Below are positions 1 to 64,000 of a DNA stretch of 64,000 nucleotides, piece by piece. The DNA is taken from the NCBI GenBank assembly GCA_002456975.1, contig NTKA01000001.1:1-64000 (forward strand), given 5' to 3'. The notes beneath the pieces are model-generated. The model made no database searches. It saw only the letters and a list, made by a program, of their open reading frames with translations, and was not told where the DNA came from. The DNA comes from Halieaceae bacterium MED-G27 (lineage in GTDB: Bacteria > Pseudomonadota > Gammaproteobacteria > Pseudomonadales > Halieaceae). The position numbers and the translations under genes are program-made. Positions within the stretch are counted from its first letter, which is position 1. Each line of letters begins with the position of its first letter.

Positions 1-296
1 GCTCTGCCGAGGGCTGGATGAGCGCGGGGTTTAGGCGAGCACCGCTCGACGCCGGGCGAACGACCGAGGCTCTGCCGAGGGCTGGATGAGCGCGGGGTTT
101 AGGCGAGCACCGCTCGACGCCGGGCGAAAGACCGAGGCTCTGCCGAGGGCTGGATGAGCCCGGGGTTTCGACGAGCACCGCTCGACGCCGGGCGAACGAC
201 CGAGGCTCTGCCGAGGGCTGGATGAGCCCGGGGTTTCGACGAGCACTGCTCGGCGCCGGGTGAACGACCGAGGCTCTGCCGAGAGCTGGATGAGCC
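1..296. repeat. 68-bp tandem repeat, four full copies plus a partial fifth
   Basis: Units begin at 1, 69, 137, 205 and 273, each with gctctgccgag, and are exactly 68 bp. Copies 1 and 2 differ by one base. Copies 3 and 4 share the variant gcccggggtttcgacg in place of gcgcggggtttaggcg. Copy 5 breaks off after 24 bases, just before the terminator. The array probably continues left of the window. As 68 is not a multiple of three, the frame changes with every unit, so the open frames across it are not credible genes. I do not recognise the repeat family. Confidence 0.95.
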
Positions 297-302
297 AACT
301 AT

Positions 303-328
303 AAAGGCAGCGTAAGCTGCCTTTTTTA
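303..328 (-). terminator. Rho-independent terminator after the minus-strand hydrolase gene
   Basis: A perfect 9-bp stem (aaaggcagc / gctgccttt) closes a four-base loop. It has A residues on one side and a T run on the other, so it could work in both directions. It lies about 28 bases past the stop of the hydrolase gene at 356 and would end the long minus-strand operon. It also separates that operon from the repeat array. Confidence 0.85.
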
Positions 329-355
329 TGGGCAACGCCTGATGGGCGAAAAGAG

Positions 356-1567
356 CTATCCAGTAATATCAAACACCGCTCGAGTCAGGGCGTTAGAGGT
401 TTGGTAGAGCTCTCGAGGCTTGTGCATGCGATTGCACAGAAACGCGTAACCAACACCCCTCTCAGGATCGCCAAAGGCTACGCTCCCGCCTATGCCGCAA
501 TGACCAAATATCCGCGCTGGGTGCTTATCGCGTCCAATCGTGGTCATACCCAAACCGAGGTCAAAGCCTACGCCGTAGCGAATGGCTTCGTTAAAAAGCA
601 CGGTATCCGGCCCCTCGGATAACGGTTGCAGGCCAAAATCCAACGTGCTCTTTGTCATCAATCGTTTCCCGTCTCGCTCACAGCCTGTGCTTAAGATACC
701 AAACAGTTTCGCTAGGGCACTCGCGGTGCTGTGCCCATTGGCAGACGGGACTTCAGCTTTGCGCCATTCATCGGAATTCACCTCATTGGCATCACTAGAA
801 CGCATGGCAAACGCTACTTTGAAGTCGTCGGTGCGCAAAAAAGCCTTGAGCTTTCGCAGCTGCTCAGAGAGTAAAAAATCGGGGGTCATGGCGATCGCCG
901 TCATCAACCAGCCACCGGGTCTAACGTCTTGAGATATATCCGCACATCGTGAGATGTCTGAGTCCTCTAATCCGATTTTTAAATCGAGACCAAAAGGTTG
1001 CGCGATTTCCTCAGCGACGTATTGACCCACCGAGCGGCCATCAACTCGTCGGATAATTTCGCCGGCCAGCCAGCCAAAGGTCAAAGCGTGGTATCCCTGA
1101 GAGGTTCCCGGCGCTCGCAACGGTGCTTGTGAAGCCAAAGCGTCGGTCCAAGCTGTCCAGTCCCTGAAGTCATAGTGCGGGACCCCACCCCGAATCCCAT
1201 GCATCCCCGCTCGGTGACAGAGAAAATCACAGACCTTAGTGTTCTCCTTGCCTTCACACCCATACTCGGGCCAGTAATCTGACACCGGTCTGTCGATATC
1301 GAGCTTGCCCTCGTCGATTAACATGAGAATACAAGTCGCGATGATGGCCTTGGTAGTGGAGTAGATATTGACGAGAGTATCTTCGACCCAAAGCTCATCC
1401 GACCCCTGCTTTTTCAATCCACCCCATAAATTGACCACCATCTCACCTTGATACTCGATAGCAACCGAGGCTCCGGTATCGAATCCGCTCGCGATCGCTT
1501 GGATGAACTGCTTCTCAACGGCACTAAAACGAGGATCGCAATAGCCCTCGATATGGGGTGTGGTCAT
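356..1567 (-). CDS. Serine hydrolase of the beta-lactamase/class C (EstB-like) family
   Basis: The 403-residue protein has the SxxK motif of serine beta-lactamase-fold hydrolases (S70-T-T-K73, after NIY) and a Tyr-containing second motif, Y159-H160. This is the pattern of the beta-lactamase-related esterase/peptidase family (Pfam Beta-lactamase), not of a clinical beta-lactamase. No signal peptide is visible, so it is probably cytoplasmic. It is the last gene of the minus-strand run from the acyl-CoA carboxylase genes, 83 bases after a crotonase gene. A role in hydrolysing an ester or thioester product of that pathway is inference; the substrate cannot be read from sequence. The fold call is firm. 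Confidence 0.85.
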   Translation of the reverse strand: MTTPHIEGYCDPRFSAVEKQFIQAIASGFDTGASVAIEYQGEMVVNLWGGLKKQGSDELWVEDTLVNIYSTTKAIIATCILMLIDEGKLDIDRPVSDYWPEYGCEGKENTKVCDFLCHRAGMHGIRGGVPHYDFRDWTAWTDALASQAPLRAPGTSQGYHALTFGWLAGEIIRRVDGRSVGQYVAEEIAQPFGLDLKIGLEDSDISRCADISQDVRPGGWLMTAIAMTPDFLLSEQLRKLKAFLRTDDFKVAFAMRSSDANEVNSDEWRKAEVPSANGHSTASALAKLFGILSTGCERDGKRLMTKSTLDFGLQPLSEGPDTVLFNEAIRYGVGFDLGLGMTTIGRDKHPARIFGHCGIGGSVAFGDPERGVGYAFLCNRMHKPRELYQTSNALTRAVFDITG

Positions 1568-1650
1568 GGAATTTATCCGTCTGTTTTTTCTTAGGATGGG
1601 TGCGATTGAATGGGTTATTCAAAAGCCACTACCCGGTTCTACGGCAAATA

Positions 1651-2454
1651 CTAATGGCCGGTTGTATGTGGCGCTCGCTTCTCAATAAATGCAGCGATGC
1701 TTTCACGAAAATCATCACTTCTCGCCGCTAAAATCCATTGATCGGAGTCCATATGCATCACAGCATCGCTCAGCGCTAATGCATACTGGTTGATACTCCG
1801 TTTGATCATCTGAACTGCAACAGGCGGCAGAGCGGCATATTTTGCGGCCCAAGCAGCTACCGCTGTTTTCAAGTCATCGGGCGCACAGACCTCGTCAATC
1901 ATTCCCCACTCGCTCAGTATCGAAGCCTCGATGAGATCACCCGACATAATCAGTTGCTTTGCTCGCGACAATCCCAATTGCTCGACAAACAGCGGCACCG
2001 CATGCCACATAAGGTTCATACCCACCTTGACCTCGCCCAACCCAAGACGCGTGGTGGAGTCAGCAATACGGAAATCACAAGCAGCGGCAATACAGGCTCC
2101 GCCTCCCGTGGCTATCCCTTTCAATTCACAGATGGTTGGCTGATGCATCGATCTGATAGCCTGAAGCATGGTTTGACCTAACTCGGCATCACGACGAGCC
2201 CGCAACAGGGATCCATCGGTTTCCATCGAGCCCACCTCTTTGAGATCGGCACCCACCGAAAAGTCTTCACCCTCGGCAGAAAAAATAACGGCTCTTAAAT
2301 CCTCGCGATCGGACACCCTGGCAGCCACTGCCGTAAGGTCTTGCAACATTTGACGATTTAATGCGTTGCGTCGATCGGCTCTACTCAGGGCGACTTCGGC
2401 AACATCGCTATCAATGCGCACTGTGATCAGAGAGGTCCCTAGTTCCAACGCCAT
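1651..2454 (-). CDS. Enoyl-CoA hydratase/isomerase (crotonase) family protein
   Basis: This 267-residue protein is a single crotonase domain of normal family length. The oxyanion-hole region VGADLKEV (around residues 67-74) and the second Gly-rich stretch GIATGGGACIAAACD (around 113-127) are present. Crotonases hydrate or isomerise the double bond of acyl-CoA esters in the cytoplasm. A strong ribosome-binding site (ggaggag) precedes the ATG. It is the second crotonase of the operon, the other lying between the carboxylase subunit genes. The two differ considerably, so they probably act on different acyl-CoA intermediates. Exact substrate unknown. Confidence 0.88.
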   Translation of the reverse strand: MALELGTSLITVRIDSDVAEVALSRADRRNALNRQMLQDLTAVAARVSDREDLRAVIFSAEGEDFSVGADLKEVGSMETDGSLLRARRDAELGQTMLQAIRSMHQPTICELKGIATGGGACIAAACDFRIADSTTRLGLGEVKVGMNLMWHAVPLFVEQLGLSRAKQLIMSGDLIEASILSEWGMIDEVCAPDDLKTAVAAWAAKYAALPPVAVQMIKRSINQYALALSDAVMHMDSDQWILAARSDDFRESIAAFIEKRAPHTTGH

Positions 2455-2520
2455 GCTGATACTCCTCCAACTTTCGAATGCACTATGCCAGATCCCTGCG
2501 TCGTAACCAGCGCGAGAGTC

Positions 2521-3273
2521 CTATTTTTGGTCAACGAGATACTGGCGTACCCGGTTGCTGATCAGGTCAAGATCGACACCGGCTTCAATGCCATGAAGGC
2601 TCGAGCAGACGTTAAACGATGCGGGCGGACTTAGTTGCGCACTCCGATAAAACATCAATAAGTCCCGATCTTCCTCCATGAGCCCCACCAATAAGTCTGT
2701 GCTCATGGCAGCAGCCTTGTGTTCAAGGTCAAAATCAGCCATCGGATGAAGTGCTTTGAGTAGTTTGGGTCCAACAACTTGGGGGGCAATGTGGTCCACG
2801 TCGATGCGCTGGATGATCGACTGCGTGGTATGGATCAAGAAATCTAAAATCGGTGAGGCTTTGGCAAACATCATGAAGGCGTTATGAGGTTGCCGTTTTA
2901 CTTCAAGCTTCCCGCGTTTATTGCGTTGCAGCCAACACTCGGCTCCGAGTAATGAGTGCTCAGGCATCGATGGCGACCAATCGCGATCAATAATCAGCGT
3001 GTCTGCATCGAGCCAGATGACAGCATCAGCCCCCTGCTCCAGCAAGTTCCGGAGGTGCAGTAAGCGAGCGAGGTCACTCAAAATAGGCCCTCTTCCGGTT
3101 AATTTCTCGCGATACCAATCCGGCAAAATATCGAAAAATCGATCGTCTAAGCAGAAATAGTCGAAGGACTTGGAGTTAGCCCAACTCTCTACACCATTGA
3201 GACAGGAGGAGACCCATGCAGGCCTCTGAGGCGAGCAAGACTGCAAAACCGTGATAGAAGGCGCGTTTATCAA
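2521..3273 (-). CDS. DXD-motif glycosyltransferase-like protein
   Basis: About 250 residues when read from the TTG that overlaps the stop of the upstream gene. A longer GTG start at 3330 would overlap that gene by 61 bases, and its extra residues look unlike the family. The segment LSDLARLLHLRNLL followed by VIWLDAD (D89-A-D91) is the signature of sugar-nucleotide-binding DXD glycosyltransferases of the capsule/GT32-like type, where the Asp pair binds the metal and nucleotide sugar. No membrane segment or signal peptide is seen. A glycosyltransferase inside an acyl-CoA operon is unexpected. The assignment rests on the motif region; donor and acceptor are unknown, and the start codon is uncertain. 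Confidence 0.65.
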   Translation of the reverse strand: MINAPSITVLQSCSPQRPAWVSSCLNGVESWANSKSFDYFCLDDRFFDILPDWYREKLTGRGPILSDLARLLHLRNLLEQGADAVIWLDADTLIIDRDWSPSMPEHSLLGAECWLQRNKRGKLEVKRQPHNAFMMFAKASPILDFLIHTTQSIIQRIDVDHIAPQVVGPKLLKALHPMADFDLEHKAAAMSTDLLVGLMEEDRDLLMFYRSAQLSPPASFNVCSSLHGIEAGVDLDLISNRVRQYLVDQK

Positions 3274-4067
3274 TCGGCTTTGAAGCGCGAACCGGGCTCG
3301 GGAGGTGGATTGGCACCGCCGGCGAAGCACTGAGCGACCGCCATCCAGCGCTTGGCGGGTTCCCCATCGACATTAAGAGAGGTATCCAGAATATTCCGGG
3401 TTTGGGTGACAACACGCGCAAACTCGACGGCGCTCCCTCGAATGCGGTTGTCATCTTGCCGCTCCCCATACGTCCAGACCTCGCCGCTTGGCGAAAGGAG
3501 CTCAACATAGGGTGTGGGTTCTGGCGGGTTTTCGCCGCGAACCTTGAAGGTCCAGCCGTAGGTGTTGATGCCAAGCACGACGATATTTCTGATTCGATCG
3601 TCTTCCACTCGGTCGGCACCTAAAACATCAAACACCTCCTGACCATGAGCCCAAGTCTCCATTTGTCGAGCCGAAATCGCAGAGCGTGCACTCATGCTTG
3701 GCCCCGCCCAAGGCACACGACTACTGGGATCCATGGCCTGATAGGTGGCGGCTGCCTCCTTAGCAAGTTCATACCACTGCTGACCTAGAGCAGTTCCTGA
3801 GAGGCCATCAAAATACTGTTTCTCAAAACTGGGCAACGTGCCGCCCTTGCCCAAATGGTCCGCCACCGGCTGAAAAAAGGCCTGAAATGCCGACTCACCT
3901 TCGGCAGCCACTTGCACCGCCTTGTTCCAAAAATGGAGATGCCGGATGACATCGTTGATCGTCCAATCTTTGAACTGAGTGACCCGATCAAAGTCCGCGT
4001 CGCTCAAATCGTGAAGCAACGATTCCAGGGTCGCGCTCTCAGCCAGAAAGTCAGTGGCTTGTTGCAT
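3270..4067 (-). CDS. TIGR03084-type metal-binding protein, DinB/maleylpyruvate-isomerase fold
   Basis: The 265-residue protein begins with the four-helix DinB/MDMPI domain. Candidate metal ligands are visible in IRHLHFWNK (H43 or H45) and METWAHGQE (E137, H141), the usual H...E...H triad. The layout matches the TIGR03084 group of mycothiol-dependent maleylpyruvate isomerase relatives, best known in actinobacteria. A strong ribosome-binding site (ggagggag) precedes the ATG. The start overlaps the 3' end of the flavoprotein gene by 17 bases, implying translational coupling. Its reaction is unknown. Gammaproteobacteria do not generally make mycothiol, so another thiol or a non-thiol reaction is likely (inference). 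Confidence 0.75.
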   Translation of the reverse strand: MQQATDFLAESATLESLLHDLSDADFDRVTQFKDWTINDVIRHLHFWNKAVQVAAEGESAFQAFFQPVADHLGKGGTLPSFEKQYFDGLSGTALGQQWYELAKEAAATYQAMDPSSRVPWAGPSMSARSAISARQMETWAHGQEVFDVLGADRVEDDRIRNIVVLGINTYGWTFKVRGENPPEPTPYVELLSPSGEVWTYGERQDDNRIRGSAVEFARVVTQTRNILDTSLNVDGEPAKRWMAVAQCFAGGANPPPEPGSRFKAD

Positions 4068-5214
4068 CGTTCACTCCCTCCACAAAAGCTGATATGCGGC
4101 CGTAGGCCTCGACAAAGTCATTCTTGAAATCGAGCATGACATCGGCCACCGATTGCTCAGCGTTCATCAGACCTACCGCCTGCCCTACCCAATAGGTAGC
4201 CAGTGCTGCAGCGCCGTCATGACCAGCTTCTGTCATCTTATCGACCTTGCGCAGCGCAGGCTCCGATACTAAGGTTTGCAGCGGCATTGGCAGCGGCTCG
4301 GGCGCCCCATCGCTTTCCCAGGCGTCGGTCCACCCCGAACGAAGTTGCCGGGATGGTTTACCGGTTCTCAAACGCGCTCGCACAGTGTCGCTGGCGGTTG
4401 CTTCGAGCATTTTACGTTTTACCGTTGGAGTGGTCTCGGCCTCTGTAGTGGTTAACCAAACACTGCCACACCAGGCTCCAGCGGCGCCCATGGTCATCGC
4501 TGCCGCCATTTGCTCGCCGGTCGCAATACCACCAGCTGCAAGTACCGGCACCGATAAGTTGTGTTTTTGAAGCGCCCGACAGACCTCAGGCACCAGCACC
4601 ATGGTGCTTACGGCACCACAATGACCACCAGCTTCACCACCGGCCGCGATCAGTAAATCAACCCCAGCCCTTGCTTGATTCAAAGCGTGATTAACCGTAC
4701 CGACTAGGGCCCCAACCTTTATGCCATGCGCGCGCGCAAAGTCGAACATTGCGGGCGGCGGGACGCCTAGTGCATTAACCAGTAACGCTACGGGAAACTC
4801 TGCCGCCACCTCGAGCATGGCATTGGTTTTCTGGCCCTGAATATTATGCGTGAACATGAGATCATAATTGCGATCAGCGGCAAGATCTGAGATATCGATA
4901 CCTTGTGAGCTCAAAATAGAATCCGCAAATTCGAGATGGCTATCTGGAACCATGCTGATGAGTTCGGCGTCGCTGATATTTTGGTCCTTACCCACTGCGG
5001 CATTGGGAACAATGAGGTCAAGGCCAAATGGTCTGCCACCACAGTGCGCTTCAATCCATTCGAGGTCGACCCGCAGTTGTTCGGGCGTCAGCTCGACTGC
5101 TCCGAATACACCAAAACCACCATTTCGCGAGACAGCCGCCACCACATCGCGACAATGACTGAAGGCGAACAGCGGAAAATCAATATCAAAGGTGTCAGTG
5201 AGTGCCGATATCAC
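4051..5214 (-). CDS. Nitronate monooxygenase / 2-nitropropane dioxygenase-like flavoprotein
   Basis: The 387-residue protein has the FMN-binding TIM barrel of the NMO family. It opens with the substrate-side segment FPLFAFSH and carries LIAAGGEAGGHCG (around 190-203), where the His matches the NMO catalytic position, and the phosphate-binding LAAGGIATGEQ. Family members oxidise nitronates with O2, but many homologues in CoA operons have no proven nitroalkane role and may be enoyl reductase-like. The start is a GTG overlapping the TGA of the carboxylase alpha gene (GTGA). The last 17 bases overlap the next gene. Family call is strong; function in this pathway is unknown. Confidence 0.82.
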   Translation of the reverse strand: MISALTDTFDIDFPLFAFSHCRDVVAAVSRNGGFGVFGAVELTPEQLRVDLEWIEAHCGGRPFGLDLIVPNAAVGKDQNISDAELISMVPDSHLEFADSILSSQGIDISDLAADRNYDLMFTHNIQGQKTNAMLEVAAEFPVALLVNALGVPPPAMFDFARAHGIKVGALVGTVNHALNQARAGVDLLIAAGGEAGGHCGAVSTMVLVPEVCRALQKHNLSVPVLAAGGIATGEQMAAAMTMGAAGAWCGSVWLTTTEAETTPTVKRKMLEATASDTVRARLRTGKPSRQLRSGWTDAWESDGAPEPLPMPLQTLVSEPALRKVDKMTEAGHDGAAALATYWVGQAVGLMNAEQSVADVMLDFKNDFVEAYGRISAFVEGVNDATSH

Positions 5215-7199
5215 TCCTCGAGCTCCAACGTCATAATCAAGTCGCCAGCACCAATTTGTTTGCCGGCCTCTGCGCCGATATCGACCACTGTACCGTCTGC
5301 TGGTGCGGTAATTTCGTGTTGCATCTTCATGGCCTCAAGCACAGCCAATCGCTGCCCTTTAGAAACCGATTGACCCGCTTCCACTTCGATCGCCAGCAAT
5401 TGACCATGCATTGGTGCAGCGATATTGCCCCCACCTGCCGCTTCCTCGCTCTCGGGTGGCACACGTGCCGCATCGACCAGCGTGCAAGCTCTATGGTCTG
5501 ATGCAAGATGGATGGTGGCGGGTGCTTGAGCTAGAAATCGATACCGCGACGCTAGGCCGTTTATCGACAGCTGTGCATTATCCTCATCCATATCGAGCAC
5601 CTCGACATCTGCAGACTCCTCGCCCATCTGTACGCGATATTGACCTAGGCAAATCGCGTTCAGCCGAACATCGATCGTCGATTCGTCAGCCATATACTGT
5701 CGGATATCGACGGTGCCACCGTTCGATGCCCAATCCAACAACTCGGGATGCACTGAGGCCGACTGGGCATGGTGGCTTTCCATCGCGATCACATGCTGAA
5801 TAGTCGCTGCGGCAGCTAATTCAGTCGTTGCAATAGGCACTGGTGTGAAGGCGTCTCCGTAGTAATCGCCGATAAATGCTGTGGTTGCTTCGCCGCTGAC
5901 AAAATCGGGTTTGGCCAGCACGTCGATTAAGAAATCGCGATTATTGGCAGGGCCGAATAACACTGATTGCTCGAGTGCTGCTTTTAAGGTCATTCGTGCA
6001 TCTTCGCGTGTATCACCGTAGGCAATGATCTTTGCCACCATGGCGTCGTAAAACGGAGTGACCTCGTCTCCCGACTCAACCCCTGAATCCACTCTGATAC
6101 CGGGCATATCGGGGACATCGAAAAGATCGATTGCACCGGTACTCGGCAAAAAGCCGGTGGCGGGGTCTTCAGCGTATAGCCGCACTTCGATGGCGTGTCC
6201 GAATAAATCAATATCATCTTGCTCTGCGGGTAGTGTCTCCCCTCTTGCCACCCGAATCTGCCATTCCACAAGGTCGAAGCCTGTGACCAATTCTGTCACT
6301 GGGTGCTCCACCTGCAATCGGGTGTTCATCTCAAGAAAGTAAAACGCCCCTGCTGCGTCGAGTAGGAACTCCACGGTTCCAGCACCGACATAATTCACTG
6401 CTTTCGCGGCATCGATAGCAGCTTGGCCCATCGCCTCGCGAAGCTCAGGCGTCATCACGGGGCAGGGTGACTCCTCAACAACCTTTTGATGTCTGCGCTG
6501 GATAGAGCAATCCCGCTCCCCCAAGTGGACGGTGTTGCCGTGCTTGTCAGCAAACACTTGAATCTCGACGTGACGAGGTCTCAGCACAGCCTTTTCGATA
6601 ATTAATTCGCTAGATCCAAACGCGTTTTCGGCCTCCGATTGCGCGATGCCGATGGCCGATTCGAGATCTGCTACGTCATCGACTAGTCGCATCCCTCGAC
6701 CACCACCACCTGCGGCGGCCTTTACCATCACCGGCATGCCGATGGCTTGTGCCTCAGCGACCAATGTCACCACTGCCTGATCCTCACCTTGATAACCGGG
6801 AACGCATGGCACGCCCGCTGCTAGCATCGCACGCTTGGCCTTCGCCTTGTCGCCCATGACATCGATCGCTGCATTAGGCGGTCCGATAAACTCAATACCC
6901 GCCTCTTCGCAAGCAGCAGCAAAACTCTGATTTTCAGACAAGAAACCATAGCCCGGATGAATACAGTCAGCCCCGGTCTTAGCTGCAGCCGAAAGGATCG
7001 CAGCTGTCTGTAAATAGGACTCGCCCACAGGAGCGGGTCCAATACAAACCGACTGATCAGCGACACGCACATGTAGCGCATCAGCGTCAGCCTCGGAGTA
7101 GACGGCAACTGTCTTGAGGCCCATTGCCTTGGCGGTACGCATCACTCGAGCGGCGATCTCTCCGCGATTAGCAACCAACAAAGTGGTCAACGTTTTCAT
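5211..7199 (-). CDS. Biotin-dependent acyl-CoA carboxylase alpha subunit (biotin carboxylase + biotinyl carrier)
   Basis: The 662-residue protein holds a biotin carboxylase domain (about 1-450) and a C-terminal biotinyl domain. The ATP-grasp Gly-rich loop KAAAGGGGRGMR and the EMNTRLQVEHPVTE catalytic segment are visible. The biotinylation motif is EAMKM, with the attached Lys at about residue 625. It carboxylates biotin with bicarbonate and ATP, and the partner beta subunit (8009-9631) passes the carboxyl group to an acyl-CoA. Length and architecture fit methylcrotonyl-, geranyl- and propionyl-CoA carboxylase alpha chains. The flanking crotonase favours a methylcrotonyl/geranyl-type pathway (inference). 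Its ATG overlaps the TAA of the crotonase gene by one base. Confidence 0.93.
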   Translation of the reverse strand: MKTLTTLLVANRGEIAARVMRTAKAMGLKTVAVYSEADADALHVRVADQSVCIGPAPVGESYLQTAAILSAAAKTGADCIHPGYGFLSENQSFAAACEEAGIEFIGPPNAAIDVMGDKAKAKRAMLAAGVPCVPGYQGEDQAVVTLVAEAQAIGMPVMVKAAAGGGGRGMRLVDDVADLESAIGIAQSEAENAFGSSELIIEKAVLRPRHVEIQVFADKHGNTVHLGERDCSIQRRHQKVVEESPCPVMTPELREAMGQAAIDAAKAVNYVGAGTVEFLLDAAGAFYFLEMNTRLQVEHPVTELVTGFDLVEWQIRVARGETLPAEQDDIDLFGHAIEVRLYAEDPATGFLPSTGAIDLFDVPDMPGIRVDSGVESGDEVTPFYDAMVAKIIAYGDTREDARMTLKAALEQSVLFGPANNRDFLIDVLAKPDFVSGEATTAFIGDYYGDAFTPVPIATTELAAAATIQHVIAMESHHAQSASVHPELLDWASNGGTVDIRQYMADESTIDVRLNAICLGQYRVQMGEESADVEVLDMDEDNAQLSINGLASRYRFLAQAPATIHLASDHRACTLVDAARVPPESEEAAGGGNIAAPMHGQLLAIEVEAGQSVSKGQRLAVLEAMKMQHEITAPADGTVVDIGAEAGKQIGAGDLIMTLELEE

Positions 7200-8005
7200 T
7201 ATTGTGACTCCCTAAACCAAAAAGGCCGACGTTTCTCTAAAAATGATGCCACCCCTTCCCTGCCTTCATCACTTTGTAAGCAGGCGCTAAAGTTCTCTGC
7301 GGCAAACGCCACTCGCTGGTCACCTTCGACCCCCTGCAAACCTCTTATTAAACGCTTGCACGCAGCGACTGCACCGGGCGCGCATTCGAGCACAGCACCG
7401 ATAATCTGTTGTTCGGCCTCGTTAAGCAATGATGGGTCATCCACTACCTGATCCAAGACACCGAGGGCTGCTGCCTCTGCCCCATCGAACTTTGCAGCTG
7501 TCAGCATCAAACGTCTACCGGTCGAGTAACCACATTTCTGTAACACATAAAACGCGATCTGAGCCGGTGTGATGCCGATGCGAGTCTCTGAAAATCCGAA
7601 CTTGGCGTCCGATAAGCCCACCGTGACATCGCAACAACAGGCAAGACCCAATCCGCCGGCCATAGCCGCACCCTCAATGACGGCTATGGTCACCTGTGGC
7701 AAAGCTTCCAACTGAGCCAGCACCGACCCTATGTTTGAGCTGGTCTTGATGGCATCGTCAGCAGCACCGTTGGCCAATGCCTGAAAGCCTTTGAGGTCAC
7801 CTCCGGCACAAAAGAAGCCGCCGCGTCCACGCAAGGTGACTCCGCGTATATCGGGGCGATGTGCGATTGCATCAAACACCAAAGCGAGGTCACTGATAAC
7901 TTCATCGGTCAGCGGATTTCGACGTTCGGGCTGGTTAAACCATACGGTTAACCATTTATTATTCAGCTCGGGCACGACAGAGCAGGTTATTGGAAGGGTT
8001 GTCAT
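7199..8005 (-). CDS. Enoyl-CoA hydratase between carboxylase subunits (AtuE/LiuC-like)
   Basis: The 268-residue crotonase has FCAGGDLKGF (oxyanion hole) and MAGGLGLACCCD. It lies exactly between the carboxylase beta and alpha genes. In leucine (liu) and citronellol (atu) degradation a dedicated hydratase sits there and hydrates the glutaconyl-CoA product of the carboxylase. The stretch SETRIGITPAQIAFYV resembles, from memory, AtuE-type isohexenylglutaconyl-CoA hydratases more than LiuC, but this cannot be settled by eye. The ATG at 8005 is preferred over the in-frame GTG one codon upstream because gagg lies at suitable spacing before it. Confidence 0.85.
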   Translation of the reverse strand: MTTLPITCSVVPELNNKWLTVWFNQPERRNPLTDEVISDLALVFDAIAHRPDIRGVTLRGRGGFFCAGGDLKGFQALANGAADDAIKTSSNIGSVLAQLEALPQVTIAVIEGAAMAGGLGLACCCDVTVGLSDAKFGFSETRIGITPAQIAFYVLQKCGYSTGRRLMLTAAKFDGAEAAALGVLDQVVDDPSLLNEAEQQIIGAVLECAPGAVAACKRLIRGLQGVEGDQRVAFAAENFSACLQSDEGREGVASFLEKRRPFWFRESQ

Positions 8006-8008
8006 CAC

Positions 8009-9631
8009 CTATATCCTCGCGATGCCAAAGGCATTAGGTCTCAGTTCACGCTGTCGTCCCTCGAGAACCGTTTCAAGGCAAAACGCCAACACTTTTCTGG
8101 TGTCTCTCGGATCGATAATACCGTGATCAAGCACCCTACCCGAGGTATAAAACGCGTCTTCCTGAGCATCGAAATGCGCTTTGATAGCATCCGCCTGCTC
8201 TGTCAACACTGTTTCCGAAATCGTCTGACCTTTTCGAGCCGCCCCGACCCTTGCCACCTCGGACATGGTGTCAGCCGCGCTTTGGCCAGCCATGACACCA
8301 GTTCTGGCATTTGGCCAAGCAAATAAGAAATCGGGTTGATACGACCAACCGCACATGCCGTAATTGCCCGCACCGAAACTCGCTCCAATGTATAGCGAGA
8401 TCTTAGGTACTCGCGCGTTGGATACGGCCTGAATCATTTTTGATCCGTGCTTAATCATCCCGGCTTGCTCATACTCAGTGCCTACCATGTAGCCGGTCGT
8501 ATTATTAAAGAACAAAATGGGCAGGTCAGCGGCGTCGCAAAGCTGGATAAACTGCGCTGCTTTGGTCGCACCATTGGGGTCGATAGGCCCGTTGTTCCCG
8601 ATGAAACCAAAGGCGATCCCCGTGATCGACGCGTACCCACAAACAGTCGACACCCCATAGCGAGCCTTGAACTCCTCTACGCTCGAGTCATCAACTAGTC
8701 GAGCCAACACCTCTCGGAAATCATAGGGCACCTTGGGGTCGGTCGGGATAGCACCTGCCAGCTCATCGCAAGGGTAGCGTGGCGGCTCAAACGCCCGGCG
8801 TTTAACTGCGCTCACTCGCTTGTTCCAATCCAGACTGCGAATAACATCTCGGGCTTTTAGACATCCGTGAGCATCGTCTTCAACCAGATACTCGACAACA
8901 CCAGACACCGAAGCATGCATCTCAGTACCCCCAAGCTCCCGATCATCCGCCTCCTCGCCAGTAGCAGCTTTCACCAGGGCGGCACCGCCCAAGGCAGCCA
9001 TACCATTGTCTTTGACGCCAATAACGTAATCGGACATGCCAGGCATATAAGCTCCACCCGCAGTGGAACCACCGTGCAAGACCACCATCGTGGGAATACC
9101 AGCGGCCGAAAGACGAGCCAATTCCCTGAACACATTGCCAAAGCGAGACCACAACTCCACCTGGTACTTGAGAAGATTCGCACCCGCACTCTCGACCAAG
9201 TGGATCAAAGGCAATTTCTGTCGCATACAGACCTCGAGAATCGACGTCGATACTAGTCCAGTTGTCTCGGTCGCTGCCCCAGCCGAGATTCCTGAGTCAT
9301 CCACCCAGATCATGCAACGGACACCCTCTACAAAACCGATGCCAACGATGACTGATGCGCCAGGAACGCTCGTTTCTCTATTCGTGTCTTCCACACAGAA
9401 ATTGGCCATCGAGTGGAGCTGGATGAATGGCATCCCTGGATCCAATAAGTGCTCTAATCGCTCTCGAGGCGACAGCTGACCACGCGCTCGGAAAGTTGCT
9501 AATCGCTTATTGGAGGCATCGATGCTGCGCTGCTCGAGCGATCGCCAGTGATCGATGAGTTCCAGCATGTCGGATCTGTTTTCCTGAAAACTGTCGGCGG
9601 TCGATGCAACAGCGGAGCTTAGGAGCGGCAT
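8009..9631 (-). CDS. Acyl-CoA carboxylase beta (carboxyltransferase) subunit
   Basis: The 540-residue protein has the N- and C-terminal crotonase-like halves of carboxyltransferases. The first half holds GGSTAGGAYMPGMSD (around 185-200); the second holds the biotin/CoA-binding GASFGAGNYGMCG (around 420) and WPNARTGVM. These are typical of methylcrotonyl/geranyl/propionyl-CoA carboxylase beta chains. It transfers carboxyl from carboxybiotin to an acyl-CoA. It is the first gene of the operon, with aaaagga before the ATG, and faces the TetR gene across about 190 bases. Departures from the MCC pattern, such as YQPDFLFAWPNARTGVMAGQ, leave the acyl-CoA substrate open. Confidence 0.93.
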   Translation of the reverse strand: MPLLSSAVASTADSFQENRSDMLELIDHWRSLEQRSIDASNKRLATFRARGQLSPRERLEHLLDPGMPFIQLHSMANFCVEDTNRETSVPGASVIVGIGFVEGVRCMIWVDDSGISAGAATETTGLVSTSILEVCMRQKLPLIHLVESAGANLLKYQVELWSRFGNVFRELARLSAAGIPTMVVLHGGSTAGGAYMPGMSDYVIGVKDNGMAALGGAALVKAATGEEADDRELGGTEMHASVSGVVEYLVEDDAHGCLKARDVIRSLDWNKRVSAVKRRAFEPPRYPCDELAGAIPTDPKVPYDFREVLARLVDDSSVEEFKARYGVSTVCGYASITGIAFGFIGNNGPIDPNGATKAAQFIQLCDAADLPILFFNNTTGYMVGTEYEQAGMIKHGSKMIQAVSNARVPKISLYIGASFGAGNYGMCGWSYQPDFLFAWPNARTGVMAGQSAADTMSEVARVGAARKGQTISETVLTEQADAIKAHFDAQEDAFYTSGRVLDHGIIDPRDTRKVLAFCLETVLEGRQRELRPNAFGIARI

Positions 9632-9710
9632 ATCAATTCCTTTTACGCTGGCGCCACATTATCTAGTTTTACGCCCTATTTATCCTACATGGAGCCACAA
9701 AAATGATTAC

Positions 9711-9729
9711 GACTCATAAATAATGAGTC
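9711..9729. promoter_or_regulatory. Candidate TetR operator in the divergent intergenic region
   Basis: A perfect inverted repeat, gactcat-aaata-atgagtc, has 7-bp arms and a 5-bp spacer. It lies between the start of the carboxylase beta gene (9631) and the TetR gene (9818). Size and symmetry match TetR-family operators, and the position allows control of both divergent transcripts. Promoter boxes could not be assigned with confidence. Confidence 0.6.
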
Positions 9730-9817
9730 ATACTCAGCAAAACTATAGGCGCTTAACGACTTAACGGCAAGCCGCAAGGCGGTCGTGAATCCACAACAGA
9801 GAACGTCAGCGAAACGA

Positions 9818-10489
9818 ATGGCAGATACCCAACGACAGCGGCTCGAAGCGAGAGAAGAAGCGATTTTGATTGCGGCGACCAGGTTGTTTGGCGAGTCGGG
9901 TGTCGATGGCGCACGAATGGCGGAGATCGCGAAACGTGCGGCCGTTGCCGAGGGCACTGTCTACCTTTATTACAAAACGAAGCACGACCTATTGGAAGCC
10001 GTGGTCGACCGGTTTTGGCGAGAGCTCACCACCGGTGCGAGGCAAGCCATAACCCCAAGTGAAACGGTTTCAACACAGTTACGCGAGCTGGCAACCTATC
10101 ATCTCAGGTCTCTTATCGACGACTTCAAGATTGTCGACATCACCTCTCGAGCGCGGCAATGGCATAGCAAACCGAGCCGCGAATTACCGCAAATCAGGGA
10201 ATATGTCAGAGTTTTCGACGACATCATGCAGCGAGGCATCCAATCAGGCGAGTTGGAGGCAAGCACTCCGATCTGGCAAATACGAGATGTCTTTTATGGC
10301 ACGCTAGAACACTCTGCCCGAACCCTAGTCATCAGGAACCAACCCATAGACATGGGTGTGATCGATAACCTCTTAGATCTGTTTGATCAGTACCGCGTTG
10401 TCTCACTCAATGACACAGATGAACAGGGTTCAAAGCGGGCAGTGCTACAAGCACTGGAGAAAATCGAGCAACAGGTAGCGCGCTGGTGA
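9818..10489 (+). CDS. TetR/AcrR family transcriptional regulator
   Basis: About 223 residues from the ATG at 9818; an in-frame GTG at 9785 would add 11 residues and is possible. The N-terminal helix-turn-helix is clear: ILIAATRLFGESGVDG, then the recognition region GTVYLYYKTKHDLLEAV. The C-terminal ligand domain is helical and, as usual, not diagnostic. It is transcribed away from the carboxylase operon with a palindrome between them, so it is probably the local repressor, relieved by an acyl-CoA or related pathway ligand (inference from TetR/FadR-type logic). Its stop lies one base from the end of the convergent DHH gene. Confidence 0.88.
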   Translation: MADTQRQRLEAREEAILIAATRLFGESGVDGARMAEIAKRAAVAEGTVYLYYKTKHDLLEAVVDRFWRELTTGARQAITPSETVSTQLRELATYHLRSLIDDFKIVDITSRARQWHSKPSRELPQIREYVRVFDDIMQRGIQSGELEASTPIWQIRDVFYGTLEHSARTLVIRNQPIDMGVIDNLLDLFDQYRVVSLNDTDEQGSKRAVLQALEKIEQQVARW

Positions 10490-10490
10490 A

Positions 10491-11447
10491 TTAACCGTAT
10501 TGCGCGCCCATCACATCGATAAAACGATTGAGCTCTGATTGTGGCAGCTTGTTGATTCCGGCTGCCGCAGACCGCCCGCCACCTGTTTCGAACTGGCGGC
10601 ATACCTCGTCCGCCCCACTGCGCCGATTCAACGGTGCTCTAACACTCACGAGATAACCACCTGAAATATCGGTGAGCACGGCGTGAGCTCTGTCTGGGAA
10701 GGCATTCGCTAAATCATTACCCAGAACTCCACTCACCCGCCGCGCCCATGGCGCATCTGGTAGCGACACAACTGCAAAATCTGGTCTCTCAACGATCCTA
10801 GGCGCTCCCGCACCTTTTTCCATATCCGACTCGTAGGCCTGGTCGAGTGTTCCAAATAAAGATGGATCATCAGCTAGTAGCCCTGAGGGAGACTCATGTT
10901 GAGACATCCGCAAATACAAATCCTCGGGCATGAAATGGAGATCGTCGGAGGTCGCGCCGTAGGCATTGTAGTTAACCAAAATACCTAGCCGCTTGAGCGT
11001 TTCTAGCCCTGTTTTCACTCCAATATTGTCGGCCAACTTAGCAGCCGTCGCATCCAAATTATCGCCGTAGCAACCGACGACAGCCCACTCAGCAAAGCGC
11101 CCCCTGAGTCGCCCATTAATCAGAGCACTAGTGCAGACCTCAGGCGCAGTACTAATCAGCGTCTCCAGCGCCTCGTTATCAGGAATCTCTCCCGCAAAGT
11201 GGTGATCACAGAAGAACACCGTGCCGCCCGCGGCGACAATACGATTGACTGAGTAACGATTCTTATCAAATGAAATATCCAGCGCTGTTACCCGGTCACC
11301 CGGCTGCACCTCTACCTTATCTAACAGTTGAATATCGCGTTTAACCCCAGTGACTAGATGAGCATCAGGTCTGGGCTCATCGAGTCGCATCTGAATCAGT
11401 GCGCAAATCCCATCGGCATCGCCGTTAAATGCATCGTAGTCTGTCAT
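10491..11447 (-). CDS. DHH/DHHA1 family phosphoesterase
   Basis: The 318-residue protein has the DHH metal-site motifs in order: FNGDADG at residues 7-13, TALDIS, and CDHH around residue 80. A C-terminal DHHA1 domain carries the GGGRSAAAGI nucleotide-binding loop. DHH-DHHA1 proteins are Mn2+-dependent phosphoesterases acting on nanoRNA, pAp, cyclic dinucleotides or ssDNA. This one lacks the extra RecJ domains and is NrnA-sized, but its opening and motif spacing are divergent, so substrate is open. The ATG follows a good ribosome-binding site (agaggtga). Confidence 0.85.
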   Translation of the reverse strand: MTDYDAFNGDADGICALIQMRLDEPRPDAHLVTGVKRDIQLLDKVEVQPGDRVTALDISFDKNRYSVNRIVAAGGTVFFCDHHFAGEIPDNEALETLISTAPEVCTSALINGRLRGRFAEWAVVGCYGDNLDATAAKLADNIGVKTGLETLKRLGILVNYNAYGATSDDLHFMPEDLYLRMSQHESPSGLLADDPSLFGTLDQAYESDMEKGAGAPRIVERPDFAVVSLPDAPWARRVSGVLGNDLANAFPDRAHAVLTDISGGYLVSVRAPLNRRSGADEVCRQFETGGGRSAAAGINKLPQSELNRFIDVMGAQYG

Positions 11448-11500
11448 CGCTCATCACCTCTTTTGCGGCGATATGAGCTTAGCAGATTTACTTTCTAAGA

Positions 11501-11520
11501 CGGCCACCCGCAGGTGGCCG
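11501..11520 (-). terminator. Strong hairpin without U-tract after the helix-hairpin-helix gene
   Basis: A perfect 8-bp GC-rich stem, cggccacc / ggtggccg, has a four-base loop and lies seven bases past the stop of the minus-strand gene at 11527. No T run follows on either strand, so it is a weak terminator candidate, or a 3'-end stabilising hairpin. Confidence 0.4.
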
Positions 11521-11526
11521 CACTCG

Positions 11527-11829
11527 TTATTCAAAAACGATTCTGTTTTGGTTGGTCTCCACGATCTTTGGACCGACGCCTCTGACCTCAAGAAACTGGT
11601 CAAGTGATTCAAACGGACCATACATCTCACGAAACTCGACGATACGCCTCGCCAATGCCGGTCCGATACCCTCTAAACCGGCTTCCAGAGTGGCCTGGTC
11701 CGCAAGGTTAATGTTGATCATGTCGTCGCTTGAAAAGGCACTCAAAGATGTCATTAAGGCAATCGTCAAAACTACAAATAATGTGGCAATTCGGTAGCGC
11801 AGCTCGCGTAACCGGTAGTGATCTTCCAT
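11527..11829 (-). CDS. ComEA-like helix-hairpin-helix protein
   Basis: A 100-residue protein with an N-terminal membrane or signal segment (around 14-33, ATLFVVLTIALMTSLSAF). A tandem helix-hairpin-helix domain follows: ININLADQATLEAGLEGIG, then VRGVGPKIVETN. This is the ComEA/YbaV arrangement that binds double-stranded DNA at the outer face of the inner membrane. Small ComEA-like proteins are common beside pyrF and lapB in gammaproteobacteria, and many are not proven to take part in DNA uptake. No other competence gene is in the window. Confidence 0.82.
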   Translation of the reverse strand: MEDHYRLRELRYRIATLFVVLTIALMTSLSAFSSDDMININLADQATLEAGLEGIGPALARRIVEFREMYGPFESLDQFLEVRGVGPKIVETNQNRIVFE

Positions 11830-11945
11830 GGGCTTCCCCCTCCTTGTTTATTCGCCGGTATTGGCGATCATCAAGGTACCTGGGCTACTGGTGATCGGGC
11901 GACATCGATTCAGTGCGATGAGTAACTGTGCCGTGATATGCCGAA

Positions 11946-12653
11946 TTACGATGACATGAGATCTGCAAGAATCGACTCAACGGTCGCAGCTGGCTGCTCA
12001 GACCCGGTAATAGACCTGCCCATCACGAGATAGTTTGACCCCAGAGTCATTGCATCAGTAGGAGTCACTACTCGACGCTGGTCACCCGCACTGTCACCAG
12101 CGAGACGAATGCCGGGTGTGATCAAAGAGAAAGCATCGCCACGTTGTCGCCTGATCTGCAAGGCCTCTTGGGCAGAGCAAACAACACCGTCCATACCAGA
12201 CGCCTGTGAGAGTGACGCAAGGCCTAGCACGCGCTCGGTCAACTCGCCGGGCATATCCAGATCTATCAGATCACTTTGTTGCATGCTGGTCAGAATCGTT
12301 ACCGCGATGAGCAGCGGTTTATGCTGAGATTGTTCGACGCCCTCTCGAGCAGCCTCCATCATGCGACGACCACCCGAGGCATGAACATTTACCATCCAGA
12401 CACCGAGGTTGGCAGCCGCTTTGATAGCGCCCATAACCGTATTGGGTATGTCGTGGAACTTCAGATCAAGAAAGACCTCAAAACCTCGCTCGTGCAGTGA
12501 CGCAATGAGATGAGGACCGGTAGCCGTGAATAACTCCTTGCCCACCTTAACTCGCGTCAGCTTGGGATCTAGCTGATCCACCATCGCAAGGGCATCGGCT
12601 GCGCTGGCATAATCAAGGGCAACGATGAGAGGAGAGTCACTGTCTATGATCAT
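11946..12653 (-). CDS. pyrF: Orotidine 5'-phosphate decarboxylase
   Basis: The 235-residue protein opens with the active-site strand PLIVALDYAS. It carries the catalytic D-x-K-x-x-D segment as FLDLKFHDIPNT (around 58-69), the class-defining motif of OMP decarboxylase. It makes UMP from OMP in pyrimidine synthesis. It follows lapB on the same strand, 46 bases downstream, the usual gammaproteobacterial neighbourhood. Confidence 0.96.
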   Translation of the reverse strand: MIIDSDSPLIVALDYASAADALAMVDQLDPKLTRVKVGKELFTATGPHLIASLHERGFEVFLDLKFHDIPNTVMGAIKAAANLGVWMVNVHASGGRRMMEAAREGVEQSQHKPLLIAVTILTSMQQSDLIDLDMPGELTERVLGLASLSQASGMDGVVCSAQEALQIRRQRGDAFSLITPGIRLAGDSAGDQRRVVTPTDAMTLGSNYLVMGRSITGSEQPAATVESILADLMSS

Positions 12654-12699
12654 AATGATTTGAGGCCTATTAACTAACGCGTTTTATCTATCGTTATAT

Positions 12700-13875
12700 C
12701 TATCGTTTCTTGACTCGATCCAGCGTTTCCCACTCTTTACACCCGGGACAACGCCAATAAAAACTCGGCCCATGGAATCCACAAACACCACAACGATAGG
12801 CCGACTGCTTAACCGACACGGCTGTTGCTGCCTGAGACACCAAACGCCACTCAGCAGTCGCAAACTTTTCCTCATGGATCGCCGCATAACGAGACAACAA
12901 AGGGGTGGACGGCGTTTCTTCCACACCTTCAGTCACCAGCTCCGACGCAAGTTCAATGTCGCCACTAGCGATCAGCTCGTCGATCAGTAAAACGCGTAGC
13001 GCTGGGTCTCGACTGTTTCCAGCGATGCCCCGAAGAAAGAGCAGCAACTCAGGCTGAGCATCGATCTCATCGGCATAGCTCGTAGCGTCAGGCCACAACT
13101 CGATAACAAAGCTGGGATCTTGCGCCGCCGCTGCCAGCAAGCGATCTAGCGCGGCTCGAGGCTGGCCACGTTTGCCCTCGATAGCGGCAGCAATGACCGA
13201 CGGCCAAATCGTATCGTCACTCCAGGAATACGCCTCTTTCACTAGCGTATCAGCCAATTCGAGATCACCACCTGCCAGTGCGTCTTCCGCCTCCTCGCAA
13301 CAGTAGTGTGCACCGGTCTTTTCTAGCTTAGCCTGCTTCTCAACAGACAGCGTCTCGGCACTGATTTTTTCGCGCAAAAGTTGCTTGGCCTTAGCCCAAT
13401 CCCTTTGCGCTTCAAAGACATCAATTAGCAGGATCCTGGACTCTTGCTTGTGCTCGGTTGACAGCTCCTGTAGGTCTTCCAGTAACTGCTCTGCTCTATC
13501 CATTAGCCCCGCAGCAATAAAGTCCCGAGCCAATTCGAGGTGGGCCTGATGCTTCTGTATATCCGGCAAGTTTTCTCGCGACAGTAAACTCTGATGAATT
13601 TTGATCGCGTTATCCACCTCACCGCGTTTTCTGAGCAAATTGCCAAACGTGATATGGGTTTCAAAGGTATCAGCATTAACGGCCAGTGCTTCGCTGAAAG
13701 CTTTAAGGGCAGACTCCTGTTCACCGTCTAATAAGAAATTCAAGCCCAGATAGTATTGAGCAGGCGGCGCCTCTTGCTCGGCGACATCACGCGAATTACC
13801 TCCACGGCCAAGCACCCATCCCGCAGCAACGGCGAGGAACAACAGCAACAAGAGGAGGGGATTTGGATCAGTCAT
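12700..13875 (-). CDS. lapB: Lipopolysaccharide assembly protein B
   Basis: The ATG at 13875 gives 391 residues, close to E. coli LapB (389), and overlaps the lapA stop by eight bases; a start at 13899 is less likely. The protein has one N-terminal membrane anchor (about 5-21), a run of TPR helices and a C-terminal rubredoxin-like metal site (CGVCGFHG...CPGCKEW). LapB (YciM) is the inner-membrane adaptor that regulates LpxC proteolysis by FtsH and so balances LPS synthesis. lapA-lapB is a conserved pair. Confidence 0.95.
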   Translation of the reverse strand: MTDPNPLLLLLLFLAVAAGWVLGRGGNSRDVAEQEAPPAQYYLGLNFLLDGEQESALKAFSEALAVNADTFETHITFGNLLRKRGEVDNAIKIHQSLLSRENLPDIQKHQAHLELARDFIAAGLMDRAEQLLEDLQELSTEHKQESRILLIDVFEAQRDWAKAKQLLREKISAETLSVEKQAKLEKTGAHYCCEEAEDALAGGDLELADTLVKEAYSWSDDTIWPSVIAAAIEGKRGQPRAALDRLLAAAAQDPSFVIELWPDATSYADEIDAQPELLLFLRGIAGNSRDPALRVLLIDELIASGDIELASELVTEGVEETPSTPLLSRYAAIHEEKFATAEWRLVSQAATAVSVKQSAYRCGVCGFHGPSFYWRCPGCKEWETLDRVKKR

Positions 13876-14137
13876 TAGTAGATTTACGGTTAGCGACACC
13901 CGCTACCCGCCGGCCAAATCGAGCTCTACCAATTGCCCAGGAGCTAAAGCCCAGCGCAACCGTGGCACCGACAATGAAACTAGCGATCAACCAGATACCC
14001 AAAGGCCGGGGTGTCAATGCTATAAACAACAAATCCAGCGGGACTGGCGTCGCGTTTTGGACAGTCAATACAGCGCCAGTCGCTATGGACGCAATAAGCA
14101 CCAAAGTGACCGATAAACCACGCAACCATCGCAGCAT
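13868..14137 (-). CDS. lapA: Lipopolysaccharide assembly protein A (DUF1049)
   Basis: An 89-residue protein with two membrane segments (about 6-26 and 44-67) joined by the conserved NATPVPLDLLF loop region of the LapA/YciS family. It is a small inner-membrane partner of LapB. Its ATG overlaps the ihfB stop (TAATG), and its 3' end overlaps lapB, so the three genes are translationally linked. Confidence 0.93.
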   Translation of the reverse strand: MLRWLRGLSVTLVLIASIATGAVLTVQNATPVPLDLLFIALTPRPLGIWLIASFIVGATVALGFSSWAIGRARFGRRVAGVANRKSTND

Positions 14138-14433
14138 TAGAAGACCGATTTAACGGCTCGATTGACCCGCTCGCGCAGCTCCTTGCCCGGCTTGAAGTGA
14201 GGAACATATTTTCCAGTCAAATCAACCGTGTCGCCTGTCTTGGGATTCCGACCTTGACGCGGCTCGCGGTAGTGCAGAGAGAAGCTACCGAAACCTCTGA
14301 TCTCAATGCGCTCGCCCGAAGACAGCGACTGCGCCATGTGATCGATCATAAGCTTAACCGCCAACTCCACATCCTTAGTAGTGAGCTGCGACTGTTGCGA
14401 TGCCATTAAATCGATAAGTTCGCTTCTAGTCAT
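14137..14433 (-). CDS. ihfB: Integration host factor beta subunit
   Basis: The start at 14433 gives MTRSELID and 98 residues, close to the family size; an in-frame upstream ATG would add 11 atypical residues. The DNA-binding arm is visible as [20 protein letters not shown], and [11 protein letters not shown] is the conserved core. IHF is a heterodimeric DNA-bending protein. Its gene usually follows rpsA directly, but here a three-gene insertion (14560-17955) separates them. Confidence 0.95.
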
Positions 14434-14559
14434 GTCAGGTATCCCTTTGAAGTCCCCATTGTCCACAGGGTCTCCTCACCACGCAACCGCATTTGCGAAA
14501 ACCACGCCGAATAAGATGGGAAGGCCCGAGCCAAGGATGTGACTACCTAACCTGTTTAC

Positions 14560-16431
14560 CTAACCCAGGGATTTAAGAAAGCTCGTAAGGTCTTCTATCG
14601 ATAACGGTTTGGTCAATACGCCCTGAAATCCCATTGCCTTGAATTCGGCAATTGCGTCGGTATTGGCATTGGCTGTGCAAGCGAATACGCGAGCCCCCTC
14701 GCTTTCGCCCGCGTCTTGAGTCACCCAGTCCAACAAGTCGATTCCCGAAAACTCAGGCATTTGAATATCAGTAATGAGCACATCAAAACGCTCTGATCTC
14801 AGCTTAGTAATACCCTCTGTCGCTGAACTGACAACCTCATGTGAGACACCCAGCCTGTCCAGCATTGCTGTCATCACCAATTGATTGGTGATGCTGTCTT
14901 CAACATAGAGGAAGCGACGCTGCTCAGGTGGTAATGGTGCGGCCTCCTTATCTCGAATCCCTGACAGTAAAGCCTCGGAGCGCTCAACCGCATCACTTTT
15001 AGCCAGCCGTATCGAGAAATCAAATACGCTCCCCACACCGACCTCACTGCTGACATTGAGACGGGAAAACATCGCCTCTGAGATGCGCTTCACGATATTG
15101 AGGCCCAGTCCGGTACCGGAAAACTTGCGATTTAACCCTTCCGCCGCCTGAAAGTAAGGCTCGTCGATTCGCTTTACGTCCTCGGGAGATATTCCCATAC
15201 CCGTATCGACCACAGCAAATAAAACTTCAGCATCAATAGGACTATCTTGTAAGGCACTAGCCTCGAAGGTCACCGAACCTGTGTTGGTAAACTTTCTGGC
15301 GTTGCCCAACAAATTGATGAGCACCTGTGCAAGACGATTCGGATCGACCATCACCCAAATCGGTGAAGGGAGGTCGTTCTGAATGACGAACTCAACGTCG
15401 CTATCGCCGAATAAAGTGTTGATTGTAGAGCCGATTCCAGAAACAAAATGCCGCAGCTCGATCGCCTCCTCCTTGAGAACAACCGACTCTTGCTCCCAAC
15501 GCTGGAAATCGAGAAGCTCGTTGATAAGCAGTAACAACGTCTTCGCGCCCCGTTTGGCGATGACGAGATATTCTCCGTTCTCTTTGGTTTGCTGCTCCGC
15601 TGACATCAAATCCAGAGAAGCAATAATACTGTGAAGCGGTGTTCTTAACTCGTGACTCACACTCGCGGTAAACGAGTCCTTAGCTTCCAGTGCTTTGGTT
15701 AACTCGGCAGTTCGCTCTTCAACCGTGTCTTCTAGAGACGCGAGAATTCGGCGATTTTCTCGGTTCTTCAAGCGTAGATTGGTTTTTAGTCGACGCAGAC
15801 TGGATGCCAGTTGGCCAATCTCGTCGTCACGATTGTGCTTCCGTAGCGCACCCTGATAATCCTCGCGACCCAGCCGATCAGCAATCCCCCCCGCCTCGAT
15901 AATAGGAAGCAGTACGCGGACCGATAGTTGTCGAGCATAAATAATCTGAAGCGCCAGAAAAATTAGAAATGCCGCATATAGTGGCGTGTTTAGAGCTTCA
16001 ACTCGTTGTGATATCGAGGTCGTCTCGATCATCACCACCACAGTACCCTCAAGGATCGTTGTGCTGACGGGCTGCCTCGCAACGAGGTAGCGCTCGCTAT
16101 CGATATCGGCCGTCGTAACATCTGAATCACCGGGAAAAACAGCAAAGAGCTCCGCGTCGTCTTCGAAGCCGCTGATGATGGCAACTGTAAGGTTTCGGGG
16201 GTCGTCCCTAACCGAAGAGTTTAGCCCTGCAAGTGCTTCGAGATCCTCTTGCTCGAGCGCTGACGTAACACTCACCGCATAGGCTGCGGCTAAACTGCTA
16301 AGCTCGGCCGTGGCGCTGGCTTCGAGCTCTTGGCGTTGACCATTGGGAACAACATAAATTAGGAGGGCGCCAACGATCGCGGTAACAACAGCGGTGAGAC
16401 CGACGAACTGAAAAAGTAGGGAGCGCGTCAC
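14560..16431 (-). CDS. Membrane hybrid sensor histidine kinase with receiver domain
   Basis: The 623-residue protein has a transmembrane helix (about 7-28), a periplasmic domain (about 30-150) and a second helix (about 151-166). A HAMP-like linker, then HisKA with H260 in SHELRTP, HATPase with VDTGMGI and GTGLGLNI, and a receiver domain with phospho-acceptor D555 in LITDIQMPE follow. No Hpt domain or output regulator lies nearby, so the phosphorelay partner is elsewhere. Its ATG overlaps the end of the PstS-like gene by four bases, suggesting the small periplasmic protein feeds ligand information to the kinase (inference). Neither signal nor target can be read from sequence. Confidence 0.92.
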   Translation of the reverse strand: MTRSLLFQFVGLTAVVTAIVGALLIYVVPNGQRQELEASATAELSSLAAAYAVSVTSALEQEDLEALAGLNSSVRDDPRNLTVAIISGFEDDAELFAVFPGDSDVTTADIDSERYLVARQPVSTTILEGTVVVMIETTSISQRVEALNTPLYAAFLIFLALQIIYARQLSVRVLLPIIEAGGIADRLGREDYQGALRKHNRDDEIGQLASSLRRLKTNLRLKNRENRRILASLEDTVEERTAELTKALEAKDSFTASVSHELRTPLHSIIASLDLMSAEQQTKENGEYLVIAKRGAKTLLLLINELLDFQRWEQESVVLKEEAIELRHFVSGIGSTINTLFGDSDVEFVIQNDLPSPIWVMVDPNRLAQVLINLLGNARKFTNTGSVTFEASALQDSPIDAEVLFAVVDTGMGISPEDVKRIDEPYFQAAEGLNRKFSGTGLGLNIVKRISEAMFSRLNVSSEVGVGSVFDFSIRLAKSDAVERSEALLSGIRDKEAAPLPPEQRRFLYVEDSITNQLVMTAMLDRLGVSHEVVSSATEGITKLRSERFDVLITDIQMPEFSGIDLLDWVTQDAGESEGARVFACTANANTDAIAEFKAMGFQGVLTKPLSIEDLTSFLKSLG

Positions 16432-16868
16432 GAGGTCGGAATGACTTGGACACTGCCGCTGACGTTCGGCTCCGTATCGGAAATCACCACACCGACCGCA
16501 CCCTCATACTCGTTGATCCAGCTAACAATTTGCTCGTCCGAATCAAAATATTTAGGCGCGTTCACTCGACCACCAAAAACCAACCGAAACCATGTCCGTT
16601 GCATGATGGTGCCTGATGTCTGGAAAATCATCTCTGCTGTTTTGTCGTAGTTAATGGAATTTCTAGAGGGCAATACAACAGTCGCAGCCTGACCAGAATC
16701 CCAGTTACGTCGCTGACCTCTCAACAACGCTTTTGCCGAATCCTCGGAGACTTCCGCACTCGATGGTGCGTTAACAAGGATGTAAACCTGCTCATCAGCC
16801 GCACGCGACACGCCACTCGCCCATGCGAGTGCCAGTCCTACGAGGGTGATAAGCAGATACTTCGGCAT
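16428..16868 (-). CDS. Short PstS-like periplasmic substrate-binding protein
   Basis: A 146-residue protein with a cleavable signal peptide (about 1-23, ending SRAAD). The rest matches a truncated phosphate-binding-protein type domain, with AKALLRGQRRNWDSG and a late VSWINEYEGAVGVV, the pattern of small PstS-like proteins common in marine gammaproteobacteria. No ABC transporter genes are nearby, so it probably works as a sensor accessory, not a transport receptor (inference). It starts two bases past the porin gene stop and overlaps the kinase gene by four bases. Ligand unknown. Confidence 0.7.
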   Translation of the reverse strand: MPKYLLITLVGLALAWASGVSRAADEQVYILVNAPSSAEVSEDSAKALLRGQRRNWDSGQAATVVLPSRNSINYDKTAEMIFQTSGTIMQRTWFRLVFGGRVNAPKYFDSDEQIVSWINEYEGAVGVVISDTEPNVSGSVQVIPTS

Positions 16869-16869
16869 C

Positions 16870-17955
16870 TCAGAACCCGAAACTTATCTGGACCTGAATT
16901 TCGGTATCGTCGCGATGACCATCTGTGTGCGCATGACGCGATCGCAGCTCCGACTTCACGGAGATATTTTCACGGGCGAACCACTCGAGACCCACCCCCA
17001 TTCGTTTATCGATTCCAGAAGCGAAGTGAATTTCATCGTCGCCGACATTAACGTAGTAGAGCAGTAGGTATGCCATCAGCGAATCGGTTAGTCGGCGGCC
17101 AAGGTACTGAAAAGCCGACTGGTTCCAGTCGCCCGAGTCCGTTCGATTCGCAGACAATTCAGTGAGTGCCCGCCAGTCGCCCGAGTCCCAATAAGCCGAC
17201 CAGGACAGCATCTCGTAGGGGATATCCGCATTGCCATCGCCCATGGCGTCGTGCATTTCATGGTCATCATCCATGTGGCCATGCCCCATATCATCCATAC
17301 CATGATGTCCGCCATGGCTATGAAAGGGGTTATTTAAGTGATCAAGAATCTCATCGCGGTAGTAGCTCATCCTCGTCGTGAGTTCAGCATTAGGGGTCCA
17401 AGTCAGTGATGCGGTGTAAGACTTAACGCCGCGTGCAAACAAGTCATCCCCTTCAGACTGCCCTGTCCCAAGAACCACATCGTAGCCAAAGCCTGTGATA
17501 TCGGTGGGCTGGCCGCTGAGGCGTATACCCGCCTCGTGAACTGGAATAAAGCGGCCAAACACCAGTGGTCTGTTAATAGTGGGGTAGAAGAAGCGACCGT
17601 GATGGTAGCTGTCATTCCAATAGTTCACGGGCGTGTGCATCTTACCGATACTAATCGCGTGGTCACGGTTGAGCTCATAGCGGAGCCGAATGCGTTCGAG
17701 CGTTAGCTGATCCTCACGGTACTCCTGTGCCTGAAACGTACTCTCCGCCAGAAACGAGAGCTTGTCGGACAGATTACCCGTCAAAAACAGCGCAGATTCA
17801 CCCCACGCAGCTTCGCGATCAGATGCTCTCGCTGCATCAGAATTGGTGAGTTCCATGTGAGAGAAAAAATTGGCGTTGATGTCCTGCGCCTCAGTGTACC
17901 CAGCAGTAAAGCCGGCACTAAGCGCTACTAATGGCACCACTACTATTTTTTTCAT
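16870..17955 (-). CDS. Outer-membrane porin-like beta-barrel with His/Met/Asp-rich loop
   Basis: The ATG at 17955 gives a signal peptide (MKKIVVVPLVALSAG..., cleaved near residue 23) and 361 residues; the longer frame adds 16 unlikely residues. Alternating amphipathic segments and the C-terminal IQVQISFGF with terminal Phe are outer-membrane barrel signs. Residues 212-239 form a predicted loop with eight His, five Met and six Asp, suggesting metal binding. It is the first gene of the porin/PstS-like/kinase group, after the rpsA terminator. I infer a regulated outer-membrane uptake or sensing role; substrate unknown. Confidence 0.78.
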   Translation of the reverse strand: MKKIVVVPLVALSAGFTAGYTEAQDINANFFSHMELTNSDAARASDREAAWGESALFLTGNLSDKLSFLAESTFQAQEYREDQLTLERIRLRYELNRDHAISIGKMHTPVNYWNDSYHHGRFFYPTINRPLVFGRFIPVHEAGIRLSGQPTDITGFGYDVVLGTGQSEGDDLFARGVKSYTASLTWTPNAELTTRMSYYRDEILDHLNNPFHSHGGHHGMDDMGHGHMDDDHEMHDAMGDGNADIPYEMLSWSAYWDSGDWRALTELSANRTDSGDWNQSAFQYLGRRLTDSLMAYLLLYYVNVGDDEIHFASGIDKRMGVGLEWFARENISVKSELRSRHAHTDGHRDDTEIQVQISFGF

Positions 17956-18006
17956 GATGTCTACTGTACAGCCGTCGGATGTTTCCTCGATGGTAGCAAA
18001 CAAGTT

Positions 18007-18036
18007 AAAAAAAAAGCCGGCGAGTGCCGGCTTTTT
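18007..18036 (-). terminator. Rho-independent terminator downstream of rpsA
   Basis: A six-bp GC stem (gccggc / gccggc) with loop gagt is extended by A/T pairs. On the minus strand it is followed by a run of T residues. It lies about 25 bases past the rpsA stop and so separates rpsA from the porin-kinase group. Confidence 0.9.
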
Positions 18037-18061
18037 GGACTAAACGTTACAAAAGCGACAA

Positions 18062-19735
18062 TCACTGCTCATCCATCTGAGCCTTGATCAAATCACCAAT
18101 AGTACCAGGCGATGCTACGTCGTCCTGCTGCTTGAGAGACTCCACTGCTTCCTTCTCATCATCCACGTCCTTGGCTTTTATGGAGAGACCAATCGAGCGC
18201 GTCTTTCGGTCAACCGCTACGATCTTCGCTTCTACCTTGTCACCAACACTGAGGACTGAACGAGCATCCTCGGTGCGATCACGGCTGATATCAGCCACCT
18301 TCAGGTAACCCTCGGTCTCTTCATTCAACTTAATGTTGGCGCCCTTGGCATCCACCTCGGTAACCTCACCGATCACAATGGCGCCTTTGTCGTTCTCTGC
18401 GAGGTAGACAGTGAACGAATCTTCCTCAAGTTGCTTGATGCCCAAAGAGATTCGCTCGCGCTCAGGATCGATGCTGAGAATAACCGTCTCGATCTCATCG
18501 CCCTTCTTGTAATTGCGAACAGCCTCTTCGCCGGTTTCATTCCAGCTGATGTCGCTCAGGTGCACCAGGCCATCGATATTACCATCGAGACCGATGAAGA
18601 TACCGAAGTCAGTGATTGACTTAATAGATCCCGAAATCTTGTTGCCAATCGCGTGCTCCGCTGCGAATCCATCCCATGGGTTTTGCTGGCACTGCTTGAT
18701 GCCGAGCGAGATACGACGACGCTCCTGATCAATATCGAGAACCATCACCTCAACTTCGTCCCCTAGCTGAACAATTTTCGACGGGTGTACGTTCTTGTTG
18801 GTCCAATCCATTTCTGAAACGTGAACCAGACCTTCTACACCCTCTTCAATCTCAGCAAAGCAACCGTAATCGGTCAGATTGGTAATGCGAGCATTGGTTC
18901 GACTACCTTCAGGATAGCGGTTAGTAATTTCTATCCATGGGTCTTCACCCAACTGCTTGAGTCCGAGCGATACACGATTGCGCTCGCGGTCGAACTTCAG
19001 CACCTTCACATCCATTTCCTGGCCAACTTCAACCACCTCGCTTGGGTGCTTAATGCGCTTCCAAGCCATATCGGTAATGTGCAGTAGTCCGTCTACGCCA
19101 CCCAAGTCGACAAAAGCGCCGTAGTCGGTAAGGTTCTTGACCACCCCTTTGACGCTTTGGCCTTCCTGCAAATTTTGGAGCAACTCATCACGCTCAGCGC
19201 TGTTAGCTGCTTCCATTACCGCACGACGCGAAACAACGACATTGTTTCGCTTCTGGTCGAGCTTAATCACCTTGAATTCTAGCTCTTTGCCCTCGAGGTG
19301 CGCTGTCTCTCGAATGGGACGCACGTCGATCAGCGAGCCAGGCAGGAATGCGCGAATCGAATCGACATCAACAGTGAAACCGCCCTTCACCTTGCCATTG
19401 ATAACGCCCATGACCACTTCTTGCGCAACGTGTGCGGCCTCAAGCGTCTTCCATGCTTCAGCGCGCTTAGCCTTTTCCCGTGACAACTTGGTTTCACCAA
19501 AGCCATCCTCAACGGATTCCAGCGCCACCTGCACTTCGTCACCAACGCTCAGCGTGCATTCGCCACTCGCGTTAGTAAATTGATCTCTCGGAATAACTCC
19601 TTCCGACTTGAGCCCGGCGTGAACCGTGACCCACTCGTTATCGATATCGATAACAACACCAGTGACAATAGAGCCCGGCTCCATGTCGACTGTTTTCAAA
19701 CTTTCTTCGAATAGTTCGGCGAATGATTCGCTCAT
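18062..19735 (-). CDS. rpsA: 30S ribosomal protein S1
   Basis: The start at 19735 ([13 protein letters not shown]) gives 557 residues, the same as E. coli S1; the longer frame adds 15 residues of leader. Six S1/OB-fold repeats are visible, with repeated motifs such as [19 protein letters not shown] and [21 protein letters not shown]1 binds mRNA and helps start translation on the ribosome. aaagga lies eight bases before the ATG. It follows cmk in the conserved cmk-rpsA pair. Confidence 0.97.
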
Positions 19736-19800
19736 AGTAGATCCTTTGATATCGCCACCTGAGTGGCTCCAGCATCCCAACTGTGCTGGATCTGTTTTAC
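19736..19800 (-). promoter_or_regulatory. rpsA leader with two hairpins before the ribosome-binding site
   Basis: On the minus strand the leader reads ccagca-(9 bases)-tgctgg, then gccac-tcag-gtggc, then aaagga and the rpsA ATG. Stacked hairpins just upstream of the rpsA start are the layout through which S1 represses its own synthesis in gammaproteobacteria such as E. coli. That S1 does so here is inference. Confidence 0.5.
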
Positions 19801-19837
19801 TTTGCGAACAGCGAGGAGTGGGCCTGTTACCGCTGTG

Positions 19838-20515
19838 TCACACAATCCCTCTGGAGGTAATGAGCGCCATGGCTCGGTCAAAGACTTGACTGGCTGACAG
19901 CTCAGTGCTGTCGATCACAACCGCGTCCTCGGCAGGTCTGAGTGGAGATGCAGATCGAGCACGATCTTTGGCGTCTCTCGCCTCTATGGCCTCCAGAAGG
20001 CGCGGCAGACTAACACTGTCGCCCTGTGCCTGCAACTGAAGCTGGCGCCGCAGTGCGCGCGCCTGCGCCGACGCCTCCAGAAACAACTTTAGATCGGCCT
20101 CGGGAAAGACCACGGAACCCATGTCTCTGCCGTCGGCAATCAATCCTGGTGCGACCGCCAATTCTCGCTGACGCGCAAGAAGTGCCTGACGTACCTTAGG
20201 AAATACAGCGACTGCAGACGCGCCTTCACCGCCGCGGACCGATCGAATGGGGATACTCACATCCGTGCCTTCATGAAAGACGCCAACGCCGTCATCAATT
20301 GGCTCAAACGTTACATCTAGCGAAGCTGCGATAGCTTCGAGCCCCAATTCATCATCCCAGGCGACACCGCGTTCACTCGCAACGTGGCCAACTACCCGAT
20401 ACAGCGCCCCACTATCTAATAGGTGAAACCCCAAGCGGTCGGCCAGCCTCCGCGCGAGACTGCCCTTACCCGCACCACTGGGGCCATCGACGCAGATGAC
20501 TGGTACTAACTGCAT
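19838..20515 (-). CDS. cmk: Cytidylate kinase
   Basis: The 225-residue protein has the P-loop VDGPSGAGKGSLARRLA near its N-terminus and the Cmk-specific LDSGALYRVV and IADGRDMGSVVFPEA segments. It phosphorylates CMP and dCMP. It lies three bases past aroA and is followed by rpsA, the usual order. Confidence 0.96.
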   Translation of the reverse strand: MQLVPVICVDGPSGAGKGSLARRLADRLGFHLLDSGALYRVVGHVASERGVAWDDELGLEAIAASLDVTFEPIDDGVGVFHEGTDVSIPIRSVRGGEGASAVAVFPKVRQALLARQRELAVAPGLIADGRDMGSVVFPEADLKLFLEASAQARALRRQLQLQAQGDSVSLPRLLEAIEARDAKDRARSASPLRPAEDAVVIDSTELSASQVFDRAMALITSRGIV

Positions 20516-20518
20516 TAT

Positions 20519-21817
20519 TTAAAGAGCTTCGGTAATCCGAAGGCCAATACCCTTCGATAGCGACGCAAAGTTTGGGAAGGAAGTAGCGACGTGATCGCAA
20601 TCGTTGACGATGATGTCACCGTTAGCCCTCAGCGCTGCAATGGAGAAACTCATGGCGATCCGATGATCGTGATAGGTATCGATCTCGCCACCCGTCATCC
20701 GCCCACCTTGAATTCGAATACCATCGGGCATCACCTCGTTCGCAATGCCTAACCGAGTAAGCCCTTCAGCCATCGAGGCGATTCGATCGCTTTCCTTTAC
20801 CCGCAATTCTTCAGCACCCGATAGCACTGTCTCACCATCGGCGCAGGCTGCAGCGATGAACAGCACCGGAAATTCATCAATAGCAAGCGGCACGAGCTCC
20901 TCTGGAATTTCGATTCCCTTCAACTTGGCCGATCTCACACTTAAGTCAGCAACAGGTTCGCCGCCAACTGTGCGCTCATTCATTATCTCAATATCGGCAC
21001 CCATCAGCGTGAGGATAGTGATAACCCCCGAGCGCGTCGGGTTAATGCCAACGTGTTCAAGAATAAGATCTGAGCCCTCACTGATCGATGCAGCGACCAG
21101 AAAAAACGCCGCTGAAGAAATATCTGCAGGAATATCCAATTGGGCACCCTGAAGATTGCCACCGCCGCTGAGACTAATAACGCCGTTTTCCGAATCTACT
21201 GCGTAACCGAAACCCTGCAACATTCGCTCAGTGTGGTCACGTGTCGGTGCCGGCTCGATGACCGACGTTCTTCCCTCGGCATACAGCCCCGCTAGCAACA
21301 CACATGACTTCACCTGCGCACTCGCCATTGGCATTACGTAATGTATTCCTTTTAGCGATTGTCCACCTCGAACCGTCAGTGGTGGCCGCTCGTCATGGCT
21401 ATCGATGACGGCACCCATTTGTTGCAACGGGGTAATAACCCGCCCCATCGGACGTTTCGTGAGTGAAGCGTCACCCGTCATCGTGGCGTCGAAAGATTGT
21501 GCAGCAAGGAGCCCACTAATCAGACGAATACTAGTTCCCGAGTTACCCATATCAAGCGTCTCATTGGGCTCCTTGAGCCCATGAAGGCCGACACCTTGAA
21601 TCCGGACTTGGCCATCGCGCGGTCCGTCGATAGTGACGCCCATGGCCCTAAACGCATTCACTGTACACAACGCGTCTTGACCCTCAAGAAAGCCGGTCGC
21701 CTCAGTAATACCCTCCGCTATCGATCCGAGCATGATCGTTCGATGTGAAATCGATTTGTCACCCGGAGCACGCAATCGGCCAGTGATAGAGCCACCAGGC
21801 TTAACTTGAAACCGCAT
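20519..21817 (-). CDS. aroA: 3-phosphoshikimate 1-carboxyvinyltransferase (EPSP synthase)
   Basis: The 432-residue protein has the substrate-binding APGDKSISHR near residue 17, TGDASLTKRPMGRV around 115, and KESDRIASM near residue 340. It joins PEP to shikimate-3-phosphate in the shikimate pathway. The ATG overlaps the tyrA stop (TAATG). In Pseudomonas the two genes are fused; here they are separate but coupled. Confidence 0.97.
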   Translation of the reverse strand: MRFQVKPGGSITGRLRAPGDKSISHRTIMLGSIAEGITEATGFLEGQDALCTVNAFRAMGVTIDGPRDGQVRIQGVGLHGLKEPNETLDMGNSGTSIRLISGLLAAQSFDATMTGDASLTKRPMGRVITPLQQMGAVIDSHDERPPLTVRGGQSLKGIHYVMPMASAQVKSCVLLAGLYAEGRTSVIEPAPTRDHTERMLQGFGYAVDSENGVISLSGGGNLQGAQLDIPADISSAAFFLVAASISEGSDLILEHVGINPTRSGVITILTLMGADIEIMNERTVGGEPVADLSVRSAKLKGIEIPEELVPLAIDEFPVLFIAAACADGETVLSGAEELRVKESDRIASMAEGLTRLGIANEVMPDGIRIQGGRMTGGEIDTYHDHRIAMSFSIAALRANGDIIVNDCDHVATSFPNFASLSKGIGLRITEAL

Positions 21818-22716
21818 TAGTCTGTATCCACCCCTTCAGATTGAACAGGATTTAGAATGTCATCGTGAGCTCTTCGATGCTCTCGACACGCCAAAAAATA
21901 GGCCTTTAATGCTTCATCGTCTCCGGCTTCGATTAATCCCCTTAATCGCGCCATTTGCTCGCCGAACTGGTCAATCGATGTCAGGAGTGCCGCCCGATTG
22001 GTCTCGGCAATATCGGCCCACATTGTCGGATCGGACCCTGCGATTCGGGTCATGTCCCGCAACGCGCCGCCACCGTGGATGGTCGGCTCTGCGGAATCAT
22101 CGGCAAGCGCAGCTGTCAAGGCATAGGCGACCATATGCGGCATATGCGAACTCGATGCCAACACCGCATCGTGCTGATCAACCTCCATTCGCCGTAGATA
22201 TGCCCCGGTCAGCTGCCACATCGCCTCGACTTGCTCCACGGCATCTGTATCAGTTGTCGCCAGTGGCGTCAGAATCACCTCTCGCCCCGAAAATAGTGAC
22301 GCATCGGACGCTTGTACACCGCTGTGCTCTGATCCTGCTATCGGATGAGCGGGTACGAAACGGTCGTAGGCTTGCTGCGGACCGTTAATCACAAAACCTT
22401 TGATGCTCGCCATGTCAGTCACAACGGGGGAGCGTTCGAGACGAGCGCAGCGGGTAACGATGTCAGCAAGCAAGTTCCCGGTGGCCTTAGGAGGTGCACC
22501 CACCACCACCATGTCAGCTATCGACAAAACCTCGTCCAAATCCAGGGAGTAGCGATCAATCACGCCAAGCTCAAGACCCAAGGCAAGACTCGGCTCGCGG
22601 GGTCCCCAACCAATGAGCTCTCCGTCCCAAGTCGAGGCCTTTAACGCTCTCGCCAGGGAGCCAGAGATGAGACCCAGCCCTAGCACCGCGACCGACTGAC
22701 ATGAAAAGGACACCAT
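21817..22716 (-). CDS. tyrA: Prephenate dehydrogenase
   Basis: The 299-residue protein starts with a Rossmann motif, VLGLGLISGSLARAL. It continues with the prephenate dehydrogenase signature around PAHPIAGSEHSGVQ (about 122-135) and a helical C-terminal dimer domain. It converts prephenate to 4-hydroxyphenylpyruvate for tyrosine synthesis. It lacks an ACT or chorismate mutase domain; mutase is supplied by the adjacent pheA. The ATG overlaps the pheA stop (TGATG). Confidence 0.93.
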   Translation of the reverse strand: MVSFSCQSVAVLGLGLISGSLARALKASTWDGELIGWGPREPSLALGLELGVIDRYSLDLDEVLSIADMVVVGAPPKATGNLLADIVTRCARLERSPVVTDMASIKGFVINGPQQAYDRFVPAHPIAGSEHSGVQASDASLFSGREVILTPLATTDTDAVEQVEAMWQLTGAYLRRMEVDQHDAVLASSSHMPHMVAYALTAALADDSAEPTIHGGGALRDMTRIAGSDPTMWADIAETNRAALLTSIDQFGEQMARLRGLIEAGDDEALKAYFLACREHRRAHDDILNPVQSEGVDTD

Positions 22717-23810
22717 CAGATGGGGGCTTTAGGGTAGGAGCCCAACGGCTTCAGCAAAATCGAATTTTCCTCTAGCGCTGCGACCACCTCTCGAATAAGC
22801 GGATCCGTTAAATGTCCCTCAAATTCGATAAAGAACATGTAAGTCCACTTTTCTGTTTTGGACGGTCGAGAGTCGATACGGGTCAGACTAATTCCGCGCT
22901 CCTCGAAGGGGCGTAACAAACTGAGAAGTGCACCCGGCCGATTTCGACTCGCTATCAGAATCGACGTCTTGTCCTCGCCACTCGCCGGTACACTGTCGCG
23001 CCCGATCACAAAGAATCTTGTCGTGTTGTGAGCGATATCTTGAATAGCCTCAGATAACTTTATTAAGCGATAGTTATCGGCGGCCAAATCACCGGCAATG
23101 GCTGCGATGCCAGGCTCTGCCTGCGCTCGCACCGCCGCCTCGCCATTGCTCCGGCAGACGTCGCGCGGCACGCCCGGCAGATTGGCATCGAGCCATTCTC
23201 GACACTGTCCAAGTGCCTGCTCATGCCCACAAACGGCAGTGATTGACTCCATAGTAGTGTCAGCGCCTGCCAGCAGGTGATGAACAATTGGTAACTCGAC
23301 TTCTCCTACGATATGGAGCGCCGACTCCAAGAAGCAGTCTAACGTCTGACCAACCATACCCTCGGTTGAGTTCTCCACCGGCACTACAGCCATGTCGCAC
23401 ACCCGGTCTTCGACCTGACGAAAAACATCGCGGATTGTCGGTGCAGATTGGTGGATAGCAGATTGGCCAAAATGTTTGATGGCCGCCGCTTGTGAATAGG
23501 TGCCCGAAGGCCCCAAAAAGCCAACGGTCAGTGGGCGCTCCAGCGCCAAACAGCTCGACATGATTTCGCGGAAAATGCGCGCAGCAAAGTCAGCGGGGAG
23601 TGGTCCAGGATTGGCCTGCTGAATCGCCCGAAGAATCTGCGCTTCGCGCTCGGGCCGATAAAACAGCGCATCGCCAGACCGGGTCGTTGCCAGCTTTATC
23701 TCAGCAACACGGCGTGCACAATCCGCTCGCTGGTTAATCAGCATCAATAATTGACGATCAATATCGTCAATTTCAGCCCTGATTGCTGCTAAGTCCTCGT
23801 CACTTGCCAT
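22716..23810 (-). CDS. pheA: Bifunctional chorismate mutase / prephenate dehydratase
   Basis: The 364-residue P-protein has an AroQ mutase domain (1-90, IRAEIDDIDRQLLMLINQRA), the dehydratase domain (about 95-270, FLGPSGTYSQAAA) and a C-terminal ACT domain (RPGALLSLLRPFEERGISL, then DSRPS), the usual site for phenylalanine feedback. It makes phenylpyruvate from chorismate. It lies 15 bases past serC. The hisC2 gene often found between pheA and tyrA in Pseudomonas is missing. Confidence 0.96.
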   Translation of the reverse strand: MASDEDLAAIRAEIDDIDRQLLMLINQRADCARRVAEIKLATTRSGDALFYRPEREAQILRAIQQANPGPLPADFAARIFREIMSSCLALERPLTVGFLGPSGTYSQAAAIKHFGQSAIHQSAPTIRDVFRQVEDRVCDMAVVPVENSTEGMVGQTLDCFLESALHIVGEVELPIVHHLLAGADTTMESITAVCGHEQALGQCREWLDANLPGVPRDVCRSNGEAAVRAQAEPGIAAIAGDLAADNYRLIKLSEAIQDIAHNTTRFFVIGRDSVPASGEDKTSILIASRNRPGALLSLLRPFEERGISLTRIDSRPSKTEKWTYMFFIEFEGHLTDPLIREVVAALEENSILLKPLGSYPKAPI

Positions 23811-23825
23811 TAGTTAGTCTAACCA

Positions 23826-24905
23826 CTACGCCTGTTGCTGTTCGAAACGATGCATGAAATCACACAATGCTTCAACGGAGGATTTTTCAACCGCGTTGTA
23901 AATACTCGCCCGCATACCCCCGACCGAGCGATGCCCCTTCAGATTCAAGAGCGATTCTTGCTCGGCGTGCTCTAAGAACAAGGCGTCCAACTCAGGCCTC
24001 GCCAAGGTGAACGGCACGTTCATTAAAGAACGGTACCGGGGCTCTGTAGGATTACTGTAGAAATCAGATTGATCAATTAACGAGTAAAGCATCTCTGCTT
24101 TTTGACGGTTGACGGCCTCCATAGCCACTAGGCCACCCCTATGTTCCAACCACTCGAACACAAGACCAGCAAGATAAATAGCGTAAGTAGGCGGCGTGTT
24201 GTACATCGACTCATTCTCAGCCGCTAATGTCCAATTCAATGTCGACGGCGCATCCGTTCGCGCTCGCCCCAGCAAGTCATTATGGACGATTGCAATACAT
24301 AGACCGGCGGGACCGATATTTTTTTGAGCCCCTGCGTAAATGACACCAAACGCATCGACATCGATGGGCCTCGATAAAATAGTTGAGGACATGTCAGCCA
24401 CTAACGGCGCCTCGGTCACGGGAACAAAATCAAACTCCAAACCCCCGATCGTCTCGTTAGGACAGTAATGGCAGTAAGCGGCACCCGAGGACCAAGACCA
24501 CATCGCTACGTCAGGTATCGTAGTAAAATTGGATGACTCTGAGCTCGCCACCAAATTGACATCAACATAGCGCGAGGCCTCGGCTCGTGCTTTCTTGGAC
24601 CACTGCCCGGTCACTAGTTGATCGACGACGTCGCCGGGACCTGCAAGGTTGATGGGAATACTCGAGAACTGCTGTGACGCACCGCCCTGTAAAAAAAGGA
24701 CACGGTAGGAGTCAGAGATACCCAACAAACGCCGCAACGACTCCTCTGCACGCCGCTTTGTCTCGACAAAAGCCTTACTCCTGTGACTCACTTCCATGAC
24801 GGAAGCGCCAGACCCCTGCCAGTCGAGCAACTCACTTTGTGCTCTTTCTAATACCTCGGTGGGCATCGCCGCCGGGCCCGCACAAAAATTATGCGCCCGC
24901 CTCAC
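23826..24905 (-). CDS. serC: Phosphoserine aminotransferase
   Basis: The 359-residue PLP enzyme opens with [11 protein letters not shown], the SerC N-terminal signature. It has the PLP lysine K195 in [11 protein letters not shown], and [11 protein letters not shown] around 75-85. It makes phosphoserine, and in many bacteria also an intermediate of pyridoxal phosphate synthesis. The start is a GTG overlapping the gyrA stop (GTGA). The N-terminus then matches the usual family start closely. Confidence 0.96.
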
Positions 24906-27511
24906 TCGTCGGTTGCGTCCGAGCCGCCCTCTTCTTCGGCATTTACTGACTCCGCGGGTGCCGCTTCAACATCGTCTTCTGCGATTCGACTGACGCTGAC
25001 TAAAGCTTCTCCATCGCGTGTTCTGATAACACGCACACCCTGGGTGTTACGACCTAGCAGACTCACCTCGTCGACTCGAGTGCGAACGGCTGTCCCTTGA
25101 TTAGAGATCAACATCATCTCGTCGCCATCCCAGACTTGAACAGCGCCCACCAACGAGCCGTTGCGGGCTGAGGTTGACATGGCGATCACACCTTTTCCGC
25201 CTCGACCCTTTGCTGGGAACTCCGCGTTTTCGGTGCGCTTGCCGTAACCATTCTCGGTAACGGTCAAAATTCGCCCATCGGTTTTCGGTACTATCAGCGA
25301 GATCAGCTTGTGGCCGGTCGGCAAATTAATACCCCGGACACCGCGCGCAGTTCTTCCCATCGCGCGAACCTGTGACTCATTAAAGCGAGTGGCCTTGCCC
25401 TCGGTAGAAAACAACATGAGGTCGCTGTCGCCATCGGTCACTGCTGTGCCTACCAACACATCATCCTCGTCGAGCTCGATAGCGCGCAGACCCACGCTTC
25501 GCTGGCGAGCAAACTGTGTCGCTGCTGTCTTCTTAACTGTCCCTTTTTCGGTGGCCATAAAGATGAACTTGTCATCATCGTAGCCATCAATCGGCAAAAT
25601 CGAAGTAATGCGCTCCCCCTCATCGAGTGGCAGCAAGTTCACCATCGGACGACCACGCGAATTACGGCTGGCCAACGGAATATGAAACACCTTCAGCCAG
25701 TAGACCTTCCCTAAATTCGAGAAACACAAGACGGTGGCGTGCGTACTCGCAATCAGCAGATGCTCGACGAAGTCCTCGTCTTTTACTGCTGTCGCACTTC
25801 GACCGGTGCCACCTCGGCGCTGTGCCTGGTAATCAGTCAGCGACTGCGTTTTCGCATAACCACCATGCGAGATAGTGACCACGCGATCCTCTTCCGTGAT
25901 CAGATCTTCCACCGTCAGATCGTGCGCCGAATCGGTGATCTCAGTGAGCCGATCATCACCAAAGTCTTCGACTAGCTCTTCAAGCTCTTCACGAATGACC
26001 AATCGCAGACGGTCTGGATCACCCAAGATGTCGAGAAGATCTGCAATTTCAGCCACCTTATCCGAGTACTCTTGGAGCAGTTTTTCGTGTTCGAGACCGG
26101 TCAAGCGATTCAATCGGAGATCGAGGATGGCTTGGGCCTGAGCCGGAGACAAGTGATATCGGCCATCAATCAGGCCGAAATCGCCCTCCAGATCGTCAGG
26201 CCGGCAAGCTGATTCACCGGCGCGCTCGAGCATCGCGCTGACATCCCCAGGGACCCAGCTCGCAGCGACCAAACGCTCTCGAGCTTCTGCCGCCGTCGGC
26301 GAGGTCTTGATCGTCTCGATAATCTCATCAATGTTGGCAAGTGCGACTGCGAGACCCTCGAGCACATGGCCACGTTCGCGTGCTTTGCGCAATAAGAAGA
26401 GTGTTCGACGGGTCACAACCTCGCGGCGATGGCGGACAAACGCCTCGATAATCTCTTTTAGGTTGAGAACCTTTGGCTGGCCGTCAACAAGGGCGACCAT
26501 ATTAATACCAACAACACTTTGCAGCTGGGTTTGGGCGTACAGATTGTTGAGGACGACATCGCCAACCTCACCCCGCCGCAACTCGATGACAACTCGCAAA
26601 CCATCCTTGTCCGACTCGTCACGCAGCTCAGTGATACCCTCAATCTTCTTCTCTTTCACCAGCTCTGCAATTCGTTCGAGCAAGCGCGCCTTGTTCAACT
26701 GATAGGGAATCTCGTGGATGATGATCGTATCTTTGCCTTTGGCATCGTCGGTAACCACTTCGGCACGGGCGCGGACATAAATTCGGCCTCGGCCTGTGCG
26801 ATAAGCCTGAACAATGCCGGCACGTCCCGTAATAATGGCGCCCGTCGGAAAATCGGGACCGGGAATGTAACGAATGAGGTCGTCTACCGTGATCTCTGGG
26901 TTTTCCAACACCGCGAGACAGCCTGCCACCACTTCGCGCATATTATGAGGAGGAATATTCGTCGCCATACCAACGGCAATACCCGCTGATCCATTAACGA
27001 GGAGATTGGGAACCCGCGTCGGCAGCACAACCGGAATGTGCTCGGTACCGTCGTAGTTCTCTGCAAAATCGACTGTTTCTTTTTCCAGGTCGGCGAGCAG
27101 GGAATGCGCTAACTTTTCCATTCGGATTTCGGTATAGCGCATCGCCGCTGCCGAATCGCCATCAATCGACCCAAAGTTTCCCTGACCATCAACTAGTGGA
27201 TATCGGAGTGAAAACGACTGAGCCATTCGGACGATTGTGTCGTAGACCGCGGAGTCGCCGTGCGGGTGATATTTACCGATAACATCGCCCACGACCCGCG
27301 CCGATTTCTTGTAAGCCTTGTTCCAGTCGTTGTTGAGCTCATTCATCGCGAATAAAACGCGTCGATGCACAGGTTTCAACCCATCTCTAACGTCTGGTAG
27401 GGCCCGCCCCACGATGACGCTCATCGCATAATCCATGTAGGACTGCTTGAGCTCGTCTTCGATATTAATGGGGTGGACTTCTTGTGCTAAGTCTTCTTGC
27501 TGATCTGCCAT
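24902..27511 (-). CDS. gyrA: DNA gyrase subunit A
   Basis: The 869-residue protein has the catalytic tyrosine in AMRYTEIRM (Y126, E. coli Y122). Its quinolone-resistance region [16 protein letters not shown] keeps Ser and Asp at positions 87 and 91, matching E. coli S83 and D87, so the common resistance changes are absent. The C-terminal domain carries the GyrA box (QRRGGTG) and an acidic tail. It cleaves and rejoins DNA to add negative supercoils with GyrB. It is the first gene of the gyrA-to-rpsA run. Confidence 0.98.
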
Positions 27512-27554
27512 TAGGCCTACTTTTTTTCGAGCAGGAGAACCACTCGATACCTAC

Positions 27555-27582
27555 ATTTGATAGTCTGCAAATACTATCAAAT
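27555..27582. promoter_or_regulatory. Perfect 10-bp inverted repeat between gyrA and mtaD
   Basis: atttgatagt is separated by eight bases (ctgcaaat) from its exact complement actatcaaat. The element lies in the 124-base divergent intergenic region, about 44 bases from the gyrA start and 54 from the mtaD start. It looks like a dimeric operator. Promoter boxes could not be assigned. No T-tract follows, so a terminator is unlikely. Confidence 0.55.
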
Positions 27583-27635
27583 TCAGACTGTTAAGGCTAA
27601 TGCTTGTCGGTCCAAAAACCCTGTTGGAATCCACC

Positions 27636-28949
27636 ATGGAAACAGTCAATTTCGTCGTGCATCCAAGCGAGATCATCACTGTTAACTCGCACTCAGAGAT
27701 CTTGCGAGATACCAGTGTTGTGGTGCGCGATGGCAAGATCGAATCTCTTCTACCCACGACCGAAGCGCGCGCGCTTAGAGACATCGCACAAGTCGACCTC
27801 AGCGATCATGTATTGATGCCGGGCTTGATTAATGCACACGGTCACGCTGCGATGACCTTACTGCGGGGCATTGCCGATGATATGGCCCTATCTCAGTGGT
27901 TAAACGACAAAATTTGGCCGCTCGAAAACAAATGGGTAGACCAAGTATTCGTGATGGATGGCACCGAAATCGCAGCCGCCGAAATGATAATGAGCGGTGT
28001 CACCACTGCCAGTGATCAGTATTTCTTCCCGGACATCGCCGCGCAGGTTTTCCAGCAAGCGGGCCTGCGCGCGCAGTTGACTTTTCCTATCATCGATGTG
28101 GAAACGGCGTGGGGGCGAAGCGGCGCCGATTATTTGGAGAAAGGGCTCGCGCTCGGGGATACCTATCGCGACCACGATCTAGTGACCGTGGGGTTCGGAC
28201 CACATTCTAACTATGCCGTCGACGAGCCTCTGCTTGAAAGAACTGCGACACTGGCCGCCGAACTTGATGCGCCAGTGCAAATTCACCTTCACGAAACTGC
28301 ACATGAAGTACTGAGTTCGGTCGAACGTATCGGCGAGCGACCGATTGACCAGCTCGCGAGACTCGGATTGCTATCGCCGAAAACTCAATGCGTTCATATG
28401 ACCGCTCTTGGCAACCAAGACATCGACACCATCGCCGACCATGGCGCCCACGTTGTGCACTGTCCTAAATCAAACATGAAATTAGCGTCGGGGCTGTGCC
28501 CGGTTAGTAAGTTGCTAGACAGGGGTATCAATGTTGCGCTGGGCACTGACGGCGCCGCCAGCAACAACCGACTTAATGCACTGAACGAGATGCAGGCCGC
28601 CGCCCTTCTCGCCAAAATTGAAAGCGGTAGTCCGGAAGCACTTCCCGCCCACAAGGCCATTGAAATGGCTACGATCAACGGCGCGAAAGCCTTAGGTATC
28701 GACCACATCACCGGCAGTCTCGAAGTGGGCAAAGCTGCGGATATGATCGCCCTCAGCACGCGCGAGCTCGCGATGCTACCGGGTCACAATATCCTGTCCG
28801 ACGTGGTCTACGCCACTTCGGGCAATGAAGTACGCTGGAGTTGGGTGGCAGGACACAACATTTTACGTGACAGACGGTTGCAAACCTTGGACACCGAGGC
28901 AATTTTGCGCAAAGCGGCGAGCTGGCGGGTTAAACTCGCGACGGGCTAA
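27636..28949 (+). CDS. mtaD: TRZ/ATZ-type amidohydrolase, probable methylthioadenosine/S-adenosylhomocysteine deaminase
   Basis: The ATG at 27636 (METVNFVV) gives 437 residues. Metal-binding motifs of the amidohydrolase superfamily are present in order: NAHGHAAMTLLRG, QIHLHET, CVHMTA and LGTDGAASNN. This pattern is that of the MtaD/SsnA branch, which deaminates methylthioadenosine, SAH or adenosine-type purines. Its place beside ubiG, facing gyrA, is the same as in Pseudomonas, where this gene is followed by ubiG and mupP. The neighbouring mtnA often present there is absent. Fold and metal site are certain; substrate is from synteny. Confidence 0.85.
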   Translation: METVNFVVHPSEIITVNSHSEILRDTSVVVRDGKIESLLPTTEARALRDIAQVDLSDHVLMPGLINAHGHAAMTLLRGIADDMALSQWLNDKIWPLENKWVDQVFVMDGTEIAAAEMIMSGVTTASDQYFFPDIAAQVFQQAGLRAQLTFPIIDVETAWGRSGADYLEKGLALGDTYRDHDLVTVGFGPHSNYAVDEPLLERTATLAAELDAPVQIHLHETAHEVLSSVERIGERPIDQLARLGLLSPKTQCVHMTALGNQDIDTIADHGAHVVHCPKSNMKLASGLCPVSKLLDRGINVALGTDGAASNNRLNALNEMQAAALLAKIESGSPEALPAHKAIEMATINGAKALGIDHITGSLEVGKAADMIALSTRELAMLPGHNILSDVVYATSGNEVRWSWVAGHNILRDRRLQTLDTEAILRKAASWRVKLATG

Positions 28950-28970
28950 CCCCAGCGAGTAATCAAAGTT

Positions 28971-29678
28971 ATGACATCAACCAACGTAGATCCTGAAGAA
29001 ATTGCCAAGTTCGAAGCGCTTGCATCCCGATGGTGGGACGCCAACAGCGAATTCAAACCCCTGCATGAAATCAACCCCCTGCGGGCGGGCTGGATCGATG
29101 AGTACAGCCCTATCCGAGGTAAGGCACTGATCGATGTAGGCTGTGGCGGAGGCCTACTGAGCGAGGCAATGGCGTCAAGAGGCGCCACGGTTACAGGCAT
29201 CGACATGGGTGAGGCACCGCTATCAGTAGCCAGAATTCACTTGCTGGAATCGCAATTGGATGTTGAGTATCTACAGTCAACTGCAGAGGCATTAGCCAGC
29301 GAACGACCAGAAACATACGATGTAGTGACATGCCTTGAAATGCTTGAGCATGTTCCTGACCCCTCGGCAGTCATTCAGGCCTGTGCCGATATGGCAAAGC
29401 CTGGCGCCGACTTATATTTCTCGACCATCAACCGAAATCCCAAAGCATGGCTATTCGCCATTGTTGGCGCCGAGTATGTCCTTCAACTCTTGCCCAAGGG
29501 CACCCATGAATACGAGAAACTGATCAAGCCTTCTGAGCTTGCGCGCTGGGCGAGAGCCGCAGGTCTCCAAGTAGAAGAAATGATTGGACTCACCTACAAC
29601 CCCCTGACGAAACGTTACAAGCTGGTCGAAGGCGATGTGTCAGTGAATTATATGATTAAGGCCAGCAAGTCAGCATGA
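28971..29678 (+). CDS. ubiG: Ubiquinone biosynthesis O-methyltransferase
   Basis: The 235-residue class I SAM methyltransferase has [14 protein letters not shown] (SAM-binding, about 47-60). It shares with UbiG the N-terminal [26 protein letters not shown] and the C-terminal [13 protein letters not shown]. It performs both O-methylations of ubiquinone synthesis at the membrane. The 3' end overlaps the next gene by four bases (ATGA). A ubiquinone pathway implies aerobic respiration. Confidence 0.95.
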
Positions 29679-30346
29679 CCCGACGGCCATTTGACGCCTT
29701 TGTTTTTGACCTTGACGGGACGCTTGTCGACACTGCCAGCGAGCTCGTTGCGGCCTACCAGCGATTATGCGTGGAATACGGCACGGGCGAGCAACCTTAT
29801 GAGACCGTTCGCAAACTGATCTCTCATGGCTCTGGGCGGCTTGTTACCGAAGCGACGGGCATTGATCAGAGTGATAGCCGCTGGGAGGCTTATCGGCAGC
29901 AATACCTCGATTGGTATGAAGAAATCCTGGGGTCAAGCGCCGTGCCTTACCCGGGCACTGTGGACATTGTCGCCGAGATTGCGAAGGCCGGTTTGGTTTG
30001 GGGTATTGTTACCAACAAGTTCCGTCGCTTCGCGGAGCCATTAATGAGTCGCTTAGATTACGAGCCAGCCCCCGCAAGTTTGGTCACCCCCTGTGACGTA
30101 TCGAAAGCCAAACCCCATCCAGAACCAATCTTGCTGTGCTGCCGCGAACTCGGAGTGAGTCCCGAACGAGCGGTTTACATCGGCGATCATCTGCGTGATA
30201 TCGAAGCTGGCAATGCCGCGGGCTGCACAACGGTGGCCGTAAAATATGGCTACATCGAGGATCATGATCATCCCACAAACTGGGGTGCCGACGTATGCCT
30301 TGACACACCCAGTGACTTGAGCGCTTGGATAAGGAGCCATCTGTAA
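29675..30346 (+). CDS. mupP: HAD phosphatase, probable MurNAc-6-phosphate phosphatase
   Basis: The 223-residue protein is a subfamily IA HAD phosphatase with nucleophile D12 in [12 protein letters not shown], Ser/Thr motif VTNKFRR, and the acidic motif [12 protein letters not shown]. Older annotation calls such genes phosphoglycolate phosphatase (gph). In Pseudomonas the gene in exactly this place, between ubiG and the yciK-like gene, is MupP, which dephosphorylates MurNAc-6-phosphate in peptidoglycan recycling. Symbol is by synteny and fold, not by a diagnostic residue. Confidence 0.75.
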
Positions 30347-31098
30347 TGCCCGTAGCACCGGATAGTTGGGAGCCCGCCGCCAGCGAACTAAGCGGAAAAA
30401 CGCTGCTGATTACGGGCGCCAGCGAAGGCATTGGGCGCGCGATCTCTCTGGCTTGTGCCGAGGCGGGTGCCGAAGTGCTATTACTGGGACGCAATGAGTC
30501 TCGTCTAGAGTCGCTCTATGACACGATTATGCGAACTGGTGCTCCCACACCCGGCATTATCCCCATCGACTTGGGATCGGCGACCTACGACGATTTCGTC
30601 AACCTATCATCGACAATAGCGCAATCGATAACGAGGCTGGATGGCCTCGTGCACAACGCTAGTCTTCTTGGCGATAGAAAGCCTATCGCGCAGACTAACG
30701 CTTCAGGCTGGCATCAACTCATGCAAGTGAATGTCAATGCCACCTTCATGCTGACGCAAACGCTACTACCTCTCATGGAACTGGCACCCAAAGCATCGAT
30801 TGTATTTACCAGTTCGGGTGTGGGCAGGCGCGGTCGGGCTTATTGGGGCGGCTACGCGGTCTCAAAGTTTGCCACCGAGGGATTGATGGAAGTGTTAGCC
30901 GACGAGCTGGGAGCAACATCAAATATTCGGGTCAATAGCTTAAATCCGGGCGCAGTGAACACGGCTATGCGCCGCGCGGCATACCCTGCCGAAAATCCAG
31001 ATACCAATCCGAGCCCCGAGGCCCTAGTGAATCACTGGATCTATCTTATGAGTGACGCCAGCGAGGGTGTGCACGGCTGCGCCTTGAGTGCTCAATAG
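30346..31098 (+). CDS. YciK-like short-chain dehydrogenase/reductase
   Basis: The ATG at 30346 overlaps the mupP stop (TAATG), with aaggag 10 bases upstream; the protein is 250 residues. It has the NAD(P)-binding TGASEGIGRA near residue 32, the HNASLLG strand, and the catalytic Tyr-x-x-x-Lys in GGYAVSKFA. This is the YciK group of SDRs, conserved downstream of ubiG and mupP. Substrate unknown. Its stop is eight bases from the end of the convergent rluB. Confidence 0.85.
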   Translation: MPVAPDSWEPAASELSGKTLLITGASEGIGRAISLACAEAGAEVLLLGRNESRLESLYDTIMRTGAPTPGIIPIDLGSATYDDFVNLSSTIAQSITRLDGLVHNASLLGDRKPIAQTNASGWHQLMQVNVNATFMLTQTLLPLMELAPKASIVFTSSGVGRRGRAYWGGYAVSKFATEGLMEVLADELGATSNIRVNSLNPGAVNTAMRRAAYPAENPDTNPSPEALVNHWIYLMSDASEGVHGCALSAQ

Positions 31099-31106
31099 GT
31101 GGTTTG

Positions 31107-31970
31107 CTATCTCGCCTTTTTGCGCACTCGCCTAGCTTGCTTTTCCTTCGCTTTCCTTGAGGGTTGATAGACTTTTTTTGGCTCCATTTGGGCCATAGTG
31201 TAGACCACATCGGCATCATGCTGCGTCAGCTCCAACCACTGCCCCTTCTTTAGCTTCGATGGGATAAAAACATCGCCGTAGCGCACCCGCTTCAGCCGGG
31301 AAACAGTGACCCCCTGAGACTCCCACAGGCGACGCACTTCACGGTTGCGACCCTCGCTCAACACAACATAAAAAAAGCGGTTGATGCCATCGCTGTCACC
31401 ACCCTCTTGCACGTCGGTAAAGCGAGCCGGCCCGTCATCGAGTTCGACGCCTGCTTTGAGTCGCTCGATCATGGCGTCATCGACGCGACCCATGACCCGC
31501 ACCAGATACTCACGCTCTACCTGCGTGGAGGGATGCATCAACGCGTTAGCTAACTCACCATCGGTGGTGAGAAGCATTAGCCCAGAAGTGTTGAAATCGA
31601 GGCGCCCTACAGACACCCAACGACCGTTCTTCAACTTTGGCATGGCATCGAAAACGGTCGCGCGCCCCTCTGGATCCTTGCGCGAACACACCTCGCCAAC
31701 TGGCTTGTGATAAAGCAGCAGCCGCGTATCGATCTCGGAGTCGACGGGTAATGCTCGGCCTTTAAATTTGATTTTGTCACCGGGATGCACTCGGGACCCC
31801 AAACGCGCCACTTCACCGTTGACTTTGACATCACCGGCGTCGATCACCTTTTCCAACTCTCTTCGAGAGCCCAGACCCAGTCTCGCCAGCACCTTCTGTA
31901 GCTTTTCACCATCTTTCGTGAGTTCAACCTTGGTCTCTACGGCCACCGATGTCGTGGCTGGCTTATTCAT
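31107..31970 (-). CDS. rluB: 23S rRNA pseudouridine 2605 synthase
   Basis: The 287-residue protein has an N-terminal S4 RNA-binding domain (KLQKVLARLGLGSRRELEKVI, about 22-42) and the RsuA/RluB catalytic segment VGRLDFNTSGLMLLT with the active-site Asp. A basic C-terminal tail (KAKEKQARRVRKKAR) is typical of RluB. It isomerises U2605 (E. coli numbering) in 23S rRNA. The gene follows scpB with an eight-base overlap, the common scpA-scpB-rluB order. Confidence 0.94.
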   Translation of the reverse strand: MNKPATTSVAVETKVELTKDGEKLQKVLARLGLGSRRELEKVIDAGDVKVNGEVARLGSRVHPGDKIKFKGRALPVDSEIDTRLLLYHKPVGEVCSRKDPEGRATVFDAMPKLKNGRWVSVGRLDFNTSGLMLLTTDGELANALMHPSTQVEREYLVRVMGRVDDAMIERLKAGVELDDGPARFTDVQEGGDSDGINRFFYVVLSEGRNREVRRLWESQGVTVSRLKRVRYGDVFIPSKLKKGQWLELTQHDADVVYTMAQMEPKKVYQPSRKAKEKQARRVRKKAR

Positions 31971-32646
31971 GCGACGAGTCCACGTCGGTATCGGCTAAAC
32001 CCGCGTCCGTCACACTCTCTATCCCACTGTCTTGCGCCTGATCGTCTAGCTCGCTGTTTGAGGGCTCCGCTACCTGGGGATCATGAAATTCCTCAAGCGG
32101 CAGCGCACTGGTCATGGTGTCTAAATCTCGAACGTCCGTCAGTGCAGGCAATTGCTCAAGGCTTTTTAGATTAAAGTAATCGAGAAACTCACGGGTTGTT
32201 GCGAACATCTCTGGACGACCGGGCACATCCCGATGCCCGACGACCTTAATCCACTCTCGCTCAAGCAAACTCTTGATAATATTGCTTGAGACAGCCACGC
32301 CTCTAATATCCTCGATCTCACCGCGAGTAATGGGTTGCCGATAGGCGATTAGAGACAGTGTTTCCAGCAAAGCCCGCGAATATCTCACAGGACGCTCTAC
32401 CCAAAGCTTGCCGATCCAAGACGATAGGTGCTGCCGCACCTGAAAGCGGTAGCCGCTGGCCACCTCGACCAACTCAAACCCTCTACCCTCGCAACGCTCA
32501 GCAATTTGTACCAAAGCGTCGGAGATGGCTTTGGTGGAGGGACGTTCCAGATCGTCAAAAAGCTGACCCAATTGACGCTTGCTGAGTGGCTCACCCGCTG
32601 CCAACAACGCCCCCTCAATAATTTCGACTAGCTGTTCTGGCTCCAT
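31963..32646 (-). CDS. scpB: SMC-ScpAB segregation/condensation protein B
   Basis: The 227-residue protein has two winged-helix domains, including LSLIAYRQPITRGEIEDIRGVAV and the DVPGRPEMFATTREFLDYF segment typical of ScpB. It pairs with ScpA and SMC to compact and segregate the chromosome. The acidic C-terminal tail (about 190-227) is poorly conserved in the family. It starts three bases past scpA. No smc gene is in the window. Confidence 0.94.
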   Translation of the reverse strand: MEPEQLVEIIEGALLAAGEPLSKRQLGQLFDDLERPSTKAISDALVQIAERCEGRGFELVEVASGYRFQVRQHLSSWIGKLWVERPVRYSRALLETLSLIAYRQPITRGEIEDIRGVAVSSNIIKSLLEREWIKVVGHRDVPGRPEMFATTREFLDYFNLKSLEQLPALTDVRDLDTMTSALPLEEFHDPQVAEPSNSELDDQAQDSGIESVTDAGLADTDVDSSHE

Positions 32647-32649
32647 ACC

Positions 32650-33531
32650 CTATTCACTTCTCGCTTTAACGTGGATGGGACCAAAGCCCTCACTCTGCAC
32701 AATATCCACCAGAGACTCTTTGATAAGCTCCAGGATGGCGAGGAAGGTTACCACGACCCCGAGCCGTCCCTCTTCGACAGTAAACAGTGAATCGAAACTG
32801 CAGTAGTCACTGGATTGCAGCGTTTGCAATATGTCCGCCATGCGTTCTCTGGTTGACAGAGACTCACCCTTGATCTGATGGCTCTCGTAGAGATCGGCAC
32901 GCTTGAGAACTTCGGCAAAAGCAATCACCAAATCCTGCAACTCAACGGTCGGCAAAGGCTTGGTTCGCTCTAGCGTTGGTGGTTCAGCACTTCCCACCCA
33001 GGTATCGCGCTCGACACGCGGTAATGACGCCATATCCTCAGCCGCCTTCTTGAAGCGCTCATATTCTTGTAGGCGACGTACCAAAGTCGCTCGGGGATCT
33101 TCTTCCTCGTCTTCGCTTTCAGTCGAGCGAGGCAGTAACATTCGCGACTTAATTTCGGCCAACATGGCGGCCATCAACAAATATTCTGCAGCCAATTCAA
33201 ATTGCATCGCGTCCATCAGCTCGACGTATTGCATGTACTGCTCAGTAATGGCGGATACATCAATGTCGAGAATATCCAGGTTCTGACGACGAATCAGATA
33301 CAGCAGCAAGTCCAATGGCCCCTCAAACGCCTCGAGAAATACCTCGAGCGCTCTCGGCGGTATGTAAAGATCCTTGGGTAATTCGGTCACAGCCTCGCCC
33401 ATCACCACAGCAAAGGGCATCTCACCCTGCTGCGGCTGATTGATCCGACGCTCCACCGCCTTGGAGGCGATTAACGTGCCCGATGTAGCTTCGAGATCAT
33501 CGGCATCGATGTCGGGTGTCTCGTTATTCAT
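32650..33531 (-). CDS. scpA: SMC-ScpAB segregation/condensation protein A (kleisin)
   Basis: The ATG at 33531 gives MNNETPDID and 293 residues; an upstream TTG would add four. The family core is clear: FEGPLDLLLYLIRRQNLDILDIDVS (about 90-115) and the C-terminal winged helix around GRLGVVVTFLAILELIKE. ScpA is the kleisin that bridges the SMC heads. The N-terminal 70 residues before the kleisin motif form an extension longer than in many homologues. Confidence 0.94.
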   Translation of the reverse strand: MNNETPDIDADDLEATSGTLIASKAVERRINQPQQGEMPFAVVMGEAVTELPKDLYIPPRALEVFLEAFEGPLDLLLYLIRRQNLDILDIDVSAITEQYMQYVELMDAMQFELAAEYLLMAAMLAEIKSRMLLPRSTESEDEEEDPRATLVRRLQEYERFKKAAEDMASLPRVERDTWVGSAEPPTLERTKPLPTVELQDLVIAFAEVLKRADLYESHQIKGESLSTRERMADILQTLQSSDYCSFDSLFTVEEGRLGVVVTFLAILELIKESLVDIVQSEGFGPIHVKARSE

Positions 33532-33546
33532 TGGGCACGCCAATCG

Positions 33547-34167
33547 CTACAGAAAGTCATCACTACTACCCAATCCCTGCCTCAGCAACACGACATCATC
33601 TCTGCTCATATCGATAACCGTAGTGGGTTCAAGACCGCAGTACCCGCCATCTATTACCAAGTCTACCTGACGTTCCAGCGTGGTCCGGATGTCATAGGGG
33701 TCGCTCAGTGGATAATCATCGCCCGGCATGATCAAAGTGACCGACATCAGCGGTGCCTCGAGCTCATTGAGTAAGGCCTGCGCAATAGCGTTATCGGGCA
33801 CACGAAGACCGATGGTTTTCCGCTTAGGATTCATGATCCGGCGCGGAACCTCTCGGCTCGCTTCAAATACGAAGGTATAGGGCCCAGGCGTTGCATGTTT
33901 TATCTGCCGATACGCCGCGTTATCCACTCTAGCGTAGCGACTCAATTCAGAAAGGTCTTTGCAAATCAGGGTGAAGTTATGGGCTTCAGGTAGTTGTCGT
34001 ATTTCCTTGATTCGCTCGGCACCCGATTTATTGTCGAGTAAGCAACCGAGCGCATAAGCCGAGTCCGTCGGGTAAACAATCACCCCACCTCGATTGAGAA
34101 TCTCCACGGCTTGATGAATCAAACGTGTTTGAGGTGTTTCGGGATGAACGGAAAAAAACTGACTCAT
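33547..34167 (-). CDS. yciO: YciO/Sua5-family threonylcarbamoyl-AMP synthase-like protein
   Basis: The 206-residue protein is a single YrdC/Sua5 domain with GGVIVYPTDSAYALGC, the KRKTIGLRVPD segment and a YciO-type C-terminus. YrdC enzymes make threonylcarbamoyl-AMP for tRNA t6A; YciO is a paralogue whose exact role is less clear. The gene overlaps the upstream PHP gene by four bases and is followed by scpA, as in many gammaproteobacteria. Confidence 0.88.
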   Translation of the reverse strand: MSQFFSVHPETPQTRLIHQAVEILNRGGVIVYPTDSAYALGCLLDNKSGAERIKEIRQLPEAHNFTLICKDLSELSRYARVDNAAYRQIKHATPGPYTFVFEASREVPRRIMNPKRKTIGLRVPDNAIAQALLNELEAPLMSVTLIMPGDDYPLSDPYDIRTTLERQVDLVIDGGYCGLEPTTVIDMSRDDVVLLRQGLGSSDDFL

Positions 34168-35000
34168 TTACTAGCCAACCAAGTCTGCCACACCGAATTG
34201 TCGAGGTTTAAGGAGTCAACTGCCACCCCTACTGGCGCACCGTAGGTCAAATCTTTGTGGAAATCTGACCCAACAGACACTTTTAAACCCAATGATGACG
34301 CCAGGGTCACGAGGCGGCGACGGTCTGCATCGATCTGTCGTCCATTGAGCACCTCAAGACCGGTGCCCCCGCTGGCGACAAAGTCAGTGAGCATGGCGCG
34401 CAATTTGACACCGGTCAGCCGGTATTTTAACGGATGGGCCATGATGGCCTCACCGCCTGAGGCAACAATTACCTCCGTGACGTCGGCAAGGCTCGGCCAA
34501 TAAGCCTTAACATCGCCCACCTTGCCGTTCCCCAGATACCGATCAAACGCTTGGTTCATACCGGTAACGACACCCGCATCTACCATCCACTGCGCAAAAT
34601 GCGGTCTACCAATTTGACTGCTGGCTGCCACAGCCACCGCACCTTCGAGAGCATTGGGAATGCCGACTCCTGCGAGACGATCCGCAATCGTTTTAGCGCG
34701 TTTACGCCGAACCCTCGACAACTGCTCTACCATTGAGGTCATCTCTGGGGCGTCAGGGTCAAAGTTAAGCCCCACGATGTGGATAGTCGACTTTGCCCAA
34801 CGGCAGGAGAGCTCAACGCCCGGGACCAATCCGACGCGCTTTGCCGATGGCGACTCGCGCACCTGCAGATAACCCGCTAGTGTATCGTGATCTGTGATTG
34901 CAAAATGTTGCACCCCGGCATCAACCGCGCGCTTGAGCAGCTGCTCCGGTGATAACGCACCATCGGACGCTGAAGAGTGAGTGTGGAAGTCGACGATCAC
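34164..35000 (-). CDS. rnm: PHP-domain 5'-3' exoribonuclease/phosphoesterase (YciV, RNase AM)
   Basis: The 278-residue protein is a PHP-domain phosphoesterase with metal motifs DFHTHSSASDG at the N-terminus, AITDHDTLAGY, and a late VGSDFHKDL. The E. coli homologue YciV (RNase AM) trims 5' ends of rRNA and short RNAs. Length and context (yciV-yciO) support this assignment. It begins the rnm-yciO-scpA-scpB-rluB run. Confidence 0.87.
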   Translation of the reverse strand: MIVDFHTHSSASDGALSPEQLLKRAVDAGVQHFAITDHDTLAGYLQVRESPSAKRVGLVPGVELSCRWAKSTIHIVGLNFDPDAPEMTSMVEQLSRVRRKRAKTIADRLAGVGIPNALEGAVAVAASSQIGRPHFAQWMVDAGVVTGMNQAFDRYLGNGKVGDVKAYWPSLADVTEVIVASGGEAIMAHPLKYRLTGVKLRAMLTDFVASGGTGLEVLNGRQIDADRRRLVTLASSLGLKVSVGSDFHKDLTYGAPVGVAVDSLNLDNSVWQTWLASK

Positions 35001-35064
35001 AATAACTACACTGGAGCCCGCATGGGCCGATAGCTCATTTCACGGTTATGGTAACAGAGCATAG

Positions 35065-35664
35065 ATGAAACAAACCCTCGAATTTTTGCCACTCATTCTT
35101 TTCTTCGCGGTCTTTCAGCTCGACGGAAGAACCCTTGAACTCGGGAGCATCAGCTATCAGTTTGACGGGATTTACAGCGCCACTTGGGCACTCATTGCGG
35201 CGACCGCCCTCCAGGTTGTACTGCTCAAAATAGTTTGGGGATCGGTAGAGCGCCGATTGCTTTGGGTGGCGGGGCTAGTCGTCGTATTTGGCGGCGCCAC
35301 TATATTACTGAGAGACCCGCTTTTTATTATCTGGAAGCCCACCATTTTGAACTTTGGGCTGTGTCTCGCCTGCGTGGGATGGCACTGGTACCGTGGCCAC
35401 TCTTTTTTCGCTGACCTGCTACCGGGGAATCCAATCATACCGCCGTCCACCCAAAAGTGGCTCACCGGTTTGTCGGCGTTTCATTTTATTCTCGTCGGTA
35501 CGCTGAACCTGATTGTCGCCTACACCTACTCGCTGGACACCTGGGTCAGTTATAAATTTTATTCGGCGTTCGCGTTCACCGTACTGTGGGCTGTCATGAT
35601 AACAGTGTTGCTATACCCCCACCTTAAAGATTTAGAAGCAGGAGAGACTGGAGAACAACAATGA
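35065..35664 (+). CDS. yciB: Inner-membrane-spanning protein YciB (septation protein A family)
   Basis: A 199-residue membrane protein with five or six hydrophobic segments. It has the family's opening LEFLPLILFFAVF and the internal IWKPTILNFGL motif. YciB (IspZ/ISP-A) links envelope synthesis and cell division in E. coli and Shigella; its molecular role is unclear. The stop overlaps the next gene (ATGA). Confidence 0.93.
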   Translation: MKQTLEFLPLILFFAVFQLDGRTLELGSISYQFDGIYSATWALIAATALQVVLLKIVWGSVERRLLWVAGLVVVFGGATILLRDPLFIIWKPTILNFGLCLACVGWHWYRGHSFFADLLPGNPIIPPSTQKWLTGLSAFHFILVGTLNLIVAYTYSLDTWVSYKFYSAFAFTVLWAVMITVLLYPHLKDLEAGETGEQQ

Positions 35665-36401
35665 AAAGACTCACTCGGCTTGCACAGTTTCCACGAGCTA
35701 GCGCACTCCTGATGCTGATATTGACTAACCTAAGTTACGGACAAGAGGACGGCATAGAAGCGCCTGAGTCCGAAACCTTATCGGAAGGCCAAGTCAGATA
35801 CGTCACAGATTTGATCAGGACTCCTGTAAGATCAGGAGCCGGTGCAGACTATCGAATCCTCAACCGGGGGCTGCCCTCGGGCACAGCCCTAACTTACTTC
35901 TCGACTAGCGAAGATGGTGTATGGGCGGAAGTCGAGACCGCAGGTGGAACGCGCGGCTGGGTGCGTGCTCAATACCTGCAGACAGAGATCCCGATCGCCA
36001 ACCGATTCAATGCAGTCGAGGCGGCACTTGCAGTCGCCACCGAGCGCGCTGAACTTGCAGAGAATCGCTTGTCAGAGGCCGAGGGCCTACTATCAAACTC
36101 CGATGAAGCGACAGCCGTTCTAACCCGAGACTTAGCCGCGACCGCAGAAGAGCTCAGTAACATTAAGCGAATTTCTGCCAATGCGATCGAGCTCCATCGA
36201 ATGAATCAGACAATGGCCATGGAACTCGAGGAAATCAAAGCTAGGGTCGATGTACTCAAGCTCGAAAATGCCCGACTCGAAGAACGAGCCAACAGTAACC
36301 GACTGCTGCAGGGCATATTCGCAGTCATGATCGGCGTAATAATTGCCTTGGTTGTGCCCCGCTTTACGGGTAGACGTCGACGTTTTGATACTTGGAGATA
36401 A
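35661..36401 (+). CDS. SH3-domain membrane-anchored protein (TIGR04211/YgiM-like)
   Basis: The 246-residue protein has a signal peptide (about 1-28), a bacterial SH3 domain (about 44-113, with TPVRSGAG and GTRGWVRAQYL), a long coiled coil (about 120-210) and a C-terminal membrane helix (about 214-232) before a basic tail. This order matches the YgiM/TIGR04211 family, thought to sit in the inner membrane with SH3 and coil in the periplasm. Function unknown. Confidence 0.86.
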   Translation: MKRLTRLAQFPRASALLMLILTNLSYGQEDGIEAPESETLSEGQVRYVTDLIRTPVRSGAGADYRILNRGLPSGTALTYFSTSEDGVWAEVETAGGTRGWVRAQYLQTEIPIANRFNAVEAALAVATERAELAENRLSEAEGLLSNSDEATAVLTRDLAATAEELSNIKRISANAIELHRMNQTMAMELEEIKARVDVLKLENARLEERANSNRLLQGIFAVMIGVIIALVVPRFTGRRRRFDTWR

Positions 36402-36408
36402 TGGCGCT

Positions 36409-37065
36409 ATGAAACTATCACCCCATCACAACAAACGGCTAGGGCTGTTGCTTGTACTCGCCGGCTTGATCAATTTAGCCATATTCATACCCATGCTCAT
36501 CTCTGAAGCCAGAGCCAGTTCAGACTCAAGCACACCGAGCTCAACCAGCCCTATCGTCAAAATCGAGACCAGTGCGGGTGATATTGTGCTGAGGCTCAAT
36601 GGAGATAAGGCACCCAAGACTGTTAACAACTTTTTGGGCTATGTCGAGCGTGGGCATTATGATGGCACGATCTTCCACCGTGTTATTCAAGGCTTCATGA
36701 TTCAGGGCGGCGGCTTTGATGTCGACCTAAAACAAAAGGAAGCTAAGGAAACGGTCGTTAATGAGTCAAAGAACCGTTTACATAACACGCGGGGCACGAT
36801 TGCGATGGCGCGCCTCAGCGATCCTGACTCTGCGAGCGCACAGTTCTTCATCAATCACAAAGACAACGAGCGGCTAGATTGGTCCCCATTCAAGCCGGGC
36901 TACACTGTCTTTGGCAAAGTTTTGACTGGCATGCCCGTGGTTGATTTTATCGCGTCGACGCCAACCGGGACTGCCGTTGCAACATTCCAGAGCCGTGAAG
37001 TCCCGCTCAGCGATGTGCCCGTGGAACCAATCATTATTGAGCGCATATCGCTGGTCAGCCCATGA
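36409..37065 (+). CDS. Periplasmic cyclophilin-type peptidyl-prolyl isomerase
   Basis: The ATG at 36409, eight bases past the upstream stop, gives 218 residues; the longer frame starts inside the neighbour. A hydrophobic anchor or signal (about 11-30) and a short Ser-rich linker precede a cyclophilin domain with the signature TIFHRVIQGFMIQGGG. Length and motif match bacterial PpiA/PpiB. It accelerates proline isomerisation in exported proteins. It overlaps pdxJ by four bases. Confidence 0.92.
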   Translation: MKLSPHHNKRLGLLLVLAGLINLAIFIPMLISEARASSDSSTPSSTSPIVKIETSAGDIVLRLNGDKAPKTVNNFLGYVERGHYDGTIFHRVIQGFMIQGGGFDVDLKQKEAKETVVNESKNRLHNTRGTIAMARLSDPDSASAQFFINHKDNERLDWSPFKPGYTVFGKVLTGMPVVDFIASTPTGTAVATFQSREVPLSDVPVEPIIIERISLVSP

Positions 37066-37820
37066 CTGTTCTCAGCGTTAATCTCAATAAAGTCGCACTG
37101 ATAAGAAACTCACGCGACACTGCCAACCCTTCACCCACCGAATTTGCCCTGATGGCAATTGCGGCAGGTGCGGGTGGCATAACCGTCCACCCAAGACCCG
37201 ATCAGCGTCACATCAGAGCCTCTGACTGCCCAATGATCGGCACCTCGATCGATGTCGAGTTCAATATCGAAGGGAATCCTTTTGCCCCGGCGGCACCCAG
37301 CCCCAGAGTGGGTATCGATCCCTATCCCGGCTTTATGTCCTTGGTGGAATCAGTAAGACCCGAGCAAGTGACACTCGTCCCTGATGGTGACGATCAACTG
37401 ACATCAGATCATGGCTTTGATCTGACAGCGGATGCGAGTCGCCTGGCGCCGATTATTCATCAGCTCAAGGATTGGGGCTGTCGCGTCAGCCTGTTTATGG
37501 ATCCGATTCCCGAGCAAATGGCTACAGCTGCGGAAATCGGAGCTGATCGGATTGAGCTCTACACAGAGACCTATGCGCGCGCCCACGAATCGGGAGCGTT
37601 TGGCGAGACGCTTGCGCGTTTTCAAGCGGCAGCGCATGCGGCTACTGCTGCCGGCCTGGGGATTAATGCCGGGCACGATTTGAACCTAGATAACTTGCCG
37701 GATTTCGATATTCCCGATCTGCTTGAAGTGTCGATTGGCCACGCGCTGACTGTGGATGCGCTGAAATATGGTTTTGGCAATGCTATCGCTCGTTATTTGG
37801 ACGTTTTGAACGGAGCGTGA
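37062..37820 (+). CDS. pdxJ: Pyridoxine 5'-phosphate synthase
   Basis: The 252-residue TIM barrel has the PdxJ motifs LSVNLNKVALIRNSR near the start, GITVHPRPDQRHI, ADRIELYTETYA and GINAGHDLNLDNL. It joins 1-deoxyxylulose 5-phosphate and aminoacetone 3-phosphate (3-amino-2-oxopropyl phosphate) to form vitamin B6. The gene overlaps the upstream cyclophilin gene (ATGA). It is not beside acpS or recO as in E. coli. Confidence 0.95.
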   Translation: MTVLSVNLNKVALIRNSRDTANPSPTEFALMAIAAGAGGITVHPRPDQRHIRASDCPMIGTSIDVEFNIEGNPFAPAAPSPRVGIDPYPGFMSLVESVRPEQVTLVPDGDDQLTSDHGFDLTADASRLAPIIHQLKDWGCRVSLFMDPIPEQMATAAEIGADRIELYTETYARAHESGAFGETLARFQAAAHAATAAGLGINAGHDLNLDNLPDFDIPDLLEVSIGHALTVDALKYGFGNAIARYLDVLNGA

Positions 37821-37831
37821 AAAGCACCGAC

Positions 37832-38551
37832 ATGAGCGATCTATCGGTGGACACCGACACACTGCCACCCTACGTGGTACCGCACAGCCAGGAACCCATT
37901 ACCATTCTCTACGAAGACAGCGATCTGATGGTGGTCATCAAGCCTCATCTATTGCTGAGTGTGCCCGGCCGACACCCCATTAATCGCGACAGCCTTGTGT
38001 CTCGGCTCCAGCGACGATGCCCCGAGATCAAAGCAGTCCATCGGCTAGATTTAGATACATCGGGCATCATGGTCGTACCCAAACACGCGGCAAGCCTCTC
38101 GGAACTGGCGAGACAATTTCAGCGACGCGAGGTCGAGAAAGAGTACACGGCAATTGTCTGGGGCGAGTTGCGAGACGATACAGGGACCGTGGAACTGCCG
38201 ATAGCAAACGATTGGCCAAACAGGCCGAAACAAAAAATTTGCGCCGATACCGGCAAATCAGCGATTACTCACTTCGAAGTTCTCGCGCGACATGCCAACA
38301 GCAGCCTAGTCAAACTTCGTCCCGTCACCGGGCGCTCCCACCAACTGAGGATTCATTTGGCATCCTTAGGTCATCCAATCCTCGGGTGCGACATGTATGC
38401 CCATGAAGAAGCGCTCCACGGCGCGTCGAGACTACTACTCCACGCGACCCGATTGAAATTTAGGTTACCGACCAATCTGACTTGGTTTTCAGGATTTGCA
38501 CCTATACCGTTCAGTTTGTCGCAAGATGTTTTACATCCTCAGGGAAGCTGA
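37832..38551 (+). CDS. RluA-family pseudouridine synthase
   Basis: About 239 residues from the ATG at 37832; a GTG at 37817 overlapping the pdxJ stop (GTGA) is equally possible. The catalytic motif HRLDLDTSG, the GLLSVPG-like N-terminal segment (LLLSVPGRHP) and the RPVTGRSHQLRIHLASLGHPILG segment are those of RluA, which modifies 23S U746 and tRNA U32 in E. coli. No S4 domain is present, which favours RluA over RluC/RluD. Specificity is inferred. Confidence 0.88.
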   Translation: MSDLSVDTDTLPPYVVPHSQEPITILYEDSDLMVVIKPHLLLSVPGRHPINRDSLVSRLQRRCPEIKAVHRLDLDTSGIMVVPKHAASLSELARQFQRREVEKEYTAIVWGELRDDTGTVELPIANDWPNRPKQKICADTGKSAITHFEVLARHANSSLVKLRPVTGRSHQLRIHLASLGHPILGCDMYAHEEALHGASRLLLHATRLKFRLPTNLTWFSGFAPIPFSLSQDVLHPQGS

Positions 38552-38590
38552 GGGCGTAGACCCCATAGCAAAGGCGCAAGGAATTACGGT

Positions 38591-39094
38591 TTGGTTACTA
38601 ATCATCAGGAGGCAGAGGGCCAGGTTGTTGTATTAAAGCCCAACCACAGCGCTACATGGCGCAGTAATTTGTTCGCACTCATCCTTGTATCCATTCCCTC
38701 TTTGGGCGCGGCGATTGGGTTCACCCTGTTGGGGGCCTGGCCCATCTTGCCATTCGCTGGCGCTGAACTGATCGCACTATTTTCGGCGCTGTACTACGTT
38801 AATTGGAAGCTTGAGTACCGGCATGTGCTGACCTTGAAGCTCGATGAAATTAAGATCGACAAAGGGTACTTCGCACCTAAGCGCACTTGGGTTTGGCCGC
38901 GTGACGAGGCTCAGGTCAATATCGTTGAAGCTCGTCACGATTGGGAAGCACCCTCCGTGTCACTCAACAACCGAGACAGTCGTGTGACTATCGGGGAATT
39001 TCTCAATAAAGATGAAATGCAGGAGCTCATCAAATTACTGCGAGGTGAGTTACCGATTCGCAGTTTTGGCAGCGAACGCGATATGACGGTGTAA
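38591..39094 (+). CDS. DUF2244 family membrane protein
   Basis: A 167-residue protein read from a TTG preceded by aagga. It has two membrane helices in the first half (about 27-47 and 51-68) and a soluble C-terminal half with VWPRDEAQVN and VTIGEFLNKDE. This is the DUF2244 layout, known across proteobacteria, often near cytochrome oxidase genes, without an assigned function. It lies alone between a pseudouridine synthase and rimO. Confidence 0.75.
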   Translation: MVTNHQEAEGQVVVLKPNHSATWRSNLFALILVSIPSLGAAIGFTLLGAWPILPFAGAELIALFSALYYVNWKLEYRHVLTLKLDEIKIDKGYFAPKRTWVWPRDEAQVNIVEARHDWEAPSVSLNNRDSRVTIGEFLNKDEMQELIKLLRGELPIRSFGSERDMTV

Positions 39095-39134
39095 ACTAGC
39101 GCGCATCCAGATGTAGGTGAAGAGCCGGTTTAGC

Positions 39135-40454
39135 ATGTCCACACCCCAAAAAGTAGGATTTGTATCCCTTGGCTGTCCGAAGGCGCTGGTCGACTCGGAA
39201 CGCGTCCTCACACAACTGCGTTTTGACGGTTATGAAGTGTCACCAAACTATGAAGACGCCGGTGTTGTCATCGTTAATACCTGTGGATTTATCGATAGTG
39301 CAAAAGAGGAATCTCTCGAAGCCATCGGTGAAGCGCTTAAAGAAAACGGTCGTGTTCTAGTAACCGGATGCATGGGGGCAAAGGACCAGGCTGACCTAGT
39401 GCTGCAGCGACATCCCAAAGTACTGGGAATCACGGGACCGGCCGCGTATGAGGAGGTTCTCACTGAAGTCAGGCGTGTGCTCCCCAATCAGCGAGCACCC
39501 GATCCTAAACTCGATCTCATTCCATCACAGGGCGTCAAATTAACACCCCGCCACTACGCCTACCTCAAAATCTCTGAAGGCTGTAATCATCGATGCCGCT
39601 TTTGCATCATCCCCAGTCTTCGAGGCGACCTAGTCAGCCGTCCTATCGGCGAGGTAATGACAGAGGCTGAGCAGCTCGCGCGCTCCGGGGTCAAAGAGTT
39701 ACTCGTGATATCACAGGACACCAGTGCCTACGGTGTGGACTTAAAGTACAAAACCGATTTTTGGAATGGCAAGCCACTAAAGAGCAATCTAGACAGTCTG
39801 GCTTCCGCGCTGTCGGAACTCGGAATTTGGGTGCGACTGCATTACGTCTACCCTTATCCTCATGTCGATCGGCTGATCCCGCTGATGGCTGAGAAAAAAA
39901 TTCTTCCTTACCTCGATATCCCGCTGCAACACGGTAGTCCATCGGTGCTTCAGCGTATGAAGCGTCCAGCCGCCGCTGAAAAGACGCTCGAGCGGATTGC
40001 CACTTGGCGATCTATCTGCCCAGACATCACGCTGCGATCCACGTTTATTGTCGGTTTTCCGGGAGAAACTGAAGCTGAGTTCGAAACGCTACTCGAGTTT
40101 TTGGAAGAGGCACAGCTAGACCGGGTGGGTTGCTTTAAGTACTCAGCTGTTGAAGGAGCCGCCGCAAATGAATTGGCCAACCCCGTTGATGACGACACCA
40201 AAGAAGAGCGATGGCAACGGTTGATGGAACATCAGCAGCAAATCAGTGCCCAGCGCCTGCAACAAAAGGTCGGCAACACAATCGACATTCTAATCGATGA
40301 AGTCGATTCCGAGGGTGCAATTGGCAGAAGTCATAGCGATGCACCCGAGATCGACGGCCTGGTTTATGTCAACAACGCTGAGGGCTTATCACCCGGCGAT
40401 ATGATCAAGCGAACCGTCACAGCCGCTGACGACTACGATTTGTGGTCTAAGTAA
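39135..40454 (+). CDS. rimO: Ribosomal protein S12 methylthiotransferase
   Basis: The ATG at 39135 gives [20 protein letters not shown] and 439 residues; an upstream start adds six. Three N-terminal cysteines of the MTTase domain (SLGCPKA, NTCGFI, TGCMG) and the radical-SAM CNHRCRFC cluster motif are present, followed by a TRAM domain. RimO adds a methylthio group to the conserved Asp of S12. This is the RimO rather than MiaB branch by its [11 protein letters not shown] opening. Confidence 0.96.
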
Positions 40455-40462
40455 GCACTTCA

Positions 40463-41182
40463 TTGAATATCCTATTGTTTCACGCCGAAGAGCTTGGTAA
40501 TGACTCAGAGCTAATACTCGAGGACTATCGTGCTCGCCATCTAATCTCTGTTATTGGCGTGGCGGTAGGACAATCGCTGAGGGTCGGTCAAATTGGCGGG
40601 CAAACGGGTCAAGGCATCGTCCTAGACTGCGGTAACGACTCCGTGCTGTTGCGGGTAACACTCTCGGAACTGCCAATCGCACGCCACAGACTATCGCTGA
40701 TCCTGGCGCTTCCCCGACCTAAAATGCTACGTCGTGTACTGCGCACTGCAGCAGAATTTGGTGTCGGCGACATTCATCTGATTCACAGCTATCGGGTTGA
40801 AAAATCGTTTTGGCAATCGCCGTTATTACGGCCAGAGAAAATGCAGGACGCACTGATTCAAGGGCTTGAGCGATCAGGCGATACCTTACTGCCGCGTGTC
40901 ACTACGCATCAGCGCTTCAAACCCTTTATCGAAGACGTATTACCGAGCATCGCTGCCAATAAGTCCCTCTTTATTGCGCATCCCGCTGCCGACGCACAAC
41001 CACTGAGCTCAAGCGAGGATGATGGATTTGTGATAATTGGACCGGAAGGTGGGTTTATCCCTTACGAAGTAGACAAAGCAAGAGCAGCAGGTGCGATAAA
41101 GATATCGCTGGCGCCGCGCATTCTCAGTGTCGATACCGCGGTCTGTAGTGCCCTCGCACAAACAGCGCTAACCAACCGCTGA
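40463..41182 (+). CDS. rsmE: 16S rRNA (uracil1498-N3)-methyltransferase
   Basis: The 239-residue protein starts with TTG, eight bases past rimO. The SPOUT methyltransferase core is visible: [35 protein letters not shown], and the knot-forming [16 protein letters not shown]. It methylates U1498 of 16S rRNA. The 3' end overlaps the convergent msrA by 15 bases. Confidence 0.94.
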
Positions 41183-41833
41183 AATACCGGTGCCCAAGCC
41201 ACAGGCAACGCCCGTGCCGCCGATACCACAATAACCTTGCGGGTTCTTATCAAGGTACTGCTGATGATATGCCTCTGCGTAATAGAGCTCGGGCGCAGCC
41301 ACGATTTCAGTCGTAATCGCGGGAAAGCCCGCCGCAGACAGCCTAGCATCGAAGTCTTCCTTAGACTCCCGGGCTAGGGCTAGTTGCTCCTCGGAATAGG
41401 TGTAGATTCCGGAGCGATACTGGGTACCCCAATCGTTACCCTGTCGCATACCTTGAGTGGGGTTATGTCCCTCCCAAAAAGTGATGAGTAGCTGCTCGTA
41501 GCTTATGATATCGGGATCAAATACCACCAACACCACCTCGTTGTGTCCAGTCAGACCTGAACAAACTTCTTGATAGGTGGGGTTGGGCGTGCTGCCTGCC
41601 GCATACCCTACTGCTGTCGTGTAAACACCCTCAAGCTGCCAAAACAACCGCTCGGCGCCCCAGAAGCAGCCCATGCCGAACATCGCGGTCTTCAAGTGAG
41701 ATGGAAAAGGAGCCTCAAAGGAATGCCCTAATACCGTGTGCACATGCTCAATTGGCGTAGGCTCATCGCGGCCCGGAAGTGCATCCTCGGGTTTGGGAAT
41801 TGCATGCTTTTTTCGAATTTCGATTAAGTCCAT
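41168..41833 (-). CDS. msrA: Peptide-methionine (S)-S-oxide reductase
   Basis: A 221-residue protein from the ATG at 41833. The catalytic motif GMGCFWGAE is preceded by an N-terminal extension of about 55 residues, and resolving cysteines occur in GYCGIGG and VACG near the C-terminus. It repairs methionine S-sulfoxide using thioredoxin. No signal peptide, so cytoplasmic. Length fits MsrA of the E. coli type. Confidence 0.96.
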
Positions 41834-41964
41834 TACCAATACTCTGTCTTCAAGTAGTCATTATAGCGTCGCTGCGTTGTCACATAAGAGCGCTACGTTT
41901 TCATACCACTTTCTTAACGTATCAGATCCGTTAAATACGTGATTGCCGAGCAGAGTGTAGTCAA

Positions 41965-42162
41965 ATGTGTGAACTGAAACCGACCGACAACCAGGCAAAG
42001 GCCATCAATGCCGCTCAACTCTCAAGTAGGAGACTGCTTACCCTTGTGACGCGCGATCCTAGACCGCAAAATGAGATAGAAGTTCAACAAGCGGTTAATG
42101 AGCTGAAGCGGCGGCGTCATTATCTTTTCGAACTCGAGAAGGTAGGGTACAGCGTCCGCTAA
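41965..42162 (+). CDS. Small hypothetical protein upstream of the VWA gene
   Basis: A 65-residue open frame, charged and probably helical (VQQAVNELKRRRHYLFELEKVGYS), ending five bases before the first ATG of the VWA gene. Codon choice resembles neighbouring genes. I do not recognise a family. The ribosome-binding site is weak, so the assignment as a gene rests on spacing and composition. The preceding 131 bases, from the msrA start, hold no other feature I can support. Confidence 0.5.
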   Translation: MCELKPTDNQAKAINAAQLSSRRLLTLVTRDPRPQNEIEVQQAVNELKRRRHYLFELEKVGYSVR

Positions 42163-42166
42163 AAGG

Positions 42167-42860
42167 ATGGGCAGCGATCAGCAAGCAGATTCAACAAAAA
42201 AATTCGGGGTCGGTTAGCGCCTTTGTCAGCAAAGCTCGGGCACTCAGGCAGTTCGCAGGGGCGCAATCGCGCCTTATTTTTGCCATGGATGCTACCGCGA
42301 GCCGTCAACCCACTTGGGATTACGCCAGCAAACTGCATCACACATTATTTGACGCAGCTGCAGAAGATAAGTCGCTGTCACTACAACTCTGTTTTTTTCG
42401 TGGATTAGGTGAGTTTTCGGCAAGTGCGTGGTTGAGCGACCCTGAGTCGCTGAAAGCGCAGTTGTCGCAAGTCAATTGCGTGGGTGGGGCCACTCAAATA
42501 GCCACCCTGCTTCGTCACTCCATGTATGAAGGCAGTCAGTCCAATGCCTTGAAAGCCGTAGTGTTTATTGGTGATGCCGCAGAGGAGTCATTGGATGAAC
42601 TGAGAGGACTTGCTATTCAATGTCGGCTAAAAGAGCTGCCGCTTCTGTTATTTCAAGAAGGCAGAGACGAAAGAGCTAGTGAAGCATTTAAACTCATGGC
42701 CACCCTCAGCGGCGGCGCCCATTTACAATTCGACGATGCCAGTGGTGGAAAGTTGCGAGATCTATTGCGCGCGGCGGTTAAGTTCACAACTGGCGGGCGA
42801 AAAGCATTACAAACCGGCACCACCGACAGTGATAAACTGTTGCTCAACCAATTAAAATAG
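42167..42860 (+). CDS. VWA-domain protein with an apparent frameshift at an A7 run
   Basis: The frame ending at 42860 encodes a VWA domain with its metal-site motif at the start (RLIFAMDATASRQPTW), continuing to VVFIGDAAEES and SGGAHLQFD. It matches a conserved proteobacterial family that partners J-domain proteins, as the next gene does here. That frame has no ATG, GTG or TTG upstream of 42285, where an ATG would cut off the first beta strand. An ATG at 42167 opens a second frame (MGSDQQADSTKK) that reaches a run of seven A at 42196-42202 and then stops. Changing the run by one base (A6) joins it to the VWA frame (NSGSVSAFVSKARAL). Slippage, mutation or sequencing error all fit. Confidence 0.75.
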
Positions 42861-42886
42861 TTATCCAGTCCACGGAGTAACTAACG

Positions 42887-43603
42887 TTGATCAGAATTTT
42901 ATTTGTTGTCGCCATCGCGGTCCTTGCGATCACTTTACTGTGGAGAGTGCAACAACTGCCACCCCATAGACGTCGTGCCGGTGTGATTCAACTCACTGTA
43001 GTGTTGGCCGTGGTGCTCGTCATCTGGCTAACAGTCACCGGTCGTATGCACTGGGTGGGAGCTGCACTCACTGGTGCTTTTGTTTTTTTACGTCAAACAC
43101 TCCCATGGGTCCTGCGGGTGCTCCCCTTTCTCAATCGCTGGCGCCAAAGTCAAACCTCGGGTAGCGGTCAGTCCAACATTCAGACAAGCTTCCTAACAGC
43201 CACCCTCGATCACGATACCGGCAATATTTCAGGTGAGGTGATCAGCGGCTTGCATAAGGGATGGCGCCTCGACGATCTCAGTACTGAGCAGTTAGAAGAA
43301 CTACTTGCGCAATACAGCACTGAGGATAAGGAGTCCGCGGAGCTGCTGCGAGCCTACCTAGCCCAGCGCACCGACTGGGAGGACCAGGAGGCTGAACAGC
43401 AATCGCAGCAGGAGCAAGCGGCACAAGCCACGAGCTCCAAGGCCGAAGCACTGGCTACCCTAGGTCTGGACGACAAGGCCAGCGAGGAAGACATTATTGC
43501 CGCGCACCGAAGTTTGATCCAAAAACTCCATCCCGATCGTGGTGGTAATGACTTTTTGGCAGCCAAGATCAATCAGGCGAAAGACTTTTTGTTGAATGAC
43601 TGA
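42887..43603 (+). CDS. Membrane-anchored J-domain protein
   Basis: The 238-residue protein starts with TTG after cggag. It has three hydrophobic segments (about 3-18, 33-50, 55-75), a charged Gln/Glu-rich linker (about 160-185) and a C-terminal J-domain with HPD in IQKLHPDRGG. J-domains stimulate DnaK ATPase. The short terminal J-domain behind membrane segments resembles the DjlA/TerB-associated type found beside VWA genes like the one upstream. It is probably a co-chaperone for a membrane or envelope client; client unknown. Confidence 0.82.
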   Translation: MIRILFVVAIAVLAITLLWRVQQLPPHRRRAGVIQLTVVLAVVLVIWLTVTGRMHWVGAALTGAFVFLRQTLPWVLRVLPFLNRWRQSQTSGSGQSNIQTSFLTATLDHDTGNISGEVISGLHKGWRLDDLSTEQLEELLAQYSTEDKESAELLRAYLAQRTDWEDQEAEQQSQQEQAAQATSSKAEALATLGLDDKASEEDIIAAHRSLIQKLHPDRGGNDFLAAKINQAKDFLLND

Positions 43604-43617
43604 GCGCTCCTAACGTC

Positions 43618-43929
43618 ATGGTCAACTGCTTCATTATCACTAATCAAGACGGACACTACTGGGGACGCAATAAAGCTTGGGTTGATGGCGCTGACACATC
43701 GAAAGTGGCTCGTTTCAGCCACCGTGACGAGGCCTGCAATACGGTATTTGAGCTGAGCTCCAAAGATTTCTCGCTCCGGGCAAGCATCCAGTCAAGCGCT
43801 CTCACAGACGGTAAGTTGCCCGAGCTAACTGTGAGCGATGTGCCGCTGCCTGAGATCGAACAAAACGAATCTGGCAGCAGCCCAGAATCTTCGGACTTTG
43901 GGGAACCAGGGGTTGAAAACCCAATCTGA
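43618..43929 (+). CDS. Conserved hypothetical small protein
   Basis: A 103-residue protein 14 bases past the J-domain gene. The N-terminal 60 residues are compact (FIITNQDGHYWGRNKAWVDG, then HRDEACNTVFELSSKD); the last 40 are acidic and Pro/Ser-rich, hence probably disordered. No signal peptide or membrane segment. I recall similar short proteins in gammaproteobacteria but no assigned function. Confidence 0.68.
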   Translation: MVNCFIITNQDGHYWGRNKAWVDGADTSKVARFSHRDEACNTVFELSSKDFSLRASIQSSALTDGKLPELTVSDVPLPEIEQNESGSSPESSDFGEPGVENPI

Positions 43930-43975
43930 AGGCTCCACGTATGTGGTTAGAGACCAAGCAAACTAGGAGATCAGC

Positions 43976-44857
43976 GTGCGTATCTTACTGTTCATAATGA
44001 CAAACCTCGCGATACTGGTTGTTGTCGGTATTGTTTTTAATCTTTTGGGGTTTTCAGGAATCCTTGCAAGCAACGGCGTCGACCTCAACCTGAATGCGCT
44101 GCTGGTGTTTTGCTTTCTGTTTGGCATGACCGGCTCCTTTATCTCGCTGATGCTGTCCAAGTGGTCAGCGAAGCGGAGCATGCGTGCCAACGTTATCGAG
44201 ACGCCCCGCAATAGACAGGAAGAGTGGCTCGTACAAACCGTCCGACAACTAGCCGACAATGCGGGTATTGGCATGCCAGAAGTGGCCATCTTTCCATCGG
44301 CAGCACCGAATGCATTCGCTACGGGTTGGAACCGGAACAACGCATTGGTCGCGGTCAGCTCGGGCATGTTAGATAACTTCAAACCAGAAGAAGTTCGTGC
44401 CGTGATGGCGCATGAAATTGCCCACGTCGCCAATGGTGACATGATCACACTCACGCTAGTTCAAGGTGTGGTAAACACCTTTGTCATGTTCTTTGCGCGA
44501 GTCATCGGACACACCATTGATCGAGTGGTTTTCAAAAACGAGCGAGGACTGGGTCTTGGTTATTTCATCGGTACCTTTGTTGCCGAAATTTTATTGAGTA
44601 TCTTGGCTAGCACTATTGTCATGTGGTTCTCGCGTTTCCGCGAATATCGAGCAGATGCTGGCGGTGCTGATCTCGCGGGTAAGCAAAATATGATCGCCGC
44701 ACTACAGTCGCTACAGCGAAGTATGGGGGTTGAGGACGACTTGCCAGGCGAACTGACTGCCTTCGGAATTCGAAGCGGGCGAGGCTCTCTGGTGTCAGCC
44801 TTATTTTCGTCACACCCACCTTTGGACAAGCGAATCGAGGCCCTGCTCGCCCGGTGA
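43976..44857 (+). CDS. htpX: Membrane zinc metalloprotease HtpX
   Basis: The 293-residue protein begins with GTG after aggaga. Two N-terminal membrane helices (about 4-24 and 40-60), the zinc motif HEIAH (146-150), two further helices and the third ligand Glu in FREYRAD (E223) are present, as in E. coli HtpX (293 residues). It degrades misfolded inner-membrane proteins, often together with FtsH. It overlaps the next protease gene (GTGA). Confidence 0.96.
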   Translation: MRILLFIMTNLAILVVVGIVFNLLGFSGILASNGVDLNLNALLVFCFLFGMTGSFISLMLSKWSAKRSMRANVIETPRNRQEEWLVQTVRQLADNAGIGMPEVAIFPSAAPNAFATGWNRNNALVAVSSGMLDNFKPEEVRAVMAHEIAHVANGDMITLTLVQGVVNTFVMFFARVIGHTIDRVVFKNERGLGLGYFIGTFVAEILLSILASTIVMWFSRFREYRADAGGADLAGKQNMIAALQSLQRSMGVEDDLPGELTAFGIRSGRGSLVSALFSSHPPLDKRIEALLAR

Positions 44858-45918
44858 TCAAAGTGCTACGGACTCTCGCGACGGGCGCATTCATGGCGCT
44901 TGTTGCGGGCCTCTCTCAGGCGGCTGAGCGCATCGACTACCTCAGCTTTGCGACCGAAGACGAAACCAATACCACCGAGGTTTTCAGCGGAGCGAGTCCC
45001 TCTGTGGTCTATGTCACCTCTACGGCACTGCGCCGTCAGATGTTTAGCCTCAATGTGCTCGAGATCCCACAGGGTGCAGGCTCAGGCTTTATCTGGGACG
45101 ATAGTGGGCTCATCGTAACCAACTACCACGTTGTTGCACGGGCAAATAAACTGACGGTGACACTTAGCGATCAGCGCGAATTTGAGGCACAAGTGGTCGG
45201 CCTAGCGCCCGAACGAGACCTTGCGGTCCTCCGTTTAACCGATCCACCTGAGGGGCTGATCGAACTGCCGTTGGGAGACTCCTCCGAGTTGTCTGTCGGC
45301 AGAAAAGTGCTGGCTATCGGCAATCCTTTTGGACTCGATACCACCTTGACTGTAGGCGTGGTCAGTGCGCTGGGGCGCGAAATTCAATCGCCGAGTGGTC
45401 GCAAGATTCGCGGGGTCGTCCAGACCGACGCCGCGATTAATCCGGGTAATTCGGGTGGACCTCTTTTGAACTCGCTAGGACAACTTATCGGGGTGAACAC
45501 TGCTATTTACTCACCCAGCGGCGCTAGCGCCGGTATCGGCTTTGCTATTCCGGTCAACACGGTGCGAGAGGTAGTACCTCAGCTTATCGCCTACGGCAAA
45601 ATACTGCGGCCCATACTCGGCATTGAGCGCGCCTCGGACCAATGGATTAGACGCAATCAGATAGAGGGTGTACCCATTGTCAGGACCTATCGTGGATTTC
45701 CCGCCGATGATGCCGGTATGGTCGGTGCTCGGCGAGGCCAGCGCGGAGACATTTTACTGGGCGACATTATCGTCGAGGTCGACGGACAATCCATTAGCAA
45801 CAACGATGACTTTTTATCCGCGATGGAGAGACACCGGGTCGGAGATACTGTTGAAATCACCACTATCAGAGGTTCGAGTAAGCAGCGCTTCGCTGTACGA
45901 CTAACCGAGTCTGAGTAG
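44854..45918 (+). CDS. Deg-type (HtrA) periplasmic serine protease with one PDZ domain
   Basis: The 354-residue protein starts with GTG overlapping the htpX stop. It has a signal or anchor (about 1-24), a trypsin-like domain with H92 (TNYHVV), D122 (ERDLAVL) and S200 (NPGNSGGPL), and one C-terminal PDZ domain with ARRGQRGDILLGDIIVEVDGQ. The single PDZ suggests DegS-like architecture rather than DegP, but the weak anchor leaves secretion possible. Pairing with HtpX points to envelope quality control. Confidence 0.92.
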   Translation: MIKVLRTLATGAFMALVAGLSQAAERIDYLSFATEDETNTTEVFSGASPSVVYVTSTALRRQMFSLNVLEIPQGAGSGFIWDDSGLIVTNYHVVARANKLTVTLSDQREFEAQVVGLAPERDLAVLRLTDPPEGLIELPLGDSSELSVGRKVLAIGNPFGLDTTLTVGVVSALGREIQSPSGRKIRGVVQTDAAINPGNSGGPLLNSLGQLIGVNTAIYSPSGASAGIGFAIPVNTVREVVPQLIAYGKILRPILGIERASDQWIRRNQIEGVPIVRTYRGFPADDAGMVGARRGQRGDILLGDIIVEVDGQSISNNDDFLSAMERHRVGDTVEITTIRGSSKQRFAVRLTESE

Positions 45919-46017
45919 CCCCAAAGATAGCTCGTGTGCGACACCGCCAACGTCTGGCAGGGCCTATTAAGATCTCGAACCGATCGCTATGAGCAAAGCC
46001 ATCCACTGGTGATCGAC

Positions 46018-47406
46018 CTAGTGTTCCCAGCTGTTGCTATCGAGATTCTCATCAGGAAGGCTCGAGCGCCGAAAGACGGGCATCTTGCCTTCGCGCAACT
46101 GCGCTTCGAAATCTTTCAATAACCGGAAGCAGAGTGGCGTCAGGTACCAGAGCGCAAGCAGGTTAGTGATCGCCAGTAGTGCCATCGTCAGATCCGAGAA
46201 GCTGAAGACAGTACCCAGATCCTGAACCGACGCCCAGGCAATCATGACCAGAACCGAGACGCGAAAGGCGGGCACAGCCCAAGTGGGACGCTTTTCGAAA
46301 TAAGTAATACTGTTCTCGCCGAGATAGCAATTGTAGGCGATGGTTGTTGTGGCAAACAGCACTAAAAAAATGCTCACCAGGGACTCACCCCACCCACCGA
46401 TCTGCTCTGCCACGGCAAGCTGAGTAAGTGTCACCCCCTGCGGATTGATCGCATCCGGCTGGTAGGCTGAAGACAGTAAGATGATCAACGCGGTACAGGT
46501 GCACAGAACTATCGTGTCGATGAATACACTGAGCGCCTGCACCAAGCCCTGACTGACGGGATGTTTAACATCGGCCGTCGCTGCGACGTTGGGCACGGTA
46601 CCAAGGCCCGCCTCGTTGGAGAACAAGCCACGGCGAGCTCCCTGCATGATCGCAGCGGCAATACCGCCACCAACCACCTGCTCCAAGCCAAATGCGGACT
46701 TAATAATGGTGGCAAAGGCTGCCGGCACCTCGGATAGGTTGAGGATCAAAATAGTTATCGCGAGCAGGAAATAGCCCATTACCATGACTGGAACAATCAC
46801 CTGTGACACCGCTGCCAATCGACGAATACCACCAAATAAAATGACCGCCATGACCGCAGTCAAGGCGACACCGCTCTGCCAAGTCGGAATATCGAATGCC
46901 GAGGCAATCGAGTTAGTCACCGAATAAGTCTGTACGGCATTAAAACCAAAGCCAATCGTTACCAGTAATAAAGCCGAGTAAATAACGGGTAGCACCTTCC
47001 AACCCAGGCCATACCGCATCACATAGGCAGGTCCACCTCGATAGGTATCGGAGCCGTCACTTCGCTTGTAAAGCTGGGCCAGGGCGCATTCAAAAAGGCT
47101 GGTAGCCATTCCGAACAACGCAATCAGCCACATCCAAAACAGAGCACCCGGACCGCCAAGCGTGATCGCAACTGCGACACCAGCGATATTGCCGCCACCC
47201 ACTCGGCCAGCGACGCTAACCACCAGCGCCTGAAAACTCGATAGGCCGCGCGAAGTGCCTGACAAGCCACCCGCAAGCCCACGGAACATCTCCCTGAATA
47301 AGCGCAACTGAACAAATGACGCGCCCAAGGAAAAGCGAAGCCCCACGGCCAGCAGCGCAATGATTAAAACGTAGGTGTATAACCAATCAGTAATGCTAGC
47401 GAGCAT
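46018..47406 (-). CDS. Sodium:alanine symporter family (AGCS) transporter
   Basis: A 462-residue protein with about 11 membrane helices. AGCS signatures GGGNIAGVAVAITLGGPGALFWMW and QGARRGLFSNEAGLGT are clear. The family couples Na+ to uptake of alanine, glycine or related amino acids. It follows the NSS transporter gene by three bases on the same strand, so both are co-transcribed, as in many marine bacteria. The exact amino acid is unknown. Confidence 0.93.
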   Translation of the reverse strand: MLASITDWLYTYVLIIALLAVGLRFSLGASFVQLRLFREMFRGLAGGLSGTSRGLSSFQALVVSVAGRVGGGNIAGVAVAITLGGPGALFWMWLIALFGMATSLFECALAQLYKRSDGSDTYRGGPAYVMRYGLGWKVLPVIYSALLLVTIGFGFNAVQTYSVTNSIASAFDIPTWQSGVALTAVMAVILFGGIRRLAAVSQVIVPVMVMGYFLLAITILILNLSEVPAAFATIIKSAFGLEQVVGGGIAAAIMQGARRGLFSNEAGLGTVPNVAATADVKHPVSQGLVQALSVFIDTIVLCTCTALIILLSSAYQPDAINPQGVTLTQLAVAEQIGGWGESLVSIFLVLFATTTIAYNCYLGENSITYFEKRPTWAVPAFRVSVLVMIAWASVQDLGTVFSFSDLTMALLAITNLLALWYLTPLCFRLLKDFEAQLREGKMPVFRRSSLPDENLDSNSWEH

Positions 47407-47409
47407 GGA

Positions 47410-48753
47410 TCAAATCAACCCCATAATTAAGATGATGCCGATGGCGGGCACAGCCACAAACCGAAGCAACAATTGCCATAGCGCGAAGGTTTGCTCGCTG
47501 GTCGCGAGCTCAGAGGCACTGTGCTCACGCTTCATAAACCAGCCCACGAACAGAGCGATCAACAATCCACCCAGTGGCAATGTGATCTTGTCATAAAGCC
47601 CCTCTGAGGCTGCATTAAAGTTCATACCGAAGAAAATCGTTTGGTCTTGCCAGACATTGTAGGAGAGTACAGAGGCAACACTGCAAACCGTGACCGACCC
47701 GATCACTACTACCGCACTCATTTCGCGACCCAAGTTACTTCTCTGATCAGTCCAATTGGTCACCGACTCGAGCAATCCAACCAGCGACGTGATACCCGCG
47801 ACTGATAACATGACGAAAAACAAAATGCCGAATAGATAACCACCAGGCATCTGGGCAAATGCCAGCGGGAGCGTCTGGAAAATCAAGCCCGGCCCGCTAG
47901 CCATATCGAGGCCGTAGTTGAAGACCATAGGGAACACCACAAATCCTGCCAATAAAGCCACCATGGTATCGGCCAAGACAATCATCATGGCGCCGCGAGT
48001 AATCGAAAAATTTGCAGGTAGGTAAGAGCCGTAAGTCATCATGCCCCCCATGCCCACACCGATTGAAAAGAAAACCTGACCGATCGCAGCGAGCAGAACC
48101 GGACCATCGATCTTGCTGAAGTCGGGGGTAAACAACCAGCGGAGCGTTTCGCCGAAGCCGCCAGCGAACACGTTGTAGATACTCAAGCCAACGAGCAGTG
48201 CAAACAGCATAGGCATCATCACGGTGACCGCACGCTCAATACCGCCCGTGACACCTGCGTAGATAATACCGCCAACAATAAGATTGCCCACTACAGTCAT
48301 AATCAGCATGGTCGACCCGTCGGCTAGTAGCGCATTGAACCGCGCAGTCGATGCGGCGGCATCGATACCGGCAAAGCCTGTCATAGCCGCCTGTATCAGA
48401 TACCAAAGCACCCAGCCAACAACCACTGCGTAGGTAATCGATATTGTGTAAGCGGTGAATACACCAAGTCCACCCACGCCGCCCCAAACACGACTGCGTC
48501 CACTCTCTTGAGCCACCGCTGCCATTGACTTTGAGGGACTCGACTGGCCACGTCGACCCACGAGCAACTCAGCCATGACACAGGGCACGCCGATAGCAAA
48601 CACACAGAGTAGGTAGATAATGACAAAGGCACCACCACCGTTTTCTCCGGTAACGTAAGGGAAGCGCCAGATATTGCCCAACCCCACAGCAAATCCCACT
48701 GATGCCATAATGAAGGCGAAACGACTGGTCCAAACTGGGGTTCCTGCTGCCAT
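47410..48753 (-). CDS. Neurotransmitter:sodium symporter (NSS) family transporter
   Basis: A 447-residue protein with the NSS opening FAFIMASVGFAVGLGNIWRFP, the unwound TM1 region that binds Na+ and substrate, followed by YVTGENGGGAF. About 11 or 12 helices are predicted, the LeuT-type layout. Substrates in the family are amino acids, taurine-like compounds or betaines. It lies six bases past the serine hydrolase gene and three before the AGCS gene. Confidence 0.94.
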   Translation of the reverse strand: MAAGTPVWTSRFAFIMASVGFAVGLGNIWRFPYVTGENGGGAFVIIYLLCVFAIGVPCVMAELLVGRRGQSSPSKSMAAVAQESGRSRVWGGVGGLGVFTAYTISITYAVVVGWVLWYLIQAAMTGFAGIDAAASTARFNALLADGSTMLIMTVVGNLIVGGIIYAGVTGGIERAVTVMMPMLFALLVGLSIYNVFAGGFGETLRWLFTPDFSKIDGPVLLAAIGQVFFSIGVGMGGMMTYGSYLPANFSITRGAMMIVLADTMVALLAGFVVFPMVFNYGLDMASGPGLIFQTLPLAFAQMPGGYLFGILFFVMLSVAGITSLVGLLESVTNWTDQRSNLGREMSAVVVIGSVTVCSVASVLSYNVWQDQTIFFGMNFNAASEGLYDKITLPLGGLLIALFVGWFMKREHSASELATSEQTFALWQLLLRFVAVPAIGIILIMGLI

Positions 48754-48759
48754 AGCTTA

Positions 48760-50043
48760 TTACTCCGCTAAAAATTGTGCCGCCGCTCTCGCCGCGTTGA
48801 GTTTGACCGGAAATTCGGGTGCTAACGTAGATGCCGCATCACGCTGGCTCGAGAACCAGACCATGACCGTATTGGCACTGCGATTGATGTAGATCACCTG
48901 ACCGTGGATCCCAACCGCGCAAAACTCACCAGTCTCGTCATCCAAAATCCACCACATATCTCGATAGGCGATCCAATCGGCTTGCGAGTAGTTTTCGTTT
49001 CTTGTCATCGCTTGCCTATCGGCATCCGACACTTCAAGCATCTGCTCCAACCACTTGGCAGGCAGTATCCGCTCACCACCAAACACACCTTTGTCTCGAA
49101 TCATCATGCCAAAACGCGCAGCATCGCGAGCAGTGGCGTTGAAGCCACCGGTCGCGACCGGAATATAAGCACGATCGACCGCGACAAAAGCGTCGTGTTC
49201 GGCGCCCAGCTTAGACCAAACAGACTCATGAATGATGGTATTCAAAGGCTTATTCATCAGCCGAGAGATCAACCAGCCTAGTACATCGGCATTGGCCGAG
49301 TTGTACTCAAACTTGTGCCCCGGTACTAACGCGTCATTGGGTTCGACGAAACGAGTCAAAAAGTCGTAAACGCCATAGATATCGCTATCGCCGGGTTGCA
49401 GGTCTGCCGCGCCGGGGAGATATCCAAGATTCAAGGCTGGAGCGTAATACAGGAAGAAATCACTGGTGGGGTCAACATAGTTTTCCTCAAATGCCAGCGC
49501 AGTCGCGTGGTTCAGCACCTGCTGTACAGTCACACGCTCGAAAGTACTGCCTTTCAGCTCCGTAATATAATCAGCTGGACTTTTTTCCAAATCTAATTGA
49601 TCACTCTCTACCAGCAAGCCCACGATGCTGCTCATAAGAGACTTGGTCATCGAGTACCAGATGTGTTGCTGATGGGCATCCATCCCGTTGTAGTAAGACT
49701 CATGAACGACAGTGTCGCCCTTGATCACCAGCAGCGCATCAGCGGCATTGCTCTCAAAGATGGCCGCTAACGTGTCGCCATCGAGTTCAAAACTATCGAG
49801 GGCATCCTCAGAGCGGTCGAAGTGCGCAATTTCACCCGCGCGCGGCACCATCACGACATTATTCGGCGCCCCAAAATTTCTAAAAGCCCACTGACTGTAG
49901 GGCCAGTCGCGATGATTTTTCTTGGTCACCTGGGAGTCGACGCTGGGTGGAAAGCCATCCATCACGGGCTTGCCACTGTTCGCAGATATAGACATAGAAC
50001 CCCCCGCCAGACAGATAGCCAGAATACAACAGACTAGTCTCAT
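48760..50043 (-). CDS. Exported serine hydrolase, beta-lactamase/NylB-like
   Basis: The 427-residue protein begins with a signal peptide (VCCILAICLAGGSMSISA, cut near residue 21). The catalytic SxxK is S131-M-T-K134 (WYSMTKS), with the second motif Y247-N-S (KFEYNSANADVLGW). The fold is that of class C-related hydrolases and amide or ester hydrolases such as NylB. As the first gene before two Na+-coupled amino acid transporters it may release amino acid-like products in the periplasm for uptake (inference). Confidence 0.86.
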   Translation of the reverse strand: MRLVCCILAICLAGGSMSISANSGKPVMDGFPPSVDSQVTKKNHRDWPYSQWAFRNFGAPNNVVMVPRAGEIAHFDRSEDALDSFELDGDTLAAIFESNAADALLVIKGDTVVHESYYNGMDAHQQHIWYSMTKSLMSSIVGLLVESDQLDLEKSPADYITELKGSTFERVTVQQVLNHATALAFEENYVDPTSDFFLYYAPALNLGYLPGAADLQPGDSDIYGVYDFLTRFVEPNDALVPGHKFEYNSANADVLGWLISRLMNKPLNTIIHESVWSKLGAEHDAFVAVDRAYIPVATGGFNATARDAARFGMMIRDKGVFGGERILPAKWLEQMLEVSDADRQAMTRNENYSQADWIAYRDMWWILDDETGEFCAVGIHGQVIYINRSANTVMVWFSSQRDAASTLAPEFPVKLNAARAAAQFLAE

Positions 50044-50068
50044 ATTGTCGCTGCACTCTTATTAGTCG

Positions 50069-50089
50069 AGTGGACGCCCCCCGTCCACT
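50069..50089 (-). terminator. Hairpin in the gap after gspN
   Basis: An 8-bp perfect stem (agtggacg / cgtccact) closes a loop of five C. It lies between the gspN stop (50092) and the start of the serine hydrolase gene (50043). No T-tract follows, so termination efficiency is uncertain; it may separate the secretion operon from the next transcript. Confidence 0.4.
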
Positions 50090-50091
50090 GC

Positions 50092-50826
50092 TTAGAGTGT
50101 ACCTGTTAACGCGATCTGGTAACCAGCACCAGAGGGTGTCGCCATTAAAGCAATAGACTGCTGAAAAGCCTCGTTGCGAACGGCGGGCCCAGTCAGATCG
50201 AGAGAAAGCTCGTATTCAGAGTCCTTAATCTGAACACTGCCAGTGACGTTAAGCGCACCCTTTAATGTGATGACCTCTCCCAAAACACCATCGTCCGAGG
50301 TACTCATATCGACCGCATAAGTCCCCAAGAGAATGTCTCCGCCATTCGAGCGCCAGGCAGCGTCCGTCCATACGAGACGACCTGTAACGTCGTTGACTGC
50401 GTTTGAAGAAAACGTCATGCGCTCGATGTCCGCATCGATCACGCCGGCCACATAGAGTGGGATAACCCGACGCAACCACCCCACGTCTAGCTTTAGCGAG
50501 CTATCAGTGATGGTAAGGCTACCATCCAATCCCAGATCAATGGTGGCCTGCGCCCGCTGGCTGCCCCAGCCGGTGGTCAGCTTGATTGCGCCCCCAGTCA
50601 GCAACTTCAGAGGGTTGATCTGCCAACGGGTTTGACCAAGAGCCAAGCGCTGATCGCCCAATGACACGCTTAGATTGGCAGTTTGACCCGACCAGATCGT
50701 GCCGCTGACACCCGCTATCGTTAGGGTCGGGGGCAGCACAGACACCACCAGAGCGGCCGGTGCTCTGACAATAGATATTATTATGAATAACACTGCAGCG
50801 AGTGCGGCGAGCCGTCCCCAACGCAT
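50092..50826 (-). CDS. gspN: Type II secretion system protein N
   Basis: The ATG at 50826, three bases after the gspM stop, gives 244 residues; the longer frame starts inside gspM. One N-terminal membrane helix (about 6-24) is followed by a beta-rich periplasmic domain with PPTLTIAGVSGTIWSGQ, the GspN signature. GspN is an optional inner-membrane component, last gene of the gspC-N operon here. Confidence 0.88.
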   Translation of the reverse strand: MRWGRLAALAAVLFIIISIVRAPAALVVSVLPPTLTIAGVSGTIWSGQTANLSVSLGDQRLALGQTRWQINPLKLLTGGAIKLTTGWGSQRAQATIDLGLDGSLTITDSSLKLDVGWLRRVIPLYVAGVIDADIERMTFSSNAVNDVTGRLVWTDAAWRSNGGDILLGTYAVDMSTSDDGVLGEVITLKGALNVTGSVQIKDSEYELSLDLTGPAVRNEAFQQSIALMATPSGAGYQIALTGTL

Positions 50827-50827
50827 A

Positions 50828-51295
50828 CTAGTCGCCTCGTACCCGAAGCGTCGCGTTGACACCCCCTGATCGACCACCATCGCTTAAGGAAGCATCGACG
50901 ATTCTCAGTCCTTCACTACCTTCGACAGTTTGTAACCATTGAAGTAACGCATCGAACTCGACTGACTCGAACCGAACCTGAACCTCTCCGCGGCTGTTGG
51001 GCTGAAGCCGTTTAATGGTCAAGCCCGTATTCTGAGCGACCGCGCTCAGTGTCGATGACAAATTTCGACTTTGTTGTGAGCCCTCTGTTTGACGCAAGGC
51101 GAGCAAACGACTCACCTTCTGGTCAACCCTCGCTAGCGTCTGCACCGCAGTGGCATTGTTAAGAGCCATTTGCTGACGGGATTCACTCGCGGGTAAGAGC
51201 GCCCAGCGGTAGGATGCAAAAACAATGACAACGCCACCGAGAATAATAAGGGCAAGCTGATCGCGTGGCGGTAGTGTGAAGAACCAATCTCGCAT
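50828..51295 (-). CDS. gspM: Type II secretion system protein M
   Basis: A 155-residue protein from an ATG overlapping the gspL stop (TGATG). It has one membrane helix (about 16-33), a coiled segment and a small ferredoxin-like periplasmic domain (about 75-150). This is the GspM layout. It partners GspL in the inner-membrane platform. Confidence 0.92.
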   Translation of the reverse strand: MRDWFFTLPPRDQLALIILGGVVIVFASYRWALLPASESRQQMALNNATAVQTLARVDQKVSRLLALRQTEGSQQSRNLSSTLSAVAQNTGLTIKRLQPNSRGEVQVRFESVEFDALLQWLQTVEGSEGLRIVDASLSDGGRSGGVNATLRVRGD

Positions 51296-52446
51296 CAAGA
51301 TGCCTCCACCCTCAATCGCGCACGCACCTCGTTTCCACGAGCCGTCGATGTCTCGAGCGTTGCCTCAAAACCCTCGGTACTGAGCCGCTGGCGTATACGC
51401 TCGATCGCCGCAAAGTTCCCTGCAGTTAAGTTGAGTCTGAGCTGACCTGAGGCGTAGTTGAGCGAGTTCACCACCCCCTCTTCAGCCACGGTTGCGGAAA
51501 TCACGGCCACCAATCGTGGGGTAAACGCCATGGTGGTGTCGGCGCCACCGAATTCACCGATTTGACGATCGAGCTGCTTTTCGACGTCGACCATAGCACC
51601 ACGCGGATTAGCCTTGCGATACGATTGCTGTATGGCGGTCCGCAACTCGATATTTTCCGATTTCAAGCGCTGATATTGGCCGATATCGGCTAGCAACTGT
51701 ATGACGACCGCAATAGCGACAACAACCGCCACCCGTTGCCAAACACCCCACCAGTGCATCAGAGGCAGCTTAGGGATAAAGGCGCCAACCCGAAAATTTA
51801 GGAGTTTGCTCTGCTCCGACAGCATAAGAGCCGCGCCCCAACTGCCTTGCCGCCACTCCACAATCGCCTGCCAGGCCTCATCAAGGCACGCAGCGACCAC
51901 GGACTGGTCAACACCATACATGACAAGCTTCGCGGGCTTCCCCGGCAGCGACTCGAGCAGGGTTTGCAATAACGACAGTTCGATGCGACATCCAGCACTT
52001 GGAGACCACCGAAGGACCCCCTGATCACCATCAATAAGGACGGAAACTGTGTCATCAGTAATCGGTAAGCAGAGGGCCTCAGGGGTAAATACAGCAAGGT
52101 CATCATGGCCCGGTAATTGCTCTAGCCAACCTGCCATTAACTCGCGCTGAACCAGACCCACTAAAAAGCGCCCGTCCCCGAGCTCTTCATGAACAAAGTG
52201 CAACTCGTCGACATCGTCGGCGACCCGCTCCTCCATGGTAAACGGAAGCGACTTCCGCAGGTGCTTCACCTCGTCCGCAGGTACTTCAATTTCAGTCAAG
52301 CGAACAGAGTCACTCGGCACGCCAACCACCGTGCCTTCAGGTAAATCAACAGTATTATCAAGATCGACTGCGCTACTGGCACCCGCGCGCCACAGCACGG
52401 GCAAGCCGTTTTGCCAAACGATGAGACTTGGATTGTTAGTAACCAT
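51295..52446 (-). CDS. gspL: Type II secretion system protein L
   Basis: The ATG at 52446 gives 383 residues. An actin-like cytoplasmic domain (about 1-230, with VPADEVKHLRKSLPFTMEERV), one membrane helix (about 245-262) and a periplasmic ferredoxin-like domain follow, the GspL order. It links the GspE ATPase to the membrane platform. The gap of about 70 bases to gspK is the largest in the operon. Confidence 0.93.
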   Translation of the reverse strand: MVTNNPSLIVWQNGLPVLWRAGASSAVDLDNTVDLPEGTVVGVPSDSVRLTEIEVPADEVKHLRKSLPFTMEERVADDVDELHFVHEELGDGRFLVGLVQRELMAGWLEQLPGHDDLAVFTPEALCLPITDDTVSVLIDGDQGVLRWSPSAGCRIELSLLQTLLESLPGKPAKLVMYGVDQSVVAACLDEAWQAIVEWRQGSWGAALMLSEQSKLLNFRVGAFIPKLPLMHWWGVWQRVAVVVAIAVVIQLLADIGQYQRLKSENIELRTAIQQSYRKANPRGAMVDVEKQLDRQIGEFGGADTTMAFTPRLVAVISATVAEEGVVNSLNYASGQLRLNLTAGNFAAIERIRQRLSTEGFEATLETSTARGNEVRARLRVEAS

Positions 52447-52515
52447 CAAAGAAGACTAACCTCAATTGGCTCTGCGCAGTCGCAATACATAGCTTTCATC
52501 GCTCCGAATGCGCTC

Positions 52516-53619
52516 TCATAGCTCACCTTCAGTACGATGTACAACGGCGATGCGGCTCCCCTCGCGATGGAGCACACTGTACAGGCGCCGCTCCCGGTCA
52601 GCAATCTCAACGCGGGCATCGAGTAAAAACCATTGGCTTTGAACAGTAATTATATTAGCCAGCCCACTGCCCTCAGAGTTGGCAAACGCTGGATCGTCGA
52701 GAAACGTCTGAGTATCGGGAATCATGTCGGCCTCGCGCATTTCGAGAAAACGCGCAACCTCGTTGGCTGAGAGCGGTGATAGCGAGTCATCACGCCCAAG
52801 CGCAGCCAAGACTTGTGGCGAGGCTGTTAGCACATTAATGTCACTCCCCTCTTTGGGCCAGACGCTCAAGAATGGGGCGAGCAAGGTATATCGCTCAGGT
52901 GTCATACCTGCCACGGCTCGCAGTTCACTGACACTGGCTAAAGCCCGATTGGCGGGTCGGTATGGAAAGTCACCCGACAGGTAAATCTCATTTTCCGCGC
53001 CATCGAGTCGTCGCTCAGAGTCGGCATCAATGAAATCGGTAATTCGCTCGACCAAGCGAACTGCCTCGATCTGGTCGAGCTCGAGCTCCGGGATAGCCAA
53101 CATAAGGCGCACTAGTATCTTTTGCTGCTCATTCAACCGCGCTCTCGGCTGACCAGAAGCGGCAGGTGGATTATCGGGCTCGGACTGCAGGGTTCCGTCC
53201 GCCTCTGTAGCATTGTTAGCGGGCGTCGTGCCCGACCTTCCTCCCGCACCCTGGCTCTCGACTAAGCCATTGAGATTAAATCTGCCTTGGAGGTCATACA
53301 GCGCCCCGATTAACACGCCAATTTCATCAAGCGGGTAGGGTTGCGGCGGTTGCGCCCACGCTTCATTGAGACTATCCACCTTTACTTCGTTCTGAGAATC
53401 CAGCTTAGAATCAAACGATAGGGCAAGAATTCCAAGCTCTTCGGCGCCAATCAAAAAAGCCCAGCCCTGCTCGGCGAAAAACGTATTGGTTGAGCGTTGC
53501 AATTGGAGCGAAAAGTCGCGCTGCACTCCGACCATCAGAGCCGCCGCGAGCGCAAACACCAGAAGGGCGATGACAAGTGCTGCGCCCCGCTGGTGGTATT
53601 TAGAGCGATGGCATGACAT
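52516..53619 (-). CDS. gspK: Type II secretion minor pseudopilin K
   Basis: The start at 53619 (MSCHRSKYHQRGAAL) gives 367 residues and overlaps gspJ by 20 bases. A prepilin-like segment QRGAALVIALLVFALAAAL is followed by the large GspK head with the FNLNGLV motif and a Gly/Asn/Pro-rich, probably disordered stretch (about 120-160). GspK caps the pseudopilus. Unlike other pseudopilins it lacks Glu5, as is normal for GspK. Confidence 0.92.
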   Translation of the reverse strand: MSCHRSKYHQRGAALVIALLVFALAAALMVGVQRDFSLQLQRSTNTFFAEQGWAFLIGAEELGILALSFDSKLDSQNEVKVDSLNEAWAQPPQPYPLDEIGVLIGALYDLQGRFNLNGLVESQGAGGRSGTTPANNATEADGTLQSEPDNPPAASGQPRARLNEQQKILVRLMLAIPELELDQIEAVRLVERITDFIDADSERRLDGAENEIYLSGDFPYRPANRALASVSELRAVAGMTPERYTLLAPFLSVWPKEGSDINVLTASPQVLAALGRDDSLSPLSANEVARFLEMREADMIPDTQTFLDDPAFANSEGSGLANIITVQSQWFLLDARVEIADRERRLYSVLHREGSRIAVVHRTEGEL

Positions 53620-54256
53620 ACAGTCGCTCCAGCTCACCCCAATCAGTCAGCGATAATCGCACCTCGATCGCAAGCGGTGGCTCGATTAACTGGCTGGTAA
53701 AACCGACCTCAGAGATCCAGTTTTCCTGCCAGAATCGTCGATCGATGCTGAGATTGCGGTCCACCTCTAAGCTGTTGAGATCCGGTAAAAATCGTACTTC
53801 GAAGACTTCAACACCATCGAGCAATACGGTTTCGGTAGGTTCAATCGCCGTGGTTCGATCGAGTACCGGGTAAGACAGCCTAATCAGTTTTTCGTCCTCT
53901 AGCTTGTAAGCTACCCGCTGTAAGGTGCTCCTAGGAGCGCCCGCGGTGTTGTGCCAACCCGCACGAGTAAAACGCAAGGTATCGCGCGCTAAAGGACCAC
54001 CAGTCAGGGCGGAAGCTAGCTGACCAAACTCATCGAGCACAGGCCGATTGGTCAATTGTCTGAGATCTCTGGACAATATGGTCAGTGAGCGATTGATTTC
54101 GTAGAGGCGATCGGCCTGCTCGCGGGACCGCTCGATACCCACCAATGCGGTCGATAATGTCTGGTATGACAATATCGCCACGAAAGCCGTGATTGCCATG
54201 GCAATCAACACTTCAATCAGTGTAAAGCCCGAGGAGCGTCTAGCCGCGGGGAGCAT
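53600..54256 (-). CDS. gspJ: Type II secretion minor pseudopilin J
   Basis: The ATG at 54256 (MLPAARRSSGFTLIEVL) gives 218 residues and overlaps gspI by 17 bases; the longer frame reads through gspI in another frame. The prepilin peptidase site G-FTLIE is clear. GspJ forms the pseudopilus tip with I and K. Confidence 0.93.
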   Translation of the reverse strand: MLPAARRSSGFTLIEVLIAMAITAFVAILSYQTLSTALVGIERSREQADRLYEINRSLTILSRDLRQLTNRPVLDEFGQLASALTGGPLARDTLRFTRAGWHNTAGAPRSTLQRVAYKLEDEKLIRLSYPVLDRTTAIEPTETVLLDGVEVFEVRFLPDLNSLEVDRNLSIDRRFWQENWISEVGFTSQLIEPPLAIEVRLSLTDWGELERLYVMPSL

Positions 54257-54656
54257 TGTTGGTCTCCACATGGAAAAACGCATCCATGGTGTGCAGAGGA
54301 GAATCTGGCGAATTCTCCGTCTTAAACACGGTGACGGTAAGGCGCAGAAAGCCCGGCAGTGGGGTCTCCTGAATTTCACTCTGCCAGTACCAGACTTGAC
54401 CAGCGCGCTCCGATTCGCCCGCAATGACACCCTTGTTGGCGCGCTGCTGCTTCGCAACTGCTAACTGAACTTCTGCCACACGATCAGCAGCGACCCATTG
54501 CGCCACCGAGCGATCCCGCAGGTAGGCCGTTCCGTCTATTTGTTGTGAGAGTAAAAACAGCAAGGCGGGCAATGTTACTGCCACGACAGTCAAAGCCACC
54601 ATCACTTCGATGAGGGTGAATCCACGCTGGCGATAACGCTTAGTCGTCGAAATCAT
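54240..54656 (-). CDS. gspI: Type II secretion minor pseudopilin I
   Basis: A 138-residue protein with the prepilin site RG-FTLIEVMVALTVV near residue 12 and a short globular domain. It starts the tip complex I-J-K. The 5' end overlaps gspH by 17 bases. Confidence 0.93.
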   Translation of the reverse strand: MISTTKRYRQRGFTLIEVMVALTVVAVTLPALLFLLSQQIDGTAYLRDRSVAQWVAADRVAEVQLAVAKQQRANKGVIAGESERAGQVWYWQSEIQETPLPGFLRLTVTVFKTENSPDSPLHTMDAFFHVETNNAPRG

Positions 54657-55221
54657 CGGGTTCCTGACCCTTGGGCATTAGGGTCATGCGCCCTAACAAA
54701 TCCCAGCGCAATCGATATAGCAGTTGCCCGGATCGTTGATCGATCCAATCGAGCTCTCCCGGCGTCATTTCACCACCAGCAAACAAAATGATTTGAGGGG
54801 GCGGATTGGTGTCGGGTTCCAGTGGCAGAAAATCAACAGCAGGTTGCTCGTCAAGCCTGAGTTCAAGCTCTATATCAGCCTCGAAATCTAGAGTTTCCAG
54901 CGCCGTATTGACCTGAACTGGGGCAGACCAGCCCTGGTCAAACCGTCTGAGCCACTGCCCCTTGAGAGCAACGTCATCGAAACCATCAGTGGCATAAATG
55001 AGTAAGCCATAATCTGCCCCACTCATTTCAGCCTCTGTTAGCGCGTAACTCAATAGTGAAGAGACCTGGCGCACTTGATTGTCGCGACTGATATCAGCAC
55101 CGCCCGATCCAACGTTCAGGCTGACCAGAGACGTCAGCATCACAACAACAAAAACAACAGCGAGCATCTCGATCAGACTAAAGCCCGATGATCGTCTCCC
55201 CCCGGGTGACAGCTTTCTCAT
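54640..55221 (-). CDS. gspH: Type II secretion minor pseudopilin H
   Basis: The ATG at 55221 overlaps the gspG stop (ATGA) and gives 193 residues. The prepilin site is SG-FSLIEMLAVV. The head domain is acidic. The family is variable, so length alone is not informative, but the position between gspG and gspI fixes the call. Confidence 0.91.
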   Translation of the reverse strand: MRKLSPGGRRSSGFSLIEMLAVVFVVVMLTSLVSLNVGSGGADISRDNQVRQVSSLLSYALTEAEMSGADYGLLIYATDGFDDVALKGQWLRRFDQGWSAPVQVNTALETLDFEADIELELRLDEQPAVDFLPLEPDTNPPPQIILFAGGEMTPGELDWIDQRSGQLLYRLRWDLLGRMTLMPKGQEPDDFDD

Positions 55222-55652
55222 CCGTTGGCGTCTGATCCCCAATTGCCGATATCAGCACTCTGTCCATCACCGCCGGGCAAACCATCAGCGCCGAGCGAGT
55301 AGATATCAACCTCACCATATTCGCCAGGCGATAGGTAAAGATACTCGCGGCCCCACGGATCGAGGGGCACTTCCGACAGATAACCGCCGGTCTTGAAATT
55401 GCGCGGCTCAGGTTCCAGCGTCGATGCCTCTACCAGAGCCACCAAGCCCTGCTCGGTAGATGGATACACATAGTTATCCAGGCGATAAATTTTCAGCGCT
55501 GTTTCGATTGCCTTGAAGTCAGCTTCGACTTTCTGAATTCTTGCATCGTCAGCTCTATTCAAAACCGTAGGCGCCACCACACTAATCAACAAACCCATGA
55601 TCACAAGGACCACAAGTATCTCGATTAAGCTAAATCCTTTTTGCGACTTCAC
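55218..55652 (-). CDS. gspG: Type II secretion major pseudopilin
   Basis: A 144-residue protein with the prepilin site KG-FSLIEILVVLVIMGLL and the GspG C-terminal region (YPSTEQGL, PLDPWGREYLYLSPG, YSLGADGLPGGDG). The Asp-rich last segment holds the Ca2+ site of GspG. It polymerises into the periplasmic pseudopilus. Confidence 0.97.
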   Translation of the reverse strand: MKSQKGFSLIEILVVLVIMGLLISVVAPTVLNRADDARIQKVEADFKAIETALKIYRLDNYVYPSTEQGLVALVEASTLEPEPRNFKTGGYLSEVPLDPWGREYLYLSPGEYGEVDIYSLGADGLPGGDGQSADIGNWGSDANG

Positions 55653-55657
55653 TTTTC

Positions 55658-56881
55658 CTACCTCACCATCGTGTTCAAATCGAATATCGGCAACAGAATT
55701 GCCATAACTATTGTCAGCACCAAACCACCCATGACTACCACCATAATAGGCTCAAATAGCCCCATAACGGTGCCTAGCGTCATCTCCAGCTCACGCTCCT
55801 GATTCGTGGCAGAGCGCTCCAACATTGTTTCTAACTCACCGCTGGTTTCACCAGACGCTACCATGTGAACCATCATGGGTGGAAAAAAGGGTTCTTGACT
55901 CAGCGCCCGGTTAAGACTTGAGCCTTCCTGAACCTTCAGCGCCACGTCAGCACTCGCATCGCGAAGCACCAAGTTATTCATCACAGCACCGGCGATCTTG
56001 AGTGCATCGAGTAGCGGTACACCTGACGCCATCAGGATACTCAGTGTGGATGAAAAGCGTGCGGTATCCATGCCGATTAGCACGCCATTGATACCAGGCA
56101 CCCGCAACAAAACCGCATCCCAGATTCGTTTGTTCGACGGTTTTTTCAGCAACCGTTGGAATGCAATAAGCGTGACGATGATGGTCGCGAGTAAAACCAA
56201 ACCAAATTCGGTCAAAAAATCACTGGTTGCGATTAAGGCAACCGTCAATGGCGGTAAGTCCGTCTTAGTCTGGGCAAAGATCCCCACCAACTCTGGAACC
56301 ACAAATACCATCAACGCAGTCACTACGGCGATGGCAACACCGATTAGCACGAAGGGGTAAATCAATGCCATCTGCAGTTTCTGCGCCGTATGCTGCCGCG
56401 ACTCGGTATATTCGGCGAGCTGCTCTAACACGGGACCCAACTGCCCTGCCTGCTCTCCCGCATTTACCATGGCTCTATACATATCGCCGAAGGTCTGCGG
56501 AAACTGGCCCATGGCATGAGCCAGAGTATGCCCCTCGGCCACCTTCGATCTCACCTGCAATAGCAGTGCCTTCGTCGATGACTTGCGCGTTTGTTCAGCC
56601 GCTGCCTGCAAGCACTCATCGAGCGGTAAGGCCGATGCCACCAGAGTCGATAACTGTCGGGTCACTAATGACACTTCGGCTGCACTCAGTCGAGGGCTAA
56701 ATAGCCCAGCACGCGCAACAGAGCCTGATATGAGTGGCCGTTTGGACGCGGTTGCCACCTCAAGTGGTCGTAATTTCTTCGATCGAAGTTGCGCTCTAAT
56801 CTGACGCTCCGAGTCTCCCTCGAGGACGCCTTTGACAACTTTGCCACTGCTATCGAGAGCCTTGTACTTAAAAGCAGGCAT
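55658..56881 (-). CDS. gspF: Type II secretion inner-membrane platform protein
   Basis: A 407-residue protein with two repeats of the T2SSF domain (about 70-190 and 272-395) and three membrane helices. Typical segments are MVNAGEQAGQLGPVLEQLAEYTE and the matching MVASGETSGELETMLERSA. It is the platform protein that the GspE ATPase acts on. It starts two bases past gspE. Confidence 0.96.
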   Translation of the reverse strand: MPAFKYKALDSSGKVVKGVLEGDSERQIRAQLRSKKLRPLEVATASKRPLISGSVARAGLFSPRLSAAEVSLVTRQLSTLVASALPLDECLQAAAEQTRKSSTKALLLQVRSKVAEGHTLAHAMGQFPQTFGDMYRAMVNAGEQAGQLGPVLEQLAEYTESRQHTAQKLQMALIYPFVLIGVAIAVVTALMVFVVPELVGIFAQTKTDLPPLTVALIATSDFLTEFGLVLLATIIVTLIAFQRLLKKPSNKRIWDAVLLRVPGINGVLIGMDTARFSSTLSILMASGVPLLDALKIAGAVMNNLVLRDASADVALKVQEGSSLNRALSQEPFFPPMMVHMVASGETSGELETMLERSATNQERELEMTLGTVMGLFEPIMVVVMGGLVLTIVMAILLPIFDLNTMVR

Positions 56882-56882
56882 G

Positions 56883-58424
56883 CTATTTCACCGACGTGAC
56901 GCGGAGCACCTCTTCGAGTGTCGTTTCCCCCGCGAGGATTCGTCGGCGACCATCAGCCTGAATGCCAGGGTATTGTTGTCGCGCCACCGCTAGCATAGCC
57001 TGCTCGCTCTCAGCCTCGTGGATAGCAGTCCTCAAGGTTTCATCAACTTCGATCAACTCGTAAATACCTGTCCTGCCGCGATAGCCCGTCATGTTGCAAC
57101 GAGCACAACCCTTGGCATGATGAATCTCACGGTGCTCGTCGACTGAAAGACCCAACAACTCGAGCTCTCCCGCTGTCGCGGGTGCCGATTCTCGACAATC
57201 GACACATAACAGCCGCACTAATCGTTGAGCCATGACTGCGACCAAGCTCGAAGACAACAAAAACGGCTCAACACCCATGTCCTGAAGACGCGTCACCGCG
57301 CCGATCGCCGTATTCGTGTGAAGCGTGGACAACACCAAGTGCCCCGTCAGTGAGGCTTGCACGGCAATTTCTGCTGTTTCTAAGTCTCGAATCTCACCGA
57401 CCATCACCACGTCGGGATCCTGACGCAATATCGCGCGCAAACCCCTCGCGAATGTCATATCCACCTTGGTATTCACCTGAGTCTGACCGACCCCGGGCAG
57501 CATATACTCGACAGGGTCTTCAATAGTCAGGATATTTCGGGAGCTCTGGTTGATACTGGACAAACCTGCATACAAGGTCGTGGTCTTACCCGAACCTGTG
57601 GGACCGGTCACCAAAATAATACCGTGAGGTCTTGCAAGCGCGTTACGGTAGCCCGACTCCACCTGCTCATTCATCCTAAGCTGCTGTAACTCGAGCTGAC
57701 CCGCCTGCTTGTCTAGCAATCGCAGTACAACACGCTCACCGTGAGCTGAGGGAATCGTCGACATCCGAATATCAATCGCGTGCCCGGCAATCCTGACAGA
57801 GATACGTCCGTCTTGCGGAACGCGCTTCTCCGCAATATCGAGCTTGGCCATCACTTTGAGACGTGACACCAACAGGGGCGCGAGCATGCGCTTGGGTGAC
57901 AACACCTCGGCTAGGACACCGTCAATCCGATAACGCACTGAAAGACGATCTTCAAACGTCTCGATGTGGATATCAGATGCCTGCTCTTTAACTGCCTGAG
58001 ACAAAATAGCATTGATCAATCGAATAATCGGGGCGTCGTCCTCGGCATCCATCAAGTCCCCGAGGTCGGGAATCTCATCGACTAATCGGGCTAGATCAAC
58101 ATCAGAAGAGAGATCCTCAGCCATTTGCGCTGCCTGATTTTGGCTGCGCTGGTAAGCACCTGTCAGTCTAGACTGAAACATCGACTCATCGACTGCTTCC
58201 AAACTAAAAGCTCGACCAGCACACCGCCTCACCTCGAGCAGGGTTTCGGTCGCTAATGGCGCCACGTAAACGAGAGTGAGTAATTCGTTGCTATATTCAA
58301 GTACCGCTTGATTCGCTTTGGCATAGGCGAAGGGTAATCGACCGGGGAGATTCGCCTCGGTGAGTACCTCGTCCTCGACAACTAAGCTGTCCAGTTCGTC
58401 GATGGCATCGACCGCGGTATTCAC
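56883..58424 (-). CDS. gspE: Type II secretion ATPase
   Basis: The 513-residue protein has an N-terminal domain, Walker A GPTGSGKTTT (K280), the Asp box, a Walker B region RQDPDVVMVGEIRD, the His box LSTLHTN and the tetracysteine zinc site (C407, C410, C440, C443). It powers pseudopilus assembly from the cytoplasm. It overlaps gspD by four bases. Confidence 0.97.
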   Translation of the reverse strand: MNTAVDAIDELDSLVVEDEVLTEANLPGRLPFAYAKANQAVLEYSNELLTLVYVAPLATETLLEVRRCAGRAFSLEAVDESMFQSRLTGAYQRSQNQAAQMAEDLSSDVDLARLVDEIPDLGDLMDAEDDAPIIRLINAILSQAVKEQASDIHIETFEDRLSVRYRIDGVLAEVLSPKRMLAPLLVSRLKVMAKLDIAEKRVPQDGRISVRIAGHAIDIRMSTIPSAHGERVVLRLLDKQAGQLELQQLRMNEQVESGYRNALARPHGIILVTGPTGSGKTTTLYAGLSSINQSSRNILTIEDPVEYMLPGVGQTQVNTKVDMTFARGLRAILRQDPDVVMVGEIRDLETAEIAVQASLTGHLVLSTLHTNTAIGAVTRLQDMGVEPFLLSSSLVAVMAQRLVRLLCVDCRESAPATAGELELLGLSVDEHREIHHAKGCARCNMTGYRGRTGIYELIEVDETLRTAIHEAESEQAMLAVARQQYPGIQADGRRRILAGETTLEEVLRVTSVK

Positions 58425-60430
58425 TGGCTTGCGTCCTCAAGGCTCTCGGGAGAGACCTCTCTGAGCGTGTTAATGCGCTCTTCCCACGTGGGTAACAACG
58501 GCATAGCGTCGTCGTCTAAAAACATCAAACCTTGGTCACGGCGCAGTCGCTGCTGATCCCGAATGTATCGATATTTCTCAGCTGTTGCACCGGCGAGATC
58601 GGCATCGTCACGAATAATCGTGGAGCGGATAAACACCAACAAATTCGATTTCGTTACCGATACCACGTCGCTTCGGAATAGACGGCCAAAAAAGGGAATA
58701 TCCGACAACACCGGTACGCCTTGCTGAGAGTCCTGTATGTCGTCTTTGACCAAGCCACCGAGCACGACAATATCCCCGTCTTTGGCAAGCACTTTGGTCT
58801 CGATTTTTCGTTCATTGGTAATCACGTCGGAGGCGGACAACACTTGCTGCGATATACTCGACACCTCCTGCACGATATCCATAACAACCGAATCGCCCTC
58901 GTTGATCTGAGGTGTCACCTCGAGGGTGACACCCACATTCTCACGCTGAATGGTCTGGAAAGGATTAGCCACGCCATTGGACGCGCCGGTATTGGTGTAA
59001 CTACCGGTGACGAACGGAACTTGCTGGCCCACCGTGATGAATGCTTCCTCGTTATCGAGGGTAAGCAAGCTTGGTGTCGACAGGATGTTGGCATTGCCTT
59101 GCGATTCGAGCGCGCTCAAAATAGTGGTCATGGTCAATGAATCGTCAACCACGCCCCAACCGAACGTGGTCCCGGGTACCCCCGCGAGCGCACCCGCCAC
59201 ATTGCGGATGCTAATGTCGTTCGATGTACCGTCTGCAGGCAATAGCGCTGCGCCCAAAGTGCCATTTCGCCCTTGCTGCGCCGAGCTTGTGCTGATATTG
59301 GAGCCAAAAGCACCGCTACTGTTAGCAAATAGCCACTGCAGACCTAGCTCGCGACCCTCCACGACTTCCATTTCAACAATGATCGCCTCTACGAGAACCT
59401 GCGCTCTCCGGATATCAAGGCGCGCAATGACCGCCTCTAGAGCTGCCATCTCATCGGCTTCGGCTGTGATAATCAGGCTGTTAGTACCTGCGTCGGCCTC
59501 GATTGTTGATTTGGCGGAGTTGCTATTTCTATTTCGATCTCCGCCCTCATCGAGTCGGGAGATATTTTGCATTACACGAGTGAGCACTTCGGCGACTTCG
59601 GTAGCGTCGGCGTATTCGAGGTACATCACTCGCACATTGCCACTTTGCTCTAGAGGAATATCCAGATAAGCGATGAGGGTAAGGATTCGTTCGATACTCA
59701 CTTCATCGGCTGTAATGATGACGCTATTGGAACGCTTATCGGCCACCAGCGTTGCCTCTTCGTTTGCATCGCCGTCACGCGCCCGCGACTTCTCAAGGGT
59801 TTTCAGCATTTCTACGACATCAGTCGCCACGCCGTACTTGAGTGTTACCAATTCCGTCTTTTTGACGGCCGATTGATCCATGTTGTCAATAATCTCAGCG
59901 ATTCGCTGAATGTTGGCTCTGATATCCGAAATGATAATGGCATTACTCGGGGTGTATGCCGCCATGTGTGCTTGCTGCGGTACAAGCGGCCTAAGTACCG
60001 GGATCAGCTTTGCAGCGGACACGTTCTCCAAGCGGATAACCTGTGTAACGTATTCGTCGTTTATCAGGGAGGCAGTGCCAGACACGACATCGACCGGTGC
60101 TGATCGTGCGTTCTTATTAGGGATGACGCGAACAATCCCACCACTGCGCACCGCGGTGTAGCCATGAACATCGAGAATAGACAGGAACAAGTCGTACAGC
60201 TCTGCCTTGGTCACAGGCTTACTAGAGACAACTTTCACCTTACCCTTCACCGAGGGGTCTACTACGATCGTAGTGCCAGTAACATCGGACACAAATTGGA
60301 TGAGCTCCTGAATGTCGGTGTCTTTTAAGTTAACTGTGAACTCTTGAGCAACTGCGACTTTCGTCGCTACCACACCCGACGCCACAAGAAGTGCGAGAGT
60401 AAGCGCTCTAATTACTGACTTAATGCGCAT
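58421..60430 (-). CDS. gspD: Type II secretion outer-membrane secretin
   Basis: The 669-residue protein has a signal peptide (about 1-28), N0 and N1-N3 domains (FTVNLKDTDIQELIQFVSDVTG near residue 31) and the secretin barrel with VPVLSDIPFFGRLFR. It is the outer-membrane channel through which folded proteins leave. The C-terminal S-domain is short. Confidence 0.97.
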   Translation of the reverse strand: MRIKSVIRALTLALLVASGVVATKVAVAQEFTVNLKDTDIQELIQFVSDVTGTTIVVDPSVKGKVKVVSSKPVTKAELYDLFLSILDVHGYTAVRSGGIVRVIPNKNARSAPVDVVSGTASLINDEYVTQVIRLENVSAAKLIPVLRPLVPQQAHMAAYTPSNAIIISDIRANIQRIAEIIDNMDQSAVKKTELVTLKYGVATDVVEMLKTLEKSRARDGDANEEATLVADKRSNSVIITADEVSIERILTLIAYLDIPLEQSGNVRVMYLEYADATEVAEVLTRVMQNISRLDEGGDRNRNSNSAKSTIEADAGTNSLIITAEADEMAALEAVIARLDIRRAQVLVEAIIVEMEVVEGRELGLQWLFANSSGAFGSNISTSSAQQGRNGTLGAALLPADGTSNDISIRNVAGALAGVPGTTFGWGVVDDSLTMTTILSALESQGNANILSTPSLLTLDNEEAFITVGQQVPFVTGSYTNTGASNGVANPFQTIQRENVGVTLEVTPQINEGDSVVMDIVQEVSSISQQVLSASDVITNERKIETKVLAKDGDIVVLGGLVKDDIQDSQQGVPVLSDIPFFGRLFRSDVVSVTKSNLLVFIRSTIIRDDADLAGATAEKYRYIRDQQRLRRDQGLMFLDDDAMPLLPTWEERINTLREVSPESLEDASQ

Positions 60431-60450
60431 GAATTCAGTTGCTCCTAATC

Positions 60451-61470
60451 CTAGTTGCTCAAGCTTACGCTTATTGTGAGCGCGCTGCCCCCGCGCTCGA
60501 TATCAAAGGTGGCCCCAGTGGCCTCTCGCATTAACTGGTAGAGACGAACTGTATTGCTGGGATCACTCAGAGAATACCCATTCACCGCCGTAACGATATC
60601 ACCCGGCTCAAATCCCAAGGCCGCAAACTTACCTCGATCCCGACCGGGAGTAATCCGGTACCCGCGAAGGCCATTGTCGCCCTGCACTGCACTGATCGAT
60701 ACCAGTGATGCCAACGATTGTGGATCATCATAAAGCTGCTGGCGATAACCGGAAGCCAATTGATTCGCCTCACCCTGATCTACTTGCCGCGCCTGCACTG
60801 CTGGTCGACTGCTGCTCGTCTGAGCACGTGGCGTCACGGTGGGTGTGGCAGGTGTAGGCAGTATTCCAACGATGCCGTTGTCATCAAATAAGGTGAGTAA
60901 CTCATAGGTTCCATTGTTATCGATCACTACCTGCTTCGCCAAAATTTTGGCAAGTGTCACCTTACCGTTGGCCGGCAGGGCATCCCCCACCGAGTAGAGC
61001 GCCTGTCGCTTTTTGGCTTCTATCATCGCGCTACCGAGACCATCGTCGGTCGATGACACAATCCCGGTCAATACCAGTGCCAACGACGTTTCTTTGGCAC
61101 CGTCCTCAATCCCCTCTCGCGGGTTGCTAACGGTCGACGTTGGAGAGGTAGTCGAAAGTGCCGACCCATCAACCGACCCAAAGATGTTGAGGCCCATGAT
61201 CGACGACACATCGATAACTTCGAGTTCCGCCGGAGAAGCGCTCGTAATTTCGGGTGGGTTAATGATTGCAGTGGGCGACACGGTTACAGCTGGAGCGCGG
61301 TAAAACGACCACAGTAGCGACGACGCGCTGCTGATCACCCAAAGCGAAGCCAACATAATCATTCCAAGCTGCAATCGAGCAAGACGCTCGGGATCCGCCA
61401 GCCAGCGGATGGCGGCTCGACTTCGTTGCTCCAAATTCGCCGAAGCGGCAAGGTTAGCCCAATCGGTCAT
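60451..61470 (-). CDS. gspC: Type II secretion system protein C
   Basis: The 339-residue protein has one membrane helix (about 34-55), a periplasmic HR domain (about 90-200) and a C-terminal PDZ domain (GFEPGDIVTAVNGYSL). It links the secretin to the inner membrane. First gene of the gspC-N operon. Confidence 0.93.
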   Translation of the reverse strand: MTDWANLAASANLEQRSRAAIRWLADPERLARLQLGMIMLASLWVISSASSLLWSFYRAPAVTVSPTAIINPPEITSASPAELEVIDVSSIMGLNIFGSVDGSALSTTSPTSTVSNPREGIEDGAKETSLALVLTGIVSSTDDGLGSAMIEAKKRQALYSVGDALPANGKVTLAKILAKQVVIDNNGTYELLTLFDDNGIVGILPTPATPTVTPRAQTSSSRPAVQARQVDQGEANQLASGYRQQLYDDPQSLASLVSISAVQGDNGLRGYRITPGRDRGKFAALGFEPGDIVTAVNGYSLSDPSNTVRLYQLMREATGATFDIERGGSALTISVSLSN

Positions 61471-61529
61471 CGATTTACTCGACCTATTACTCAGTAGTTA
61501 AGTGTAACGGATACCAGACCTTTTCTGAT

Positions 61530-61550
61530 GACGTTGCGATGAACAACGTC
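61530..61550 (-). terminator. Hairpin between the GGDEF-like gene and gspC
   Basis: An inverted repeat gacgttg / caacgtc with seven-base loop lies just past the stop of the minus-strand gene at 61553. No clear T-tract follows. It may be a weak terminator or part of the gspC leader. Confidence 0.35.
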
Positions 61551-61552
61551 GC

Positions 61553-62629
61553 TTATTCATCCGCTTCTGTCGCGACCGAGGGGTCTCCCGCCGCCACATC
61601 GTTATCGGCTTCCTGTAATAACTCAGCGGCAATCTCCACGGCATCACCCGACCCCAACTGCTCCACTGAGCACAGGCGGAAACCACGCTGAACATTGAGT
61701 TCCACCATGCCGCCGGCACCATCATCGATCATTTTGCCGTTCAGCCCCTGATGCCAGCGAGTGACGATCGCCGGAACACTCTCCTCGGGCGCATCAACGA
61801 CCATGATGCCAAAGGAATTGAGGCCAATACGTCCAACCGAGTCCGTATCACGCAACCCTGCCGCGATTTGACTCGCAGCACCACGTAATACCCGGCTTTG
61901 AATATGCCGTTGAGATAGATTATTCATGTGCTCCAGCCCCGATAGTCGCAGCACCACGACCAATGGCGGACGCTTATTGCGCCTTGCGCGATTTATCTCT
62001 CGCTCCAGATCTCGAATCAGTCCGGCTCGGTTGGCCACGTTGGTGACGGGATCAAGTAGTACAAAATCACCGATGCGATTCATTTCGATGAGTCGATTTA
62101 TGAGCAGCGGGACCTTAGCGACAAAGCTCTGCAAGGCTTCAAGTTGTCGCTCGTCGGTCATCACCAGTGTTCGCGGATTTGCGACATGGATACTGCCGAC
62201 CAACACGCCCTGATCCTCCACGGGTATCAGCATCGACTGCTCAACCGTCTCGGCGTTCTCGAACAATTCAATATCTTTGTAAACACCGCCCGGAGTTCGA
62301 TCCCAAGAAGGCTCTTCCGAATAGAGATTCATCAGGTCAAAACTGTCGGTAAGCAACCTCACCTTGCCAGATACGACTCCGACAGGATCGAAATGTCGAT
62401 CGAGTTCATCGACAGGGTCATGGAGCCAAAACTCCACAAAGCTTCCGCTCGCTAACTGACGAACACCCGATAGAGCGAGATCGAGTAAATCATATAGCTC
62501 CGTGGCGGTGATCATTTGGTGCTCTATCTTCGCCAGCTGCACCGTCGCGGCATCGGCTACGGGAGCCAGAGTGCCAGCGTCTTCGACGTACATTGTGCTG
62601 TCAGCCATCGCGCTTTCGGCATGAATCAT
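61553..62629 (-). CDS. GAF-like sensor protein with a degenerate GGDEF domain
   Basis: A 358-residue protein; an in-frame ATG at 62608 is an alternative start. The N-terminal part (about 30-175) resembles a GAF/DUF484-type sensor fold. A GGDEF domain (about 190-310) follows, with DPVTNVANRAGL and RIGLNSFGIMV; the catalytic GGDEF is GLNSF (269-273), so cyclase activity is unlikely. No transmembrane segment. It lies upstream of gspC on the same strand, about 80 bases away, and may regulate secretion or bind a nucleotide (inference). Confidence 0.78.
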   Translation of the reverse strand: MIHAESAMADSTMYVEDAGTLAPVADAATVQLAKIEHQMITATELYDLLDLALSGVRQLASGSFVEFWLHDPVDELDRHFDPVGVVSGKVRLLTDSFDLMNLYSEEPSWDRTPGGVYKDIELFENAETVEQSMLIPVEDQGVLVGSIHVANPRTLVMTDERQLEALQSFVAKVPLLINRLIEMNRIGDFVLLDPVTNVANRAGLIRDLEREINRARRNKRPPLVVVLRLSGLEHMNNLSQRHIQSRVLRGAASQIAAGLRDTDSVGRIGLNSFGIMVVDAPEESVPAIVTRWHQGLNGKMIDDGAGGMVELNVQRGFRLCSVEQLGSGDAVEIAAELLQEADNDVAAGDPSVATEADE

Positions 62630-62730
62630 GCCGCCCCAATGTTGGTAGAGAGTTTTACAAAGCCAAGATGCCGCTGAACTCGCATCAGGTGCTCACCACA
62701 AGAGTTTAGATCTGTTAAACTTAGATTTAA

Positions 62731-62868
62731 ACCTGCGGGGTGGCATTAGCCTGAGATACGTTGTCGTAAACCCGTTGCACCTGAACCGGATAATGCCGGC
62801 GTAGGAACAGGTCAGCTCGTCAGAGCGTTACTCCTTATCCTTGCTGTCTGATTCCCTATCGCAAGGAT
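62731..62868 (+). promoter_or_regulatory. TPP (thiamine pyrophosphate) riboswitch with RBS-sequestering stem
   Basis: The aptamer (62731-62812) shows the conserved THI-box elements: closing stem acctg / caggt, ggggtggc, ctgaga at 62751, and acccgttgcacctgaacc followed by ggataatgccggcgtagg. Downstream, atccttgc (62837-62844) is exactly complementary to gcaaggat (62861-62868), which contains the aagga ribosome-binding site 11 bases before the receptor ATG at 62879. This layout means TPP would block translation. The aptamer is certain; the mechanism is inferred from complementarity. Confidence 0.95.
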
Positions 62869-62878
62869 TGAAAGCCCA

Positions 62879-64000
62879 ATGCGTCCATATCAACAACTCA
62901 TGGTCGTGACCGCCATCAGCACAAGCGCTGTGTGGGTCACAGCATCGCCCTTAGAGGAAGTCATCGTCGAGGCCACACTGCTCGCATCGGATACCCAGAC
63001 TATCAGTCTCACCACCCTCGACAAGGAGGTATTGGATCAGCGCGGGACTACCCATCTAGAGGATGCGCTGACCCTCGCGGCAAATACTAATGCATCAGCT
63101 GGCGCGTCTCGCCAGCGTTTTTTTCAGATCAGAGGTATCGGTGAGCGAAGCCAGTTCATCGAGCCCAATAACCCCTCGGTCGTGGTGATGCTAGATGGCA
63201 TCGATATCAGTGGACTTGGGGGCGCCTTAACGAGCTATGACCTAAAGAAAATTGACGTACTACGAGGCCCTCAGGGGTCGAGAATGGGCGCTGGTGCGCT
63301 CGCTGGTCTAATAAATTTGACGACACAAAAACCCAGCGAAGCATCGGGAGTTAGCGCCAGCTTCGGAGCCGAGAGCTATGGTGGTAGCCGCGCCTCGGCT
63401 GCCATCAACGGCGCTATTGGTGGTGGCATTAACGCAAGGCTCGCACACCAGCAATATCGGTCTGATGGCTGGTCAAAAAACACCCATCTCAATCGAGAAG
63501 ACACCAACGCGCGCGATGAGCAAACAACCCGCTTGGGACTGCAATATCAAAAAGATCAGCAACAGCTTGACCTTGGGATTCATCATCTCGATATCGACAA
63601 CGGCTACGACGCGTTCTCGCTCGACAACACTCGCACGACACTCAGCGATGAACCCGGTGAGGATTCTCTTGATTTGACTGCCGCACGACTCGCCTGGCAA
63701 TACTCAGGAGTTGTTCTCGACCACACGATGCAACTCAGTAGCGTGTCAGCGGACAGCGTTTACAGCTACGACGAGGACTGGAGTTTCGTCGGCATCGCAC
63801 CGGGCTGGGAATACAGCTCTTTCGACGCCTATCTTAGATCTAACGATCGCTCAGCATTCGAATGGCGCAGTTCGCAAAGTAGCGATAGCAGAGACTGGGT
63901 GGCCGGTATTTATCTTCGGCAGGACGAAGAGCAACTGACTCGAAACTACACCTATCTCAGTGCACCGTTTTATAGCCGCAATAAGGTAGAAACAAGGGCC
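62879..64000 (+). CDS. TonB-dependent outer-membrane receptor, probably thiamine-related (partial)
   Basis: The first 374 residues are in the window; the gene runs off the right edge. The frame has a signal peptide (about 1-23), a TonB box-like EEVIVEA, a plug domain with RFFQIRGIGERSQF, VVVMLDGIDISG and VLRGPQGSRMGAGALAGLINL, then barrel strands. It imports scarce large or rare compounds using TonB energy. The riboswitch directly upstream indicates thiamine or a precursor as substrate, as known for TPP-controlled receptors in other gammaproteobacteria (inference). Confidence 0.92.
   Translation, partial: MRPYQQLMVVTAISTSAVWVTASPLEEVIVEATLLASDTQTISLTTLDKEVLDQRGTTHLEDALTLAANTNASAGASRQRFFQIRGIGERSQFIEPNNPSVVVMLDGIDISGLGGALTSYDLKKIDVLRGPQGSRMGAGALAGLINLTTQKPSEASGVSASFGAESYGGSRASAAINGAIGGGINARLAHQQYRSDGWSKNTHLNREDTNARDEQTTRLGLQYQKDQQQLDLGIHHLDIDNGYDAFSLDNTRTTLSDEPGEDSLDLTAARLAWQYSGVVLDHTMQLSSVSADSVYSYDEDWSFVGIAPGWEYSSFDAYLRSNDRSAFEWRSSQSSDSRDWVAGIYLRQDEEQLTRNYTYLSAPFYSRNKVETRA

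Follow-up and report, generated by a model that had tools for sequence, protein, structure and literature searches.

The LuxP-LuxQ and TorT-TorS systems each pair a periplasmic binding protein with a membrane hybrid kinase. In the YfiBNR system, YfiR links the outer-membrane protein YfiB to the receptor YfiN, and the outputs of YfiBNR-type receptors vary, including GGDEF, GGDEF-EAL, HPt, histidine kinase, and MCP forms (PMC3375315). In Pseudomonas aeruginosa, PstS stimulates the chemoreceptor CtpL (PMC4926252). We found no description in the open-access literature of the arrangement analyzed here, a trio of genes encoding a porin, a half-length PstS-like protein (half-PstS or half-SBP), and a receptor. 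This trio resembles YfiBNR (TpbB, Pseudomonas) in having an outer-membrane part, a small soluble periplasmic part, and a membrane receptor whose output is swappable. It resembles PstS-CtpL in pairing a PstS-family protein with a membrane receptor, on which, in the trio, we infer that the protein acts, and it shares with LuxP-LuxQ and TorT-TorS the pairing of a binding protein with a hybrid kinase. The trio appears to represent a means of signaling across the envelope that has not been described before, in which the tripartite organization is known and the parts are new.

The window, which is the whole 64,000-nucleotide stretch of DNA that was analyzed, comprises positions 1 to 64,000 of contig NTKA01000001.1 of Halieaceae bacterium MED-G27 (GCA_002456975.1). 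In the list of open reading frames, the porin gene (17955 to 16870), the gene for the small PstS-like protein (16868 to 16428), and the hybrid kinase gene (16431 to 14560) all lie on the minus strand. The gap between the first two is +1 base and that between the last two is -4 bases, the latter being a GTGA overlap, and the co-directional arrangement and spacing given by the first-pass annotation are therefore correct. The same annotation had described rpsA and ihfB as a conserved neighbor pair and had placed a terminator between rpsA and the trio, and both statements hold. The left partner, rpsA (18062 to 19735, minus strand; identified from its ORF and synteny), and the right partner, ihfB (14137 to 14466, minus strand; identified from its ORF and its neighbors in relatives), are directly adjacent in most genomes of the genus, with gaps of roughly 130 to 390 bp. 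The intrinsic terminator of rpsA, a hairpin at 18036 to 18011 on the minus strand, sits between rpsA and the porin gene, upstream of the module, and is kept in the relatives aligned. Given that most of the genus keeps rpsA and ihfB side by side, the trio has been inserted between two conserved neighbors. The same trio is found in 4 other genomes in identical order, at the identical site, and with near-identical spacing, and so its organization is not due to chance. About 55 bases remain between the rpsA terminator and the porin gene for any promoter. Phosphate control through a Pho box was considered and rejected, because there is no such site near the window trio. Within the window, the trio has neither a response regulator nor a transporter next to it, in agreement with the earlier observation that a regulator and a transport pump are absent, and no metal-handling genes lie near it.

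The small protein is a predicted periplasmic protein of 146 amino acids with a signal peptide. It has no match in Pfam, NCBIfam, or single-sequence PDB searches, and its homology to PstS is revealed by the family profile and the fold alone, not by family libraries. A profile of 23 relatives matches solved PstS proteins (4exl; E value, 8e-7), and the matched stretches correspond to residues 73 to 184 of 265. The AlphaFold2 model of the small protein has a mean pLDDT of 93, and Foldseek places this model on PstS proteins that are approximately twice its length. Based on the profile match and the placement of the model on longer PstS proteins, we conclude that the small protein is a single lobe of PstS, and in the model it is the second lobe only, so that the two-lobed Venus-flytrap fold is absent. 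The first-pass annotation had described this protein as binding-protein-like, which is correct insofar as it is predicted to fold as a binding-protein domain, but that domain is one PstS lobe and no more. Compared with PstS and PBP_like_2 binding proteins, with whose second lobe it agrees in fold and sequence, the half-SBP lacks the first lobe, and the phosphate motif is not conserved: at the position aligned with the RxxGSG anion-binding motif of PstS, the 23 aligned sequences have other residues. The family instead has a new signature, W-x-R-L-V-F-x-G-R-x(3)-P, at residues 93 to 105 (16554 to 16592, minus strand). Residues G51, W93, R95, L96, V97, F98, G100, R101, and P105 are invariant in the 23 sequences.

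The third gene has a GTG start that overlaps the stop of the half-SBP gene and encodes a membrane protein of 623 amino acids. Profile matches identify HisKA (15490 to 15681; E value, 1e-16), HATPase_c (15001 to 15345; 4e-21), and a C-terminal receiver (REC; 14578 to 14910; 9e-18), all on the minus strand, together with a weak match to HAMP. The H, N, G1, G2, Asp, and Lys motifs are intact by inspection, which confirms the earlier identification of this protein as a membrane hybrid kinase. The window kinase has no HPt domain, and the 1 HPt-bearing reading frame elsewhere in the incomplete genome belongs to another hybrid kinase. Based on the AlphaFold2 model and hydropathy, a periplasmic sensory domain lies between two transmembrane helices at approximately residues 29 to 145 (15997 to 16347, minus strand). 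It is modeled (pLDDT 81) with the order helix-helix-strand-strand-helix-strand-strand, which is Cache/PDC-like, and Foldseek returned only weak matches to it, the best being an integrative WalK model. CHASE8 does not match the window kinase and gives weak, sub-threshold matches in two receptors of the family. The sensory domain is 37% identical over 100 amino acids to that of the receptor in a GGDEF-EAL trio from another genus of the family, and the sensory domains of these two equivalent trios are homologous.

The porin is predicted to be an outer-membrane beta-barrel of 361 amino acids. Its signal peptide and C-terminal F are read from the sequence, and its only Pfam match is a sub-threshold one to BBP2, although some porins of the family exceed the Porin_O_P or Porin_4 cut-offs. 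It is 53 to 56% identical to the porins that four Luminiphilus-type genomes have at this site and 36 to 37% identical to porins that adjoin a GGDEF-EAL receptor. A porin profile search found no solved relative. Residues 212 to 236 (17248 to 17322, minus strand) form an insertion rich in His, Met, and Asp that is variable, yet His-rich, in close relatives and is seen in the close porin branch only; from its composition, this segment may bind metal.

Among the genomes sampled, the half-SBP profile matches 116 of 294 from the order, 86 of 323 from the class, and 57 of 349 from the phylum, and a single genome can have as many as 13 copies. We read 89 loci, which are mostly gammaproteobacterial. 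The order and class samples supplied 60 of them, named contigs 23, and plasmids 6; at least 2 represent the same genome twice. A porin gene lies within two same-strand genes of the SBP gene at 81 of the 89 loci, and a signaling gene lies beside it at 66 loci on the same strand and at 70 on either strand; at some loci the SBP and porin genes have no adjoining receptor. Among genes within two positions of the SBP gene, 96 of 352 encode porins and 80 of 352 encode signaling proteins, compared with 0 and 1, respectively, of 221 genes that are four or more positions away. The three-gene unit described in the first-pass annotation therefore recurs, with its members together, in other genomes and at other loci. 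The recurring partner is a signaling receptor of variable output (hybrid or plain histidine kinase, GGDEF, GGDEF-EAL, or chemoreceptor [MCP]), so that the window kinase represents one of several alternative outputs of a wider module; gene order within the trios varies among loci. The porin gene and the gene for the one-lobe PstS-like protein form a cassette, which accompanies inner-membrane receptors of differing output.

On a tree of the half-SBPs, which is built from 139 columns and weakly resolved, at least 12 changes of output are needed, compared with ~36 in shuffles, which indicates that outputs are inherited for a time and then swapped. Distances between receptor N termini correlate with those between SBPs (r = 0.74) and porins (r = 0.82), while the corresponding values for receptor C termini are 0.53 and 0.56, shared species history being included in all four. 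The SBP and the porin thus appear from their sequences to co-diverge with the sensory end of the receptor more than with its output end, a pattern that includes shared ancestry. Some loci carry porin-SBP pairs in tandem (L137, with three copies, L129, L139, and L083). A plasmid of Alteromonas macleodii (L168, 4950 to 10348) carries SBP and porin genes as a pair beside type IV CRISPR genes, and two P. aeruginosa plasmids (L167 and L170) carry MCP-porin-SBP trios. A porin-SBP-histidine kinase trio is also present on a contig labeled Crocinitomicaceae (Bacteroidota; L149, 3956 to 7687), by transfer or by misbinning.

Compared with the known systems, the differences lie in the parts. The soluble part of YfiBNR is YfiR, whereas that of the trio is a PstS lobe without a match to the YfiR family in Pfam, and the outer-membrane part of YfiBNR is the Pal/OmpA-like lipoprotein YfiB, whereas that of the trio is a beta-barrel porin. 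Because these two parts are different proteins, the trio is not a member of YfiBNR. The receptor of YfiBNR has a periplasmic PAS/CHASE8-type domain and HAMP; the window kinase has a Cache-like model, a weak HAMP match, and no CHASE8 match, and two receptors of the family match CHASE8 weakly, below threshold. In PstS-CtpL, PstS is full length and is shared with the Pst transporter, while the trio has one lobe, a porin gene, and no transporter. LuxP-LuxQ and TorT-TorS have two-lobed binding proteins, no porin, and other kinase sensory domains.

The interpretation that we favor, with a confidence somewhat better than even, is that the trio is a member of a widespread trans-envelope signaling module in which a porin and a half-PstS adaptor feed exchangeable receptors, following a logic like that of YfiBNR. 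The half-PstS protein presumably couples porin and receptor, and it would do so as a periplasmic adaptor rather than as a transport receptor. The adaptor would bind the Cache-like periplasmic domain of the receptor, and its state would be set by the porin, either through docking on the barrel or through binding of a solute that enters by way of the porin. For the window trio, autophosphorylation of the hybrid kinase would be switched when the occupancy of the adaptor changes, and the signal would pass to the kinase's own receiver and then to an HPt or response regulator encoded elsewhere. This interpretation draws on the recurrence of the trio, the changes of output on the half-SBP tree, the co-divergence with the receptor N terminus, the homologous sensory domains, the single PstS lobe, the tethered forms described below, and the weak CHASE8 matches, with YfiBNR and PstS-CtpL as precedents. 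It is weakened by the intact kinase that G060 retains without porin or SBP, by the shared species history in the correlations, by the poor resolution of the half-SBP tree, and by the loci at which no receptor adjoins the SBP and porin genes. We consider it rather unlikely that the trio instead works by ligand delivery, with the porin admitting a small anion (phosphate, polyphosphate, or organic phosphate) that the half-SBP binds, perhaps as a dimer, so that the SBP, once loaded, switches on the receptor in the way that PstS activates CtpL. The PstS homology of the small protein fits such a scheme, as do the activation of CtpL by PstS in P. aeruginosa (PMC4926252), the one family porin (L023) that passes the Porin_O_P cut-off, and the SBP gene found just upstream of phoB-phoR at one locus (L254). 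However, a single lobe has no Venus-flytrap cleft, the alignment does not retain the RxxGSG motif, the window trio has no Pho box near it, and the receptor types are widely different.

The first-pass annotation had proposed a self-contained sense-and-uptake module. Self-contained sensing is well supported, but uptake is without support, as the loci inspected did not show an inner-membrane transporter as a recurring neighbor. It is accordingly improbable that nutrient uptake is the role of the porin and SBP, with the kinase regulating their expression: although the porin and binding-protein homologies and the co-directional, coupled genes are what such an operon would have, a recurring inner-membrane transporter is lacking at the trio loci examined, and the outputs include chemoreceptors and c-di-GMP enzymes, not transcription regulators. 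An equally improbable explanation is a sensor of metal or envelope stress, in which the His/Met/Asp-rich segment of the porin binds metal, or the barrel reports the state of the outer membrane, with relay to the kinase. The His-rich insertion in the porins of close relatives and the proposal that YfiB is a sensor of envelope integrity (PMC3375315) are consistent with this, but the insertion was seen in the close porin branch alone and there are no metal-handling genes nearby.

Within the family, some half-SBP domains are tethered. In three genomes (L251, 1731 to 3437; L252, 3483 to 5174; L253, 2741 to 4765), the SBP domain forms the C terminus of a protein and is preceded by a DnaJ-like region, a single transmembrane helix, and a long linker; in a fourth genome (L254), it comes after a transmembrane helix and a linker. 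A porin gene adjoins each of the four genes. An SBP domain on a long periplasmic linker, encoded next to a porin, suggests that the target of the domain is at the outer membrane. A tentative reading, which we regard as possible but doubtful, is that these systems are an undescribed class of trans-envelope signaling with the porin itself as the sensor. The single PstS lobe would then attach to the barrel and relay the occupancy of the pore, or the flux through it, to interchangeable receptors in the inner membrane; in some genomes it would do so from the end of a tethered, TonB-like protein. At L254 (1164 to 5892), the genes for the porin, the TM-linker-SBP protein, phoB, and phoR follow one another in one gene run, which is a possible link to phosphate and a single but notable case. 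Long SBP reading frames had also been considered as SBP-receptor fusions, a reading that was rejected: several are reading frames extended too far in GC-rich DNA, and the membrane-tethered forms account for four.

Many proteobacterial genomes encode small proteins annotated as "phosphate ABC transporter substrate-binding proteins" that have no transporter with them, with up to 13 each in the groups sampled. If half-SBPs are adaptors between porins and receptors, as in the module that we favor, this annotation is misleading, and many orphan c-di-GMP enzymes, chemoreceptors, and kinases would have in common an input that can be tested. Sensing of the exterior through a porin coupled to a signaling pathway would, if true, also be unusual for a Gram-negative cell.

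The named near relatives of the window locus carry the labels Luminiphilus and Halieaceae, and on this basis the genus is taken to be Luminiphilus. Of 57 genomes searched in the genus, the SBP occurs in 5, and it is these 5 that have the porin, one porin relic aside. In a tree of rpsA and ihfB in which 48 genomes were placed, one fully supported clade of 16 holds all five trios. In the rest of this clade, deletion remnants are left in five genomes, G060 has just the kinase, one further genome has a kinase fragment where its contig ends, and the site is empty in four, as it is in all 32 genomes beyond the clade. The tree alone does not separate gain from loss, but the deletion remnants do, and they indicate loss. 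A recent foreign insertion was rejected: the GC content is like that of the surroundings, and no boundary repeats of a mobile element stand out. A single older insertion, followed by repeated loss, is favored and explains the distribution of the trio in the genus. In G071 (L207, 4683 to 4994), a deletion scar between rpsA and ihfB fuses the first ~80 residues of the porin to the last 27 of the kinase. The single-contig genome G060 (L208, 4464 to 6341) has lost the porin and SBP and keeps an intact kinase at the site, which suggests that the receptor may work without them.
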